Part shown: positions 1 through 48,175 of the stretch, piece by piece | Numbering within the stretch: the stretch's first letter is position 1 | Layout: every line of letters begins with the position of its first letter | Source of the DNA: a virus | DNA length: 48,175 nt | Direction: 5' to 3' (one strand) | IMG/VR virus record: IMGVR_UViG_3300047483_000164 | Location: 1 to 48,175 of that record | Made by a program: the position numbers and the translations under genes | The notes under the pieces: model-generated | Seen by the model: the letters and a program-made list of their open reading frames with translations, nothing else | Database searches by the model: none | Told to the model about the DNA's origin: nothing

Positions 1-822
1 TTTCCAATTCTAATCGACACAGAAAACGCATTGGATGAAAAGTGGTTGCACGCCTTAGGCGTTGATACCGCCGAAGACAAGTTGCTAAAACTCAACATGG
101 CCATGATTGACGACGTTGCCAAGATGATTAGCGAATTCGTTACACAATACAAAGCCATGCCAGAAGACAGCCGTCCAAAGGTCTTGTTTGTACTTGACTC
201 TTTAGGTATGCTGTTGACTCCAACAGACGTTAACCAGTTTAACGCAGGTGACATGAAAGGTGACATGGGTCGTAAGCCTAAGGCACTAACAGCACTTGTT
301 CGTAACTGTGTAAACATGTTTGGTGACTTGAACTTGGGTCTAGTGGCAACTAACCACACATACGCAAGCCAGGACATGTTTGATCCAGATGACAAGATCT
401 CCGGTGGTCAAGGCTTTATCTATGCATCTTCTATTGTAGTTGCTATGCGTAAGTTGAAGTTGAAGGAAGACGAAGACGGTAACAAAGTTTCAGAAGTTAA
501 AGGTATTCGTGCCGCATGTAAAATCATGAAAACACGTTATGCCAAACCTTTTGAAAGTGTGCAAGTTAAGATTCCTTATGAAACAGGTATGAACCCATAC
601 AGCGGTTTGACTGACTTGATCGAAGGCAAAGGTATGTTGAAGAAGGAAGGCAATAGCTTGCTTTACACAACAGCTGATGGTGAGATTATCAAGAAGTTCC
701 GCAAAGGTTGGGAACGCAACGATGATGGATGTTTGGATCGTGTAATGGCTGACATTACTGCTAACCCACACATCTTTGACAAGAGTGTTCCTGCAGAAGC
801 TCCTGAAGTAGTCGAGGAATAA
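1..822 (+). CDS. uvsX: UvsX RecA-like recombinase (5' truncated)
   Basis: C-terminal 273 residues of a T4-type UvsX/RecA strand-exchange protein, open at the window edge; the reading frame runs from base 1. The first visible residues, FPILIDTENALDEKWL, match the segment after Walker A in UvsX. A Walker B strand (KVLFVLDSLGML) lies near residue 60, and the L2-type ATNHTYASQ stretch and ISGGQGF follow. The protein would polymerise on ssDNA and drive recombination-dependent replication with UvsY (3072-3533) and UvsW (6612-8069), both nearby. It ends in a Glu-rich tail (EAPEVVEE), a plausible docking tail for partners. The next gene starts immediately after the TAA, implying co-transcription. Confidence 0.95.
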   Translation, partial: FPILIDTENALDEKWLHALGVDTAEDKLLKLNMAMIDDVAKMISEFVTQYKAMPEDSRPKVLFVLDSLGMLLTPTDVNQFNAGDMKGDMGRKPKALTALVRNCVNMFGDLNLGLVATNHTYASQDMFDPDDKISGGQGFIYASSIVVAMRKLKLKEDEDGNKVSEVKGIRAACKIMKTRYAKPFESVQVKIPYETGMNPYSGLTDLIEGKGMLKKEGNSLLYTTADGEIIKKFRKGWERNDDGCLDRVMADITANPHIFDKSVPAEAPEVVEE

Positions 823-1254
823 ATGGCACTTGACCATGAAAAATGGTTGAGACGGCAAGGTGTAAAGATCACAGGTCGGCACACCTTGCGCCGTTGGGAA
901 GATCCTGGTTATATGAATTGGTCCAGCGATCGAGAAGACGGCCGGATCGACTGGTCTGAACGTTATGTTGCAAGAGAAGAGCAAGTTTATCAGGTTGAGC
1001 TTGACGAGCGTACAATTGAAAGATTGGAACGTATGGAAGCTGACATACACCATGCAATAGATTTTGCCAATCGCAAATATACAGCTCGAACCTCAAGCGG
1101 ATACACAGGCGGCCCAAGCGATGTAACACAATTCTTTATTGACAACAAAGAACGTCATCTAGAATTGCTACACGAAAACCCAATGTATCGAGATGCGTGG
1201 AAAGAGTTTCAATCCATTCGAGTCTTACTTGGCGAAACTCCCCATTGGCCTTGA
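823..1254 (+). CDS. Hypothetical protein, 143 aa
   Basis: It starts on the base after the uvsX stop, so it belongs to the uvsX operon. The protein is rich in charged and aromatic residues, with no signal peptide or membrane segment. The middle (about residues 55-85) looks helical and charged. I recognise no domain. Its tight coupling to uvsX suggests a role in replication or recombination, but this is inference from position only. Confidence 0.8.
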   Translation: MALDHEKWLRRQGVKITGRHTLRRWEDPGYMNWSSDREDGRIDWSERYVAREEQVYQVELDERTIERLERMEADIHHAIDFANRKYTARTSSGYTGGPSDVTQFFIDNKERHLELLHENPMYRDAWKEFQSIRVLLGETPHWP

Positions 1255-1264
1255 CAGTAAATCC

Positions 1265-1273
1265 TGCTATAAT
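1265..1273 (+). promoter_or_regulatory. Extended -10 promoter TGC-TATAAT
   Basis: A perfect TATAAT with the TGn extension sits exactly 5 nt before the ATG at 1279. The expected start of transcription is at or beside the A of that ATG, so the mRNA would be leaderless. No -35 is found at the correct distance; the TTGACA at 1251-1256 is only 11 nt away. Confidence 0.65.
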
Positions 1274-1278
1274 GTGTT

Positions 1279-1494
1279 ATGCTTATTAAAGATCTAATCG
1301 AACAACTGCAAGTGTTGTATGAAGCGGAAATGATCCATGCTGATGTCATGGGTGATCCAGAAATCATGATCGACTGCTTTCGTAAAGTTGAACAAGGCGT
1401 ATTCCACTACGCTGGCTTTAGCAAAGACGTTAGCATACAACGAAGTAATGATGGCGTATACCTCATCCTAAACGCATTTGCTGAAGAAAAATAA
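1279..1494 (+). CDS. Hypothetical small protein, 71 aa
   Basis: A 71-residue acidic protein (ending FAEEK) of unknown function. It has its own extended -10 element 5 nt upstream of the ATG and no Shine-Dalgarno sequence, so translation is probably leaderless. The predicted pattern of helix followed by beta strands (GVYLILNAF near the end) is consistent with a small folded domain. No family recognised. Confidence 0.75.
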   Translation: MLIKDLIEQLQVLYEAEMIHADVMGDPEIMIDCFRKVEQGVFHYAGFSKDVSIQRSNDGVYLILNAFAEEK

Positions 1495-1495
1495 T

Positions 1496-2323
1496 ATGAA
1501 AATAATGACATTTGGCTGTAGCTTTACCAAGTATCATTGGCCTACTTGGGCAGACATTGTACTTGAACAGGCCGAGCTAGAAGGATTTGAAACTGACAAT
1601 TGGGGTATGCCGGGTTCGGGCAATTTGTTTATTGCAATCCAGATACAGCATGCAATAGCCAGTGGCTTACTAAAAACAGGAGACCATGCATTCATCTCCT
1701 GGTCTACGTTTGCAAGAGAGGATAGATTAGTTGATGGCCGTTGGATACTCCCGGGTAATATTTTTAATCAACAATCATATTCGCAAGATTGGGTTGAAAA
1801 ATATGCAGACGTTGAGTTTTATACTCTCAGAGACTGTGCATTAATCAATGCAACACAATTGGCACTTAAAAACTTAGGTATCACGCAAACAAATTTCAAC
1901 ATGCATTGGATAGAGCCATATTATTCTGGCAACGACCCATTTGCCGGTGATACAAAAGATGATCCTCTACTGAGCAATGTAAGAGATAGAGTCAATAAAG
2001 CAATTGATACATTTAATCCAAGATTTGACTGTAAGCCAATCTTAGAGGTATTAGGTTATCCGCCTCCGGTTACTTTGCAAGTGGCTTGGTCTGCTTCCAA
2101 CCCAAAAGAAGTATATACTGATACTCATCATCACCCGGTTTGTATGTTACGTTATGTAAAGCAAGAAATATGCAAACTTGGTATCCCGTGGCTAACAACT
2201 GTTAGACCAGAAGTTGAAGAATGGACGTTGGCATGGGATCATAAAATTAAAACAGCTCCGCAACCATTAAGGTACACAGAATTTCCTTTGACTATGGCCA
2301 AGAGTCAACAATGGGGATTTTAA
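1496..2323 (+). CDS. SGNH/GDSL hydrolase-like protein
   Basis: 275 residues. The N-terminal MKIMTFGCSFTKY has the block I layout of SGNH hydrolases, with the nucleophile Ser in GCS. A Gly-Asn pair follows in PGSGNLF (block II-like), and TDTHHHP near residue 214 could supply the Asp-x-x-His pair. SGNH enzymes hydrolyse esters, for example acetyl groups on polysaccharides. The ATG at 1496 is preferred to earlier codons because it follows the previous TAA directly. It overlaps the next gene by one base (TAATG). The enzymatic role is inferred from motifs only. Confidence 0.7.
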   Translation: MKIMTFGCSFTKYHWPTWADIVLEQAELEGFETDNWGMPGSGNLFIAIQIQHAIASGLLKTGDHAFISWSTFAREDRLVDGRWILPGNIFNQQSYSQDWVEKYADVEFYTLRDCALINATQLALKNLGITQTNFNMHWIEPYYSGNDPFAGDTKDDPLLSNVRDRVNKAIDTFNPRFDCKPILEVLGYPPPVTLQVAWSASNPKEVYTDTHHHPVCMLRYVKQEICKLGIPWLTTVRPEVEEWTLAWDHKIKTAPQPLRYTEFPLTMAKSQQWGF

Positions 2324-2790
2324 TGATTAAAAAACTTATGCAACGATTAGGACGACACCGTGTGATCATGGATCGTCGTGCAGATGAACCACTACTAGAA
2401 AGATATTATGTTTTCCTTAAAGACAGAACAAGGTTTCCATTTAATGTGTTTTTACACAAGTTCCTTAAATCAGATCCCGATGACGTGCATGATCATCCAT
2501 GGCCTTACGCTACTTTAATCCTTAAAGGCGGCTACTATGAATGGATTCCACAATTTAACGCAGATGGTAGTAAATCGTGTGAAGTACGTAAATGGAGAGG
2601 ACCCGGCCATTTTCGTATATGTGGCGCTAACAGCTATCATCGTATTGAGCTTGCTCCTGGCGTAACGCCTTGGACATTATTCATGCCAGGCAAACAAATA
2701 CGCAAGTGGGGATTCCTTGTCAACAACAAGTGGATTGAAAGCGAAGAGTATTTGTCTAAAATGGCAACACAACAAACAAAAGTCAGCTAA
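2323..2790 (+). CDS. Cupin-like protein
   Basis: 155 residues. The core LHKFLKSDPDDVHDHPWPYATLI, spaced with HDH and Glu in GGYYEW, and a later SYHRIEL with ELAPG, form the two His-containing motifs of a cupin barrel, so metal binding is plausible. Start chosen at the TAATG overlap with the upstream gene, preceded by GGGGA; an in-frame ATG at 2311 is an alternative. Cupin proteins in large phages are often modification enzymes or sugar epimerases; the substrate is unknown here. Confidence 0.7.
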   Translation: MIKKLMQRLGRHRVIMDRRADEPLLERYYVFLKDRTRFPFNVFLHKFLKSDPDDVHDHPWPYATLILKGGYYEWIPQFNADGSKSCEVRKWRGPGHFRICGANSYHRIELAPGVTPWTLFMPGKQIRKWGFLVNNKWIESEEYLSKMATQQTKVS

Positions 2791-2813
2791 GTATCGCTGA
2801 CCACCTAAGGTGG
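2787..2813 (+). promoter_or_regulatory. Late-type promoter CTAAGTA plus hairpin
   Basis: CTAAGTA at 2787-2793 matches the late element seen throughout the window. Just downstream is a perfect CCACC-TAA-GGTGG hairpin (2801-2813) that would sit at or near the 5' end of the transcript for the acidic protein and uvsY. Confidence 0.4.
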
Positions 2814-2832
2814 ATATATGGAGAAAAATACA

Positions 2833-3072
2833 ATGAGTGATACATCGGGAGAAATGCTAGTCGAGATGTGGTTAGCAGTTAAACCATACATTGACAAGAA
2901 AGAACGCCCAGATGCCGCACTGGCATATTTGCGAGCATCAGAAGACTTTGTCAACTTAGAACAAGCACAAGAAGATGCTAAAGGATCTGACTCTGCACTT
3001 GACGGTGCGTTTGCAGAAATCCTTGGTGACATTGAAGAAGAAGAACTAGAAAACGAAGACGAGGACTATTAA
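2833..3072 (+). CDS. Small acidic protein upstream of uvsY
   Basis: 79 residues, strongly acidic at the C-terminus (GDIEEEELENEDEDY). The start at 2833 follows a GGAG 9 nt upstream; an earlier in-frame ATG at 2818 lacks one. It overlaps uvsY by one base (TAATG), so the two are translationally coupled. Size and acidity are compatible with a small transcription or replication accessory factor, but I do not see the conserved features of gp33. Function unknown. Confidence 0.75.
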   Translation: MSDTSGEMLVEMWLAVKPYIDKKERPDAALAYLRASEDFVNLEQAQEDAKGSDSALDGAFAEILGDIEEEELENEDEDY

Positions 3073-3533
3073 TGAGTACTTGGTATAGGAAGGTTGTTGC
3101 AGACCTCAGTTGCCTTCCTGATTGCATTGAGTGGTTTGAAAACGAACTCGTTCAAGGCCGCATGGAATTAAAGCTAGTTGGTAGTTTAGAAAAAGCCAGC
3201 CGCGAAATGCCAGGCATTGTAGAATACAGATTCAATCAGCTACAAGAAATTGAAGCTATACTGGAACAACTTAATATCCAACTTCGCAAGATTCGCAGTG
3301 CCAAGTTCCGTCAATTTACAGAACATTACAATCGTGCCTTAACAAGTCGCGACGCAGAAAAATATGTAGACGGTGAACCAGAAGTATGTGACATGGATGC
3401 TATCGTGAATGAGTTTGCACTTGTTCGTAATAAGTTTTTAGGTCTTACTAAAGCACTTGACATCAAGCAATGGCAACTTTCTAATGTCGTAAAATTGCGG
3501 GTAGCTGGCATGGAAGACGCAGAACTTCGCTAA
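3072..3533 (+). CDS. uvsY: UvsY recombination mediator
   Basis: 153 residues. The segment GIVEYRFNQLQEIEAILEQLN followed by YNRALTSRDAEKYVDGE and LRVAGMED is characteristic of UvsY in T4-like phages. UvsY loads UvsX onto gp32-coated ssDNA as a hexamer. T4 UvsY is 137 residues, so the length fits. The gene ends shortly before a strong terminator (3556-3585), closing the uvsX-uvsY unit. Confidence 0.9.
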   Translation: MSTWYRKVVADLSCLPDCIEWFENELVQGRMELKLVGSLEKASREMPGIVEYRFNQLQEIEAILEQLNIQLRKIRSAKFRQFTEHYNRALTSRDAEKYVDGEPEVCDMDAIVNEFALVRNKFLGLTKALDIKQWQLSNVVKLRVAGMEDAELR

Positions 3534-3555
3534 TCTGCTTAAAAAATAAGCAATC

Positions 3556-3585
3556 AAAGGTAGTACTTTCGTATTACCTTTTTTT
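3556..3585 (+). terminator. Rho-independent terminator after uvsY
   Basis: An 11-bp stem (AAAGGTAGTAC / GTATTACCTTT, one G-T wobble) with a TTTC loop, followed by a T run. Confidence 0.85.
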
Positions 3586-3602
3586 GTGGCTTAAAAACAA
3601 CA

Positions 3603-3646
3603 AAAATTTACTTTGGTATTCCCCTAAAATTTACTTTGGTATTCCC
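3603..3646 (+). repeat. Tandem direct repeat, 2 x 21 bp
   Basis: AAAATTTACTTTGGTATTCCC occurs at 3603-3623 and 3626-3646 (23-bp period), immediately upstream of a consensus promoter. It could be a regulator-binding pair or a recent duplication. Confidence 0.8.
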
Positions 3647-3655
3647 AAAAAGTGG

Positions 3656-3684
3656 TTGACGTCTGGTCCAGATCGTTGTATAAT
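3656..3684 (+). promoter_or_regulatory. Sigma70-type promoter
   Basis: TTGACG, 17-bp spacer, TATAAT. It lies just downstream of the direct repeats and drives the 56-residue protein at 3712. The region from the -10 onward (TGTATAATACATGCATA) is identical to part of the promoter at 39672-39700 in the tRNA cluster. Confidence 0.85.
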
Positions 3685-3711
3685 ACATGCATAGACAGCA
3701 AAAAGGACATC

Positions 3712-3882
3712 ATGCAGTACACATTGATTACAAAAACTGGTAAAATCATGCAATTTTACATCAAAGCTGTCGCAGAAACGTACCAACTGGGCTTGGGCGG
3801 TGTTGTTTTTACGCAACAAGTGCTGGAAACCCAAGAAAAAAGTGCAAAAAACGGTTGCTCTTTGAGCCAACTGACAGTATAA
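3712..3882 (+). CDS. Hypothetical small protein, 56 aa
   Basis: The start at 3712 is preceded by AAGGAC and lies about 20 nt after the predicted transcription start of the promoter at 3656-3684. The sequence starts MQYTLITKTGKIMQFYIKAV and looks like a short beta-rich fold. The length and strong early promoter are typical of host-takeover genes of T4-like phages; function unknown. Confidence 0.65.
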   Translation: MQYTLITKTGKIMQFYIKAVAETYQLGLGGVVFTQQVLETQEKSAKNGCSLSQLTV

Positions 3883-3883
3883 T
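3855..3883 (+). promoter_or_regulatory. Sigma70-type promoter
   Basis: TTGCTC, 17-bp spacer, TATAAT, overlapping the end of the small upstream gene and placed about 40 nt before the AAA ATPase start. Confidence 0.7.
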
Positions 3884-3924
3884 AGATATTGTAGTAAGTT
3901 AAACATCCACGCAAAGGAACCCAA

Positions 3925-4977
3925 ATGTCAGCATACATTACTATCGCAAAAGGCTCTTATCGTAACTTTGACGTTACAGGCCGTACTTTCCAACTCGTAG
4001 CAGACTTCAAAGAAGGCACCAAAGGCGGATACGTGACCGTTAAAAATAACGGCGAGTTCCCCAACATGCCTGATGAAGTCCGTATTAAAGTAGCATCTAT
4101 GCAAGATGTTATTCCTGCTACTGCCGCAGATTGTGCAACCAGTGTTGAAGGTAACTTTGATACTCCCAAACGCAAGGAACCCAAAGTGCAAGAAACAGAC
4201 GAGCAAGCAATTGAACGCATCCGTGAGCGTTTTGACATTTTGGAAGAAATGACAGAAGGCGCAGTAGATGGCTCAGTTCGTGCTATGATTGTTGTTGGCC
4301 CTCCTGGCGTGGGTAAGAGCTTTGGTGTTGAGAAGGTGCTTGACAAGAGCGCCATGTTTGACAAAATTGGTGGCACTCGTATTCGTTACGAGATTGTTAA
4401 AGGTGCAATGAGCGCCATTGGACTGTACTGCAAGCTCTACAATTATAGCGATGCAGGTAACGTGCTGGTGTTTGACGACTGTGACAGTGTGTTGCTTGAC
4501 GAACTGTCGCTAAACATTCTGAAAGCCGCATTGGACAGTTCTAAGAAGCGTACAATTTGCTGGAACACAGATAGCCGTATGTTGCGTCAAGAAGGTGTGC
4601 CGGATCGCTTTGAGTTTAAAGGCAGTGCAATCTTTATCACCAACATCAAGTTTGAGAACGTGCGTTCTGCAAAGCTCAAGGATCACTTGGGTGCATTGGA
4701 AAGCCGTTGTCACTACCTGGACTTGACACTGGACACTACTCGTGACAAGATGTTGCGTATCAAGCAAATTATGATGGACGGTATGCTGGACCACTACGAG
4801 TTCGAAGAAGGCGCCAAGCAAGAACTGTACGAGTACGTGGATGCTAACAAGGACCGTTTGCGTGAACTGAGCCTGCGTACTGTTATTAAGATTGCAGACT
4901 TGAAGAAGATGTGCGGTGCAGGCAATGACAAGTGGAAGCGCCTGGCAGAAACTACCGTAATGAAGCGCGGCGAGTAA
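3925..4977 (+). CDS. AAA+ ATPase
   Basis: 350 residues. Walker A GPPGVGKS at about 125-132, Walker B NVLVFDDCDSV near 180, and a sensor-1 like IFITNI near 235. The first 75 residues form a separate small beta domain (ITIAKGSYRNFDVTG) before a linker. It has its own promoter and a good AAAGGAA ribosome site. AAA+ proteins of this layout in large phages are annotated as MoxR/DnaC-like or unknown remodelers. The target is unknown; its place between uvsY and RNA ligase suggests nucleic-acid transactions. Confidence 0.85.
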   Translation: MSAYITIAKGSYRNFDVTGRTFQLVADFKEGTKGGYVTVKNNGEFPNMPDEVRIKVASMQDVIPATAADCATSVEGNFDTPKRKEPKVQETDEQAIERIRERFDILEEMTEGAVDGSVRAMIVVGPPGVGKSFGVEKVLDKSAMFDKIGGTRIRYEIVKGAMSAIGLYCKLYNYSDAGNVLVFDDCDSVLLDELSLNILKAALDSSKKRTICWNTDSRMLRQEGVPDRFEFKGSAIFITNIKFENVRSAKLKDHLGALESRCHYLDLTLDTTRDKMLRIKQIMMDGMLDHYEFEEGAKQELYEYVDANKDRLRELSLRTVIKIADLKKMCGAGNDKWKRLAETTVMKRGE

Positions 4978-5026
4978 GTTACCAAAACAGGCAATGTCAA
5001 TAAGTCCTGCTTGTCAAGGAACCGTT

Positions 5027-5362
5027 ATGACTCTTTTAGCATTAGTTCAAAAGCAAGGTAACAGGTGTTATTATTGCAGTTGTGAAATGAATCAAGATAG
5101 AAAGTCACCGCAACATGCAACACTAGAACATCTGCTTGACAAGTGGGCAAGCCCCCGTAATAAAAAGATTGAGGCGGCTTCAAACTTAGTAGCGGCATGC
5201 TTTGCTTGCAACAACAGTCGCGGTGCAGTTCGTAATAGGATTGCACGTGACTATTATAAAAAGCAAGCGGCCAAGAAGAATATGAAACTGGCAGTTGCTT
5301 CTACTCCGAGTAGAACACTGTATTCGTTGTTTGGCTCTGTACCACAACAACTTTTTGCTTAA
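5027..5362 (+). CDS. HNH endonuclease-like protein
   Basis: 111 residues. CYYCSCEM (CxxC), then TLEHLLDKW supplying the catalytic-type His, Asn in SNLVAACFACN and a second CxxC form a zinc-supported HNH fold. Start at 5027 is preferred because AAGGA lies 6 nt upstream; 4994 is an in-frame alternative. It sits just after the AAA ATPase and before the RNA ligase. It could be a free-standing homing nuclease or a recombination nuclease. Confidence 0.75.
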   Translation: MTLLALVQKQGNRCYYCSCEMNQDRKSPQHATLEHLLDKWASPRNKKIEAASNLVAACFACNNSRGAVRNRIARDYYKKQAAKKNMKLAVASTPSRTLYSLFGSVPQQLFA

Positions 5363-5372
5363 GGAATATATT

Positions 5373-6440
5373 ATGAGAAAGATGGCAACCATTAGAAAGA
5401 TTGATGCACTGCGACCCATTGAAGGTGCAGATGCAATTGAGTGCGCCATTGTAGGTGGATGGACAGTGGTAGTCAAGAAGGGCGAATACTCAGCAGGTGA
5501 TCTTGCAGTGTATTGCGAAATTGATAGCTTCATTCCCACAGCCGTTGCTCCGTTCTTGACCAAGCCCGGCCACTATGCAAAGACTTTTGAAGGTGTTGAA
5601 GGCGAACGTTTGCGAACTATGAAGTTGCGTGGTCAATTGAGCCAAGGCCTGTTAATTCCAATATCTGTGGCCTTAGAGAAATTTGAAGATAGCAAGTTTG
5701 ATGAAGGGCAGGAATTGGGTGAATTCTTCTTCCCAGGTAATGATGTGTCTGACCTGCTTGGTATTGTCAAGTACGAAGCACCTGTGCCTGCAGAGTTGGC
5801 TGGTGAAGTTAAGGGTATGTTCCCATCAGTTATTCCCAAGACTGATCAAGAACGTGTTCAAAACTTAAAGGTCGAACTTGCAGAATGGCTGGTCGATGGC
5901 TCACATTGGGAAGTTACCGAAAAGCTAGAAGGCTCGTCAATGACAGTGTACATGCGTGATGGTGAAGTAGGTGTGTGTTCGCGTAACCTTGACCTCAAGC
6001 CTAACGCAGATAACTCACTATGGCGTGCCGCAAACAAGTACAACCTGCCTGCTAAGTTGATTGGCATCGGTCGTAACATTGCTATCCAAGGTGAAATTGT
6101 AGGCAACGGCATTCAAGGCAACATTTACCAAATGCGTGATCAAGATTTCCTTGTGTACGACATTTACGACATTGATGCAGGCTGTTACTTCACTCCAGCT
6201 GAACGTAAGGCATTTGTTGCAGAACATGGCCTGAATCACTGTCCAGTACTTGCATACTCTGCCAACCTAACTGATACACTTGGCCTCACTAACATGGATC
6301 AAGTGTTAAAGTTTGCCGAAGGCAAGAGTGTAATGGGCATGATTGGTTGCGAACGCGAAGGCGTGGTGTTTAAGTGTCATGAACGGCCTGTTTCGTTTAA
6401 GGCCATCTCTAACCGATATCTCCTGAAACACGGAGGTTAA
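5373..6440 (+). CDS. RNA ligase, DRB0094/Rnl5 type
   Basis: 355 residues. The nucleotidyltransferase motif I is VTEKLEGSS with the adenylated Lys at about 184. Further motifs are RNL in VCSRNLDLK, GEIVG near 230, and EGVVFK followed by SFKAIS (motifs IV and V). The N-terminal about 110 residues (RKIDALRPIEGADAIECAIV) form the OB-like extension of this family. Known members seal nicks with a 3'-OH RNA strand. The phage also encodes a polynucleotide kinase (35358-35825) and many tRNAs, which fits RNA repair. Ribosome site AAGGA; strong terminator downstream. Confidence 0.88.
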   Translation: MRKMATIRKIDALRPIEGADAIECAIVGGWTVVVKKGEYSAGDLAVYCEIDSFIPTAVAPFLTKPGHYAKTFEGVEGERLRTMKLRGQLSQGLLIPISVALEKFEDSKFDEGQELGEFFFPGNDVSDLLGIVKYEAPVPAELAGEVKGMFPSVIPKTDQERVQNLKVELAEWLVDGSHWEVTEKLEGSSMTVYMRDGEVGVCSRNLDLKPNADNSLWRAANKYNLPAKLIGIGRNIAIQGEIVGNGIQGNIYQMRDQDFLVYDIYDIDAGCYFTPAERKAFVAEHGLNHCPVLAYSANLTDTLGLTNMDQVLKFAEGKSVMGMIGCEREGVVFKCHERPVSFKAISNRYLLKHGG

Positions 6441-6483
6441 TAGTTTATCGACAGCTGACTATTTGCGTGGATGGATGTCGATG

Positions 6484-6513
6484 GAACAGACTCTTCGGAG
6501 TCTGTTCTTTTTT
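6484..6513 (+). terminator. Rho-independent terminator
   Basis: Perfect 10-bp stem GAACAGACTC / GAGTCTGTTC capped by a TTCG tetraloop, followed by six T residues. Confidence 0.93.
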
Positions 6514-6557
6514 CTGCATTATGGCAAAATTGCCTTTCTAAAATCATGGTTTTTACT

Positions 6558-6606
6558 ATAAGTATCTTGCTAATGAATAGACATAAACCTACTAAAGTGC
6601 TATAAT
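6558..6606 (+). promoter_or_regulatory. uvsW promoters: late-type and extended -10
   Basis: ATAAGTA at 6558-6564 lies within a 14-mer ACTATAAGTATCTT that recurs upstream of the porin at 33181. TGC-TATAAT at 6598-6606 ends 5 nt before the uvsW ATG, predicting a leaderless mRNA. T4 uvsW is known to be expressed late, so a late element here is sensible. Confidence 0.55.
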
Positions 6607-6611
6607 AATAA

Positions 6612-8069
6612 ATGCCCGGAATAACCAGATTAGAAATTAAAGACGAAGTCAATATCAAGTTCCATGATCTTGATCCAAGCACTCGTCGCAAATGCGAAAC
6701 CAAATTAAAATACATGCTACCGCATGCATATCACGTACCAGCTTTCCGCTTAGGTAGGTGGGATGGCAAGATTGGTTTCTTTACAACAGCAGGTGCCACT
6801 TATCTAAACTTGCTAGATAGAGTACTACCTATCCTTGATGAGGAAGGTTGGCAAATTGAGATCGATGACAAACGGCCCAACTGGAACATCAAGTTTGCTG
6901 AAGTTACCGAAGATACGTTTAGTCATATCTGTTGGCCCAAAGGACACCCAGCAGAAGGTCAGCCTATCAAGATTCGTGACTATCAAGTAGCGTGTATCAA
7001 TCGTTATCTTGCCAACCCGCAAGGCGTACAAGAGATTGCCACAGGTGCAGGTAAGACACTAATGACAGCGGCACTGAGTTTAACATGCGAGCCGTTTGGT
7101 CGAACACTTGTTATTGTACCCAACAAGGACCTGGTACGTCAAACACATGCTGACTATGTTAACATGGGATTAGATGTTGGTGTGTACTTTGGTGATGAGA
7201 AAGACCTTGGACACACACATACCATTGCAACATGGCAAAGTATCAACAGTCTTATTAAAAAGAACAAAGAAGGCACAAGTGCCATTGGAGTTGAAGCTGT
7301 CACTGACGACTTGATTGCAGTCATTGTCGACGAAGTTCACATGGCAAAAGCAGATGTGTTGCGTACCTTGCTAACAAGCACATTTGCACACATACCAATT
7401 CGTTGGGGATTGACAGGAACTGTTCCCAAAGAAGAACATGAGTATGTTAGCCTTATTGCATCATTGGGCGAAGTACTGCACAGACTACCTGCAAGCGAAC
7501 TGCAAGATATGGGTGTGTTATCTAACTGCCACGTTAAGGTACTACAGTTTGATGACAAGGTAGAGTACAAAACATACCAAGAAGAATTGACGTACCTAAC
7601 GTCAAATGAAAAGCGATTAGATCACCTGGCCAAAACACTTGAAACGATCAGTTTAGCCGGCAACACGCTTATTCTTGTTGATCGTATTGCTACTGGCAAG
7701 ATGCTGGTAGAAAGATTACCCGACAGTGTATTTGTATCGGGTGCAATGAAATCAAAAGACAGGAAAGATGAGTATGACGAAATCACTACAAGCGATAACA
7801 AAATTATCGTTGCGACATATGGTGTCGCGGCTGTTGGTATTAATATTCCTAGGATCTTTAACTTGGTTCTCGTGGAACCTGGCAAGTCGTTTGTTAGAGT
7901 TATCCAGAGCATTGGCCGGGGTATAAGAAAAGCACAAGACAAAGACTTTGTGCAAATTTGGGACATAACATCCACAGCCAAGTTTGCCAAGCGTCACCTC
8001 ACTACGAGGAAGAAATTTTACACCGAAGCAAATTATCCATACCAAACAGAAAAGGTTACTTACAAATGA
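6612..8069 (+). CDS. uvsW: UvsW-type SF2 DNA/RNA helicase
   Basis: 485 residues. The N-terminal double-stranded-DNA-binding region (about 1-110) includes FRLGRWDGKIGFF, typical of UvsW. Walker A ATGAGKT lies at 143-149, DEVH at 240-243, a GLTGT motif III, and the C-terminal helicase lobe carries VATYGVAAVGINIP and QSIGRGIRK (motif VI). UvsW promotes branch migration and fork regression, and unwinds R-loops to switch replication mode. Its ATG overlaps no Shine-Dalgarno and sits 5 nt after a -10 element. The stop overlaps the next start (ATGA). Confidence 0.95.
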   Translation: MPGITRLEIKDEVNIKFHDLDPSTRRKCETKLKYMLPHAYHVPAFRLGRWDGKIGFFTTAGATYLNLLDRVLPILDEEGWQIEIDDKRPNWNIKFAEVTEDTFSHICWPKGHPAEGQPIKIRDYQVACINRYLANPQGVQEIATGAGKTLMTAALSLTCEPFGRTLVIVPNKDLVRQTHADYVNMGLDVGVYFGDEKDLGHTHTIATWQSINSLIKKNKEGTSAIGVEAVTDDLIAVIVDEVHMAKADVLRTLLTSTFAHIPIRWGLTGTVPKEEHEYVSLIASLGEVLHRLPASELQDMGVLSNCHVKVLQFDDKVEYKTYQEELTYLTSNEKRLDHLAKTLETISLAGNTLILVDRIATGKMLVERLPDSVFVSGAMKSKDRKDEYDEITTSDNKIIVATYGVAAVGINIPRIFNLVLVEPGKSFVRVIQSIGRGIRKAQDKDFVQIWDITSTAKFAKRHLTTRKKFYTEANYPYQTEKVTYK

Positions 8070-8572
8070 ACATTTTAACAGTCGACAATCGGTCATACGA
8101 CTTAGATCGTCTACCCGAAGAGATTGATGAAGACTTGCGTTATGGAGTATTGGATTATTCAAATCCAAACGAAGTAGATTATATTTTTGTACCATTGGTA
8201 TTCTTAGAAAGTTTCTCTTGCCCAGCCGCAGTACTACGTATTGGTAAGACAGAAGTAAAAGTACCATTGGATTGGTCATTGGTTATTGGCGAACCAGATC
8301 ATGGCGAGCCAGAAGTTGTTAATGTAATGAGTATTAACGATCGTGGCTTCTCTACGTTTGTGTTTAATCCTATCAATGGATACAAACCAGAATGGCAACG
8401 AGTTGAAGTAGTTAACATTTACCAAGAAGTAAAGTGGTATGTGCCCAAGTTAAAGTTTGGTCACTTGTTAGCAGTGCCACTTGAAAAAGGCAACGAACCC
8501 ATGTGTGCGTTCTTTGTCAAAGAAACAAACAAAATTCCAGAAGTGCTTGACTTAAACAAAATTTGGTTTTAA
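8066..8572 (+). CDS. Conserved T4-like hypothetical protein, 168 aa
   Basis: Translationally coupled to uvsW (ATGA overlap). The protein is beta-rich and the C-terminal half has FGHLLAVPLEKGNEPMCAFF, a pattern I associate with a conserved protein of marine T4-like phages. The start at 8066 is favoured over upstream in-frame codons because of the overlap. Function unknown. Confidence 0.75.
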   Translation: MNILTVDNRSYDLDRLPEEIDEDLRYGVLDYSNPNEVDYIFVPLVFLESFSCPAAVLRIGKTEVKVPLDWSLVIGEPDHGEPEVVNVMSINDRGFSTFVFNPINGYKPEWQRVEVVNIYQEVKWYVPKLKFGHLLAVPLEKGNEPMCAFFVKETNKIPEVLDLNKIWF

Positions 8573-8581
8573 AATACTAGC

Positions 8582-9073
8582 ATGGCTACTAAAAAGAAAG
8601 CTCCTGCAACAGCAAAATATCAACTGCCCATTGACCAAGTTATGGCAGCAGTTGATCTGCGCCGCGGCGACTATTACAGCAAGCTGGAACCAGACGAGTT
8701 GAAGTCGCTTAGTACATACATGGCACAACGTTGGGGCAGTCAAGTTCAAGGCACACAGGACTTGCAAGAGTATTACCTGACAACAGTCAATGATCTAAGC
8801 AATCTAGATTACATTGCAGTAGGCAGCAGTCACGATGAGATGCGTTGGCGTACTCTTGCACTATGTGGCATTGGCCATAAGATGCGCCACGAGTTCATCC
8901 CACCCAAAGGTGCCAAGAAGGACAAGCTGACAGCTTGGTTGATCGAACAGTTCCCTTCAATGGACGATGATGAGATTGAGTTGTTCCGTACTCTAAACGG
9001 CAATGATGTGTTAGAGGATATAGCAGTTGCCAAAAACATGGGTAATAAAGATCTTAAGGATTTGTTTAAATAA
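8582..9073 (+). CDS. Hypothetical protein, possible clamp-loader small subunit
   Basis: 163 residues with a lysine/alanine-rich start (MATKKKAPATAKYQ). The helical segments around LSTYMAQRWGSQ and the motif EFIPPKGAKKDKLTAWL followed by DDDEIELF resemble, by eye only, the layout of gp62 (a basic KR..KW stretch followed by an acidic helix). I do not see a neighbouring gp44, so this is a weak hypothesis. The last base overlaps the next ATG (TAATG). A profile search against gp62 would decide. Confidence 0.65.
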   Translation: MATKKKAPATAKYQLPIDQVMAAVDLRRGDYYSKLEPDELKSLSTYMAQRWGSQVQGTQDLQEYYLTTVNDLSNLDYIAVGSSHDEMRWRTLALCGIGHKMRHEFIPPKGAKKDKLTAWLIEQFPSMDDDEIELFRTLNGNDVLEDIAVAKNMGNKDLKDLFK

Positions 9074-9765
9074 TGGTACAGGATTACCAATGTCGCTTCT
9101 GCGGAAAGGCATTTACACGTGAGCGCACCTTAAGTAGCCACATGTGTGAACGCAAACGCAGATGGATGAACAAGGATGAACCTGAAAGTCGTATTGCTTT
9201 TAGCGTATGGTTGGACTTTATGAAATATGTAAGCCCCAATACAAAGAAAGAAAAGACAATTGACGATTTCATAAGGAGCGCAGACTATATTGGATTTGTA
9301 AAATTTGCTAACTACTTGATTGAGTTGCGTCCTTTAGAAAGCGAAAAGTTTACAAACTGGCTTTTTAAAATGAGCGTTCGATTAAGTGATTGGACAAAGC
9401 CAGGAACTTACCAACTATATGTACAAGAAGCTGCCAAGAAGGAAACTTCAGAACGTGCATTAGAACGCACTATCCTAGCAATGGTCGACTGGGGAGAGCG
9501 TACAAACAATAGATGGCAAGATTTTTTTAACAAAGTTGCACCAGCAACAGCAATGAATATGATAACAATGGGACGTATTAGTCCTTGGATCATATACTCA
9601 GCTGAAGCCGCACAACAGTTGTTGGATAAAATGGAACCGGGACAAATTGATACAATTACCAAGCATGTGGATACTAAATGGTGGATAAACAAAATAAAAC
9701 AAAACGAAAATCAGGCATTGTGGATCAACACGCTGATGACGCAGGCGCTCGCTACGCAAAGCTAG
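9073..9765 (+). CDS. C2H2 zinc-finger protein, 230 aa
   Basis: The N-terminus holds one zinc finger, CRFCGKAFTRERTLSSHMC (Cys7, Cys10 and a His/Cys pair), followed by an Arg/Lys patch suited to nucleic-acid binding. The remaining 190 residues are mostly helical with many Trp and no recognised domain. Overlaps its upstream neighbour by one base and ends in TAG, one of only four amber stops among the genes here. The next gene overlaps its 3' end by 88 bases in another frame. Confidence 0.8.
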   Translation: MVQDYQCRFCGKAFTRERTLSSHMCERKRRWMNKDEPESRIAFSVWLDFMKYVSPNTKKEKTIDDFIRSADYIGFVKFANYLIELRPLESEKFTNWLFKMSVRLSDWTKPGTYQLYVQEAAKKETSERALERTILAMVDWGERTNNRWQDFFNKVAPATAMNMITMGRISPWIIYSAEAAQQLLDKMEPGQIDTITKHVDTKWWINKIKQNENQALWINTLMTQALATQS

Positions 9766-9884
9766 AAGCGCGACTTGAAATTGTATTGTCTAGACTAGAA
9801 GAAATGACACACGAAGTACTTGCTATTAAACAACAGCAAGAAGATCTACTAAACATTGTTAAAACAAATCTTAAAAAGAAATAA
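9678..9884 (+). CDS. Small coiled-coil protein
   Basis: 68 residues, very basic at both ends (KQNKTKRKSG, NLKKK) with a heptad-rich centre (LEARLEIVLSRLEEMTHEVLAI). The start at 9678 lies inside the preceding gene; a GTG at 9720 would shorten the overlap. It overlaps the mini-DnaE start by one base, so it is likely real and coupled to it. Confidence 0.6.
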   Translation: MVDKQNKTKRKSGIVDQHADDAGARYAKLEARLEIVLSRLEEMTHEVLAIKQQQEDLLNIVKTNLKKK

Positions 9885-10462
9885 TGAACTTACCTGACGT
9901 AGACATTGACTTTGCAGATCGAGAACAAGTACTAAAACTACTAGACCACGTTCCGGCAATGATTCGGTTGCCAAACGGCAATAGACAAAAGCACAAAACT
10001 GGTGTGTATTTTCACCCTGTACCTACAAATCCTTTTACAGGATGGTGCGACCTTGATTATCAACAAGCAGAAGAACTGGGATTTTTTAAAGTAGACTTAC
10101 TGAATGTAAGTTTGTACCAAGGCGTTAAAAGCAAAGAGCATTTAGATCAACTAGCCAACCAGGAGCCATTATGGGATCTACTACAGCAAGAAGACTTTGT
10201 AAATCTGTTATTTCATTTGAACGGGCATGGGGATGTTCTGAAGAAGACTTGCCCTACTTCCGTGGAACAATTAGCTGCCGTCCTTGCCATGATACGCCCG
10301 GCCAAACGTTATCTGATTGGGAAATCATGGAATATGATTCTGAAGGAAGTTTGGACCAAGCCCGAGAACGGTGAGTACTACTTTAAGAAGGCACATGCAA
10401 TTGCTTATGCAGTTGCCATTGTTGCTCAAATGAATTTAATTTGCGAGCAACTTGGGTCATAA
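9884..10462 (+). CDS. Miniature DNA polymerase III alpha (DnaE)-like protein
   Basis: 192 residues that look like a condensed bacterial DnaE catalytic core. LPDVDIDFADREQVL at 3-17 matches the PDFDVDF motif, with D7 and D9 aligned to the first two catalytic Asp. KHKTGVYFHP at 36-45 matches the KHAGGVVIAP strand. GFFKVDLL at 66-73 places D71 at the third catalytic Asp. CPTSVEQLAAVLAMIRP at 123-139 matches the conserved fingers helix, and FKKAHAIAYA at 167-176 matches FNKSHSAAYA. The family is normally over 1000 residues, so the PHP, tau-binding and OB domains are absent. Polymerase activity is unproven; it could also be a decoy or a fork-binding protein. Confidence 0.75.
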   Translation: MNLPDVDIDFADREQVLKLLDHVPAMIRLPNGNRQKHKTGVYFHPVPTNPFTGWCDLDYQQAEELGFFKVDLLNVSLYQGVKSKEHLDQLANQEPLWDLLQQEDFVNLLFHLNGHGDVLKKTCPTSVEQLAAVLAMIRPAKRYLIGKSWNMILKEVWTKPENGEYYFKKAHAIAYAVAIVAQMNLICEQLGS

Positions 10463-10468
10463 CTGCTC

Positions 10469-10475
10469 ATAAATA
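10469..10475 (+). promoter_or_regulatory. T4-type late promoter ATAAATA
   Basis: ATAAATA followed by 5 nt (TTTGC) and the ATG at 10481. No Shine-Dalgarno is present, so a leaderless late mRNA is predicted. Confidence 0.6.
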
Positions 10476-10480
10476 TTTGC

Positions 10481-11338
10481 ATGAGCACTGAAATTAATCA
10501 AGCAACATACACTGCACAAAATGTCGAGCGCAAAGAAGGTGGCGTCATTGTTGAAACCAAAGAAAATTTAACTGAACTACGAAATCACGAGTTAAGTAAA
10601 CTTCCTGAAGTTAAAACTCTTTATACTGAGCTCGAAAAAACATACGGCAAATATCTGTTCGTACCATACGATATCCCAAAGATACAGATACACGATTTGC
10701 AAAAGTTTGTTGTTTTCTTTTTCCAGAATGGAAAGCATGCTGGTAAGCAAGTTGAAGATTTGAGTTCGGGTACATTTAATGCAACAAAATCTACTTACTT
10801 GTCAATTGACAGCAATGTAAATTCGTGGTCACCGGTTTGGACACGAAACATTGTAGAATCTATCTATACAGAGTTTCCTGAAATTTTTGAGCAAATACAC
10901 GACCTGATGCCTTGGGTTGGGCAAAAAAATTTTCGATGGAACATGTGGTCGAGCGCAAATAGAGTCCCAGCACATAGGGATCATACAAGCATGATAGATA
11001 TGCCATTGGCAATGCGTATAAAATTGTTTGACTCTAATATATCAGAAACGCTAAGTCTACTTACTGATCCTATTAAACAACACAGCAATGGATATGTGCC
11101 GTTACCAAAATTAGAGGACACAAATTCCTATGCATGGAACAATCTAAGAACAAAACATGCAAGTACTTGGAGACCAACAGCTAGAAAAATTTTGTTTATA
11201 TGGCGAGATAAACTCACAACAGCGCAACAAGTGAATCAATACGTTGACTTGCTTGATAGAAGTATTGCAAAATATCAAGGCACAGATAAACTTTGGATTG
11301 ATAGTAATCTAGCTACAGATTACATTAATCTAGATTAA
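10481..11338 (+). CDS. 2OG-Fe(II) oxygenase-like (beta-hydroxylase fold)
   Basis: 285 residues. The C-terminal half has the double-stranded beta-helix signature: FRWNMWSSANRVPAHRDHTS (His-x-Asp type iron ligands), AMRIKLFD, a second YAWNNLRTKHAS (distal His) and RKILFIWRD with an Arg for 2-oxoglutarate. The N-terminal 130 residues are an unassigned helical domain. The substrate is unknown; relatives hydroxylate Asp/Asn side chains. It starts from a late promoter and is followed by a terminator, so it is a single-gene late unit. Confidence 0.7.
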   Translation: MSTEINQATYTAQNVERKEGGVIVETKENLTELRNHELSKLPEVKTLYTELEKTYGKYLFVPYDIPKIQIHDLQKFVVFFFQNGKHAGKQVEDLSSGTFNATKSTYLSIDSNVNSWSPVWTRNIVESIYTEFPEIFEQIHDLMPWVGQKNFRWNMWSSANRVPAHRDHTSMIDMPLAMRIKLFDSNISETLSLLTDPIKQHSNGYVPLPKLEDTNSYAWNNLRTKHASTWRPTARKILFIWRDKLTTAQQVNQYVDLLDRSIAKYQGTDKLWIDSNLATDYINLD

Positions 11339-11709
11339 CGCATTTTACGCACCAAACTGATTTGACGTCGTTTGGTGCGTTTTGTTATCACGTTAGCAAG
11401 ACTGGTTTGGTGGCCATATAGCACTTCAAAATCCTTTGTGCTATAAGTTTTTAGGGCGTATGTAAATTGGCGCATTTGTTCTTTGAGAACAATGTTAATA
11501 GGGATCAAGCGGTTAGAACCCCACCACCATTCTTCCCCTTGTTCGATGAAAGCAACTTTATCAGCATCATCTTTTAGTAGGTTGTAGACGTACATTGTAA
11601 CAACCACGTTGTCACTGTTTTGTATAATACCAACTAACTCGTTTTCACCGTAACGAACCAAGCTCATAAACGGGAAACGCTCTAGAAATTCTTTAACTTT
11701 GTTGTCCAT
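11335..11709 (-). CDS. Conserved T4-like hypothetical protein, 124 aa
   Basis: Encoded opposite to its neighbours and overlapping the oxygenase stop by four bases. Residues EFLERFPFMSLVRYGENELVGIIQNSDN followed by YVYNLL and EEWWWGSNRLIPINI look like a small protein conserved in cyanophage-type T4 relatives. The C-terminus is very basic (KRTKRRQISLVRKMR), suggesting RNA or DNA binding. Function unknown. Confidence 0.8.
   Translation of the reverse strand: MDNKVKEFLERFPFMSLVRYGENELVGIIQNSDNVVVTMYVYNLLKDDADKVAFIEQGEEWWWGSNRLIPINIVLKEQMRQFTYALKTYSTKDFEVLYGHQTSLANVITKRTKRRQISLVRKMR
11347..11384 (+). terminator. Terminator inside the convergent gene
   Basis: ACGCACCAAAC (11347-11357) pairs perfectly with GTTTGGTGCGT (11370-11380), followed by TTTT. 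It ends the plus-strand oxygenase transcript while lying in the last codons of the minus-strand gene. Confidence 0.75.
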
Positions 11710-11748
11710 CAGCTTTACTTAGCATTTTAGAAATTGGTAGTCTAATCG

Positions 11749-11755
11749 CTAAATA
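11749..11755 (+). promoter_or_regulatory. T4-type late promoter CTAAATA
   Basis: CTAAATA, then 5 nt (AGAGC), then the ATG at 11761: the same geometry as at 10469. Confidence 0.65.
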
Positions 11756-11760
11756 AGAGC

Positions 11761-12558
11761 ATGGCCACATTAAACTCAAGTATTCCAACAGCATCATTAA
11801 ACTACTCTGGCGCCGGCACTGGCCCAAGTGCTACTCGTCACGCACCAAGCTATACCGACCAACGTATTGTATGGTTTAAAGGTGTTGATAACATCTTAGA
11901 TCTTACAATTACAGGTACAGATCGTCGCCCTGTTAGTTTACTACGCCGCGAGCTTACTGTTACAATGTGGGACAGAACCACTGGCACTACTATTTTCCGT
12001 CGCCGTGCTATGGCAACAGTAGAAGAAAATGGGCAAGCTCGTTTGACCGTTTTCGCACGTGACCTAATGACACTACCGGTTGGCATTTATTCTTTGGGTG
12101 CTACCTTTGTTGATGCCAATGGCTTAGAAACCGCCCTAACTTGGAATCGTGCCCAACAAGGTGCGTTTGATGTTGAAGTTAAGGATGCAGTTGTACCAAC
12201 AAGCCGTGTTACCCAAGAAGTTACAACTTGGACAGACGTTGGTGGATTGATAGTATCTAGTGCGTTTAACGGCCCACAGTTCTACAGAAAAGATACCAGT
12301 CTTTTCACAGTGGCATTGTACGGCAGCAACTGGACAGGCCGCGTTGTCGTTCAAGGCACACTAGACGAAGCAGTCACTGGATCTACACTATGGGGCAACC
12401 TAAAGCCACAAGACTATGAAACTCATAATTTAGACTTAAATGGTTACACCGGCATCGATCCTTACAACTTCTACGCTGGTGTTCGTTGGTTGCGTATTGT
12501 AAAGCAAGATAGTCTTTCGAACGCAGGCACCCTTGACAAAGTTCTGGTAAGAGTGTAA
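11761..12558 (+). CDS. Probable virion structural protein
   Basis: 265 residues, Thr/Gly/Ser-rich and beta-rich with no Cys or membrane segment. The start MATLNSSIPTASLNYSGAG resembles the flexible arms of capsid or tail surface proteins. It has its own late promoter. Two repeated-looking beta halves (about 35-145 and 160-265) may be immunoglobulin-like. Virion assignment rests on promoter class and composition. Confidence 0.65.
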   Translation: MATLNSSIPTASLNYSGAGTGPSATRHAPSYTDQRIVWFKGVDNILDLTITGTDRRPVSLLRRELTVTMWDRTTGTTIFRRRAMATVEENGQARLTVFARDLMTLPVGIYSLGATFVDANGLETALTWNRAQQGAFDVEVKDAVVPTSRVTQEVTTWTDVGGLIVSSAFNGPQFYRKDTSLFTVALYGSNWTGRVVVQGTLDEAVTGSTLWGNLKPQDYETHNLDLNGYTGIDPYNFYAGVRWLRIVKQDSLSNAGTLDKVLVRV

Positions 12559-12569
12559 ACTAGCTCTAT

Positions 12570-13538
12570 ATGAGCATAGTTGAATCTACATTACAAGCCC
12601 ACCTACCTGCGTTAAAGCGCAACACCAACGGCTGGTTAACTATGAACTGCCCAGTGTGTGTCCAAAATGGACAGGCACGACCAGACACCAAACATCGTGG
12701 TGGCATTAAGTTTGAAGAAGACCGTGTGGGCTACCATTGCTTTAACTGCGGCTACACTACAGGTTGGAGACCTGGCCAACGGCTCGGCATTAAGCTGATT
12801 AAGTTTATGCGGGCCATTGGCATTGACGAAGGTGAAATCCAACGCCTTAAGATCCAGCTGTGGGATCAAGTAGTCGACGACGATGAGAACACAGTACACG
12901 AACCTTTTAAAAAGCCAGACTGGCCCGAGATTGAATTCCCGTGGGAAATACAAGACATAACATTGGAAGCAGCCGAGTACTTAGACAGTAGAAAAGTACT
13001 TGAACTAACTGATTGGTTGTCTAGTCCCAGTAGCATACAAGGCATGAACAATCGTGCCATCCTACCTTTCTTTGATGAAGGTAAGTTAGTAGGCTACAAT
13101 GCACGTTGGATTGGCGAAGTACCCAAAGGCACTGCAAAGATTATTGCAAGCCGCCCAGCTAGCTTTGTGTTTAACCTAGACAAGCAAAGCCAAGCAAGAA
13201 AATATACGCTAGTAGTCGAAGGCGAATACGATGCGCTAAGTTTAGATGGTGTTGCTATTATGACTAACAGTATTAGTCCTGAACAAGCAAAGATCATTGA
13301 AGACATTGATAACGAGCCAGTTGTGTTACCAGATAGAGATCGGGCTGGCTTACAGTTGGCAATGCAAGCGGCCGAGCTAGGTTGGAGTGTATCGTTCCCA
13401 GACTGGCCAGACGGTATCAAGGATGCCAATGAAGCAGTACAACACTTTGGGCGAGTCGCTACGCTACAAAGTGTGATATCGGCGATTGAGACCAGCCCCT
13501 TGAAGATTAAATTAATAGCACGCCGCTGGTGTGCATAA
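12570..13538 (+). CDS. 61: DNA primase (gp61-like)
   Basis: 322 residues. N-terminal zinc ribbon: C27-x2-C30 and C57-x2-C60 (CPVC, CFNC). TOPRIM domain: VVEGEYDALS with catalytic Glu217 and LPDRDRAG with Asp255/Asp257. The order zinc ribbon then TOPRIM, and the helicase gene 15 bp downstream, match the T4 primosome pair gp61/gp41. It synthesises RNA primers for lagging-strand synthesis. Confidence 0.92.
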   Translation: MSIVESTLQAHLPALKRNTNGWLTMNCPVCVQNGQARPDTKHRGGIKFEEDRVGYHCFNCGYTTGWRPGQRLGIKLIKFMRAIGIDEGEIQRLKIQLWDQVVDDDENTVHEPFKKPDWPEIEFPWEIQDITLEAAEYLDSRKVLELTDWLSSPSSIQGMNNRAILPFFDEGKLVGYNARWIGEVPKGTAKIIASRPASFVFNLDKQSQARKYTLVVEGEYDALSLDGVAIMTNSISPEQAKIIEDIDNEPVVLPDRDRAGLQLAMQAAELGWSVSFPDWPDGIKDANEAVQHFGRVATLQSVISAIETSPLKIKLIARRWCA

Positions 13539-13553
13539 AGGAAAACGATAATA

Positions 13554-15080
13554 ATGGCAGATGATGTAAAAGAATACGGCTATGAGTTACAAAAACTATT
13601 TTTGGACTTCTTGGTCAGTAACAGGGATCTGGCAGCACGTTGCCAAAACGTGTTAGATCCCGATCACTTTGACCGCAGACTGCGAAGTGCGGCAGAATTT
13701 ATCAAGACTTATGTAAATGAACACGGAAACATTCCAGACGTTACACAAGTCAAGGCAACAACCAACACTGAACTTTCTCATTTAGAAACACAAGCAGTTG
13801 AACACAGCTCTTGGTTCTTGGCAGAGTTTGAAGGCTTTGCAAGACATAAAGCATTAGAGAAGGCTATCCTTCAAAGTGCTGATATGTTGGATAAGAGTCA
13901 GTATGGCGCAGTTGAAAAGCTAATCAAGGATGCAGTGCAGGTTGGCTTGCCAAAGACATTTGGTACAGACTACTTTGCTGATCCATCTGCTCGACTAAAC
14001 GCATTAAAGAATAATAACGGACAGTTGACAACAGGTTGGAAGGCACTTGACGATAAGTTGTATGGCGGCTTTAACCGCGGAGAACTAAACATCTTTGCTG
14101 GAGCATCAGGTGCAGGTAAGAGTTTGTTCTTGCAAAACTTAGCACTAAACTGGTCAATGGCAGGATTGAATACCGTTTACTTCTCTCTTGAACTAAGTGA
14201 GGGCTTGTGTGCTATGCGTATGGATGCTATGCTAACAGATACACCTACTCGAGAAGTGTTTAAGCGACTTGAGGATGTTGATCTTAAAGTTCGTATGAAT
14301 GGCAAGAAAGCCGGCGTACTGCAAATTGTACAGCTAACAAACGGCATTACTGCAAACGACATTTTATCTTGGGTGCGTGAATTCCAAACACAACGTAAGA
14401 TCAAAGTAGATGCTATCTTAGTTGACTACTTAGACTTGATGATGCCAGCAAGTCAAAAGATTAGCGTTAGCGACATGTTCGTTAAGGACAAGTTGGTAGC
14501 AGAAGAATTGCGTAACTTGGTTGTGTCTGAACAGTTGCTATTAGCAACAGCTAGTCAGTTGAACCGTAGTGCTGTTGAAAGCGTTGAGTTTGACCACTCA
14601 ATGATTGCTGGTGGTTTGTCTAAGATTCAAACTGCTGATAACGTATTTGGTATCTTCTCTACTCCTACAATGCGTGAACGTTGTATGGTACAGTTGCAGT
14701 TTATGAAGACACGTAGTTCTGGTGCAGTTGGACAAAAGATTGATCTAAGTTTCAATCCCGATACGTTGCGTATTAGTGACATGGATGGCGATCAAGGCAG
14801 TGGTACTACTAAGCCAGGTGATGTGTATGACAAGCTCAAGCGCAACACAATGGGAACACCAATTAACACAAGTGCTCCTACATCTACTAAATGGGAAAAG
14901 CCGCAGGCTAGGGAAGGATTTGAATTAGGAAAGCCCGCTGGACCATTGGATGTGCTGTCTGCACCTTGGGCTGACCAAGGAGACAACAGTGTCGCAGTCG
15001 CAAAAAAGCCCTTAACTGCACCAGTTGCTAGTAACTCTAACAGGGATGCACTAAGGGCTATTGTGAGTCGTGAAATTTAA
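13554..15080 (+). CDS. 41: Replicative DnaB-family helicase (gp41-like)
   Basis: 508 residues. Walker A AGASGAGKS at 182-190, Walker B ILVDYLDLM near 300, then TASQLNRSA as motif H4 and LSKIQTADNVFGI. The N-terminal 140 residues are the hexamer collar. The C-terminal 80 residues after FNPDTLRISDM are low-complexity Pro/Ser/Thr and may be a flexible partner-binding tail. It unwinds the parental duplex at the fork together with the adjacent primase. Confidence 0.94.
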   Translation: MADDVKEYGYELQKLFLDFLVSNRDLAARCQNVLDPDHFDRRLRSAAEFIKTYVNEHGNIPDVTQVKATTNTELSHLETQAVEHSSWFLAEFEGFARHKALEKAILQSADMLDKSQYGAVEKLIKDAVQVGLPKTFGTDYFADPSARLNALKNNNGQLTTGWKALDDKLYGGFNRGELNIFAGASGAGKSLFLQNLALNWSMAGLNTVYFSLELSEGLCAMRMDAMLTDTPTREVFKRLEDVDLKVRMNGKKAGVLQIVQLTNGITANDILSWVREFQTQRKIKVDAILVDYLDLMMPASQKISVSDMFVKDKLVAEELRNLVVSEQLLLATASQLNRSAVESVEFDHSMIAGGLSKIQTADNVFGIFSTPTMRERCMVQLQFMKTRSSGAVGQKIDLSFNPDTLRISDMDGDQGSGTTKPGDVYDKLKRNTMGTPINTSAPTSTKWEKPQAREGFELGKPAGPLDVLSAPWADQGDNSVAVAKKPLTAPVASNSNRDALRAIVSREI

Positions 15081-15527
15081 TTATTTCAAATCGCGATTGT
15101 TAACTGGAAGCTCTTCTGCTTCCGGTTCTTCAAAATCACTAGTACTCAATTTTGGACTGTATTCGTCGCCTTCGGTATTATCACCACCAGCAGCCGCATT
15201 GTAATCTTTAATGTCAGCACGTAAACGAGAAATCAATGAACTATCGCTTGCAACAATGTCTGCCATGCTAATGAAAGCAGCCGTAATAAGTTTTGATTCT
15301 GCAAAGGTTACAGGCTGTCCGCTAACCATTTTGTTTAAAACTTGCATAAAACGGCTTTGCATGTCGCTACTAACCAATGGGCGTAGTGCAATTTTTAAGC
15401 GGCTTAATTCGCTGTCAGTAATTTCATGGTTTGGTTCGTGCGTATCGGCACTTGTATCGTATTCGCTGAGCCTTTGTAGCTTATTAGCCAAATCTCTCAA
15501 ATCCTGTGCGCTTGGTGAAAGTTGCAT
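15081..15527 (-). CDS. Hypothetical acidic protein, 148 aa
   Basis: Minus-strand gene ending back-to-back with the helicase. The start is supported by GGAGA about 12 nt upstream and a minus-strand CTAAATA at 15550-15556. It begins MQLSPSAQDLRDLANKLQRL (amphipathic helix); the C-terminal 40 residues are disordered and acidic. No family recognised; late expression is likely. Confidence 0.8.
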   Translation of the reverse strand: MQLSPSAQDLRDLANKLQRLSEYDTSADTHEPNHEITDSELSRLKIALRPLVSSDMQSRFMQVLNKMVSGQPVTFAESKLITAAFISMADIVASDSSLISRLRADIKDYNAAAGGDNTEGDEYSPKLSTSDFEEPEAEELPVNNRDLK

Positions 15528-15549
15528 TTTCAGGGTCTCCTATTAACTT

Positions 15550-15563
15550 TATTTAGCTAAATA
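15550..15563. promoter_or_regulatory. Palindromic divergent late promoter
   Basis: TATTTAGCTAAATA is a perfect 14-bp palindrome made of two abutting late elements: CTAAATA on the minus strand (15550-15556) for the gene ending at 15081, and CTAAATA on the plus strand (15557-15563) for the gene starting at 15572. Confidence 0.75.
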
Positions 15564-15571
15564 TATTAATC

Positions 15572-15823
15572 ATGCGTAAACAAACTCGTAGCATCCTAGA
15601 AGAAATAACAGGTCTAGTACCACAGCAAGACAAGCATTTGCTTGTTGAGGGACTAGCAACGCAGGCCATTGCCCGTGTTATCAATCTAGTCGAAATTATA
15701 CAAACTAACTATCCACCGCACCAGGCCGAAGAGCTAGTACGAAGATTGCAACTAGCCATTAAAAATGGCGACCCTGCTAAGTTTGCTCGAGGTGTAAGAG
15801 CAATTAAGGAAAACGAGCAATGA
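15572..15823 (+). CDS. Small late protein, 83 aa
   Basis: Basic helical protein: MRKQTRSILEEITGLVPQQD at the start, NLVEIIQTNYPPHQAEELVRR in the middle and KFARGVRAIKENE at the end. The pattern resembles a small protein conserved in cyanophage-type T4 relatives at the head of a virion operon. It overlaps the next start by four bases (ATGA). Function unknown. Confidence 0.75.
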   Translation: MRKQTRSILEEITGLVPQQDKHLLVEGLATQAIARVINLVEIIQTNYPPHQAEELVRRLQLAIKNGDPAKFARGVRAIKENEQ

Positions 15824-17025
15824 AAGTTAATGACCTACAGCGTCAATTAGATGAAGGGTTCTTAGATAATTTAGTTTCTAAAGTAACTAGTATGGCCGGC
15901 GGCGATGGCCCAACTGGTATCATTCGTGCCTTGCGTGGTAGCAATGCGGCTTTGCGTAAGTTTGCAGATGCTATTACAAATACCACAAGACCGCGTGTTA
16001 TGCAACGTTTAGGTAATCAGCTAGCCCAAATCGATTCTGGTTCTGTACCTCTACCAGTAAAAATGATGTATCAGCAGACACTGGCGGCAGCTGATAAAGT
16101 TGCGGCTACTGATCAACTTCAAGTTGATATTGCACAAGTTGGCCCTACTATTAAATCCAATCGTGCTGACATTGAACGCTTAGTATTGTCAAGTAATGTT
16201 GGTGCTAACAACGAAATTAAATTATTGTTTGATGCTATTCTTGGTGGTACTGGTAGTGCTTCTATTGGCATGGAAGTTGAGCCTGCACTAAATGCTATAT
16301 CAATGATTGTAGCCGCTACAGTTATTTTTATCCAAACCCAACAAGAGGACGCTGAAACAGCAGAAGTTGATCCAGACGCATTAGAAAATTTTAAGACTGC
16401 AAGCGCACAACTTGACAAAGTTTTATTCTCACAACAAAGTCCTGATTTAAGATCATTGAATCCAAACGTTGATCTAAGAGACAACTTAGAAGAACTTGTG
16501 TTGATTAGCATGATTACAGGACAAACTGGTATTCAGAAAAAGTATTTGAATTTGTCTACAGAACAAATGCAAGCGATGCTAGCAAGCCCACCGTTGTTGG
16601 TAAGCAATCAAACACTAACAAGATTGCTATCTGGACATAGTTCTGATGTTGACCCTGCGGCAGTTAATTCAGTAGTTAATAAAGCCGAGGAGCTAATTGA
16701 AGAACAATTTAAAGCGTGGTTGCAGATTGCGGTAGCAGAACAGCCGCCAAGAGCAAAAGCATTTGAGATTTACAAAGAGTGGGCACGAGCTGTACATGCC
16801 AAAATTAAAAGTATGAATTTTGAACAGCAAGCAACGGCCCCTACAACTCCAGGTACAACTGTAAACACAGACGAGTTATTTGACAAGGCACACGATGAAG
16901 GCGAGAGAGCAAGACGAGCAGTTACAAAGACGCCAGCAGAAAGTGATGCCGCATTTGTTGCAAGACAAAACGCAGAATATACAAAGGCTCATGACGAGTA
17001 TTTGAGAGCGAATCCATTACCATGA
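15820..17025 (+). CDS. Probable virion protein, 401 aa
   Basis: Starts MKVNDLQRQLDEGFLDNLVSKV. Helical, Ala-rich, with one hydrophobic segment around ALNAISMIVAATVIFIQ (about residues 155-171) that could be membrane-inserted or buried. The C-terminal 60 residues are charged and repetitive in helices (KAHDEGERARRAV, KAHDEYLRA). It sits in a chain of four-base overlaps (ATGA) with both neighbours. Function unknown; location suggests head or injected protein. Confidence 0.7.
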   Translation: MKVNDLQRQLDEGFLDNLVSKVTSMAGGDGPTGIIRALRGSNAALRKFADAITNTTRPRVMQRLGNQLAQIDSGSVPLPVKMMYQQTLAAADKVAATDQLQVDIAQVGPTIKSNRADIERLVLSSNVGANNEIKLLFDAILGGTGSASIGMEVEPALNAISMIVAATVIFIQTQQEDAETAEVDPDALENFKTASAQLDKVLFSQQSPDLRSLNPNVDLRDNLEELVLISMITGQTGIQKKYLNLSTEQMQAMLASPPLLVSNQTLTRLLSGHSSDVDPAAVNSVVNKAEELIEEQFKAWLQIAVAEQPPRAKAFEIYKEWARAVHAKIKSMNFEQQATAPTTPGTTVNTDELFDKAHDEGERARRAVTKTPAESDAAFVARQNAEYTKAHDEYLRANPLP

Positions 17026-18212
17026 AAATATTCGAAGTAACACAAAATCATAAGCGTAAGCTCACCGAAGCAAAAGCTCGAATCGATCACCCAGAAGATA
17101 TCATGTTTGATGAAAACGGTATTGAAGGTGCTCAACGTGCGCTAACTGCACTAACACATGCGGCTCAGTCACATCATGACACAACAACGATCAAGTGGGA
17201 CGGTAGCCCGGCAGTTATCTTTGGCTGGCTAGATAAGAACACATTCATCGTAACAGACAAAGCAGGCATTGGTGCCAAGAAGTATGATGGTCGCCCAACA
17301 AGCGCAGAAGAAGTGTCTGCAATGATTTATAATCGTAAGCCAGACAGCCCGGGTCGTGCAGAATATGCCGCACACTTTGGTGGTATGTATGACTTGTTAA
17401 AACGTGCTACTCCTGTTAAGACAGCAGGCAAGATGTTCCAAGGTGATATGCTTTGGATGAAAGCACAAGACTTAACTATTGACGATGCGCGAGTAAATTT
17501 TAAACCAAACAAGGTTGAATATCACATTGACAAGACCAGTGAAGTTGGTAAGAAGATTGTTCGTAGCCGTGCTGGCATTGCAGTACATGGTATGTACGAC
17601 TCTGCTGATGAAGCCGCTTCTGCTACAGCCGAACCAACGCCAACATCTCCAGATGCAGTTGGTATTAAATCTGTTCCTGGCCTAGTAGTATTTGGCCCAT
17701 CAACTAACTTAACGCAAGAACACACTGTTAAATTACCTGCCGCAGACATTAAGAAAGTGCAAGCACTTATTAACAGTCCAGCAGCCGCTAAGATTGACGA
17801 CATGTTAGATCCGTTTGCCATTGGTGCATTAAAGATTTCTAACTTACCAGACATCTTCAAGAGCTTTGTTAACTTTAAAGCACGAAGCGGTCAGGAAATC
17901 ACAAACGGTAAAGCAGTTGCAAACGAGTTTATGGCTTGGCTAAAAGGTCCAAGCGGCTTGTCGGCTAACAAGCAAGCCAACGTCGAAGCACACATCAACC
18001 AATTTAAGGCTCCATTCCAGACAGCGTGGGATATCGTTGCTGGCATTACAGTTATCAAGCACAAAATTAAAGATCAACTAGACAAGCACGTTGGTGCTGA
18101 TACTAGCAGTGTACAAACAGGCGCAGGGCACGAAGGCTTTGTTTCAGCTACGCCACACGGCAAGATTAAATTAGTCAACCGCCCTGTGTTCATGAAAGAC
18201 AAGGACAAGTAA
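17022..18212 (+). CDS. Ligase-fold nucleotidyltransferase-like protein
   Basis: 396 residues. TTIKWDGSPAVIFG has the KxDG motif I of covalent nucleotidyltransferases, with the candidate Lys at 58. FQGDMLWM near 145 resembles motif III. Near the end, GHEGFVSATPHGKIKLVNR resembles motifs IV (EGFV) and V (KLV). The spacing is longer than in classical ligases, with a large insert between motifs III and IV. It is encoded in a late virion-type operon, not with replication genes. It could be an inactive ligase fold used structurally, or an RNA/DNA end-sealing or NMP-transfer enzyme. Confidence 0.6.
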   Translation: MKIFEVTQNHKRKLTEAKARIDHPEDIMFDENGIEGAQRALTALTHAAQSHHDTTTIKWDGSPAVIFGWLDKNTFIVTDKAGIGAKKYDGRPTSAEEVSAMIYNRKPDSPGRAEYAAHFGGMYDLLKRATPVKTAGKMFQGDMLWMKAQDLTIDDARVNFKPNKVEYHIDKTSEVGKKIVRSRAGIAVHGMYDSADEAASATAEPTPTSPDAVGIKSVPGLVVFGPSTNLTQEHTVKLPAADIKKVQALINSPAAAKIDDMLDPFAIGALKISNLPDIFKSFVNFKARSGQEITNGKAVANEFMAWLKGPSGLSANKQANVEAHINQFKAPFQTAWDIVAGITVIKHKIKDQLDKHVGADTSSVQTGAGHEGFVSATPHGKIKLVNRPVFMKDKDK

Positions 18213-18213
18213 T

Positions 18214-18990
18214 ATGGAAGACAATCAAGACAACAGTTTTAGTTTTATTCTTGAAAACTGTAACGAAAGCAAGATGTTTCGTAATACGCACCTTGGCCAG
18301 CTAACATTGCGTGACACAGTAGACAGCGTGTTTCTAAACATGCTAACTCTTTACATGTTAAGCAAGGAGTTTGAAACAGCACCTTTTGCCAAAGACTATG
18401 CACAACGTACTTTGGCATTTGGCAACTTCACTGCACCAAGAATCAGCGGCACAGACTTATACCAAGGCTTGCACATCTTGTTTAACCCAACAGGTGGCAC
18501 TGCCCAACAGCTAAAAGCACATGATCAGAACTTAGTACTAGCCAAACAGCTTCGTGCCAACACTAAATTAGTAAAGCAGTTCCTACATGGAATCGCCAAT
18601 GGCACATTAGATCGAATTACAGCAGTACGACTAATGTATAGATTGGAAGGCCAAATGGGTATTGATGTAAGCAATTACAAAAGTTTGCGTAGATTAATCA
18701 CAGACTGGGAAAACCTTACAACTCATCAGCGAGAACTATGCGTGACAAGATTATTACAATACTATCGCATAAGAGGTAAACGCAGTGAGCTATTACCAGT
18801 ATTAGATGTGTTGTCAAGAAACAAAGGTTACGAAATTACAGACGCAGGTAACGCAGAGCTTGCGGCGCTAGGCGCTGGAGCTATTGCTGGTTCTCGTTCA
18901 GGCGACGGCTTTTTAAAGAGCGTAGCCAAAGTAGGTGCTGCCGGATTGACAGGATACGCAATTGGTCGGGCCATTGCTACAATAAAATAA
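18214..18990 (+). CDS. Hypothetical late protein with glycine-zipper C-terminus
   Basis: 258 residues. Mostly helical, Leu-rich; the C-terminal 45 residues (ALGAGAIAGSRSGDGFLK followed by VGAAGLTGYAIGRAIATI) form a Gly-zipper hydrophobic pair typical of membrane-inserting proteins. In a phage late operon this suggests an ejected or membrane-contacting protein. Overlaps the next gene by one base (TAATG). Confidence 0.7.
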   Translation: MEDNQDNSFSFILENCNESKMFRNTHLGQLTLRDTVDSVFLNMLTLYMLSKEFETAPFAKDYAQRTLAFGNFTAPRISGTDLYQGLHILFNPTGGTAQQLKAHDQNLVLAKQLRANTKLVKQFLHGIANGTLDRITAVRLMYRLEGQMGIDVSNYKSLRRLITDWENLTTHQRELCVTRLLQYYRIRGKRSELLPVLDVLSRNKGYEITDAGNAELAALGAGAIAGSRSGDGFLKSVAKVGAAGLTGYAIGRAIATIK

Positions 18991-19418
18991 TGCAAAAAAG
19001 AGAAGATAAGAAATCCTGGATGATTCCCGGTGCGCACATGGGTGCTGATCCAGAGTTCTTTACAGCCTGGACACTGTATGACATTGGGCCAAGTAGCAAC
19101 AGCAGTCGTAGCAATTTGGCTACATTGATGAATATTATTGCAAGTCGTGGCCAGCCATTGCTTGCTGGAGTTGAGTGTATCGATCAACAGGACGTTAGCG
19201 ATAGCTTATTTGGAGAAAACATCAAAGGCATACATCGCGTATGGTGCCTAAAGTGGATCGCTGAACGTGTTGGCCAAATGACAGAAGAAACATTAACAGC
19301 TGATTCAGTTGGTAATACCGCAATTACAGGCCTAACTGAAACAGCCGCATTAGATGGCAAGCTCATTACATCTGGTCCCGACAAAAATACGTTTTACATC
19401 CGACACGATTCTTTCTAA
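18990..19418 (+). CDS. Hypothetical late protein, 142 aa
   Basis: Coupled to the upstream gene by TAATG. It begins MQKREDKKSWMIPGAHMGAD and has no recognisable domain, signal peptide or membrane segment. Terminates just before a CTAAATA element. Function unknown. Confidence 0.7.
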   Translation: MQKREDKKSWMIPGAHMGADPEFFTAWTLYDIGPSSNSSRSNLATLMNIIASRGQPLLAGVECIDQQDVSDSLFGENIKGIHRVWCLKWIAERVGQMTEETLTADSVGNTAITGLTETAALDGKLITSGPDKNTFYIRHDSF

Positions 19419-19423
19419 TCGTG

Positions 19424-19522
19424 CTAAATATAACTATATAAACAATCGTTGTAATCACTCACCTAGGCTCATTTTTACTCACAACTTTACTTACAGACTC
19501 GAGTCATGTGAGTAGTTTTTTT
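19424..19522 (+). ncRNA. Candidate small RNA or structured leader
   Basis: CTAAATA at 19424-19430 would start a transcript near 19436. A TACTCAC / GTGAGTA stem (19476-19482 with 19508-19514) followed by seven T residues could end it near 19522, giving a roughly 85-nt RNA. If the hairpin is leaky it is the leader of the gene at 19537. No coding potential seen. Confidence 0.35.
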
Positions 19523-19536
19523 ACGGGATAGCTAAA

Positions 19537-19833
19537 ATGGCAGCCGATAGACCGATTACAGAGCAGACTAGCTTAGAGCTACACGTAGAATTGTGTGCTG
19601 AGCGTTATAAGCGTTTAGAAGAAAAGATTGGATTCGTTGAAGATCGATTAGATCAGATCCATACAGATTTTGCGTCATTTAAGACGGATAATCAAAAAAA
19701 TCTTAGCGAAATTAAGACTTTATTAAGTAACGCTAAAGATGAAAAGTTTAAAATTATGGTCACATCTACTGCAACAGTTGTTGTGGGCCTGTTGGCAATG
19801 CTAGGGTATGTGATTACACACCTTCCAAAATAA
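19537..19833 (+). CDS. Holin-like coiled-coil membrane protein
   Basis: 98 residues: a coiled coil in the first 70 residues (RYKRLEEKIGFVEDRLDQI) followed by a single transmembrane helix (MVTSTATVVVGLLAMLGYV) and a very short tail. This is the layout of XhlA-type hemolysin/holin accessory proteins. The position after a terminator-like hairpin and among late genes fits a lysis role, but a membrane-anchored scaffold is possible. Confidence 0.6.
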   Translation: MAADRPITEQTSLELHVELCAERYKRLEEKIGFVEDRLDQIHTDFASFKTDNQKNLSEIKTLLSNAKDEKFKIMVTSTATVVVGLLAMLGYVITHLPK

Positions 19834-19834
19834 C

Positions 19835-20110
19835 ATGCAAATCGTTGTCGAAGCTAAAATAGTATGGGCCCGTTCTGGTAAACGAATTAAACGTAAAGTT
19901 CGTTGCACAACCGGAGTTAAAAAAGGGCGAGTCGTTAGCGCGGCAAGTACATGTAGCAAACGTATTGACATCAAAAAGCGTATCAGATTTAAACGCTTAA
20001 AAGCTAAATTCAAAACCAGATTCAAAATGCGAAGCCGCAGAACTAAAAAGTTCAATCAAGTCAGCAGACGTGTGGCTAGAATGAACAAAATGAGCAAGCC
20101 AAAACACTAA
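19835..20110 (+). CDS. Highly basic protein, 91 aa
   Basis: More than a third of the residues are Lys or Arg. Starts MQIVVEAKIVWARSGKRIKR; VRCTTGVKKGRVVSAASTCS resembles a motif of a conserved small protein of T4-like cyanophages. It is probably a nucleic-acid-binding head or core protein. It begins 2 nt after the preceding stop without a clear ribosome site. Confidence 0.65.
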   Translation: MQIVVEAKIVWARSGKRIKRKVRCTTGVKKGRVVSAASTCSKRIDIKKRIRFKRLKAKFKTRFKMRSRRTKKFNQVSRRVARMNKMSKPKH

Positions 20111-20113
20111 ATA
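20107..20113 (+). promoter_or_regulatory. T4-type late promoter CTAAATA
   Basis: Overlaps the stop of the basic protein; followed 17 nt later by the ATG at 20131 with GGAGA in between, so this transcript has a normal ribosome site. Confidence 0.6.
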
Positions 20114-20130
20114 AAGTATCGGAGACCATT

Positions 20131-20760
20131 ATGAAATTTAATGATATTACAACAACAACTACGCCAGCACAGGCAGCTCGTCGTGCGTTGCGTAAGGAAA
20201 GCATTGACGTTAAGCCACTAGGCGGACGCATGTTACGTGAACAACTAGAGCGTGTTCAATCAGAAATCGATACTTTAGCAAGCCGTGGTGGTGCAGAGTA
20301 TACTCGTGCAATTTTGCAACGTGAAGTATACGAAGAAATGGCCAACGTAGATCCAGTTTTATTTGAAGGCGAATTAGACGATGCTGATTTAGATCAAGCA
20401 GAAGTTATTATTGCCGCACGTTCAATGAACAAAGACTTCCAAGGTATGATCGAAGACGTAGCAGACATGCTAGGTAAAGACATGATCACATTGGTTGATC
20501 AAATCAAAGCTCGTTTCGGCGATGCAACAGGCGAGCAATACGTACAAACAGTTAAGGGCGCATTAGAAGAAGCCATTAACATGTTAATGCAAACTAAAGA
20601 CACGCTTGATTCAGCTATCACTAGCTTAACAAGCCCAGGCGATGCTTTACCAGCCTCTTTGCCAGGTGAAGAAGCTGGCGGCGAAGCTCCAATTTTCCCA
20701 AGTAGTGCAGGCCCAGAAGAAGAACCAACTGGCAGGGAGATGAAGAGTGATATTGCTTGA
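20131..20760 (+). CDS. Probable virion/scaffold protein, 209 aa
   Basis: Begins MKFNDITTTTTPAQAARRAL, then long acidic helices, ending in a Pro/Gly/Glu-rich disordered tail (GEEAGGEAPIFPSSAGPEEE). The acidic helical body with a disordered tail is typical of scaffold or core proteins, though no family is recognised. The next gene starts inside its last codons. Confidence 0.6.
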   Translation: MKFNDITTTTTPAQAARRALRKESIDVKPLGGRMLREQLERVQSEIDTLASRGGAEYTRAILQREVYEEMANVDPVLFEGELDDADLDQAEVIIAARSMNKDFQGMIEDVADMLGKDMITLVDQIKARFGDATGEQYVQTVKGALEEAINMLMQTKDTLDSAITSLTSPGDALPASLPGEEAGGEAPIFPSSAGPEEEPTGREMKSDIA

Positions 20761-21088
20761 ACTATCTAGTGTAGATCAAAGTTTTGCCAACGCTGTCAAG
20801 ATGCTCTTAATTAAGAGTCAAAACGATGGCGTAGCAACCTTGCCTATGCAAGAGTTAGTACAACGTCTTAATAAGATGGGATTTAGCGCATCAAATCAAA
20901 TTGATGCTATCCGTGGTCTAATCGCAACATTCAAAGCAAAAAACAACGACTTGGTCGCCGATGTTAGCAATGATAAAATTATGATGACCACAGTTCCTAA
21001 TGCAGACACAGTTGATCAAGCAGAACAGAACAAAGAAATTGTAGGCAAGGATGCAATTGCACAAGCTAAAAAGGATTTAGGACTATGA
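20747..21088 (+). CDS. Hypothetical late protein, 113 aa (GTG start)
   Basis: GTG start supported by GGGAGA 6 nt upstream; overlaps the previous gene by 14 bases. It starts MILLELSSVDQSFANAVKML, then LNKMGFSASNQIDAIRGLIATF. A helix-turn-helix or small winged-helix fold is possible. Overlaps the next ATG (ATGA). Function unknown. Confidence 0.7.
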   Translation: MILLELSSVDQSFANAVKMLLIKSQNDGVATLPMQELVQRLNKMGFSASNQIDAIRGLIATFKAKNNDLVADVSNDKIMMTTVPNADTVDQAEQNKEIVGKDAIAQAKKDLGL

Positions 21089-21432
21089 GCCGCGTAATGT
21101 TAACTGCATCAGAAGCACGTTTAAAATCACTACAAGATATTTTTGTTTTAAGAGAAATCCGTGACTTAGAAGAAGAAGTTATTTTGGCGGCGGCAGATGG
21201 CGCAGTTGAAGTAACAGTATCAACTACAAGCACAATGGCAAAGAATCCAACTGACACTGGTTATGCATTAGCAACCGAGTACTACAATACTTGGACCGGT
21301 GTCAATGATAGCCGCCAATTAAGACTTCAAATGGCTAAAGTGATCCAGTATTTTACAGATCTTGGATACACAATCGAACGCCAAATTAACCCAACTAGCC
21401 AAACCACTTTCCAGTGGGTAATCGCCTGGTAA
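21085..21432 (+). CDS. Conserved late hypothetical protein, 115 aa
   Basis: ATGA overlap with upstream gene. Ends in a beta hairpin region, GYTIERQINPTSQTTFQWVI. Compact alpha/beta protein, no motif recognised. The last gene of the 15.5-21.4 kb late operon; an early-type promoter follows directly. Confidence 0.7.
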   Translation: MSRVMLTASEARLKSLQDIFVLREIRDLEEEVILAAADGAVEVTVSTTSTMAKNPTDTGYALATEYYNTWTGVNDSRQLRLQMAKVIQYFTDLGYTIERQINPTSQTTFQWVIAW

Positions 21433-21435
21433 TCA

Positions 21436-21464
21436 TTGACTTATTATATACGCTTGTGTATAAT
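21436..21464 (+). promoter_or_regulatory. Sigma70-type promoter
   Basis: TTGACT, 17-bp spacer, TATAAT. The -10 ends 2 nt before ATG 21467 and 8 nt before ATG 21473, so the exonuclease mRNA would have essentially no leader. Confidence 0.85.
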
Positions 21465-21472
21465 AAATGACA

Positions 21473-22156
21473 ATGATAAATTTTAACCCCAAATACAACT
21501 ACCAACCATTAAATCGAATAGACGGCGCAAGTCGTCTATACGAAACTCCAGATGGATCACGAGTACCTAGCGTTACTACAATTCTAGACAAAACTAAATC
21601 CGAAGAATCTAAACAAGCTCTTGCAAATTGGCGTAAGAGCGTCGGGGAACAAAAAGCCCGAGAGATTACAACCGAAGCCGCTAGCCGTGGCACTCGTATG
21701 CACAAGTGGCTTGAGAACTATGTGCTAACTGGAGATGCTGGCACACCTGGCACAAATCCATACTCCATCCAAAGTCACAAAATGGCACAGACCATTATTA
21801 GCGAAGGCCTAGTGAATTGCAACGAAGTATGGGGCACCGAAGTCCAACTGTACTGCCCGGGCTTGTATGCAGGTACAACTGACTTGGTTGGAGTCCACAG
21901 TGGCGAAGATGCCATCATGGACCATAAGCAAACCAACAAGCCCAAGAAGCGTGAATGGATTGACGATTACTTTATTCAAACCACGGCATACGCACTAGCA
22001 CACAACGAAGTATGGGGCACTCGGATTCGCAAAGGTGTAATCTTTATGTGCTCGGCAGACAACATCTATCAGGAATTTATCGTAGAAGGTGCAGACTTTG
22101 ATCGCTATACAGATCTATGGCTTCGTCGAGTAGAACAGTACTATAAACTAGCATAA
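21473..22156 (+). CDS. PD-(D/E)XK exonuclease (Cas4/RecB-like)
   Basis: 227 residues from the second ATG (MINFNPKYNYQPL). The nuclease core is visible: RGTRMHKWLENY (helix with Glu), CPGLYAGTTDLVGVH with the catalytic Asp, and DAIMDHKQTNK with the D-x-K pair, followed by QTTAYALAHNE (the QxxxY helix of the RecB clade). It likely processes DNA ends. It is driven by its own consensus early promoter, between late and nucleotide-metabolism genes. Confidence 0.88.
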   Translation: MINFNPKYNYQPLNRIDGASRLYETPDGSRVPSVTTILDKTKSEESKQALANWRKSVGEQKAREITTEAASRGTRMHKWLENYVLTGDAGTPGTNPYSIQSHKMAQTIISEGLVNCNEVWGTEVQLYCPGLYAGTTDLVGVHSGEDAIMDHKQTNKPKKREWIDDYFIQTTAYALAHNEVWGTRIRKGVIFMCSADNIYQEFIVEGADFDRYTDLWLRRVEQYYKLA

Positions 22157-22159
22157 GTA
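22153..22159 (+). promoter_or_regulatory. Late-type promoter ATAAGTA
   Basis: ATAAGTA overlapping the exonuclease stop, followed by 4 nt (TCGC) and the GTG at 22164; the geometry matches the other leaderless late starts. Confidence 0.5.
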
Positions 22160-22163
22160 TCGC

Positions 22164-22610
22164 GTGGAACATAGAAACTTAGAACATTGGTTTACTGACA
22201 AACAAGGTAGACTGGCAGCATGGAGAGACTGGAGACTAAGTCTTTCAAATCTTGATACTAACTCTGCATATCAAGAAGTAGCAACCTGGTGGAAATTTGT
22301 CCCAATGGTTACTAAAACATTCGATCCCTGGAGACAAGAAACTTGGCCAGACCCATGGGCATTAATTGGGTCGGGTTCATTCTGTCCCAGCGCACAAGGA
22401 CTTGGTATGTTTTACAGCATGGTGCTAGCCAAAATTGATTGTGAGCTTATGTTAGCCATAATCGACGAAACACCCCGCTTGTTGGTAATACTTCCTAACA
22501 AAAAACTGTTAAATTATTATGACGGTGAAGTACTCGACATCGACGAAGCAAAAATGCAAATTCTACAAACATGGGGCCCTAGCGACCTCGCTAACCTAGT
22601 TAAAGTATAA
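22164..22610 (+). CDS. Hypothetical protein, 148 aa (GTG start)
   Basis: Trp-rich protein (MEHRNLEHWFTDKQGRLAAW, WWKFVPMV, WPDPWALI). The GTG start lies 4 nt after a late-type element. A second half of alpha/beta character (LLVILPNKKLLNYYDGEVL). No domain recognised. Confidence 0.65.
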   Translation: MEHRNLEHWFTDKQGRLAAWRDWRLSLSNLDTNSAYQEVATWWKFVPMVTKTFDPWRQETWPDPWALIGSGSFCPSAQGLGMFYSMVLAKIDCELMLAIIDETPRLLVILPNKKLLNYYDGEVLDIDEAKMQILQTWGPSDLANLVKV

Positions 22611-22691
22611 AGATATTGCGCCATGGTTCCTGGTTAAGTATGAACTTACTGCACCAAGACAGCGCACACAAAAATTGGATTAAAGGAAAAT

Positions 22692-24998
22692 ATGAGCAAA
22701 TCAACAATTAACGTAATTAAAAGAGACGGGCGCAAAGAGCCGTTGGACATTAACAAAATCCACTTGATGGTAGAAGAAGCATGTGAAGGTCTTGCCGGAG
22801 TTAGTGTAAGCCAAATCGAAATGAACGCAGACTTGCAGTTCAACGATGGCATCACTACTGGCGACATCCAGGAGATTCTTGTACGTAGTGCAAGTGACTT
22901 AGTTAGTTTAGAAAAGCCAAACTATCAATTTGCAGCCGCACGTTTATTGCTATACGGTCTTCGTAAAATCGTATTCGGGCAATTTGATTACATTCCATTG
23001 TATGACCTAGTAAAGAAAAACGTAGCCGCAGGTGTGTACGATGCCGAATTGCTTGAGCAATACACTGAAGCAGAATGGCGCCAACTTGATGTTTATATCA
23101 ACCACCAACGTGACTTGGACTTTACATACGCAGGCATGCGTCAAGTAGTAGACAAGTATCTTGTACAAGATCGTAGCAATGGACACATCTACGAAACACC
23201 GCAATACATGTACATGATGATTGCCGCTACATTGTTTGCAACATACCCAGCTGACAAGAGACTAAGCTACATTCGTCGTTACTACGATGCGATCTCTACA
23301 TTCAAGATTAACATTCCTACACCTGTAATGTCAGGTGTACGTACTCCTATTCGTCAGTTTGCATCTTGCGTATTAGTTGACGTTGACGATACACTTCCAA
23401 GCATCTTTAACAGTGCTTCTGCCGTTGGTTATTACATTGCCCAACGTGCTGGTATTGGTTTGAACGTTGGCCGTATTCGTGCCATCAACTCTAAGATTCG
23501 TGGCGGCGAAGTTGCACACACTGGTGTTATTCCATTCTTGAAAGTGTATGAAAGTGTTGTGCGTTCATGCACACAAAACGGTGTCCGTGGCGGCAGTGCT
23601 ACAGTTCACTTTCCAATCTGGCACAAAGAGATTGGTGACGTTATTGTTTTAAAGAACAACAAAGGCACCGAAGACAATCGTGTGCGCAAGTTAGACTACT
23701 CAATTCAATTGAGCAAGATTTTCTACGAACGTTTACTTGCCGACGGCGACATTACACTATTCTCACCGCATGACGTTCCAGGCTTGTACGAAGCATTTGG
23801 TAACAATGAAGTGTTTGACGAGTTGTATGTCAAGTACGAAAAGGATCCTTCAATCTCTAAGAAGACTGTCAAGGCCATGGCCTTGTTTGGAGAATTGCTA
23901 AAGGAACGTGCCGAAACAGGTCGCATCTATATCATGAACATTGACCACTGCAACAGTCACAGCAGTTTTACAGACATGGTGCGTATGAGCAACTTGTGCC
24001 AAGAGATTACATTGCCAACAGACCCTATCCAAACACTAGATGATAAGGAAGGCGAAATTGCTCTTTGCATTTTAAGTGCTATCAACGTTGGTAATGTACG
24101 CGAGTTAGATGACTTAAAGAACTTGACTGAACTTGCTGTTCGTGCATTGGATCAAATCATTGACTACCAACGCTACCCAGTTATTGCCGCAGAGATTTCT
24201 ACTAAGGCTCGTCGTAGTCTTGGTATTGGGTATATTGGCCTTGCACACTATCTTGCCAAGAAGGGTTTGAAGTACTCTGATGTTGAAGCCGCTCAATCAG
24301 TTAACCGTTTAACTGAAGCGTTCCAATATTACTTGATCAAAGCCAGCGTTGAACTTGCAAAAGAAAAAGGTCGTTGCGAATACTTTGACCGTACAAAGTA
24401 TGCACAAGGTATCTTGCCTATTGACACATACAAGCGTGATGTTGACGAGTTCCTAGGAACAGACTTGCACTACGATTGGGAATTGTTGCGTCGCGAAGTT
24501 GCCGAACATGGCATGCGTCACAGTACACTAAGCGCACAAATGCCAAGCGAATCAAGTTCAGTTGCTAGTAACGAAACAAATGGTATTGAGCCACCACGTG
24601 CGGCAATGAGCACTAAGAAGTCCAAGAAAGGTCCGTTGAAACAAATCGTTCCACAGTACGGTAGCTTAAAGAACAACTACTCTTACTTGTATGAAGATGG
24701 TGTTCAAGATGGTTATGTCAAGATTGTAGCCGCGATGCAAAAATACTTTGACCAAGCTATTTCGGGTAACTGGAGTTACAATCCCAAGCACTATCCAAAC
24801 AACGAAGTGCCAATGAGTATCATGTTCCGTGACTTGTTGACAACTTACAAGTTGGGTTGGAAGACTTCGTACTACCATAACACATACGATATGAAAGGTG
24901 AGGACGAAGATACACTTGACACTACAGCCGCACCTATGTTACAATTACAACAAGTAAATGATGACGACTCAGAGGCTTGCGAAGCCTGTACAATTTAA
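22692..24998 (+). CDS. nrdA: Class Ia ribonucleotide reductase, alpha subunit
   Basis: 768 residues. The N-terminal ATP-cone starts INVIKRDGRKEPLDINKI. Catalytic residues are visible: C226 in ASCVLVD, NLCQEI (Asn-Cys-Glu), and the C-terminal shuttle pair CEACTI. Reduces ribonucleotides to dNTPs with NrdB. Good AAAGG ribosome site; nrdB follows after 12 nt. A full-length allosteric cone suggests it is still regulated by ATP/dATP. Confidence 0.96.
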   Translation: MSKSTINVIKRDGRKEPLDINKIHLMVEEACEGLAGVSVSQIEMNADLQFNDGITTGDIQEILVRSASDLVSLEKPNYQFAAARLLLYGLRKIVFGQFDYIPLYDLVKKNVAAGVYDAELLEQYTEAEWRQLDVYINHQRDLDFTYAGMRQVVDKYLVQDRSNGHIYETPQYMYMMIAATLFATYPADKRLSYIRRYYDAISTFKINIPTPVMSGVRTPIRQFASCVLVDVDDTLPSIFNSASAVGYYIAQRAGIGLNVGRIRAINSKIRGGEVAHTGVIPFLKVYESVVRSCTQNGVRGGSATVHFPIWHKEIGDVIVLKNNKGTEDNRVRKLDYSIQLSKIFYERLLADGDITLFSPHDVPGLYEAFGNNEVFDELYVKYEKDPSISKKTVKAMALFGELLKERAETGRIYIMNIDHCNSHSSFTDMVRMSNLCQEITLPTDPIQTLDDKEGEIALCILSAINVGNVRELDDLKNLTELAVRALDQIIDYQRYPVIAAEISTKARRSLGIGYIGLAHYLAKKGLKYSDVEAAQSVNRLTEAFQYYLIKASVELAKEKGRCEYFDRTKYAQGILPIDTYKRDVDEFLGTDLHYDWELLRREVAEHGMRHSTLSAQMPSESSSVASNETNGIEPPRAAMSTKKSKKGPLKQIVPQYGSLKNNYSYLYEDGVQDGYVKIVAAMQKYFDQAISGNWSYNPKHYPNNEVPMSIMFRDLLTTYKLGWKTSYYHNTYDMKGEDEDTLDTTAAPMLQLQQVNDDDSEACEACTI

Positions 24999-25010
24999 GG
25001 AAACAAGAAA

Positions 25011-26108
25011 GTGGCAACAGTTTTTAATAAGGACAAAGTAGACTTTACCAAACAACCTATGTTTTTTGGCGAAGCACTCAATGCCCAACGATTTGACACT
25101 TTCAAGTATCCAGTGTTTGATAAGCTAACGCAAACTCAACTTGGATACTTCTGGCGCCCAGAAGAAGTGTCATTGCAAAAAGATCGCAGTGATTATCTTG
25201 ACTTTCGTGATGAACAAAAGTTTATCTTTACTGCCAACCTAAAGTATCAAATTCTACTTGACAGCGTACAAGGTCGTGGTCCAGCAATGGCGTTTATGCC
25301 ATTCTGTTCGTTACCCGAACTTGAAGGCTGCATGAACACCTGGCAGTTTTTTGAAAACATTCACAGTCGTAGCTACACGCACATTATCAAGAACATCTAC
25401 TCAAATCCAAGCGAAGTGTTTGACACCATGCTTGACGATGCTAAGATCATTGCTCGCGCCAAATCAGTGACCAAAGCATACGACGACTTTATCGAAACAG
25501 CGTCACAGTATTTCTATGCTGGCAAAGGCACCTTGCGAGCAGTCAAGAAGAAGTTGTTCTTGGCAATGGTCAATGTCAATGCACTTGAAGCACTTCGATT
25601 CTATGTATCGTTTGCTTGCTCCTTTGCGTTTGGCGAACTAAAGAAGATGGAAGGCTCGGCAAAGATTATTAGTCTTATTGCTCGAGACGAAAGCCAACAT
25701 CTAAGTATTACAACACACATTATCAAGAACTGGTTCAAAGGTGACGATCCAGAGATGCAAGAAATTGCCAATGAGTTAATTGGCGAGATTGGTGCCATCT
25801 ATGACTTGGTTGTAGCTGAAGAAAAAGAATGGGCGGACTATTTGTTTAGCCGTGGCGCTATTGTTGGTCTTAACGCAAAGCTATTGCATCAGTATGTCGA
25901 ACACATTGCCAACAAGCGACTCAAAGGCCTTGGCGTAGAAACACGTTACGAACGTAGCGCAAATGACAATCCTTTACCTTGGACTGATCATTGGACAAGC
26001 AGTAAAGGACTGCAAGTGGCACCACAGGAAACAGAAATCGAAAGTTATGTTATCGGTGGTATTAAACAAGACGTAAGCAAAGATACCTTTGCTGGATTTA
26101 AACTATAA
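25011..26108 (+). CDS. nrdB: Class Ia ribonucleotide reductase, beta subunit
   Basis: 365 residues, GTG start with AAGGAAA upstream. Iron ligands and the radical Tyr are in the classical arrangement FFENIHSRSYTHI (E-x-x-H ... Y as in NrdB), with DSVQ upstream and RDESQHLS (E-x-x-H) downstream. Supplies the tyrosyl radical for NrdA. Located directly after nrdA. Confidence 0.96.
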   Translation: MATVFNKDKVDFTKQPMFFGEALNAQRFDTFKYPVFDKLTQTQLGYFWRPEEVSLQKDRSDYLDFRDEQKFIFTANLKYQILLDSVQGRGPAMAFMPFCSLPELEGCMNTWQFFENIHSRSYTHIIKNIYSNPSEVFDTMLDDAKIIARAKSVTKAYDDFIETASQYFYAGKGTLRAVKKKLFLAMVNVNALEALRFYVSFACSFAFGELKKMEGSAKIISLIARDESQHLSITTHIIKNWFKGDDPEMQEIANELIGEIGAIYDLVVAEEKEWADYLFSRGAIVGLNAKLLHQYVEHIANKRLKGLGVETRYERSANDNPLPWTDHWTSSKGLQVAPQETEIESYVIGGIKQDVSKDTFAGFKL

Positions 26109-26116
26109 GGAAAAAA

Positions 26117-26431
26117 ATGTTAATCGACGTAAAACGAGATGGTGATGTAGTAACTCTTAAGATGAGTTCAGGTGAAGAACTTATTGGTACTTACAAAGAA
26201 GATGATAGTGCAACTTACACTATCGATCGTCCAGTGACGCTAAGTGTAGGTCCCAAAGGTGGCCCAGCACTTACTCCTTACTTGATGACAGTTAATCCTG
26301 CCAACACACGCAATCTAAAGATCAACAAAGCTCTAGTAGTGTGTGTAGCAAACACCGACAAAGAACTTGCTGATCAATACAGTTCTGCAATGAGCGGTAT
26401 CCAAGTTGCACCAGCTGGTATGAAGTTCTAA
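26117..26431 (+). CDS. Small beta-rich protein, 104 aa
   Basis: Good ribosome site (AAGGA) 8 nt after the nrdB stop. LIDVKRDGDVVTLKMSSGEELI has the curved-strand look of an Sm-like/SH3 barrel. T4-like phages carry similar short proteins of unknown role. TAATG coupling to the PAAR gene links it to the tail-spike module. Confidence 0.65.
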   Translation: MLIDVKRDGDVVTLKMSSGEELIGTYKEDDSATYTIDRPVTLSVGPKGGPALTPYLMTVNPANTRNLKINKALVVCVANTDKELADQYSSAMSGIQVAPAGMKF

Positions 26432-26694
26432 TGCCAGCAGTACATCGTCAAGGCGATCAAAACGATGGCGGTGGAGTTATCGAAGATGTTGCCCAAGGTA
26501 CAGTATATGTCAATGGGCAATTGGCCAGCATTGATGGTAGTACTGTATCTGGGCACGATTTGCACTTACCTACTGCGACAGCAAATGGCAGTCCTACTGT
26601 GTTTATAGGAGGAATTCCTGTAAATCGAGCAGGTGACGAAGACGAATGTGGGCACTCGAGGGCAGAAGGTAGCCCAGACGTACATATTGGTTAA
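26431..26694 (+). CDS. PAAR-motif spike tip protein
   Basis: 87 residues with the repeating PAAR pattern: HRQGDQNDGGG at the start, GSPTVFIGGIPVNRAGD in the middle and EGSPDVHIG at the end, with His and Cys residues for metal binding. PAAR proteins form the sharp metal-bound tip of contractile tail spikes. Next to an M15 peptidase, as expected for a membrane- and wall-piercing device. Confidence 0.9.
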   Translation: MPAVHRQGDQNDGGGVIEDVAQGTVYVNGQLASIDGSTVSGHDLHLPTATANGSPTVFIGGIPVNRAGDEDECGHSRAEGSPDVHIG

Positions 26695-26696
26695 AA

Positions 26697-26730
26697 ATGA
26701 AATCTCCCATAAATAGCTGGGAGATTTCAT
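26697..26730 (+). promoter_or_regulatory. Perfect hairpin with a late promoter in its loop
   Basis: A perfect 13-bp inverted repeat (ATGAAATCTCCCA at 26697-26709, TGGGAGATTTCAT at 26718-26730) with an 8-nt loop. ATAAATA (26709-26715) spans the loop. Transcripts from upstream would fold the hairpin over the start region of the M15 gene at 26732; transcripts started at this element would contain only the right arm. Confidence 0.7.
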
Positions 26731-26731
26731 T

Positions 26732-27418
26732 ATGTGCGATGCAAAAGCGCCTGGCAGAGGTGCAAGACTAACAACTGAAAGCGGGGTTATATACTACCCA
26801 AACACGCCCGAAGGTGACGAAGCCGCACGAGCTGACGTAGCGGCAACAATGGGCCCGGGTGCAGGAGAAGATAGTCAGCCCCCAGGTGAGCCACCTCCTG
26901 CGGATAATACTGATTGTTCAGCGTACACAGATGCAATGTGGGACACAGCCTGTAGCAAATACTACAAATATTCCCACATGAAATACAAGCCACAGGCACA
27001 TGGCGGACATTCGGCTACCCAAATTGCATGTAATTGGCAAAAATTGTGCAAAAACATATTAGACCCTATACGTGACGCTGGTTTCCCTATTAGTATTTCC
27101 TCGGGCTACAGATCACCGTCTTTTAATGCCAGCATTGGCGGTAGCAATACAAGTGATCACGTTTATGCTTGTGCAGCCGACATTCAGTTGCTTAATGGTG
27201 ATGCAGTAGAAAATGCAAAGAAGCTGTTCAAGTGGATTGGCAAAGCAGGCTTGCCTTATAGCCAGGTAATTTTTGAAGGACGTTGGGTACACGTTTCTTA
27301 TGGTGGCCGTAGTCCTTCAAGCGTGGCGGTATTGGCGACTCGTAACGGCAAAGCACCTTATCAAAATGGCGGCGGCAGAAGCGGTGCGTCATTGCCACCA
27401 GATCTAAAGTGGGCCTAA
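26732..27418 (+). CDS. M15-family D-Ala-D-Ala/L-Ala-D-Glu peptidase
   Basis: 228 residues. Zinc ligands are visible: SDHVYACAADI (SxHxxxxAxD) near residue 148-158 and RWVHVSY near 186-192; SSGYRSP provides the substrate Arg. The N-terminal 65 residues are Pro/Gly-rich linker. It cuts the peptide stems of peptidoglycan, either as endolysin or as a spike-associated enzyme; no signal peptide is visible. Expressed from the hairpin late promoter. Overlaps the next gene by TAATG. Confidence 0.85.
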   Translation: MCDAKAPGRGARLTTESGVIYYPNTPEGDEAARADVAATMGPGAGEDSQPPGEPPPADNTDCSAYTDAMWDTACSKYYKYSHMKYKPQAHGGHSATQIACNWQKLCKNILDPIRDAGFPISISSGYRSPSFNASIGGSNTSDHVYACAADIQLLNGDAVENAKKLFKWIGKAGLPYSQVIFEGRWVHVSYGGRSPSSVAVLATRNGKAPYQNGGGRSGASLPPDLKWA

Positions 27419-27594
27419 TGAAGTACGATCCGCATGCTACCATTGAAAAGCTGTGGTTCGATCTTACAGTTGCAATGATACGAAAGTATGGCACATTAAA
27501 AACAGCAGGCATACTAGCTGGAATACTTGCAAGACGCACCAAAGGTGACATTGATCTAAAGTGTGAATTAAAAAAGCGCATCGAGGAAGTATAA
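27418..27594 (+). CDS. Small helical protein, 58 aa
   Basis: MKYDPHATIEKLWFDLTVAM followed by a weakly hydrophobic stretch (TAGILAGILA) and a basic end (KCELKKRIEEV). TAATG coupling to the peptidase gene. It could be a small lysis accessory protein; no family recognised. Confidence 0.65.
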   Translation: MKYDPHATIEKLWFDLTVAMIRKYGTLKTAGILAGILARRTKGDIDLKCELKKRIEEV

Positions 27595-27597
27595 GTA
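27591..27597 (+). promoter_or_regulatory. Late-type promoter ATAAGTA
   Basis: ATAAGTA overlapping the stop of the preceding gene, 7 nt before the ATG at 27605; no ribosome site is seen. Confidence 0.45.
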
Positions 27598-27604
27598 TAC
27601 GACT

Positions 27605-29311
27605 ATGGCAAATATCCCAGTTATCCCCGGCGTAAGCGTTGCAACCAAAGGCATTCTAAACAAGCCAATCAAGGACATTATTTGTGCTATCTTGTTTGGC
27701 GGTATCAACAACATGCTCAAAGGTCCGCTATTGTGCGTAACAGTAGACCTTGACGAAATGCTTAGTGGAGAAAAAGGCGGCATTGCAGGCGAGCTCAAAG
27801 ACGCATTATCCGAAGTGCGAGATCAGCTCAAAGCAGCCGAAGCAATGTCTGGTATTCCTGAAACACTTGCTCGTGTCAATGCCGCTATTGCCGAAGTGCA
27901 AAGTTTACTAGCACTAGATGGTATGTGTGCTATCCCGCTAAGAGCTCCACAGATCCCTGATGTTGTTAGTCAAGTAATTGATGCCGAGTTCCGCGAGATG
28001 AATGCAATCTTAAACGACCTAGGCCGCCTGGCCAAACCGTCAGTATGTTTAGATGCCAACGGCGGTTTTGGTGCCGGCAATGGATACAACCCAGAAAGTA
28101 TTTTAGGTAGTATAGAGAAACGAGTGGATAATTTAGGTAATATACTATACAACGTACCAGACAATGTTGTTAAGCGTTTAAAAAAGGTTAAGACTGCACT
28201 TGATAAATCAATCAACCGTCAACTGTTCCCAGACTTTCGTCATAAGCACGATCTAACAACTGGCAAGCCATATGTACCCGGTGGTGGGCCAACACTTGCA
28301 GGACCACCAGCAGTACAATGGAATCCACCTTATCCCCCACCAGATGCACCAAATTTAAAAAGTGCAACAGCAACAGCACAGTCATTGGTGGCCAGTATTA
28401 AGCAAACTGGCAGCTACCCTGTCAAGGCAGATGGTATAACAAATGCCAACCCCTGGTTGCCAATATTAGGTCCCGAAGTGTACAGTTTAGCAGTCAATGC
28501 ACTAACACCACAAGATCCTTACTACGCACAAGAAGAACCTGTGTACGATTATTGCGGCAAGTTAGTTGGATATACATCTACAGTAGTATCAGGTGATGTG
28601 TCTGACTTAGGCGGTAATCCATTGACTGGAGCAACAATTGAACCACCAAAGACAACATTTGATTTTGTTTGGATTGGTGATCGCAACTGCTGGGCAGTAA
28701 CTGGCAATGCAAGCGAGCAGGTTATCAATGGCCGCAAGGATGTATACTTGAATGCAAACCCAACTATAGAATTACACAGAGGTTATGCTCACACATTTAG
28801 TATTCCTTCGTCGGATATCAGTGGTTGGCCAAACATGGCAGAAGAATTTTTTATCTGCTACGTTGATGAAAATTTACAACCACGTAAAGATAATGGCAAT
28901 ATTGTACCTTTCAATCTTGGCCTTGCACGTTTAGAAACATACGAGTTGTTGGAAGATGCCAATGGTTCGTTTGATAGTGAATATGCTAAACTCCGTAAAC
29001 AATCAAACGAGTTTGGCACTACTCTTTACTTTGCGGCAGAACAACGTGTGTATTCTGGCGAAACAGAACCAACTTCGCCAAACGAAGAAGTATGGTGGTA
29101 TAATCTTGTTTCCTGTGATACAAAGCGTTTTGTACTAAACAGAGATGTTGACGGCAACACAGATGGCACAGGTACTTGGGTAGAGGTATCCAGCGAAGAT
29201 CGTGCCGCAAAATGGTTTGGCTCGTCAAATGACTTTGGTGCACCACACGCCAACTACCTTGCGTATAGCAACCGGGATGGCAGTGTTTTTGGATTATTTA
29301 AACTGATCTAA
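27605..29311 (+). CDS. Probable virion protein, 568 aa
   Basis: N-terminal 230 residues are helical with a hydrophobic stretch (IICAILFGGINNMLKGP); a Pro-rich linker (about 235-260, GGGPTLAGPPAVQW, NPPYPPPDAPN) follows. The C-terminal 300 residues are beta-rich with many Trp/Tyr and Asn/Asp. This head-linker-beta layout is typical of tail or fibre-associated proteins. It begins from a late-type element and is the last structural gene before the tmRNA. Confidence 0.65.
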   Translation: MANIPVIPGVSVATKGILNKPIKDIICAILFGGINNMLKGPLLCVTVDLDEMLSGEKGGIAGELKDALSEVRDQLKAAEAMSGIPETLARVNAAIAEVQSLLALDGMCAIPLRAPQIPDVVSQVIDAEFREMNAILNDLGRLAKPSVCLDANGGFGAGNGYNPESILGSIEKRVDNLGNILYNVPDNVVKRLKKVKTALDKSINRQLFPDFRHKHDLTTGKPYVPGGGPTLAGPPAVQWNPPYPPPDAPNLKSATATAQSLVASIKQTGSYPVKADGITNANPWLPILGPEVYSLAVNALTPQDPYYAQEEPVYDYCGKLVGYTSTVVSGDVSDLGGNPLTGATIEPPKTTFDFVWIGDRNCWAVTGNASEQVINGRKDVYLNANPTIELHRGYAHTFSIPSSDISGWPNMAEEFFICYVDENLQPRKDNGNIVPFNLGLARLETYELLEDANGSFDSEYAKLRKQSNEFGTTLYFAAEQRVYSGETEPTSPNEEVWWYNLVSCDTKRFVLNRDVDGNTDGTGTWVEVSSEDRAAKWFGSSNDFGAPHANYLAYSNRDGSVFGLFKLI

Positions 29312-29315
29312 TGGC

Positions 29316-29344
29316 TTGACAAGCTGGCCAAATAAGTATATAAT
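29316..29344 (+). promoter_or_regulatory. Sigma70-type promoter of the tmRNA
   Basis: TTGACA, 17-bp spacer, TATAAT; predicted start near 29351, right at the 5' side of the tmRNA acceptor piece. Confidence 0.88.
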
Positions 29345-29350
29345 ATAAGT

Positions 29351-29660
29351 TATTGCTGTATGAAGCGATGAGAAATAAGTTCAAGACGCGGGGGCAGTGC
29401 CCGCCAGGTCCACCAAAAGAAAATTAGACACGGTGTACAACGTGCCTTAAGAGTGTGAACTCGGGACCAGGACATAGAGCCTGAATTTTAGTTTTCTTTT
29501 GATGGGCCTGACACAGGATCGATTGGGCAAAGAGTAACAAAGTGGACAGCTCGGCAAAGCAGAAGCCGTAGGATTGGGGTTTCCCGGTCGTAGAAGCAAA
29601 ACCTTTAAATGCAAATGATAACGCATTTTTGATGGCCGCCTAATTTAGGCCCATCTGAGT
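29351..29660 (+). ncRNA. ssrA: Permuted two-piece tmRNA
   Basis: The gene is circularly permuted. The acceptor piece comes first and ends at 29415: a T stem GCGGG/CCCGC (29388-29404) with the unusual loop GGCAGTG, acceptor strand CAGGTCC and ACCA. An 88-nt intervening segment (29416-29503) is bounded by complementary AAAAGAAAA and TTTTCTTTT. The coding piece starts at 29504 with GGGCCTG, which pairs with CAGGTCC and places G-U at the third pair, the alanine identity signal. The tag reading frame GCA ... TAA (29611-29643) encodes ANDNAFLMAA, followed by a GCCTAA/TTAGGC helix 5 over the stop. It rescues stalled ribosomes and tags products for proteolysis. Exact 5' and 3' ends are estimated. Confidence 0.9.
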
Positions 29661-29663
29661 TTT

Positions 29664-29705
29664 GCTAGTTGAACTTGGAAACAGAATCAACTAGCTTTTG
29701 TTTTA
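29664..29705 (+). terminator. tmRNA terminator
   Basis: GCTAGTTGA (29664-29672) pairs with TCAACTAGC (29687-29695), then TTTTGTTTTA. The right arm overlaps the last codons of the minus-strand GIY-YIG gene. Confidence 0.85.
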
Positions 29706-30079
29706 TTGGGAATACCCTTTCTGGCAGACGGTTTCCCCAATTTGGCAGCACTAAGTTTTTCTCGCTGTTCTAATGTCATTGGTTGCCCTTTGTTTGATGC
29801 AGGTGTGCCCTTAGGCCTGCCTGTTTTAAGGTTATAGTATCTAGTACCGTACTCATTCTCTTTAACTAACATAAGCAATCTTGCTTCTTCTTTTCTTGCT
29901 AACGATCTATTGTCAAACAGTTTAAGTACTTTTCTTTTAAAATCGTTAGGTCGATACTGATACTCGCCATTGAACCATCTACTAGATGATATATAATTGT
30001 CATTAACGTAGCCTTCGTGCATGCCAATGTAAAACATTTTTCTAGACTTGTCAATCCATAAGTAGGTAAAATATTGCAT
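29687..30079 (-). CDS. GIY-YIG homing endonuclease with NUMOD3 motif
   Basis: 130 residues. The N-terminal FTYLWIDKSRKMFYIGMHEG is a GIY-YIG-type core (YLW ... FYIG), followed by SSSRWF and a C-terminal NUMOD3-like DNA-binding motif (LSAAKLGKPSARKGIPNK). Start at 30079 is chosen because GGAGGA lies 4 nt upstream; CTAAATA (30094-30100, minus strand) provides a late promoter. It is inserted tail-to-tail against the tmRNA terminator, between the tmRNA and a second tag-like sequence. Confidence 0.82.
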   Translation of the reverse strand: MQYFTYLWIDKSRKMFYIGMHEGYVNDNYISSSRWFNGEYQYRPNDFKRKVLKLFDNRSLARKEEARLLMLVKENEYGTRYYNLKTGRPKGTPASNKGQPMTLEQREKLSAAKLGKPSARKGIPNKTKAS

Positions 30080-30093
30080 AGTTCCTCCAGTGT

Positions 30094-30100
30094 TATTTAG
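30094..30100 (-). promoter_or_regulatory. Late promoter of the GIY-YIG gene
   Basis: Minus-strand CTAAATA 14 nt upstream of the ATG, with GGAGGA between. Confidence 0.6.
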
Positions 30101-30105
30101 TAAAT

Positions 30106-30148
30106 GCAAACTAAAAAGTTTGCATTAGTGGCCTAAACTCCGCTTAGG
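30106..30148 (+). pseudogene. Relic of a second tmRNA tag and helix 5
   Basis: GCA AAC then, after a register break, AAG TTT GCA TTA GTG GCC TAA: the end reads K-F-A-L-V-A-stop, like a tmRNA tag. CCTAA/TTAGG pairs over the stop, the same arrangement as in the intact tmRNA. The 7 nt between AAC and TTT break the frame; two more bases would restore a tag ending KKFALVA. It is followed by its own terminator. No acceptor piece lies beside it. Confidence 0.5.
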
Positions 30149-30178
30149 GTAAGACATACCTCGTAACAGAAACTCAAG

Positions 30179-30201
30179 ACCCGCTTCGGCGGGTTTCTTT
30201 T
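30179..30201 (+). terminator. Rho-independent terminator
   Basis: ACCCGC-TTCG-GCGGGT followed by TTCTTTT. There is no plus-strand gene before it except the tmRNA-tag relic, which supports the idea that it once ended that RNA. Confidence 0.88.
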
Positions 30202-30215
30202 GGACAACTTAATCA

Positions 30216-30244
30216 TTGACTATTAGATTGTTTTGTCTTACAAT
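30216..30244 (+). promoter_or_regulatory. Sigma70-type promoter of the suppressor tRNA
   Basis: TTGACT, 17-bp spacer, TACAAT; the predicted start near 30251 is 3 nt before the tRNA 5' end. Confidence 0.8.
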
Positions 30245-30253
30245 AATTACATA

Positions 30254-30328
30254 GCGATAGAAGCTGAATGGCATAGCAAGAGCCTCTAAAACTCAAGATT
30301 GCGGGTTCGAGTCCCGTCTATCGCACCA
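30254..30328 (+). tRNA. tRNA-Sup(CUA), amber suppressor
   Basis: Perfect 7-bp acceptor (GCGATAG/CTATCGC), A73 and encoded CCA. D stem GCTG/TAGC with GG in the loop, and a T arm GCGGG-TTCGAGT-CCCGT. The anticodon loop is C-U-CUA-A-A with the anticodon at 30286-30288. The anticodon stem has three pairs (GAG/CTC) flanked by A27-A43 and C31-A39 mismatches, and position 8 is A. The variable region is short, so it is not a Tyr, Leu or Ser body. Which amino acid it carries cannot be told. It is isolated from the main tRNA cluster, with its own promoter. Confidence 0.78.
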
Positions 30329-30533
30329 AGGCAGCGGTATCTTCTCTAAGTTGAGTCCAGTATGAGTTGCACGGTAAGCTAGATAAATCCGTGGGCAAGC
30401 AAGAGTACCAAAATGTAACTTAGTGGCAGTCGGGAACAGACCGGCACTACTAAATAGTTTTGTAGCATTAGCTACAACCAACTGACTTTAAGATTACTAT
30501 GTGTTTAGTCAGTACACAGTAAAAGGAAGAAAA
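30329..30533 (+). other. Non-coding stretch with hairpins and a late element
   Basis: No gene seen. TAGTG ... CACTA around CGG/CCGG (30421-30451), TTGTAGC-ATTA-GCTACAA (30460-30477) and ACTGACT ... AGTCAGT (30480-30513) are inverted repeats. CTAAATA at 30450-30456 probably starts the mRNA for the gene at 30534, whose leader would begin with the second hairpin. Confidence 0.5.
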
Positions 30534-31385
30534 ATGATGTACAATCAAAAACTCGTTGCGAGTCTAAAAGCAAACGGCAAGATCCTCCGTGAATTCAAGG
30601 ACACAGTCTATATTCCATTTGGTAGCGAATATAGCTTTCTAATCAAAAACCTCAACACAACTCGAGCACTTGTAAACATCTTCATTGATGGCGACAATGT
30701 CATCGAAGGTGGCTTGGTTCTTAACGCGGGACAAGAAGTTGACCTTGAGCGTTATGTCAAAAATGGTAATCTCAATGCCGGTAACCGATTCAAGTTCATT
30801 GAACGTACAAATGCCATTGAAGATGGTCCTCGTGGTGCCAAACTTGAAGATGGTTTAGTTCGTATTGAGTTCCAATTTGAAAAGCCATACGTTCCACCTG
30901 TTAGTCGCGGCTGGATTACTGCAAGTGGTGGCACCAATCAAAATAGCATCTACCCAGCCAGCTTCAATGTCAATGGTACATTGCGATCAGTTGACTTTAG
31001 CCAAAACGGACAAGTGATGGCACAAGCCGCATCCGCCGCAGTAGACAAGTACTGTGCTGATAATGGCATTGTGAACAAGAGTGAAGTTCACGATGGCATG
31101 GCTACGATGGATTGGATGGATATGAACCAAACAGTTAATGACGTAGGCATTACTGTTCCTGGTAGCAAGAGTACACAAAAGTTCCAAACAACTTTTATGG
31201 GTGCAATGGAAGCTGAAAAGCACACCATCGTACTAAAGTTGCTTGGCGAAACACCTGACAACCGACCAGTATTGAAACCAGTAAATGTTAAGATGAAACC
31301 AAAGTGTGTGACATGCGGTAAACAGAACAAAGCTAACGCTAAGTTTTGCACCGAATGTGGCACGGCATTGGAAATCTTTGCATAA
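30534..31385 (+). CDS. Zinc-ribbon protein, 283 aa
   Basis: Start at 30534 (AAGGAAG upstream). The N-terminal 110 residues are beta-rich: MMYNQKLVASLKANGKILRE, then VYIPFGSEYSFLIKNL. The C-terminus is a zinc ribbon CVTCGKQNKANAKFCTECG. The N-terminal part looks like a conserved domain of jumbo and T4-like phages whose role is unknown. The last codons overlap the next late promoter. Confidence 0.75.
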   Translation: MMYNQKLVASLKANGKILREFKDTVYIPFGSEYSFLIKNLNTTRALVNIFIDGDNVIEGGLVLNAGQEVDLERYVKNGNLNAGNRFKFIERTNAIEDGPRGAKLEDGLVRIEFQFEKPYVPPVSRGWITASGGTNQNSIYPASFNVNGTLRSVDFSQNGQVMAQAASAAVDKYCADNGIVNKSEVHDGMATMDWMDMNQTVNDVGITVPGSKSTQKFQTTFMGAMEAEKHTIVLKLLGETPDNRPVLKPVNVKMKPKCVTCGKQNKANAKFCTECGTALEIFA

Positions 31386-31388
31386 ATA
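31382..31388 (+). promoter_or_regulatory. T4-type late promoter ATAAATA
   Basis: Contains the stop codon of the preceding gene; 4 nt (ACGC) then ATG 31393. Confidence 0.6.
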
Positions 31389-31392
31389 ACGC

Positions 31393-31560
31393 ATGAAAAG
31401 CATATATCACGGAACAGCCGCTGCCAATGCCAAACTAAACGGCAAGACAACGCATTTATTAAGCTGTAAGTGCTGTATGCTTTTTAACCCCAAACACAAA
31501 GAACGTGTAAAAGAAGCCGAACAAGAAATAAAGGATTTTAAAAATGACAAAATAGATTGA
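31393..31560 (+). CDS. Small Cys-rich protein, 55 aa
   Basis: Starts MKSIYHGTAAANAKLNGKTT; then LLSCKCCMLFNPKHKERV with three closely spaced Cys (possible half zinc site), and an acidic helix to the end. Leaderless start 4 nt after a late element. Its 3' end overlaps the start of the amber-containing gene by 17 bases. Confidence 0.6.
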   Translation: MKSIYHGTAAANAKLNGKTTHLLSCKCCMLFNPKHKERVKEAEQEIKDFKNDKID

Positions 31561-32140
31561 GTACGCATGCAAGGACGTAGTGTTCCACTTTAACAAAGCA
31601 CACTTAACGGACCAGACCATTCCCATGTGGGTCTTAAAATTTCATGGCGAAACGTTATATGTCAATCATGTGGATTGTACTGTACCTTGGAGCACCAAGG
31701 AGACTAGTAATAACCCGCACACCAAAGGTAGTATCAAGGTAAAGGATTGTTTGCTAACAATCAATGACGCCAACGAAGCTACAGTTTCCAAACTTACCAT
31801 CATCGATAAAGTCCGTCTGCGAAATCAGAAGTTGGGCATCACACGAATCATCGTAAGTGAAAACAATTGGGGTGCAAAGAAACTCAAGGACGCATTAAAA
31901 GAGAACAACATCAAGCACGGGCCTATCAAAAGCATCGGCGGCGCATGTAGCACTACATTTTACATGGCTGATATTTTTGATAAGGAAGATGTAGCGATGT
32001 TGCACTTATTGCTAAGTGATACTGATATTCGAATCCTCAAACCAAATGAGGGCTACTACAAGTATTACGACGACCCAAAGTTTCAAGGAATCTCCGACAT
32101 CGATTTGGATGCGGAGGGATGGGATGATGACGATGAGTGA
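31544..32140 (+). CDS. Hypothetical protein with in-frame amber codon 4
   Basis: From ATG 31544 (AAGGA 9 nt upstream) the frame reads M-T-K-amber-I-E-Y-A-C-K-D-V-V-F-H-F and then stays open to 32140 (about 198 residues with the amber read). The amber is TAG at 31553-31555. Without readthrough the only later starts are weak (GTG 31580, no ribosome site). The body (KAHLTDQTIPMWVLKFHGET) ends in a very acidic tail (DAEGWDDDDE). I recognise no domain. The phage's own CUA tRNA lies about 1.2 kb upstream, so suppressed translation is a real possibility; a simple nonsense mutation is the alternative. Confidence 0.65.
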
Positions 32141-33170
32141 CTATAAGTACAATATGAATAATTTCTTCTGCCCAGCGCCTTGGCGCTCAATGTTTTATCA
32201 TGTTAACAAGGTATCGGTTTGTTGTATCAGCTCTAAGCAGTTTGATATGTCTCCTACAGAATTTCAAAACAGCGAGTACTTGAAAAATCTAAGACAAAAG
32301 TTTTTAGATGGTGAATACGACGATACATGTTCTGCTTGCAAAAAATTAGAAGATGCTGGCTTACAAAGCATAAGAGAACATATGGTGGCATTATACGGCG
32401 ATACTGCTACACCCGACAACATTGAAACTGAGTTAGATTACATGGAATTACGTACCAGCAATCTTTGCAACTTTCAGTGTAAAATGTGTAATGCACAAAA
32501 CAGCTCATTGATAGCCGGATCAGTTACCAACATTAGCGAGGACAACTTTCAAACAATTCTGAAGTTAGCCGAAAACTTAAAACATTTGACGCTAACTGGT
32601 GGAGAGCCAATGCTTATCAAGCACTACTATGAATTGTTAGATCACTTGGTTAGTCTGGACAAATCAGACCTGACTTTAAAAATTTATACCAACGCTAGTG
32701 TTTATAATCCAGTGTTTGTTGAGAAGATTTTAAAATTCAACACGTATCTGCATCTCAGTATCGACGCAGTAGGTAACACCGCAGAAAATTTAAGAGTAGG
32801 AACCAATTGGAAGGTAGTCGATGAGAATATTAACAAGTTCCTTCAGCTGCCTTTGAAAGTAATCTTTCATACCACAATCACAGGCTCGGCTCTAGAAGAT
32901 ATACATTCATTGGCCCAATACTTCGTTGACATTTTTAAAAAATATCCAAATTGTAAATTTTTAGCACACACAGTTAGGGCTCCTGTGCATATGGCAGTTG
33001 CACATATTCCTAAAAATAAAAGATTGGCTACGATAGATAGTATTGATCAAGCGTTGAATATTTTAACAGACCCGATGTTTACTCAGCTACGGGCACAACT
33101 CATCTCATGTAAACGAGTCATTGTTTCTACTATGCAAACGCCCAAAACAACGTTAAACGATACGCAATAG
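32124..33170 (+). CDS. Radical SAM enzyme
   Basis: 348 residues from ATG 32124, with GGAGG 6 nt upstream, overlapping the previous gene. CNFQCKMC near residue 115 is the CxxxCxxC [4Fe-4S] motif; LTLTGGEPML is the SAM-binding GGE motif. Extra Cys (FFCPAPW, CCISSK, CSAC) at the N-terminus may bind another cluster, as in SPASM/twitch enzymes. The substrate is unknown. Ends in TAG. Confidence 0.88.
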   Translation: MMTMSDYKYNMNNFFCPAPWRSMFYHVNKVSVCCISSKQFDMSPTEFQNSEYLKNLRQKFLDGEYDDTCSACKKLEDAGLQSIREHMVALYGDTATPDNIETELDYMELRTSNLCNFQCKMCNAQNSSLIAGSVTNISEDNFQTILKLAENLKHLTLTGGEPMLIKHYYELLDHLVSLDKSDLTLKIYTNASVYNPVFVEKILKFNTYLHLSIDAVGNTAENLRVGTNWKVVDENINKFLQLPLKVIFHTTITGSALEDIHSLAQYFVDIFKKYPNCKFLAHTVRAPVHMAVAHIPKNKRLATIDSIDQALNILTDPMFTQLRAQLISCKRVIVSTMQTPKTTLNDTQ

Positions 33171-33183
33171 TGTCGATGCTACT

Positions 33184-33214
33184 ATAAGTATCTTAGCTGG
33201 AAAATTTACCCAGC
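33184..33214 (+). promoter_or_regulatory. Late-type element and leader hairpin of the porin gene
   Basis: ATAAGTA (33184-33190) in the same 14-mer context as upstream of uvsW, followed by a perfect TTAGCTGG / CCAGCTAA stem within the expected leader of the porin gene. Confidence 0.45.
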
Positions 33215-33243
33215 TAATTATCTTATTTTACAAGGAAACTCAA

Positions 33244-33804
33244 ATGAAGAAAATTATCTTAGCATCTATTTTGGCAGCAGCCGCTGGTTTGGCAAGCGCC
33301 CAAACATCTGTTACACTCAGCGGCTCTGTCGTTGATTCAGATGTAAATGGTCAACAAACTCACCGCCAAGGTCTAACAGTTCGTACCGGACTTGCTTATG
33401 GCTTGACAGGTGACGTAGGTGTTATCAATAGTCAAAATGACTCAACCAATGCAACATCAGTTCGTCAAGAAGTTGGTGTATCAGGTACAGTGTTTGCAGC
33501 CGGTCCCTTGAGCGCAACAGTACGTGGTGGTATTGGTCAAAAGGCAGTGTCTGGTTCTAGCGCAACTGCCTACTACTCAATTGAGCCAGGTATCAGCTAC
33601 AAGGTCACTGATGCATTGACTGCTCGTGTAGCGTATCGTTTCCGTGATGCATTTTCGTCAAGTGTTGCTGACCGCAGTGACACGACCCGAGTTGGTGTTT
33701 CTTATGCATTGACAAAGAAGGACACTATTGGTGTAGGTTATGATGTCGTCAAGAAAGATGGAGCAGAAAAAGCAACATCACTTAGCTACACACGTTCATT
33801 CTAA
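33244..33804 (+). CDS. Porin-like outer-membrane beta-barrel protein
   Basis: 186 residues. The first 20 residues are a clear signal peptide (MKKIILASILAAAAGLASA, cut before QTSVTLSG). The mature part alternates polar and hydrophobic residues in strands and ends in Phe (LSYTRSF), the Bam recognition signal of outer-membrane barrels. The style of signal and first strand resembles Burkholderiales porins, but at about 166 residues it would form a small 8-10 strand barrel. AAGGAAA ribosome site, terminator downstream: a stand-alone gene. A phage-encoded surface protein could block other phages or change permeability. Confidence 0.82.
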   Translation: MKKIILASILAAAAGLASAQTSVTLSGSVVDSDVNGQQTHRQGLTVRTGLAYGLTGDVGVINSQNDSTNATSVRQEVGVSGTVFAAGPLSATVRGGIGQKAVSGSSATAYYSIEPGISYKVTDALTARVAYRFRDAFSSSVADRSDTTRVGVSYALTKKDTIGVGYDVVKKDGAEKATSLSYTRSF

Positions 33805-33825
33805 TTTAGAGTAAACTAGTCTATC

Positions 33826-33851
33826 AAAGCCGCCGTAATTGGCGGCTTTCT
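33826..33851 (+). terminator. Terminator after the porin gene
   Basis: AAAGCCGCC-GTAATT-GGCGGCTTT, perfect 9-bp stem, short T run. Confidence 0.85.
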
Positions 33852-33862
33852 TATGACAAGTG

Positions 33863-33871
33863 TGTTATAAT
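33863..33871 (+). promoter_or_regulatory. Extended -10 promoter
   Basis: TGT-TATAAT about 50 nt before the gene at 33921; no consensus -35. Confidence 0.55.
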
Positions 33872-33920
33872 TACTTTGCAGACAACAGTTTGCACACACA
33901 CTCAAACACAGGAGAATTTT

Positions 33921-34202
33921 ATGAGTATACCTAAGCCACAGCCTATTGGAACCAATGGCTACATGATCCGTCTTGACTTACTGAAGATGGCAAAAGAAAT
34001 GCTAGAGCAAGATTGGCATGCCCAACGCGATGCAGTTATGTCAGACTACAATAACAAAGTTAGTTTTGCACATGCACAAGCACAAGCCGCAGGTTTCCAA
34101 AATACCACCTTACCACCAACACCGACCTTCAAAGCCTTCCCTACAGAAGAAGAAATTATCAAGAAGGCCAAGGTCCTAAACGAGTTTATCAATACCAAAT
34201 AA
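33921..34202 (+). CDS. Hypothetical protein, 93 aa
   Basis: AGGAG ribosome site 8 nt upstream. Starts MSIPKPQPIGTNGYMIRLDL, helical centre, then FPTEEEIIKKAKVLNEFI. Reminiscent of a small conserved protein of T4-like phages; function unknown. Confidence 0.75.
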   Translation: MSIPKPQPIGTNGYMIRLDLLKMAKEMLEQDWHAQRDAVMSDYNNKVSFAHAQAQAAGFQNTTLPPTPTFKAFPTEEEIIKKAKVLNEFINTK

Positions 34203-34224
34203 CTTAAACTAGTTTAACCAAAAG

Positions 34225-34264
34225 AAGTCTATATGGCTAAGAACCATATAGACTTTCTGCTTTA
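34225..34264 (+). terminator. Terminator
   Basis: AGTCTATATGG-CTAAGAA-CCATATAGACT, perfect 11-bp stem followed by TTCTGCTTT. Confidence 0.7.
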
Positions 34265-34268
34265 ATGT

Positions 34269-34277
34269 TGCTATAAT
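34269..34277 (+). promoter_or_regulatory. Extended -10 promoter
   Basis: TGC-TATAAT, 52 nt before the ATG at 34330. Confidence 0.55.
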
Positions 34278-34329
34278 CAATATACCACCACAGCATTGAT
34301 GCAAGGTGTATTATACAAGGAAACTTAAA

Positions 34330-34608
34330 ATGTTGAAGAAATTTGATGAAACTACCAAGCAGTACAAACTGTTCCAAGCTCTCGTATTGAACGGTGAGAC
34401 ATTGAGCGAAGCCGCAATTGCCAAGCGTTTTGGTATTGCTAACCCAACAGCTACAATCTCCCAGATTCGTCAGCGTGGTTACGCAGTTTATGCCAAGCAA
34501 CGTGTTGCTGGTAACGGTGTCAAGGTTACTGAATACCAACATGGTCAAGCAAGCCGCAAGATGGTTGCTTTGGCATACAAGGCCCAGAGTCTGGGTATTG
34601 CAATCTAA
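34330..34608 (+). CDS. Winged-helix DNA-binding protein, 92 aa
   Basis: AAGGAAA ribosome site. KYKLFQALVLNGETLSEAAIAKRFG then ATISQIRQRGYAVYAKQRV reads as a compact winged helix: helix-turn-helix followed by a beta wing. It is a plausible phage transcription regulator. It has its own promoter and is bounded by terminators on both sides. Confidence 0.75.
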   Translation: MLKKFDETTKQYKLFQALVLNGETLSEAAIAKRFGIANPTATISQIRQRGYAVYAKQRVAGNGVKVTEYQHGQASRKMVALAYKAQSLGIAI

Positions 34609-34624
34609 TTTGGATTGCTGATTT

Positions 34625-34649
34625 GAAAAGGCTCCTAGGAGCCTTTTCT
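34625..34649. terminator. Palindromic terminator
   Basis: GAAAAGGCTC-CTAG-GAGCCTTTTC; symmetrical, so it could act in both directions. A promoter starts 2 nt later. Confidence 0.8.
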
Positions 34650-34650
34650 A

Positions 34651-34679
34651 TTGACAACACACAACAAAGGTGTTATAAT
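34651..34679 (+). promoter_or_regulatory. Consensus sigma70 promoter
   Basis: TTGACA, 17-bp spacer, TATAAT. The -10 ends 6 nt before the ATG at 34686, so the first gene of this operon would be leaderless. Confidence 0.9.
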
Positions 34680-34685
34680 TAAGCC

Positions 34686-35141
34686 ATGTACACAGAAGAA
34701 CAATACGAAGCGTTTACTAAACGCATGGAAGAAACATATCCCAAAATGTTTGCCGAGCCATACGGCGGCTTTGCAGTCAGTCAAGGATGGTGGCCCATTC
34801 TTGAAAAGTTATGCGCCAACATACAACAGCATACTGAGTGGGTAAATTCTACTAGAGAACGGTTGTCGGTGAAAAATGAATACGACAACGCTATCCCGGA
34901 TGAATGCCCACAAGTTGTTGTAGAACAGATCAAAGAAAAGTTTGGTGGCCTACGTTTCTACTACCAAGGCGGGGACGACCAAATTCACGGTATGGTACGA
35001 ATGGCCGAAGCCTGGGCCAGTACAGCATGCGAAGAATGTGGTGCAATTGGCACACGCAGATCGGGCGGCTGGATTCGCACCTTGTGTGATGTACACGAAG
35101 CAGAACGTCAAGAACGTCTCAAGGAAAGAAACGATGAGTAA
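34686..35141 (+). CDS. Zinc-ribbon containing hypothetical protein, 151 aa
   Basis: CEECGAIGTRRSGGWIRTLCDVH near the C-terminus is a CxxC...CxxH zinc ribbon. The middle has VEQIKEKFGGLRFYYQGGDD, a motif I have seen in small phage proteins of unknown role. No ribosome site; translation is probably leaderless. First gene of an early operon reaching the kinase gene. Confidence 0.75.
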   Translation: MYTEEQYEAFTKRMEETYPKMFAEPYGGFAVSQGWWPILEKLCANIQQHTEWVNSTRERLSVKNEYDNAIPDECPQVVVEQIKEKFGGLRFYYQGGDDQIHGMVRMAEAWASTACEECGAIGTRRSGGWIRTLCDVHEAERQERLKERNDE

Positions 35142-35361
35142 TAGTGATATTGTTGATCTTATTGTTGCCCTGGCACAAGAAGTAGAAGTAACAGATCCAA
35201 TTGATTGGGGCATGCTGGCCATTGATGAGGAAGAAGCGTATCGTATGATGGCTATTTCTATTTTAGAAACATTCCCAGATGAAAGCATTACGATCCAAGC
35301 TGTTCTTACCAAACTGACTGTAGAAAACTTTGTTCTTAATTTAAAACTTGCACAGCGATGA
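35134..35361 (+). CDS. Small acidic protein, 75 aa
   Basis: ATG 35134 overlaps the previous stop by 8 bases, with AAGGAAAG upstream. MSNSDIVDLIVALAQEVEVT, two helices and many Asp/Glu. ATGA overlap with the kinase. Function unknown. Confidence 0.7.
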   Translation: MSNSDIVDLIVALAQEVEVTDPIDWGMLAIDEEEAYRMMAISILETFPDESITIQAVLTKLTVENFVLNLKLAQR

Positions 35362-35825
35362 GCACATTATATGTATTAGTAGGAGTTCCTGGCTCCGGCA
35401 AAACAACTTGGATAGGTCAACAAATGTTTGACTGGACCAACACTGTGATTGTTAGCACAGACAACCACGTTGAACAGTATGCACGGAGTGTGGGCAAGAC
35501 CTATTCCGAAGTGTTTAAAGACTACATGCCAACAGCACTTGACCTTATGACAAAGACAGCAGTTGATGCATTTAAGAACAACCGGGTTGTAATTTGGGAT
35601 CAGACCAGTACAACAGCAAAGACTCGTGCTCGTAAATTACGCATGGCACCCAAGCACTACACCAAGGTAGCAGTGGTGTTTAAAACTCCTGCACCCGAGC
35701 AACATGCAAAAATGTTAGACCGTCCGGGTAAGAACATTCCCGATGAAATTGTGCAAGACATGATCAATCGCTTTGAGTATCCTACTGAAGCTGAGGGCTT
35801 TGATCGCATTATTAACGCAAACTAA
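35358..35825 (+). CDS. P-loop polynucleotide kinase (AAA_33 type)
   Basis: 155 residues. GVPGSGKTTW is the Walker A motif at about 9-18; VIVSTDNH supplies the Asp after beta-2; VVIWDQTSTTAKTRARKLR matches the DxT...R substrate/lid region of 5'-polynucleotide kinases such as the T4 Pnk kinase domain. There is no phosphatase domain. Together with the RNA ligase at 5373 it could heal and seal cleaved RNAs. Confidence 0.85.
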   Translation: MSTLYVLVGVPGSGKTTWIGQQMFDWTNTVIVSTDNHVEQYARSVGKTYSEVFKDYMPTALDLMTKTAVDAFKNNRVVIWDQTSTTAKTRARKLRMAPKHYTKVAVVFKTPAPEQHAKMLDRPGKNIPDEIVQDMINRFEYPTEAEGFDRIINAN

Positions 35826-35833
35826 GGTTTCCC

Positions 35834-36292
35834 GTGAAAAAGATTTTTTACGAACGAGTTGGCCGTAAGTACGTCCCGGTACAAGAGTACGACAACGAAC
35901 TCATGGATAGTTTTCCCAAAGGCAATCATCTTGTCATGTGCTACCCCGGCGGACAAAGCCGTCGCTTTAACATTGAACCCGCACTTGCTCCTATGATTGC
36001 CGCGGCTCGTTATGCCGAAGATGCAATGAGCAAGGCTGTGCAACGAGCAAGTGAAATGCGTCCGCACAACAAGCCTATCACAGAAGAACAAAAAGCTGCC
36101 TGGGATCATCTTGCCAAATTGTTCGACAGCGAGCGTTACTATGTCGAATTGCCTAGTGCTCGAGAAGTTACCGAAGCAGGCCTAAAAGCCATGGAAGAGG
36201 AAGCTAATAAGTTGCTCGAGCACCCAATGGTTAGACAAGCATACGATGAGTTTATGGCTACCTGCAAGTTAGTGTTGGATCAAAATAAATAA
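35834..36292 (+). CDS. Hypothetical protein, 152 aa (GTG start)
   Basis: GTG start; no ATG is available near the N-terminus. Starts MKKIFYERVGRKYVPVQEYD, then a beta strand pair (HLVMCYPGGQSRRFNI) and long helices. Possibly a conserved protein of this phage group; function unknown. The late promoter for the next gene overlaps its last codons. Confidence 0.7.
   Translation: MKKIFYERVGRKYVPVQEYDNELMDSFPKGNHLVMCYPGGQSRRFNIEPALAPMIAAARYAEDAMSKAVQRASEMRPHNKPITEEQKAAWDHLAKLFDSERYYVELPSAREVTEAGLKAMEEEANKLLEHPMVRQAYDEFMATCKLVLDQNK
36285..36291 (+). promoter_or_regulatory. T4-type late promoter ATAAATA
   Basis: 4 nt (ACGG) before the ATG at 36296; overlaps the preceding stop codon. Confidence 0.6.
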
Positions 36293-36295
36293 CGG

Positions 36296-36955
36296 ATGCA
36301 TCCAGACTTCTTTGTTCCACTAAACTTAGCATTACCTGCTTCTGTTAAAAGTTTCTTTCAAGAAGTTTATGTAGATGAACTAAAAGGAAAACAGTCCAAG
36401 CGTCAACAACTTGGGCTGTTTCCTTTGCCAGATTCAAATGAAGCAATTGAATTAAAGACGTTAGTAGATAATTTTCTATTGCCGCTTGGACTACAGTCTG
36501 GTGCATTTGGTGCCTTTGCCTTGAACCCATTGGTCGAGGACAACAACATACACGTAGATGCCATGCGTCTAAACACACGCTTGAGTTTTTACGAACTAGC
36601 CGAAACACCTGGAAGCATCAACTGGTACGCAGATGACGGTACTGGCTACGAAGATTGGCGCCCAAGTTATTTAGGTGGTAGGCCTATTCTAGACTATCGC
36701 TATCCTTGGGTGGATGAGCTACAAGCAGGTAAACGAACCTGGGCACAATGTCCCGAACCTGTTTACAGTGTGACGACTAATGTACCAAGTGCATTGATAA
36801 TGACAGCACTACCTCACAATGTTGTACAAGGGCCAGGTTTTAGAATCACAGTCAGTTGTCAAGTTGTTGACGCCGAGACTGGTTCAGTGGAGCATACTTG
36901 GGCAAAAGTACGAAGCTATTTCAACTCCACTGTATCGCCTGCCAGTGCATCCTAA
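36296..36955 (+). CDS. 2OG-Fe(II) oxygenase-like protein
   Basis: 219 residues. NNIHVDAMRLNTRLSFYEL contains the H-x-D pair and the following strand; LPHNVVQGPGFRITVSCQV contains the distal His and the Arg that binds 2-oxoglutarate. There is a long Trp/Tyr-rich insert between them. Leaderless late start. Its 3' end overlaps the convergent methyltransferase gene by 35 bases. Confidence 0.7.
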   Translation: MHPDFFVPLNLALPASVKSFFQEVYVDELKGKQSKRQQLGLFPLPDSNEAIELKTLVDNFLLPLGLQSGAFGAFALNPLVEDNNIHVDAMRLNTRLSFYELAETPGSINWYADDGTGYEDWRPSYLGGRPILDYRYPWVDELQAGKRTWAQCPEPVYSVTTNVPSALIMTALPHNVVQGPGFRITVSCQVVDAETGSVEHTWAKVRSYFNSTVSPASAS

Positions 36956-37727
36956 TGCTTTTATAGCCTGTGCCAAAGTAGTCTGACCCTGGCATACCCT
37001 TGAACAGTTTGGGATTGTTTTCTGGATCACGAAGCATAGCCAATACAACCTGTTGTGCCCGTTCTGGGTTCTTGGCATAAAACACTTTGTTCTTGCCCCA
37101 CAAGATTGGGAACAATAAACCTTCCTGTTGTGCAATCACAGTGGCCACAGTACGCAGTGGGGCGCCAGTGCACCAGTCATCGACAATGTAAATGCCAGTG
37201 TCTTTTAGCTTGGGTATGCAGTGGCGTATGGTTGTTAAGTTTTCCTCTACACTATCACCGTAGTCATGATGGATGATGTCGTACTGCCGATCGTCAAGAT
37301 CTTTTTCATCTAATACACACTTCAAGTCAATAGGTGTGTTGGTTAGTCGTAAGGTACGTTGTTGTATCCATTTTGTTGCTTCTTGTGGGGTGTTTAGGCT
37401 TGCTAAACTGCCGCGCTCATGTTCGCTTAGGCAACGATTAAAGTGGTCAGTGTACCAAGCGCCGCGACTTTGGCGAGCACCGGCACCAATGAACTCTAAG
37501 CTATCAACTCCTGTAAATTTCACACCAGGATGCCCAGTTGCAGTTAGTAGCTGATTGAACAGACCAAGTCCACCACCCAGGTAAGAACCTAGCTCTAACA
37601 TACTATCAACTTGATCAATGTTTTTAAACACCATCCAAGCCGCAATGATATCTTCGGGTGGGCTCAACATGCCCAATTTGAGAACATGCTCGTAAATTCC
37701 CCTGACGTTTTTGTATGAATAATCCAT
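36921..37727 (-). CDS. Class I SAM-dependent methyltransferase
   Basis: 268 residues, minus strand. DSMLELGSYLGGGLGLF is the glycine-rich SAM-binding motif I, VKFTGVDSLEF the acidic end of beta-2, and YDIIHHDYGDS beta-4; IYIVDDWCTG fits the Methyltransf_24 style of sugar/small-molecule methyltransferases. It sits between two oxygenase-like genes, suggesting a shared modification function. Confidence 0.8.
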   Translation of the reverse strand: MDYSYKNVRGIYEHVLKLGMLSPPEDIIAAWMVFKNIDQVDSMLELGSYLGGGLGLFNQLLTATGHPGVKFTGVDSLEFIGAGARQSRGAWYTDHFNRCLSEHERGSLASLNTPQEATKWIQQRTLRLTNTPIDLKCVLDEKDLDDRQYDIIHHDYGDSVEENLTTIRHCIPKLKDTGIYIVDDWCTGAPLRTVATVIAQQEGLLFPILWGKNKVFYAKNPERAQQVVLAMLRDPENNPKLFKGMPGSDYFGTGYKSIRMHWQAIQWS

Positions 37728-37728
37728 G

Positions 37729-37735
37729 ATAAATA
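37729..37735 (+). promoter_or_regulatory. T4-type late promoter ATAAATA
   Basis: 4 nt (TCGT) before the ATG at 37740. Only 12 bp separate this start from the minus-strand methyltransferase start, so the two promoters must overlap. Confidence 0.6.
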
Positions 37736-37739
37736 TCGT

Positions 37740-38285
37740 ATGCTTAACAATTACTATGTCTACGAAACTCCTGATTTCCTAGACCTTCCCTACATTCATA
37801 ACTTAGTTATGAAGAAATTGGAAACGGATTTTGTCAAACAAGGATACGTACGAATCAATGTAGAATCAGATCCTTACCTAAAGTCAGTGCAAGACCGTTT
37901 TCCATTCCTAGGCGAATGGCTTAACATCTATCATACACGCCCGGTGGGCCACATCCCCTTGCACATTGACGGGCACAGGCTAGCCGCATTCAACATCCCA
38001 ATCGAAGGTTGTGATGAAACTAGCCAGACCATTTACTATGAAAGTGCAACTGATGCGCCGCTGGAAAAAGTTTACAAAGAAGATGAGCGCCACTACAGGA
38101 TTAACGGAGAAGTTCGAGAAGTTTACCGCTTTGCATTGACACGTCCAGCACTAATTCGCAACGATGTAGCGCATGACGTAAAAAGGTTTAACGCTACTGG
38201 CACTAGGATCATTGCAAGTTGGGGAGTTAGCGGGACATTTGAAGAGTGTCGTAGTATGTTAGTACAACAGCTTATGAGCAAATGA
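37740..38285 (+). CDS. Aspartyl/asparaginyl beta-hydroxylase-like protein
   Basis: 181 residues. GHIPLHIDGHRLAAFNIPIEG carries H-x-D, and VAHDVKRFNATGTRIIASW carries the distal His and Arg, the classical spacing of Asp/Asn hydroxylase-fold proteins. Leaderless late start. Substrate unknown. Confidence 0.75.
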   Translation: MLNNYYVYETPDFLDLPYIHNLVMKKLETDFVKQGYVRINVESDPYLKSVQDRFPFLGEWLNIYHTRPVGHIPLHIDGHRLAAFNIPIEGCDETSQTIYYESATDAPLEKVYKEDERHYRINGEVREVYRFALTRPALIRNDVAHDVKRFNATGTRIIASWGVSGTFEECRSMLVQQLMSK

Positions 38286-38299
38286 AGGCTTAACCTTTA

Positions 38300-38307
38300 T
38301 ATAAATA
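38300..38307 (+). promoter_or_regulatory. T4 late promoter TATAAATA (exact)
   Basis: The full eight-base T4 late promoter consensus, 5 nt before the ATG at 38313. Confidence 0.75.
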
Positions 38308-38312
38308 TCACA

Positions 38313-38966
38313 ATGAAACTAATCAAAGAACAAACTGGCTTTATCGATTTAAGAAACACAATGTATCCATGCACGGGTACCAAGTTATGCTACTCGAGTT
38401 ATACTGCAACACCTTACAGTACTGTCTATGGCTTCGTACTCGAAGGCGAAGTAATCTTACCAAACGGGTGGACTGCTAAACCTCAACAATACTTTTGCTA
38501 TGCGGCAAAAGATGCTGACGTGTTTGTTACGAATGGCACAGCGGTATTCATTGAACGTTTAGGCTTTCTGGGGCAAAACGTATTAGGTGGTCCGCTTGAA
38601 GAATCTGGTCGCTTATGCTACATTGATGGATGCAGTGATAGCTTATTGGTGTATCCGCCACGTTCTGGTGATCCTAGCTTAAACATGTTATTCTTCCCAC
38701 CGGGCATTGATCAAACATTCCACATTCATCCAAGTGTACGACTTGGTGTTGTAGTCAAAGGCTCAGGCAAGTCAACACTGACCAATGAAACAATTGACTT
38801 GGAAGCGGGCGATTTGTTTTGTATTGAAGAACGCGAATACCATCGCTTCCGTACAGAAGAAGGACAGACACTTACTGTTATTGCATTCCACCCCGACGGT
38901 GACTGGGGTCCAACAGACCAGAACCACACCATGTTGAACAGAACATACATTACTAGTAAGAACTAG
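38313..38966 (+). CDS. Cupin-domain protein
   Basis: 217 residues. The second half has FHIHPSVRLGVVVKGSGKS and LEAGDLFCIEEREYHRF, the two cupin motifs with metal-binding His residues. Ends in FHPDGDWGPTDQNHTMLNR. The N-terminal 100 residues look like a divergent first cupin, making it bicupin. Enzyme activity unknown. Stop is TAG. Confidence 0.75.
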   Translation: MKLIKEQTGFIDLRNTMYPCTGTKLCYSSYTATPYSTVYGFVLEGEVILPNGWTAKPQQYFCYAAKDADVFVTNGTAVFIERLGFLGQNVLGGPLEESGRLCYIDGCSDSLLVYPPRSGDPSLNMLFFPPGIDQTFHIHPSVRLGVVVKGSGKSTLTNETIDLEAGDLFCIEEREYHRFRTEEGQTLTVIAFHPDGDWGPTDQNHTMLNRTYITSKN

Positions 38967-39003
38967 TTACTTTTTAAAAAGTTAAATTTTTCCACCATAA
39001 CCG

Positions 39004-39032
39004 TTGACTTTTTCTTTCAATGGATATATAAT
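39004..39032 (+). promoter_or_regulatory. Sigma70-type promoter of the tRNA leader
   Basis: TTGACT, 17-bp spacer, TATAAT. The -10 ends 6 nt before the ATG of a short reading frame at 39039. Confidence 0.85.
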
Positions 39033-39038
39033 AGTACA

Positions 39039-39107
39039 ATGATAAACACAAACTTAAACTTACTAGGCACAACAGGAAACGCCGCGGAGGATACTCCCGG
39101 GGTTTGA
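39039..39107 (+). CDS. Putative 22-aa leader peptide
   Basis: Begins MINTNLNLLGTTG and ends NAAEDTPGV-stop. Contains only M, I, N, T, L, G, A, E, D, P and V, all amino acids for which tRNAs are encoded in the downstream cluster; F, S, Y, W, H, Q, R, C and K are absent. Leaderless start 6 nt after a -10 box. Its last five codons lie in a segment that can pair with the terminator arm downstream, as in classical attenuators. Not proven to be translated. Confidence 0.4.
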   Translation: MINTNLNLLGTTGNAAEDTPGV

Positions 39108-39165
39108 TTCTACATGTCTTGTAAGATTAAGCCCCGGACCTAAACACTCCGGGGTTTTTGTTTTT
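39086..39165 (+). promoter_or_regulatory. Candidate transcription attenuator
   Basis: Four pairing segments in series: 1, GGAG (39086-39089) with CTCC (39094-39097), loop GATA; 2, CCGGGGTTT (39097-39105) with 3, AAGCCCCGG (39129-39137); 3, CCCCGGA (39132-39138) with 4, TCCGGGG (39148-39154), followed by TTTTTGTTTTT. The 2:3 and 3:4 helices share the CCCCGG and exclude one another. The 3:4 helix is a textbook terminator in front of the first tRNA. Confidence 0.6.
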
Positions 39166-39193
39166 AGTAGTTTAGTATTAGAATATTTTTGAT

Positions 39194-39267
39194 GCGTGGT
39201 TCGTTTAATGGTAGGACCTAACGTTGCCAACGTTAAGACAAGAGTTCGATTCTCTTACCCCGCACCA
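39194..39267 (+). tRNA. tRNA-Gly(GCC)
   Basis: Anticodon arm TAACG-TTGCCAA-CGTTA, T arm AAGAG-TTCGATT-CTCTT, CCA encoded. One acceptor mismatch (T4-C69). First tRNA after the attenuator. Confidence 0.85.
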
Positions 39268-39277
39268 AAAATACTTT

Positions 39278-39423
39278 AAAAAGTGTTGACAAGGTACCAA
39301 AAGTACCGTATAATTGACAACATACTGTAGCAATACAGCAAGAGAAGCAGACAGTGTTGTAGAAATACAACAAAGTAGTTTCAAAAAAGTGTTGACAAGG
39401 TACCAAAAGTACCGTATAATTGA
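39278..39423 (+). repeat. Duplicated 40-bp promoter unit with operator-like palindrome
   Basis: Identical 40-bp units at 39278-39317 and 39384-39423, each a perfect sigma70 promoter (TTGACA at 39286 and 39392; TATAAT at 39309 and 39415; 17-bp spacers). In both, the spacer is the inverted repeat GGTAC-CAAAA-GTACC (39293-39307, 39399-39413), a candidate repressor site. Two small hairpins (CTGTAGCAATACAG and GTTGTAGAAATACAAC) lie between them. Confidence 0.85.
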
Positions 39424-39459
39424 TACTTAGACAGCAACAAATGATCGAGTAGTTGCAGA

Positions 39460-39474
39460 GTTCTTTAAAATTTT
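39460..39474 (+). promoter_or_regulatory. boxA-like antitermination site
   Basis: GTTCTTTAAAATTTT resembles bacterial rRNA-operon boxA (TGYTCTTTAAMA), 40 nt after the second duplicated promoter. Confidence 0.55.
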
Positions 39475-39664
39475 GTAGTGTAGTTCAGGCTGGTGACGGC
39501 AATCGTCAGAAGTCTGTATCTTGTCCCTCAGCGCACCGCTTTGCCGAGCGTACCGCAGAGGAGTCCATATGATGTAGCGGAAAGCATACTGGTCTTTACC
39601 GGCCGGGTGGGCAGGTTCGAATCCTGCTATAGTTTAACAAGACATCAGCCTAAACTACATTACA
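39474..39664 (+). ncRNA. Long-stem-bounded RNA with tRNA-like 3' part
   Basis: A 22-bp stem (39474-39495 with 39643-39664; three differences, all G-U compatible) encloses about 147 nt. Inside are GACG-GCAAT-CGTC and, at about 39570-39630, a tRNA-like body with GTA/TAC D-like stem, CTGG-TCTTTA-CCGG anticodon-like hairpin (loop of six) and a perfect T arm GCAGG-TTCGAAT-CCTGC. No acceptor stem or CCA. Confidence 0.5.
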
Positions 39665-39671
39665 AAACTTG

Positions 39672-39700
39672 TTGACAAGTTTGGCGAATGCATGTATAAT
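39672..39700 (+). promoter_or_regulatory. Sigma70-type promoter with palindrome over the -10
   Basis: TTGACA, 17-bp spacer, TATAAT. ATGCATGTAT (39688-39697) and ATACATGCAT (39699-39708) form a perfect inverted repeat centred on the -10 box, a likely operator. It shares TGTATAATACATGCATA with the promoter at 3656-3684. Confidence 0.85.
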
Positions 39701-39727
39701 ACATGCATACGTTGACAAGTTCAACAT

Positions 39728-39743
39728 TGTTCCTTAACAATTT
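39728..39743 (+). promoter_or_regulatory. boxA-like antitermination site
   Basis: TGTTCCTTAACAATTT, close to rrn boxA, 28 nt after the -10 of the promoter at 39672. Confidence 0.6.
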
Positions 39744-39818
39744 GGTAGCATTTTTTGTGTAAGCACATTAGTTAGAACGTCTGGCTTTGCTGGTTAGTAT
39801 TGCTTCTGTGTTTACTAT

Positions 39819-39893
39819 ACTCGATTCGTCTATCGGTTAGGACATCAGGTTTTCAACCTGAGAAGAGGGGTTCGACTCCCCTATCGAGTACCA
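39819..39893 (+). tRNA. tRNA-Glu(UUC)
   Basis: Acceptor ACTCGAT/ATCGAGT, anticodon arm TCAGG-TTTTCAA-CCTGA, T arm with TTCGACT, CCA encoded. Its CCA forms part of the following long stem. Confidence 0.9.
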
Positions 39894-39986
39894 TAATTGA
39901 AGTGTATTGCATAAGGAGCTGGAAGGCGCACAACTCCGCGGTAAGTGATAGTGGCCGGCATAGCAAGTAGTATACTTCAATTATGG
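39891..39986 (+). ncRNA. Stem-bounded spacer RNA
   Basis: CCATAATTGAAGTGTA (39891-39906) pairs with TATACTTCAATTATGG (39971-39986), one G-U. The enclosed 64 nt (GGAGCTGGAAGG ... CCGGCATAGC) has no tRNA features. Because the left arm includes the CCA of tRNA-Glu, processing of the stem and of the tRNA 3' end would be linked. Confidence 0.55.
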
Positions 39987-39993
39987 AAATTTG

Positions 39994-40068
39994 GGGGGCA
40001 GTAGTGGGCTACGGGTTTGCTTTGCAAGCATGCTGACTAGAAGGGTTCGATTCCCTCGGCCTCCACCA
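39994..40068 (+). tRNA. tRNA-Ala(UGC), divergent
   Basis: Acceptor GGGGGCA/GGCCTCC with G3-U70 (alanine identity), anticodon TGC in loop TTTGCAA, CCA encoded. The D arm is reduced (GTAG-TGGG-CTAC) and the anticodon stem has only three good pairs, so function is uncertain. A normal tRNA-Ala(UGC) exists at 45022. Confidence 0.65.
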
Positions 40069-40109
40069 AGATAATGGTACGTTAAGTTAAGCATTTTTGC
40101 GCTTACCTG

Positions 40110-40116
40110 ATAAATA
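40110..40116 (+). promoter_or_regulatory. T4-type late promoter ATAAATA
   Basis: Drives the HNH gene at 40136; AGGAG ribosome site lies between. Confidence 0.6.
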
Positions 40117-40135
40117 AACATAATAGGAGAACATT

Positions 40136-40732
40136 ATGTTATGTGATTATGGTTGCGGTAAAGAATCAAACTTTACTCTTAAAAATGGCAAAAATTGCTG
40201 TAGCAAACGCCCAGCTGGTTGCGCGACACTAAAGCAAATTAATGCAGAGAAGACGAAACAGGCGCACGCCGACGGCAGACACGGTTATACGTACAATGCC
40301 GCCAGCGCCTGGAGTAAGGGCAAAACACTAACAAGTAATGATGTTATCTTTGTAGAAGATAGCACCTACGCAAATGAAATGGTAAAACAAAGAATCGTAA
40401 AAGATAATTTGTTAGAATATAAATGTGTTAAGTGTAGAATTGATAGTTGGCAAGGTGAGACATTAGTATTAGATTTAGATCATATCAACGGCAACAATCG
40501 TGATAACAGATTAACAAATTTAAGATATCTTTGTCCTAACTGCCACAGTCAAACTGATACTTATAAAGGTAGGAATAAGAATAGCGGGAAAGTTAAAATA
40601 ACTGACCAAGAGCTATTGACAGCTTATGCAAAATGTAGTAACATACGTCAAGCATTGTTAGAAGTAGGATTAGCCGCAAAGGGCGGCAACTACGAAAGAA
40701 TGAAGAGATTGATTGCTCCGATGGTGAAATAG
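40136..40732 (+). CDS. HNH homing endonuclease
   Basis: 198 residues. N-terminal Cys cluster (CDYGCGKE, NCCSKRPAGC) and a second domain with CVKC, LDLDHINGNNRDNRLTNLRY and CPNCH, the H-N-H core with zinc ribs. The C-terminal part (IRQALLEVGLAAKGGNYERM) is a helix-turn-helix typical of homing endonucleases. Its 3' end, including the amber stop, lies inside the 5' exon of the split tRNA-Leu (overlap of 18 bases), so its evolutionary target is probably that tRNA/intron. Confidence 0.88.
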   Translation: MLCDYGCGKESNFTLKNGKNCCSKRPAGCATLKQINAEKTKQAHADGRHGYTYNAASAWSKGKTLTSNDVIFVEDSTYANEMVKQRIVKDNLLEYKCVKCRIDSWQGETLVLDLDHINGNNRDNRLTNLRYLCPNCHSQTDTYKGRNKNSGKVKITDQELLTAYAKCSNIRQALLEVGLAAKGGNYERMKRLIAPMVK

Positions 40733-41012
40733 GTAGACACAAGAGACTTGAGAGTAAAATTTGAGTGCCCTGGTGGAAATGCCAGGAGTAGAACTCGTCA
40801 AATTCGGTGAAGGCTTTAAACTGCTAATACCGAGCGAAGCTTAGTAAGAAATTACTTTGAACGTGTAGAGACTAGACGGCGAGCATCTAAGGCAGCAATG
40901 CTATGATGAAGGTATAGTCCAGACCACAAAACTGCAAAGGTAGCGAAAGCTATAGTGGTAAGAAAATCTCTCGCCGAGAGGCATGCCGGTTCGATTCCGG
41001 CTCGGAGCACCA
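40715..41012 (+). tRNA. tRNA-Leu(UAA) split by a group I intron
   Basis: 5' exon 40715-40749 and 3' exon 40963-41012 give an 85-nt class II tRNA: acceptor GCTCCGA/TCGGAGC, anticodon arm AGAGA-CTTAAAA-TCTCT with UAA, variable arm, T arm GCCGG-TTCGATT-CCGGC, CCA encoded. The intron sits between U34 and A35, the same place as the ancient cyanobacterial tRNA-Leu intron. Confidence 0.9.
40750..40962 (+). other. Group I intron, 213 nt
   Basis: Core elements are visible: a P-Q region AATTCGGTGAAGGCTTTAAAC (about 40801-40820), CCGAGCGAAGC, AGAGACTAGACGG (40867-40879, P7 5' strand), and GGTATAGTCCAGACC (40911-40924, P7 3' strand). The intron ends in G (40962) and the 5' exon ends in U, as required. 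Compact, without an internal ORF. Confidence 0.88.
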
Positions 41013-41021
41013 AATACAATA

Positions 41022-41097
41022 GCCTCTATAGCTCAGTTGGTAGAGCACCGCCTTGATAAGGCGTAGGTCCCTGGTTCGAGTCCAGGTGGCGGCACCA
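41022..41097 (+). tRNA. tRNA-Ile(GAU)
   Basis: D arm AGCTCAGTTGGTAGAGC, anticodon loop TTGATAA, T arm CTGG-TTCGAGT-CCAG, CCA encoded; one acceptor mismatch (T4-C69). Confidence 0.88.
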
Positions 41098-41196
41098 AAT
41101 GCTAGATAGTTGTGTTCGCGTCCTGCAGGTAAGGGCACAACCGTAACATCACGGACGGGCGTGTCAACCGTGTACAAAATGCGACTCAGAAATTTT

Positions 41197-41277
41197 GGAC
41201 TTCTGGTATTAGCTGGGAAGTACGGCGTGGGACCTAGTCCTTCGCAGGCGTTGGTTCGATTCCAACGAAGTCCACCA
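41197..41277 (+). tRNA. tRNA-like element with abnormal anticodon arm
   Basis: Perfect acceptor GGACTTC/GAAGTCC, T arm GTTGG-TTCGATT-CCAAC, encoded CCA. The anticodon arm is 21 nt: GCGTG-GGACCTAGTCC-TTCGC, in which the loop itself folds as GGAC-CTA-GTCC. No normal 7-nt loop is possible, so no amino acid is assigned. The 99 nt before it (41098-41196) hold no gene. Confidence 0.5.
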
Positions 41278-41283
41278 AGATAT

Positions 41284-41360
41284 GCACCGTTAGCTCAGTT
41301 GGTTAGATCGCCTGCCTGTCACGCAGGAGGCCAGGGGTTCGAGTCCCCTACGGTGCGCCA
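41284..41360 (+). tRNA. tRNA-Asp(GUC)
   Basis: Acceptor GCACCGT/ACGGTGC, G73 (aspartate identity), anticodon arm CCTGC-CTGTCAC-GCAGG, CCA encoded. Confidence 0.93.
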
Positions 41361-41365
41361 GTTAT

Positions 41366-41438
41366 GCTCTTGATTGTTATTGTGTCAATAGGATTTGAAG
41401 CCTGTCACAGAGTGGTTAGATTCCACTTAGGAGCGCCA
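41366..41438 (+). tRNA. tRNA-like element with abnormal anticodon arm
   Basis: Acceptor GCTCTTG/TAGGAGC (two wobbles), T arm AGTGG-TTAGATT-CCACT (loop lacks the usual TTC), G73 and CCA. The anticodon region AGG-ATTTGAAG-CCT has an 8-nt loop over only a 3-bp stem, so identity is unclear. Confidence 0.45.
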
Positions 41439-41553
41439 GAGTGTGTCGTCAGTTACATGAAGAAAGTGTAAATCATTAGGAAGGCTAGGTTGCTTATGCG
41501 TAACACGTACCTAGCATATTACAGGTGAAAGTCCTGTCGGCATAAGAAATTTA
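41439..41553 (+). other. Structured spacer
   Basis: No gene. GCTAGGT / ACCTAGC (7 bp), ACAGG-TGAAAGT-CCTGT (perfect T-arm-like hairpin) and CTTATGC / GCATAAG (7 bp) are present; they look like a minimal tRNA-like fold lacking an anticodon arm. Confidence 0.4.
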
Positions 41554-41628
41554 GGCTCGTTCATATAGTGGTTATTATCGCGGATTGTCTATCCGTAGAC
41601 GGGAGTTCGATTCTCCCACGAGTCGCCA
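41554..41628 (+). tRNA. tRNA-Asp(GUC), second copy
   Basis: Acceptor GGCTCGT/ACGAGTC, G73, anticodon arm GCGGA-TTGTCTA-TCCGT, CCA encoded. Sequence differs strongly from the copy at 41284, so it is not a recent duplicate. Confidence 0.88.
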
Positions 41629-41635
41629 AGTTAAT

Positions 41636-41710
41636 GCTCATTTCGTCTATCGGTTAGGACGCTGCCCTTTCAAGGCGGAAAGACGGGTTCGATTCCCGTA
41701 GTGAGTACCA
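41636..41710 (+). tRNA. tRNA-Glu(UUC), second copy
   Basis: Acceptor GCTCATT/AGTGAGT, anticodon arm CTGCC-CTTTCAA-GGCGG, CCA encoded. D arm identical to the copy at 39819. Confidence 0.88.
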
Positions 41711-41717
41711 AGTTTAT

Positions 41718-41793
41718 TCCCTAGTAGCACAGTGGTAGTTGCGCCTGACTGTTAATCAGGATGTCGGTGGTTCGAACCCATCCTAGGGAGCCA
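41718..41793 (+). tRNA. tRNA-Asn(GUU)
   Basis: Acceptor TCCCTAG/CTAGGGA, anticodon arm CCTGA-CTGTTAA-TCAGG, G73, CCA encoded. Confidence 0.92.
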
Positions 41794-41797
41794 ATTT

Positions 41798-41873
41798 TGA
41801 AAGTTGTCTGCGAAAAAGCTATAAGGAAGTGACAGGTAGAACCTATCCTTGGCAAGTAACGAACTTTCTCTTT
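41798..41873 (+). other. Stem-bounded spacer
   Basis: GAAAGTT near 41799 pairs with AACTTTC near 41866; AAGGA/TCCTT lies inside; CTCTTTTT follows, so this may also work as a weak terminator. No gene. Confidence 0.4.
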
Positions 41874-41879
41874 TTACAT

Positions 41880-41963
41880 GCGTTAGTGGTGGAATGGTAT
41901 ACACGGTGGTCTTAGAAGCCACTGCCGAGAGGATTGAGAGTTCGAGTCTCTCCTGACGCACCA
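41880..41963 (+). tRNA. tRNA-Leu(UAG)
   Basis: Class II tRNA of 84 nt; acceptor GCGTTAG/CTGACGC, anticodon arm GTGGT-CTTAGAA-GCCAC, T loop TTCGAGT, CCA encoded. Confidence 0.92.
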
Positions 41964-41970
41964 AGTTTTA

Positions 41971-42047
41971 GCCCTTATAGCTCAGCTGGCCAGAGCATCC
42001 GCCTTGTAAGCGGGAGGTCCGCGGTTCAAATCCGTGTGAGGGCACCA
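41971..42047 (+). tRNA. tRNA-Thr(UGU)
   Basis: Acceptor GCCCTTA/TGAGGGC, anticodon arm TCCGC-CTTGTAA-GCGGG, CCA encoded. Confidence 0.9.
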
Positions 42048-42053
42048 AGTTAT

Positions 42054-42123
42054 CGCGGTGAGTCAGGGTAGATGAAGGCCTCATAAGCCGGATTAGAAGT
42101 TTCGAATACTTCCACCGCAACCA
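42054..42123 (+). tRNA. Initiator-type tRNA-fMet(CAU)
   Basis: C1-A72 mismatch at the end of the acceptor (CGCGGTG/CACCGCA), the hallmark of bacterial initiator tRNA. Anticodon loop CTCATAA with three G-C pairs next to it (GGC/GCC), T loop TTCGAAT, CCA encoded. D arm is short; total 70 nt. Confidence 0.78.
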
Positions 42124-42127
42124 ATTC

Positions 42128-42263
42128 GTGGCGAGTCTAGGGACAAGTCTATGCCTGTATGTGAGTAGGAAGTAATTATCCAAGGGGCATACAGCGATGG
42201 GAGGTAACGTTACCCATTGTAAAATGGTAGACCAGTTGGGTTCGAATCCCAATCTCTACACCA
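42128..42263 (+). tRNA. tRNA-like element with large insertion
   Basis: Acceptor GTGGCGA (42128) pairs with TCTCTAC at the 3' end (one mismatch), T arm TTGGG-TTCGAAT-CCCAA, CCA encoded, but 136 nt long. Between are CTGTATG/CATACAG, the palindrome GGTAACGTTACC, CCATT-GTAA-AATGG and a D-like AATGGTAGA placed directly before the T arm. It may be an interrupted or rearranged tRNA; no group I motifs are seen. Confidence 0.4.
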
Positions 42264-42266
42264 AGT

Positions 42267-42327
42267 TTAAGAGTTCGTCTAGAAACCGGTAAATTGTAGT
42301 TTGGTCTACAAGCTCTTAATTATTTTT
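42267..42327 (+). terminator. Probable terminator of the first tRNA block
   Basis: TTAAGAG (42267-42273) with CTCTTAA (42313-42319), inner stem TTGTAG/CTACAA, followed by TTATTTTT. A new promoter follows 10 nt later. Confidence 0.6.
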
Positions 42328-42336
42328 AAAAAGTCG

Positions 42337-42365
42337 TTGACAAGCAGACGAAAGTTTGCTACAAT
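42337..42365 (+). promoter_or_regulatory. Sigma70-type promoter of the large RNA
   Basis: TTGACA, 17-bp spacer, TACAAT; directs transcription into the boxA and the large structured RNA. Confidence 0.85.
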
Positions 42366-42389
42366 AGATACATGTTAAGAAATTAACGT

Positions 42390-42404
42390 TGTTCTTTAAA
42401 AATT
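42390..42404 (+). promoter_or_regulatory. boxA-like antitermination site
   Basis: TGTTCTTTAAAAATT, nearly identical to proteobacterial rRNA leader boxA, 25 nt after the -10. Confidence 0.65.
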
Positions 42405-42417
42405 CAAGTATAAGAAG

Positions 42418-42534
42418 TTCTTATACACATGCACATGAAAGCGCCGTACACGCTGATGATATGTGGTAGTCAGCACTGCCTATTGGCAGTGTGAGGCAGG
42501 TTCGAATCCTGTATAGTGTGCAGTTGTATAAGAA
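42418..42534 (+). ncRNA. Long-stem-bounded RNA with tRNA-like core
   Basis: A 19-bp stem (42418-42436 with 42516-42534, only the centre mismatched) encloses a tRNA-like body: TGAT/GTCA D stem with GG loop, CACTGCC-TATT-GGCAGTG in place of the anticodon arm, and T arm GCAGG-TTCGAAT-CCTGT. No CCA. Same plan as the RNA at 39474-39664, with the same T arm. Confidence 0.5.
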
Positions 42535-42540
42535 TTTAAG

Positions 42541-43440
42541 GGTGGTTTAACATCCTACTAGGCGGCTTGCTGTCTAGTGAAGAATAACTGTGGTGACACA
42601 GCCAAAGGAGGTATGCCTACATAACTCCGCTAGCAATAGTTCGTTTAGACAAGCCTGCTCACTACCGCGAGGTAGCGATCACTGATAAGACCGGTGGTTG
42701 TAACAATGACGCTGGATGTTGTGGAAAGAATTAGTGGCTCAAGCGCCTGCAAGGGTAACGCAAGTCATTAGAGAGTAACAGGTGGTGCTGACCTCACAAC
42801 AAAACCAGTCCAGTTAATTGGTATGAGAAAGGGTAGTGTATTTGTCCGAGGGGTTGCACCCAAGGGCTCGTATGCAGTTTGAGTGGTAAGTGGAGGTACG
42901 CGAAAGCCGAGACCCGACACATATCGCAAAAGACGACTGAGTAGTCCGCAAGACAAAAGGTACGTGGTGTGTTGTATTTTGTATTCCAAAAGAGTATGAA
43001 GCAACTGAGTCAGCACATCGCAGTAGGTTAGATATAACTCAATGGTAGAGTGATTTCCTTTTAAGAAATATGCTGTTGGTTCAACTCCAACTATCAACAA
43101 AACGCAAAGACTGACTCGGTCATATGTGAAAAGCATCTAATACTTGACACGCAAGTGAATCAAGTCCAACGTAGCTCGCAAGGTGAAATTGGTTTATGCA
43201 AGAAGTTTCGTAAGGTGTTAGCGCACTTGAATGGCTCGCAAGGTCAACGGGATAGAAAGCGTAGAATAGCATATGGCGACAAGACTACTGCCTGTCTTTA
43301 AAAACGGCGATGCTGACAGCAAACAGTGATACCGAAAGGGTCTCTGTGGATGGCTAGAGAAGCGGTGCTCGCAAGGTGCTGTATAATGCTAGAGGTGCTG
43401 TTGGCTTAAGGTGTACGTCTCAACCTTAGGCACTATTATA
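42541..43440 (+). ncRNA. Giant structured RNA, GOLLD/ROOL-like
   Basis: About 900 nt with no coding capacity but dense structure: CTGTG-GTGA-CACAG, CTACC-GCGA-GGTAG, CAC-GCAA-GTG inside ACTTGA/TCAAGT, ACC-GAAA-GGGT, GACT-GAGT-AGTC, ACTAGGC/GTCTAGT, TAAGGT/ACCTTA. The motif CTCGCAAGGT occurs three times (43174, 43231, 43368 regions). A tRNA-Lys is embedded between arms of a 10-bp stem (43004-43013 with 43111-43120). Giant ornate RNAs of the GOLLD class are known beside or containing tRNAs in phage genomes; assignment here is by architecture, not by alignment. Ends are approximate. Confidence 0.6.
43027..43098 (+). tRNA. tRNA-Lys(UUU) embedded in the large RNA
   Basis: D arm ACTC-AATGGTA-GAGT, anticodon arm ATTTC-CTTTTAA-GAAAT, T arm GTTGG-TTCAACT-CCAAC, all perfect. 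The acceptor GTT(A)GATA/TATCAAC has a bulged A and CCA is not encoded. The only tRNA here without encoded CCA and normal anticodon arm. Confidence 0.75.
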
Positions 43441-43512
43441 AAACACATTGCTTGACTTATATAATTCGGAATAACCGTTTAAGTGACACTTCGTAGTGTG
43501 TTTCATAATAGT
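43433..43512 (+). other. Stem-bounded spacer
   Basis: CTATTATAAAACAC (43433-43446) pairs with GTGTTTCATAATAG (43499-43512), one mismatch; ends AAAACACATTG ... TAGTGTGTTTCA are shared with the spacer at 43812-43886. Confidence 0.5.
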
Positions 43513-43527
43513 TTTAAAGGAGTCAGT

Positions 43528-43725
43528 ATGTTACGTGATCGCAAGGCTCTTTTAGAGCAAGAAATTAAACGGGCCCACAGTGAGGCAGCTAACATGTATC
43601 TCAGCATTGCAGTAGGCGGCGGAGATGTACGTAGCAAAGAATATCAAGACTTGAAAGAGAAAATTTCAAATCTAAACTTTGATCTTAATGCAGTTAATAC
43701 ATTGATTGCACAAGGTCATGAATAA
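43528..43725 (+). CDS. Small coiled-coil protein, 65 aa
   Basis: AAAGGAG ribosome site. MLRDRKALLEQEIKRAHSEA and LKEKISNLNFDLNAVNTLIA are amphipathic helices with heptads. An island between the large RNA and tRNA-Cys; function unknown. Confidence 0.7.
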   Translation: MLRDRKALLEQEIKRAHSEAANMYLSIAVGGGDVRSKEYQDLKEKISNLNFDLNAVNTLIAQGHE

Positions 43726-43732
43726 GTTATAT

Positions 43733-43809
43733 GGTCCGGTACCAGAGTGTTTAATGGCACCGATTGCAAACCGGTTGATTCGTAGGTTAAAATCCTACTC
43801 GGACCTCCA
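43733..43809 (+). tRNA. tRNA-Cys(GCA)
   Basis: Acceptor GGTCCGG/TCGGACC, U73 (cysteine identity), anticodon loop TTGCAAA, T loop TTAAAAT, CCA encoded. Confidence 0.88.
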
Positions 43810-43811
43810 GT

Positions 43812-43886
43812 AAAACACATTGACGTGTGACTGCGTCATTGGCAACAGTGAGAGGCCTACTAAAGCTGTAGGACATTAGTGTGTTT
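43812..43886 (+). other. Stem-bounded spacer
   Basis: AAACACA ... TGTGTTT outer stem with TGACG/CGTCA and CCTAC-TAAAGCT-GTAGG inside, a three-way junction between tRNA-Cys and tRNA-Gly. Outer sequences repeat those at 43433-43512. Confidence 0.5.
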
Positions 43887-43894
43887 CAATATAT

Positions 43895-43968
43895 GCGGGT
43901 AAGCTCAAGGTGAGACGCCGGCCTTCCAAGCCGCGCTGAGTGGAGTTCGACTCTCCCTACCCGCTCCA
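43895..43968 (+). tRNA. tRNA-Gly(UCC)
   Basis: Acceptor GCGGGTA/TACCCGC, U73, anticodon arm CCGGC-CTTCCAA-GCCGC, CCA encoded. Confidence 0.9.
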
Positions 43969-43987
43969 AATTATAACAGGAGAACTT

Positions 43988-44161
43988 ATGAGTCATGGTG
44001 GTAAGGGCGATACACCTCGCCCATTTAGTGTTTCCCCCGAAGAATATCAGAATAGACATGAAGCAATTTTTGGCAAGAAGCCGCCAAAGGTTCCTTATGT
44101 ATATGTTCCGCCTGAGCAAGAAGAGTCAACAGAAGTCAAAGACTCTGAGCAAGGTGGATAA
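43988..44161 (+). CDS. Small hydrophilic protein, 57 aa
   Basis: AGGAG ribosome site 8 nt upstream. MSHGGKGDTPRPFSVSPEEY, then FGKKPPKVPYVYVPPEQEES: Pro-rich and disordered. Phage head or tail linkers and small inhibitors look like this; function unknown. Confidence 0.65.
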   Translation: MSHGGKGDTPRPFSVSPEEYQNRHEAIFGKKPPKVPYVYVPPEQEESTEVKDSEQGG

Positions 44162-44172
44162 GTAAAGACAAT

Positions 44173-44248
44173 GCCTGGTTAGCTCAGTTGGTAGAGCGCG
44201 ATCCTTACACGGTTGATGTCGGCGGTTCGAGACCGTCACCAGGTACCA
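44173..44248 (+). tRNA. tRNA-Val(UAC)
   Basis: Acceptor GCCTGGT/ACCAGGT, D arm AGCTCAGTTGGTAGAGC, anticodon loop CTTACAC, CCA encoded. Confidence 0.92.
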
Positions 44249-44272
44249 ATATTATAAGTAGTGTACAGATTA

Positions 44273-44346
44273 GCCCCTGTAGTTAAATGGTAGAACATCG
44301 GTTTTGTAATCCGAGGACGGGAGTTCGATTCTCTCTAGGGGCACCA
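44273..44346 (+). tRNA. tRNA-Thr(UGU), second copy
   Basis: Acceptor GCCCCTG/TAGGGGC, anticodon arm TCGGT-TTTGTAA-TCCGA, CCA encoded. Confidence 0.9.
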
Positions 44347-44360
44347 AATTAAGGACTAGC

Positions 44361-44933
44361 ATGAACGGTGAATGGTGTGTATTTGATAGCAAGTTTAGCA
44401 AGGATTATTGCGAAGCTATTGTAGCAGAAGCAAATAAGATTCCAAGGCAAACTGCTACACTTGGTGTAGATGGCGCGGCAGAAAACAACGAATGGCGCCG
44501 AAGTCAAATCGCATTTATCCAACGTGACATGCCGCAGTGGGGTCAACTATTTGATGACATTTGGAAGTTTGTATGTCAAGCCAACAACGATTGGTTTAAC
44601 TTTCATATCAGCAAGTTTGATTACATTCAGTTTGCTGAGTACAATAGTGATATTCAAGGTGAATACAAACGTCACAATGATGTGTTTTACATGAATGGTG
44701 ATCCATTCTATCATCGTAAGCTGAGTGCAGTGATTCAACTCACTGACCCTGCAGAATACGATGGTGGAGATTTTGAAATGTATGGGATTGATAGTGCTAT
44801 CCCAACACAAGCGTTTAGAAATCAAGGTTCAATGATTGTGTTCCCATCATTCATTGACCATGCCGCGTTGCCAGTCACACGTGGTGTTAGAAACAGTTTA
44901 GCAATTTGGGTCGATGGACCCAAGTGGCGTTAA
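44361..44933 (+). CDS. Prolyl 4-hydroxylase-like 2OG-Fe(II) oxygenase
   Basis: 190 residues, AAGGA ribosome site. YKRHNDVFYM (H-x-D), LSAVIQLTDPAEYDGGDFEM (the YxGGxF-type strand) and PSFIDHAALPVTRGVRNSLAIWV (distal His, then Arg/Ser for 2-oxoglutarate) give the complete active site. It resembles PKHD-type hydroxylases of T4-like phages. An island inside the tRNA cluster; substrate unknown. Confidence 0.88.
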   Translation: MNGEWCVFDSKFSKDYCEAIVAEANKIPRQTATLGVDGAAENNEWRRSQIAFIQRDMPQWGQLFDDIWKFVCQANNDWFNFHISKFDYIQFAEYNSDIQGEYKRHNDVFYMNGDPFYHRKLSAVIQLTDPAEYDGGDFEMYGIDSAIPTQAFRNQGSMIVFPSFIDHAALPVTRGVRNSLAIWVDGPKWR

Positions 44934-44939
44934 GATATT

Positions 44940-45016
<77 letters not shown>

Positions 45017-45021
45017 AGTTT

Positions 45022-45097
45022 GGGGGATTAGCTCAGCTGGGAGAGCATCTGCTTTGCAAGCAGGGGGTCATCGGTTCGAACCCGTTATCCTCCACCA
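45022..45097 (+). tRNA. tRNA-Ala(UGC)
   Basis: Acceptor GGGGGAT/ATCCTCC with G3-U70, anticodon arm CTGC-TTTGCAA-GCAG, canonical D and T arms, CCA encoded. Confidence 0.94.
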
Positions 45098-45437
45098 AAA
45101 CCCCGTTTACACTTTTACGTAAGAAAGTGGGTATTGGTTGATTTCCATAATTCGCAACTTAGTACATACGGACTTGACTACACGACCTCGTTTTGGGGTA
45201 CGGAAACAATCGTAGGTGAGGAACGCTAACCTATTTCCAGAAGATAAAAATACGTAGACAGAGTAGTTCCGCTCAGTTTAGGGCCTATGTGGTGTAGGTA
45301 GCTAGACACTTTATATAAACATTTTTGACGGGCAGATCCCGCAATTGGAGCGGGCGATCTCCTCGGTCACCTGGCAGTGGCGAAAGGTTCTTTGTGCCAG
45401 CATTGAACTGAAATTGAAAGTGTTTTTATAAAGTTAC
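45098..45437 (+). other. Gene-free structured stretch
   Basis: No coding sequence seen. At 45310-45434, ACTTTATA-T-AAACA pairs with TGTTT-T-TATAAAGT and encloses CCCGC-AATTGGA-GCGGG, CTGGCA/TGCCAG and GCGAAAGG. The first 200 nt contain only weak pairings. Confidence 0.5.
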
Positions 45438-45516
45438 CGCGGGGTAGGGGAGTCTAGTCGTCCCCGCCAGTCTCATAAGCTGGAGATCGGAGGTGCGAAT
45501 CCTCCCCCCGCAACCA
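45438..45516 (+). tRNA. Initiator-type tRNA-fMet(CAU), second copy
   Basis: C1-A72 mismatch (CGCGGGG/CCCCGCA), D stem GGGG/CCCC, anticodon arm CCAGT-CTCATAA-GCTGG, T loop TGCGAAT (not TTCGAAT), CCA encoded. The anticodon stem lacks the three G-C pairs of a canonical initiator. Confidence 0.78.
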
Positions 45517-45557
45517 ATAATGCTACCAAGTTGGCAACAAGCCTTTTACTACACACG

Positions 45558-45564
45558 CTAAGTA
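45558..45564 (+). promoter_or_regulatory. Late-type promoter CTAAGTA
   Basis: CTAAGTA, 5 nt (CCAGC), ATG at 45570: the leaderless late geometry again. Confidence 0.55.
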
Positions 45565-45569
45565 CCAGC

Positions 45570-47066
45570 ATGGACGTAGTAATATTAAATAGTGGCCCAA
45601 ACGTAAGCGGTATATCAAGTTACCGCACAATTGGCGCTTACAAAATTGCACACAGTTGCAGAAACGCCGGATACAGCACTCAAGTCATTGATCAAGTAAT
45701 TTACTTTACCGAAGATCAGTTAACACAATCCTTACTTAAATTTATAGACCACACAACTCTTGTGCTGGCTATAAGTTCAACGTTCTTAGCAATAGGCAAC
45801 TCTGAATTTCCAGAGCATGTAGTCAATGCCATTGTCAAAATACAAAGTCAATACCCCAACTTAAAATTAATCATCGGCGGCTATGGACTAAACACTGCCC
45901 GCTTAGAGTCTGGAATAAAAACCTACGCTACCATTGCCGAGTACGGCGAAGATATATTTGTTGAAGTACTTGATCATATTGCAGGTCGAGGTCCCGAACC
46001 AAAGTTTACTTTAGGTATTGTACTTAAATCTTCGCAACGAAAAACGTATAAGCAATACTCAACGCCGTTGAATGTAAAGTTTGACATTGAACAGGATGCA
46101 TTTAGATTCACTGACCAAGATTGCATCTTACCTGGCGAAACGTTACCAATTGAGATCAGCCGCGGATGTATCTTCAAATGCAAATTTTGCAATCATCTAA
46201 TGCTGGGTCGTGGCAAGCTAGATTACCTGCGGGACTTTGAACTAGTCAAAGAAGAAATGCTTCACAACTATGCCAAGTGGGGTACAACCAACTACTATGT
46301 CATATGCGACACGTTCAATGACACTGAGTTTAAAATGCAGGCCTGGCATAAAATGGTAAGTTCTTTACCATTCAAAATCAAGTACACTTGTTATCTACGT
46401 GCAGACCTGTTGCACAGATTCCCTGACGTTCCGCTAATGCTTCAAGAAACTGGACTATTCAGCGCATTTCATGGCATTGAAACTTTCAACGAACATTCAG
46501 CAGTGACCATTGGCAAGGGATGGAGTGCTAAAAGTGGTAAAGAGTTTTTGCCAGAACTATATCACAACATCTGGGGTAACAAAGTACATCAAACGCTAAG
46601 TTTTATTGCAGGCTTACCTGGCGACAAGCAAGAAGACATCGTAGAAATTGCCGACTGGTTTATTGATAATCAAATGTACAATATGACAATTCATTCTCTG
46701 GGCTTAACACCAAATCCGCATGTAAAACATGCAAGCGAGTTTGAACGCAATGCAACCAAATACGGTTACACATTTGAAAACAAAATACCTCACCCTAAAG
46801 GTCCAGGCTTTGGCAGATTTGGCTATTGGAAAAATGATTACTGGAATCAGTATGAAGTTGATGCACTAGTTGAAGATATTATAATTCCTAAGGTAAAGCC
46901 TTATAATGCCAAACATGGGTCGTGGCAAATTATGCAACTACTACAGCTTGGTATTCCAGAAGAGCAATTTAAGTGGGAGAACAGGGAGATATGGAATCTT
47001 AAAGAACTGCAAGGACTAATTCAAGTTCAAGTAAACCAATACATTGATAAACTTTTAAACTTATGA
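45570..47066 (+). CDS. B12-binding-type radical SAM enzyme
   Basis: 498 residues. The N-terminal 150 residues form a Rossmann-like domain (MDVVILNSGPNVSG, LIIGGYGLN) of the cobalamin-binding type, although the DxHxxG motif is not evident. SRGCIFKCKFC at about 205-215 is the [4Fe-4S] CxxxCxxC motif, and FIAGLPGDKQEDI lies in the later barrel. Start at 45570 chosen for the late promoter. It overlaps the PP-loop gene by four bases, so the two act together. Confidence 0.82.
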   Translation: MDVVILNSGPNVSGISSYRTIGAYKIAHSCRNAGYSTQVIDQVIYFTEDQLTQSLLKFIDHTTLVLAISSTFLAIGNSEFPEHVVNAIVKIQSQYPNLKLIIGGYGLNTARLESGIKTYATIAEYGEDIFVEVLDHIAGRGPEPKFTLGIVLKSSQRKTYKQYSTPLNVKFDIEQDAFRFTDQDCILPGETLPIEISRGCIFKCKFCNHLMLGRGKLDYLRDFELVKEEMLHNYAKWGTTNYYVICDTFNDTEFKMQAWHKMVSSLPFKIKYTCYLRADLLHRFPDVPLMLQETGLFSAFHGIETFNEHSAVTIGKGWSAKSGKEFLPELYHNIWGNKVHQTLSFIAGLPGDKQEDIVEIADWFIDNQMYNMTIHSLGLTPNPHVKHASEFERNATKYGYTFENKIPHPKGPGFGRFGYWKNDYWNQYEVDALVEDIIIPKVKPYNAKHGSWQIMQLLQLGIPEEQFKWENREIWNLKELQGLIQVQVNQYIDKLLNL

Positions 47067-47998
47067 TATACGGATTAGACGATAACGAAAAATTCTACGT
47101 AGAATACACTAGCTGTGAACGTCCTATTGGCAATGTACGCCAGGAGATGGAGCGGTGTTGTATTCGATTGGCTCGAGAAGCCAATACCAAGGTACTCATT
47201 AGTTTGACCAGTGGATTGGATAGTCAAGTATTGCTTCACACATTTCACACGCTTGGATTACCATATGAGTGTGCGTTTATGTACCATCCAGGGTACAATG
47301 ATTACGAATACAACAACATAAAGATACTAGAAAAGAAGTACGGCTTTAAATGTATCATCATTGAAATAGATCCATTTGCCATACGTGAAGAAATAGAAGC
47401 ATGTGCGTTTGAAACTGGCATCCCAGCCGAACATCACATGATGAAAAAGTTTCTAGCTCAATTGCCTGAGGATAGAGATTTTTGCCAGGGCATTGAAAGT
47501 TTTGACTTTATCTATCGCGGTCCAAATAACAAAGCATACTGCATGGAATCATGGACCGCAATTGAAGTAGCTAGCCAACGAGCATTAAAGCAAGTTGAAC
47601 GTTCAGGTAAGATTGTATGTATTGATCGGCGTGCGCCGTTTAATGAGTTTGCACTTGCTTACTTGTCTGATCCGGTAGTTACCGGCTACATCAATGGATT
47701 GGAATATATTAAGGGCAATGGCCTGGTTGACAAAGACACTGGCAATCCTCCGCCGCTGATCTTCTCTTGGGAGTATTATGTCAAACCAATCATTTACGGC
47801 ATGTACTGGGGCAAGGAACTTGAAATATTTCCAAAATACGTTAGTTCCGAGCAGGTTGACTTCATTATGAATCCAAGCGACACTCGACTACGTCATAACT
47901 ACAAAAATAAAGCAGTGTTCATTCCAAGAGATGAACTTATTGCCCACCTAAGCGATTGGGGTTCGGGTAAAACTATAAGATATACGCAAGCAGACTAA
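47063..47998 (+). CDS. PP-loop ATP pyrophosphatase (asparagine-synthase-like)
   Basis: 311 residues. LISLTSGLDSQVLLH near residue 46 is the SGGxDS-type PP-loop, and YHPGYNDYEYNNIKIL the following strand of an alpha-hydrolase fold. Such enzymes adenylate carboxyl or carbonyl groups for amidation or thiolation. No glutaminase domain is visible. ATGA overlap with the radical SAM gene and TAATG overlap with the next gene define a three-gene unit. Confidence 0.8.
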   Translation: MIYGLDDNEKFYVEYTSCERPIGNVRQEMERCCIRLAREANTKVLISLTSGLDSQVLLHTFHTLGLPYECAFMYHPGYNDYEYNNIKILEKKYGFKCIIIEIDPFAIREEIEACAFETGIPAEHHMMKKFLAQLPEDRDFCQGIESFDFIYRGPNNKAYCMESWTAIEVASQRALKQVERSGKIVCIDRRAPFNEFALAYLSDPVVTGYINGLEYIKGNGLVDKDTGNPPPLIFSWEYYVKPIIYGMYWGKELEIFPKYVSSEQVDFIMNPSDTRLRHNYKNKAVFIPRDELIAHLSDWGSGKTIRYTQAD

Positions 47999-48175
47999 TG
48001 AGAATACACAATCCATATATTAACAAGAAACTTGGCTACTACATTTGTGACAACTTAGAATTTGATTCTAAGATTCGTGCATGTGTTCATGCAGTTGAAC
48101 ATGCTAAACCAGTTACCTGGGTCTTTAACAACGATGAGTTTAACAAGTATGACTGGACCAAAGAGCCTGAATTGT
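47998..48175 (+). CDS. Hypothetical protein, 3' truncated by window end
   Basis: 59 codons visible from ATG 47998 (TAATG overlap). Begins MRIHNPYINKKLGYYICDNL, then EHAKPVTWVFNNDEF. Tightly coupled to the radical SAM/PP-loop pair and probably part of the same pathway. No domain can be named from this part. Confidence 0.6.
   Translation, partial: MRIHNPYINKKLGYYICDNLEFDSKIRACVHAVEHAKPVTWVFNNDEFNKYDWTKEPEL

What the first reader, a model, noticed from the sequence alone, without database searches (positions are those of the whole stretch)
30254..31600. Phage amber-suppressor tRNA next to a gene with an in-frame amber codon
Seen: a cloverleaf at 30254-30328 with anticodon CUA, its own promoter, and 1.2 kb downstream an ATG (31544) with a good ribosome site whose frame is open except for TAG at codon 4 (31553-31555). 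The readthrough frame continues for about 190 codons. Only four genes here end in TAG (9765, 33170, 38966, 40732). Inference: expression of this gene may be gated by the suppressor, so it is made only after the tRNA accumulates. Code-altered phages with suppressor tRNAs are known, but a single gated gene would be a different use.
Basis: partly seen in the sequence, partly recalled or inferred. Interest (0 to 1): 0.85.

Follow-up and report, generated by a model that had tools for sequence, protein, structure and literature searches.

The report
Phage gene locked by stop codon
Many phages carry a tRNA that reads a stop codon as an amino acid, together with a gene blocked by that same stop codon just after its start, so the protein can be made in full only when the phage's own tRNA is present; this appears to be a conserved on-switch that had not been described.

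Summary
ARAGORN finds the tRNA-CUA at 30254-30328, and TAG is codon 4 of the frame starting at 31544. Relatives were fetched with queries that begin after the TAG. At 95% redundancy they form 97 lineages; 91 carry ATG-(0-8 codons)-TAG-gene, never TAA or TGA. The ribosome site is spaced to the ATG (7.3 +/- 1.25 nt), and that ATG is in frame in 85 of 85. A tRNA-CUA lies on the contig in about 92 of 97. No other gene in ten contigs shows a widely conserved early stop, and TAG still ends other genes, so this is not genome-wide recoding. Four of the six exceptions carry the early TAG on an upstream PTH2-type peptidyl-tRNA hydrolase gene; the other two have an amber leader peptide before a terminator. 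In Atu_ph07 the homologous PTH2 gene is blocked by TGA, and that phage's suppressor tRNA is UCA: stop matches anticodon. I conclude that a phage suppressor tRNA is the key to a conserved stop-codon gate. The gated protein's function, the amino acid inserted and any timing role remain unknown.

The parts
30216..30244 (+). sigma-70-like promoter of the tRNA (TTGACT-17-TACAAT)
   Evidence: consensus scan, 10 of 12 matches; not evidence of function by itself
30254..30328 (+). tRNA with anticodon CUA (amber-decoding suppressor tRNA), the key of the gate
   Evidence: ARAGORN, Rfam RF00005 58 bits
31530..31535 (+). ribosome-binding site AAAGGA, 8 nt before the ATG
   Evidence: sequence; SD-to-ATG spacing conserved across lineages
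31544..31555 (+). the gate: ATG ACA AAA TAG
   Evidence: conserved ATG-(0-8 codons)-TAG in 91 of 97 lineages
31544..32140 (+). amber-gated gene, 198 residues if TAG is read through; ends TGA
31556..31789 (+). conserved N-terminal domain (about 78 aa; FHFNK..PMW..YVNH..WSTKET..TKGSIK), the whole protein in some relatives
   Evidence: alignments; confident AlphaFold model of the domain, pLDDT 94, no PDB fold match
31793..32080 (+). variable C-terminal alpha/beta domain, absent in short relatives
   Evidence: alignment and AlphaFold model
29354..29643 (+). permuted tmRNA just upstream of the tRNA (neighbour; tmRNAs also lie near the gate in several relatives)
   Evidence: Rfam RF04321, 103.5 bits; relatives
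30534..31385 (+). zinc-ribbon protein gene between tRNA and gated gene (commonest neighbour, 36 of 109 loci)
   Evidence: Pfam PF13240, neighbour clustering

Best explanation
A stop codon placed a few codons after the start of one phage gene blocks that gene under the host's code. The phage's own suppressor tRNA, usually encoded close by, reads the stop as an amino acid and so unlocks the gene. SHOWN by sequence: the tRNA, the conserved in-frame stop, the conserved coding sequence directly after it, the ribosome site spaced to the ATG before it, absence of other such conserved genes in the ten contigs tested, and one case in which stop and anticodon both differ (TGA with UCA). INFERRED: that the tRNA is charged and reads the stop, and that little full-length protein is made without it. 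INFERRED more weakly: the purpose. The logic is an AND gate (mRNA and tRNA both needed), the wiring of a coherent feed-forward loop, which would keep the protein off until the phage tRNA pool is established. Because the second gated family is peptidyl-tRNA hydrolase, and tmRNAs lie near the gate in several relatives, I guess (about 0.35) that the gated proteins serve translation under suppression, so that their output follows the level of suppression. The confidence below is for the gate, not for its purpose.
For: Relatives fetched with queries that start after the TAG: 80 of 80 have TAG, and 77 of 80 in a further scan; 91 of 97 non-redundant lineages have TAG plus an in-frame ATG within 12 codons. 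SD-to-ATG spacing 7.3 +/- 1.25 nt against 17.8 +/- 3.4 to the codon after TAG; the ATG after the SD is in frame in 85 of 85 cases where one is found. Codon positions 1, 2, 3 after the TAG differ 0.22, 0.18, 0.46 between lineages: coding constraint. tRNA-CUA near the gene in 71 lineages, on the same strand, and elsewhere on the contig or genome in about 21 more. Unique: across ten contigs only this gene shows a widely shared early TAG; no conserved readthrough across terminal TAGs. Isolate RHph_I1_18 has the same arrangement. Exceptions carry the gate elsewhere: PTH2 gene in Phosso, L218, L276, L244; amber leader plus terminator in L257 and L026/L028. PTH2 homologs L325, L326, L329-L333, L335, L336 also have ATG-(1-6)-TAG. 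Atu_ph07: ATG-(5)-TGA on PTH2 with a UCA tRNA (PMC6102473).
Against: No protein, tRNA charging or ribosome data. Anticodon-stem pairing of the window's tRNA is weak and its minimum-energy fold is not a cloverleaf (z -1.34), although ARAGORN and Rfam both accept it. The opal case is a single phage. Five lineages with the TAG lack a found tRNA-CUA (three are fragments of 11-12 kb). L257 and L026/L028 do not fit the simple gate. Only the best 80 relatives per scan were retrievable, so more distant ones were not seen. The amino acid and the protein's function are unknown. XacN1 has two CUA tRNAs but no gated gene that I could find.
Confidence: 0.87

Rival explanations
1. The TAG ends a tiny leader ORF and ribosomes restart at the codon just after it (often ATT) or at a later GTG; the tRNA is unrelated.
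For: The first codon after TAG is ATT/ATC/ATA in 74 of 92 lineages, and AUU is a rare bacterial start codon (own knowledge). A GTG lies at 31580 in the window.
Against: Leader length varies (0-8 codons) yet the ATG stays in frame in 85 of 85 cases, which restart would not need; the codon after TAG is also ACT, AAA, GTT, AAC, CAA and others; a GTG there is not conserved and would remove conserved residues; the stop is always TAG with CUA and TGA with UCA, not a mix of stops.
Confidence: 0.06
2. These phages use a genome-wide alternative code (TAG = amino acid), and this gene is simply one recoded gene.
For: Suppressor tRNA present; TAG rare as terminator in some contigs (0.7-3%).
Against: No other gene has a widely conserved in-frame TAG; coding density under the standard code is already 0.84-0.97 in the contigs read in full; TAG ends up to 15% of genes.
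Confidence: 0.03
3. A variant of the best explanation about purpose: the gate is a readthrough sensor that adjusts output to release-factor 1 or suppression level (homeostasis) rather than a timing switch.
For: Second gated family is PTH2 peptidyl-tRNA hydrolase; tmRNA genes close by in the window and several relatives; precedent of RF2 autoregulation at its own stop codon (own knowledge).
Against: The conserved domain of the main family has no assigned function; no link to release factors found.
Confidence: 0.35
4. ATG-X-TAG works as a minigene that causes peptidyl-tRNA drop-off, and the gate reports peptidyl-tRNA hydrolase shortage.
For: Short ORFs of this shape are known to cause drop-off (lambda bar minigenes, own knowledge); PTH2 is a gated gene.
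Against: Does not explain the matching suppressor tRNA or the TGA/UCA pair; the main gated family is not PTH2.
Confidence: 0.05

Closest known systems
Stop-codon recoded phages (code 15, crAss-like and others; Borges et al. 2022, cited in PMC10879173; proteomic proof PMC9523058)
   Same: A phage suppressor tRNA lets phage genes with in-frame TAG be translated; proposed to control when genes are made.
   Different: There many genes are recoded. Here one gene or operon per phage carries a single stop near the start, and TAG remains a terminator elsewhere.
Synthetic suppressor-tRNA feed-forward 'leak dampener' (PMC7969014)
   Same: Early stop in the target plus an inducible suppressor tRNA gives an AND gate that removes leaky expression.
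   Different: Engineered in E. coli; here natural, conserved and phage-borne.
Jumbo phages with suppressor tRNAs of unknown target (XacN1 PMC5852040, RsoM2USA PMC8504454, Atu_ph07 PMC6102473)
   Same: CUA or UCA suppressor tRNAs among many phage tRNAs.
   Different: Authors named no specific target gene; for Atu_ph07 a target (PTH2, early TGA) is proposed here. XacN1's target remains unknown.
prfB (RF2) autoregulation at an in-frame stop (own knowledge)
   Same: An early in-frame stop senses the decoding machinery.
   Different: Uses frameshifting and release-factor level, no dedicated tRNA.

Membership tests
Code-15 recoded phage | suppressor tRNA with anticodon CUA | tested here: met
Code-15 recoded phage | many genes with in-frame TAG; coding density rises when TAG is read as sense | tested here: not met
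   only one gene family with a widely shared early TAG; no conserved readthrough at terminal TAGs and high coding density under the standard code
Pyrrolysine decoding | PylRS and pyrrolysine synthesis genes with a tRNA-Pyl of unusual shape | not tested
   no search for PylS was run; the tRNA fits the ordinary Rfam tRNA model with a 7-bp acceptor stem
Initiator-type tRNA starting at UAG | mismatch at the 1-72 position of the acceptor stem | tested here: not met
   window tRNA begins GCG and ends CGC-A, so position 1-72 is paired; ribosome site is spaced to the ATG
Peptidyl-tRNA hydrolase PTH2 (second gated family) | Pfam PF01981 above cut-off | tested here: met
   Phosso, Atu_ph07, L218: 73-89 bits against cut-off 23; L276 and L244 are below cut-off
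WW domain (gated protein of the window) | Pfam PF00397 above cut-off or WW fold | tested here: not met
   11 of 34 members match only weakly, best E 0.025, first member below cut-off; no PDB fold match of the domain model; sequence profile hits NEDD4L at E 4e-4

The most novel reading that the evidence does not exclude
A natural lock-and-key control module: phages keep a dedicated suppressor tRNA (key) chiefly to open a stop-codon lock on one small operon (the conserved-domain protein and/or PTH2), and lock and key change together (UAG with CUA, UGA with UCA). Where the stop is not in the gene itself, an amber leader peptide before a terminator does the same job.
Probability: 0.6. Interest if true: 0.92.

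Novelty: new variant of a known kind. Interest (0 to 1): 0.87.

Why it matters
Phage suppressor tRNAs without a recoded genome have had no known target: the XacN1 authors looked for one and found none (PMC5852040). This gives a target with strong comparative support, in isolates that can be grown, and makes the question of why phages carry such tRNAs directly testable. It also shows that gene callers miss or truncate a conserved phage gene family (no annotation in RHph_I1_18; shortened PTH2 in Phosso and Atu_ph07), and offers natural parts for tight expression control.

Tried and rejected
Genome-wide recoding: rejected. Other early-TAG genes in ten contigs: 18 further SD-ATG-TAG candidates were judged to be noise (not widely conserved, or looking like antisense or out-of-frame ORFs); one search also lists a few pairwise early-TAG matches (such as G001/G002) that I judged to be antisense or neighbouring-gene overlaps and did not pursue one by one. 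(joined segments across all stops) was swamped by antisense matches and replaced. Sequencing error: rejected (independent assemblies). Amino acid carried by the tRNA: nearest-isotype comparison gave weak, mixed answers (Thr 31, Met 21 of 76); A73 in 66 of 76. Function from families: no Pfam/PHROG family, no PDB fold; weak WW-domain resemblance not accepted as membership. No relative found in bacterial genomes. PTH2 of XacN1, RAS14, SCTP-2, phiM12, Baka and two uncultured phages shows no gate; whether those phages carry suppressors was not tested except XacN1. L328 has an unresolved break in the PTH2 frame near the start and was not counted; L334 has a further in-frame ATG after its TAG and was not counted.

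Full report
WHAT WAS CHECKED. The window (48,175 bases, a virus record) holds 19 tRNA-like genes by ARAGORN, among them a tRNA with anticodon CUA at 30254-30328. Rfam's tRNA model agrees (58 bits). A promoter-like site TTGACT-17-TACAAT lies just before it. The frame from ATG 31544 is ATG ACA AAA TAG, then 194 codons without a stop.

RELATIVES KEEP THE STOP. I searched IMG/VR with the protein that begins after the TAG, so the query could not favour loci with a stop. The first scan gave 31 relatives; nearly all have ATG, one to four codons, TAG, then the conserved protein. A scan with an alignment found 363 relatives and returned the best 80: all 80 have TAG there, none TAA or TGA. A third scan led by divergent members returned 80, of which 77 have TAG as the nearest upstream in-frame stop; one of these 77, L244, is in fact an exception (below). 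After removing those at least 95% identical, 97 lineages remain; 91 have TAG and an in-frame ATG. Leader peptides differ widely (MA, MS, MK, MTQQ, MTK, MSQA and others), so the TAG is conserved while the codons before it are not.

THE START IS THE ATG BEFORE THE STOP. The ribosome site sits 7.3 +/- 1.25 nt from the ATG across leader lengths, but 17.8 +/- 3.4 nt from the codon after TAG. Where an SD with a suitably spaced ATG is found, that ATG is in frame in 85 of 85 lineages. Differences by codon position after the TAG are 0.22, 0.18, 0.46, the pattern of a translated sequence. In 31 lineages no ATG/GTG/TTG lies between the TAG and the PMW motif, 14 codons inside the conserved region.

THE tRNA IS THERE TOO. 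tRNA-CUA genes lie within the fetched flanks of 71 of 97 lineages, on the same strand, median 589 nt away, usually upstream. A pattern search of whole contigs found likely ones in about 21 of the remaining 26, with no hits for the reversed control pattern in the main search; a few of these are pattern or by-eye calls that ARAGORN did not list. Of the five without, three are fragments of 11-12 kb. The tRNAs are diverse (76 distinct sequences), with A73 in 66 and mostly a GCG acceptor start. What amino acid they carry is unknown.

IT IS ONE GENE, NOT A NEW CODE. I read ten contigs or genomes in full or large part. Looking for any gene with an in-frame stop shortly after an ATG and a conserved counterpart, only this gene stands out, across nine genomes; the remaining TAG matches are isolated pairs, as are most TAA and TGA controls. 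Across gene ends, no TAG shows conserved readthrough. TAG ends 0-15% of genes, and coding density under the standard code is already 0.84-0.97 in the contigs read in full.

ISOLATES. Rhizobium phage RHph_I1_18 has ATG AGT GAG TTC ATG TAG followed by the conserved protein, unannotated, with its annotated tRNA-Pyl(cta) about a dozen nucleotides downstream of the gene.

THE EXCEPTIONS ARE THE BEST EVIDENCE. Six of the 97 lineages lack the simple gate. In four of them the gate is on a gene just upstream. In Sinorhizobium phage Phosso the gene annotated as a 110-aa peptidyl-tRNA hydrolase has an upstream start ATG AAG TAT TAG, ahead of the first conserved strand that the annotated start cuts off; L218 has ATG AAA GAA TTG TAG before the same kind of gene; L276 and L244 have ATG AAA TAG and ATG TTG TAG before PTH2-like genes. 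Phosso carries tRNA-CUA genes, one about 4 kb upstream. Searching for that PTH2 subfamily gave L325, L326, L329-L333, L335 and L336, all with ATG-(1-6 codons)-TAG (tRNA-CUA not found on the short contigs of L325 and L333). In eight of the eleven sequences examined no ATG/GTG/TTG lies between the stop and the conserved R.DL motif. In Agrobacterium phage Atu_ph07 the PTH2 gene begins ATG ATT GGC GAA CAC TTT TGA. That phage is reported to carry an opal suppressor (PMC6102473), and ARAGORN confirms anticodon UCA. So in this case the kind of stop follows the kind of suppressor. PTH2 genes of seven other phages show no gate.

In L257 an amber leader peptide (ATG ATG TTA AAA GAG CAC TAG, L257:2373-2393) follows the tRNA, then comes a hairpin with a T run (-18.6 kcal/mol, z -4.7) before an ungated gene. 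In L026 ATG TTG TAG is followed by a frame that runs through a similar hairpin (-21.1 kcal/mol, z -5.2) into the gene; in L028/L029 the same leader ends inside the hairpin. These look like amber-dependent attenuators. This is inference from two lineages.

WHAT THE PROTEIN MAY DO. The conserved part is about 78 residues and is the whole protein in some phages. AlphaFold gives a confident model (pLDDT 94), but no PDB structure matches. A profile search finds WW domains weakly; the defining cut-off is not met, so I do not file it there. The longer proteins add an alpha/beta domain. Nothing was found in bacterial genomes. The domain gene lies near a PTH2 gene in several phages, and tmRNA genes, including a permuted tmRNA in the window at 29354-29643, often lie close. 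A role in translation under suppression is my preferred but weak guess.

RELATION TO KNOWN THINGS. Recoded phages use suppressor tRNAs for many genes (Borges et al. 2022, cited in PMC10879173; PMC9523058). An engineered circuit with the same logic exists (PMC7969014). Other jumbo phages carry suppressor tRNAs for which the authors found or named no specific target (PMC5852040, PMC8504454, PMC6102473). Seven literature searches found no report of a single conserved stop-gated phage gene, within an open-licence library only. I rate it a new variant of a known kind, with a fair chance that it deserves a class of its own.

LIMITS. All is sequence evidence. Charging, readthrough and timing are untested. 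The opal pair is one phage. Only the best relatives of each scan could be fetched.

Noticed in passing
window 29354-29643: Permuted tmRNA (Rfam RF04321, 103.5 bits) missed by ARAGORN, behind a perfect sigma-70-like promoter match at 29316-29344; its tag appears to read ANDNAFLMAA.
   Followed up: partly
L030 about 5660-5700: Directly after its tRNA-CUA this 482-kb phage contig has a second early stop, ATG AAA AAG TAG ATT AAC ATC CGA, possibly another gated gene.
   Followed up: no
L290 (XacN1) 36047-36205: Two CUA tRNAs with an anticodon loop like ours, but no gated homolog of either family; their target is still unknown.
   Followed up: partly
L322 (Phosso) 1-2640: The tRNA-CUA is followed two genes on by a short class II synthetase-like gene (PF00587) and preceded by a cysteinyl-tRNA synthetase gene; a phage enzyme that charges the suppressor is conceivable.
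   Followed up: partly
window 33244-33804: Small protein with a signal-peptide-like start, apparently an outer-membrane beta-barrel or porin-like protein in a phage; no PHROG match.
   Followed up: no
window 32130-33167: Radical SAM domain protein (phrog_14086, E 1.6e-20) directly after the gated gene.
   Followed up: no
L009 after the gated gene; L250: Peroxiredoxin (AhpC-like) and AhpD-like genes near the gated gene in about 20 loci each (names from memory of the families, not tested).
   Followed up: no
L328 4880-5120: PTH2 gene whose frame is broken just after an early ATG with two TAG codons; could be a sequencing error or another recoding event.
   Followed up: partly
76 tRNA-CUA sequences: Many appear by eye to have a C-A or A-C pair at position 31-39 of the anticodon stem, which may tune suppression.
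   Followed up: no
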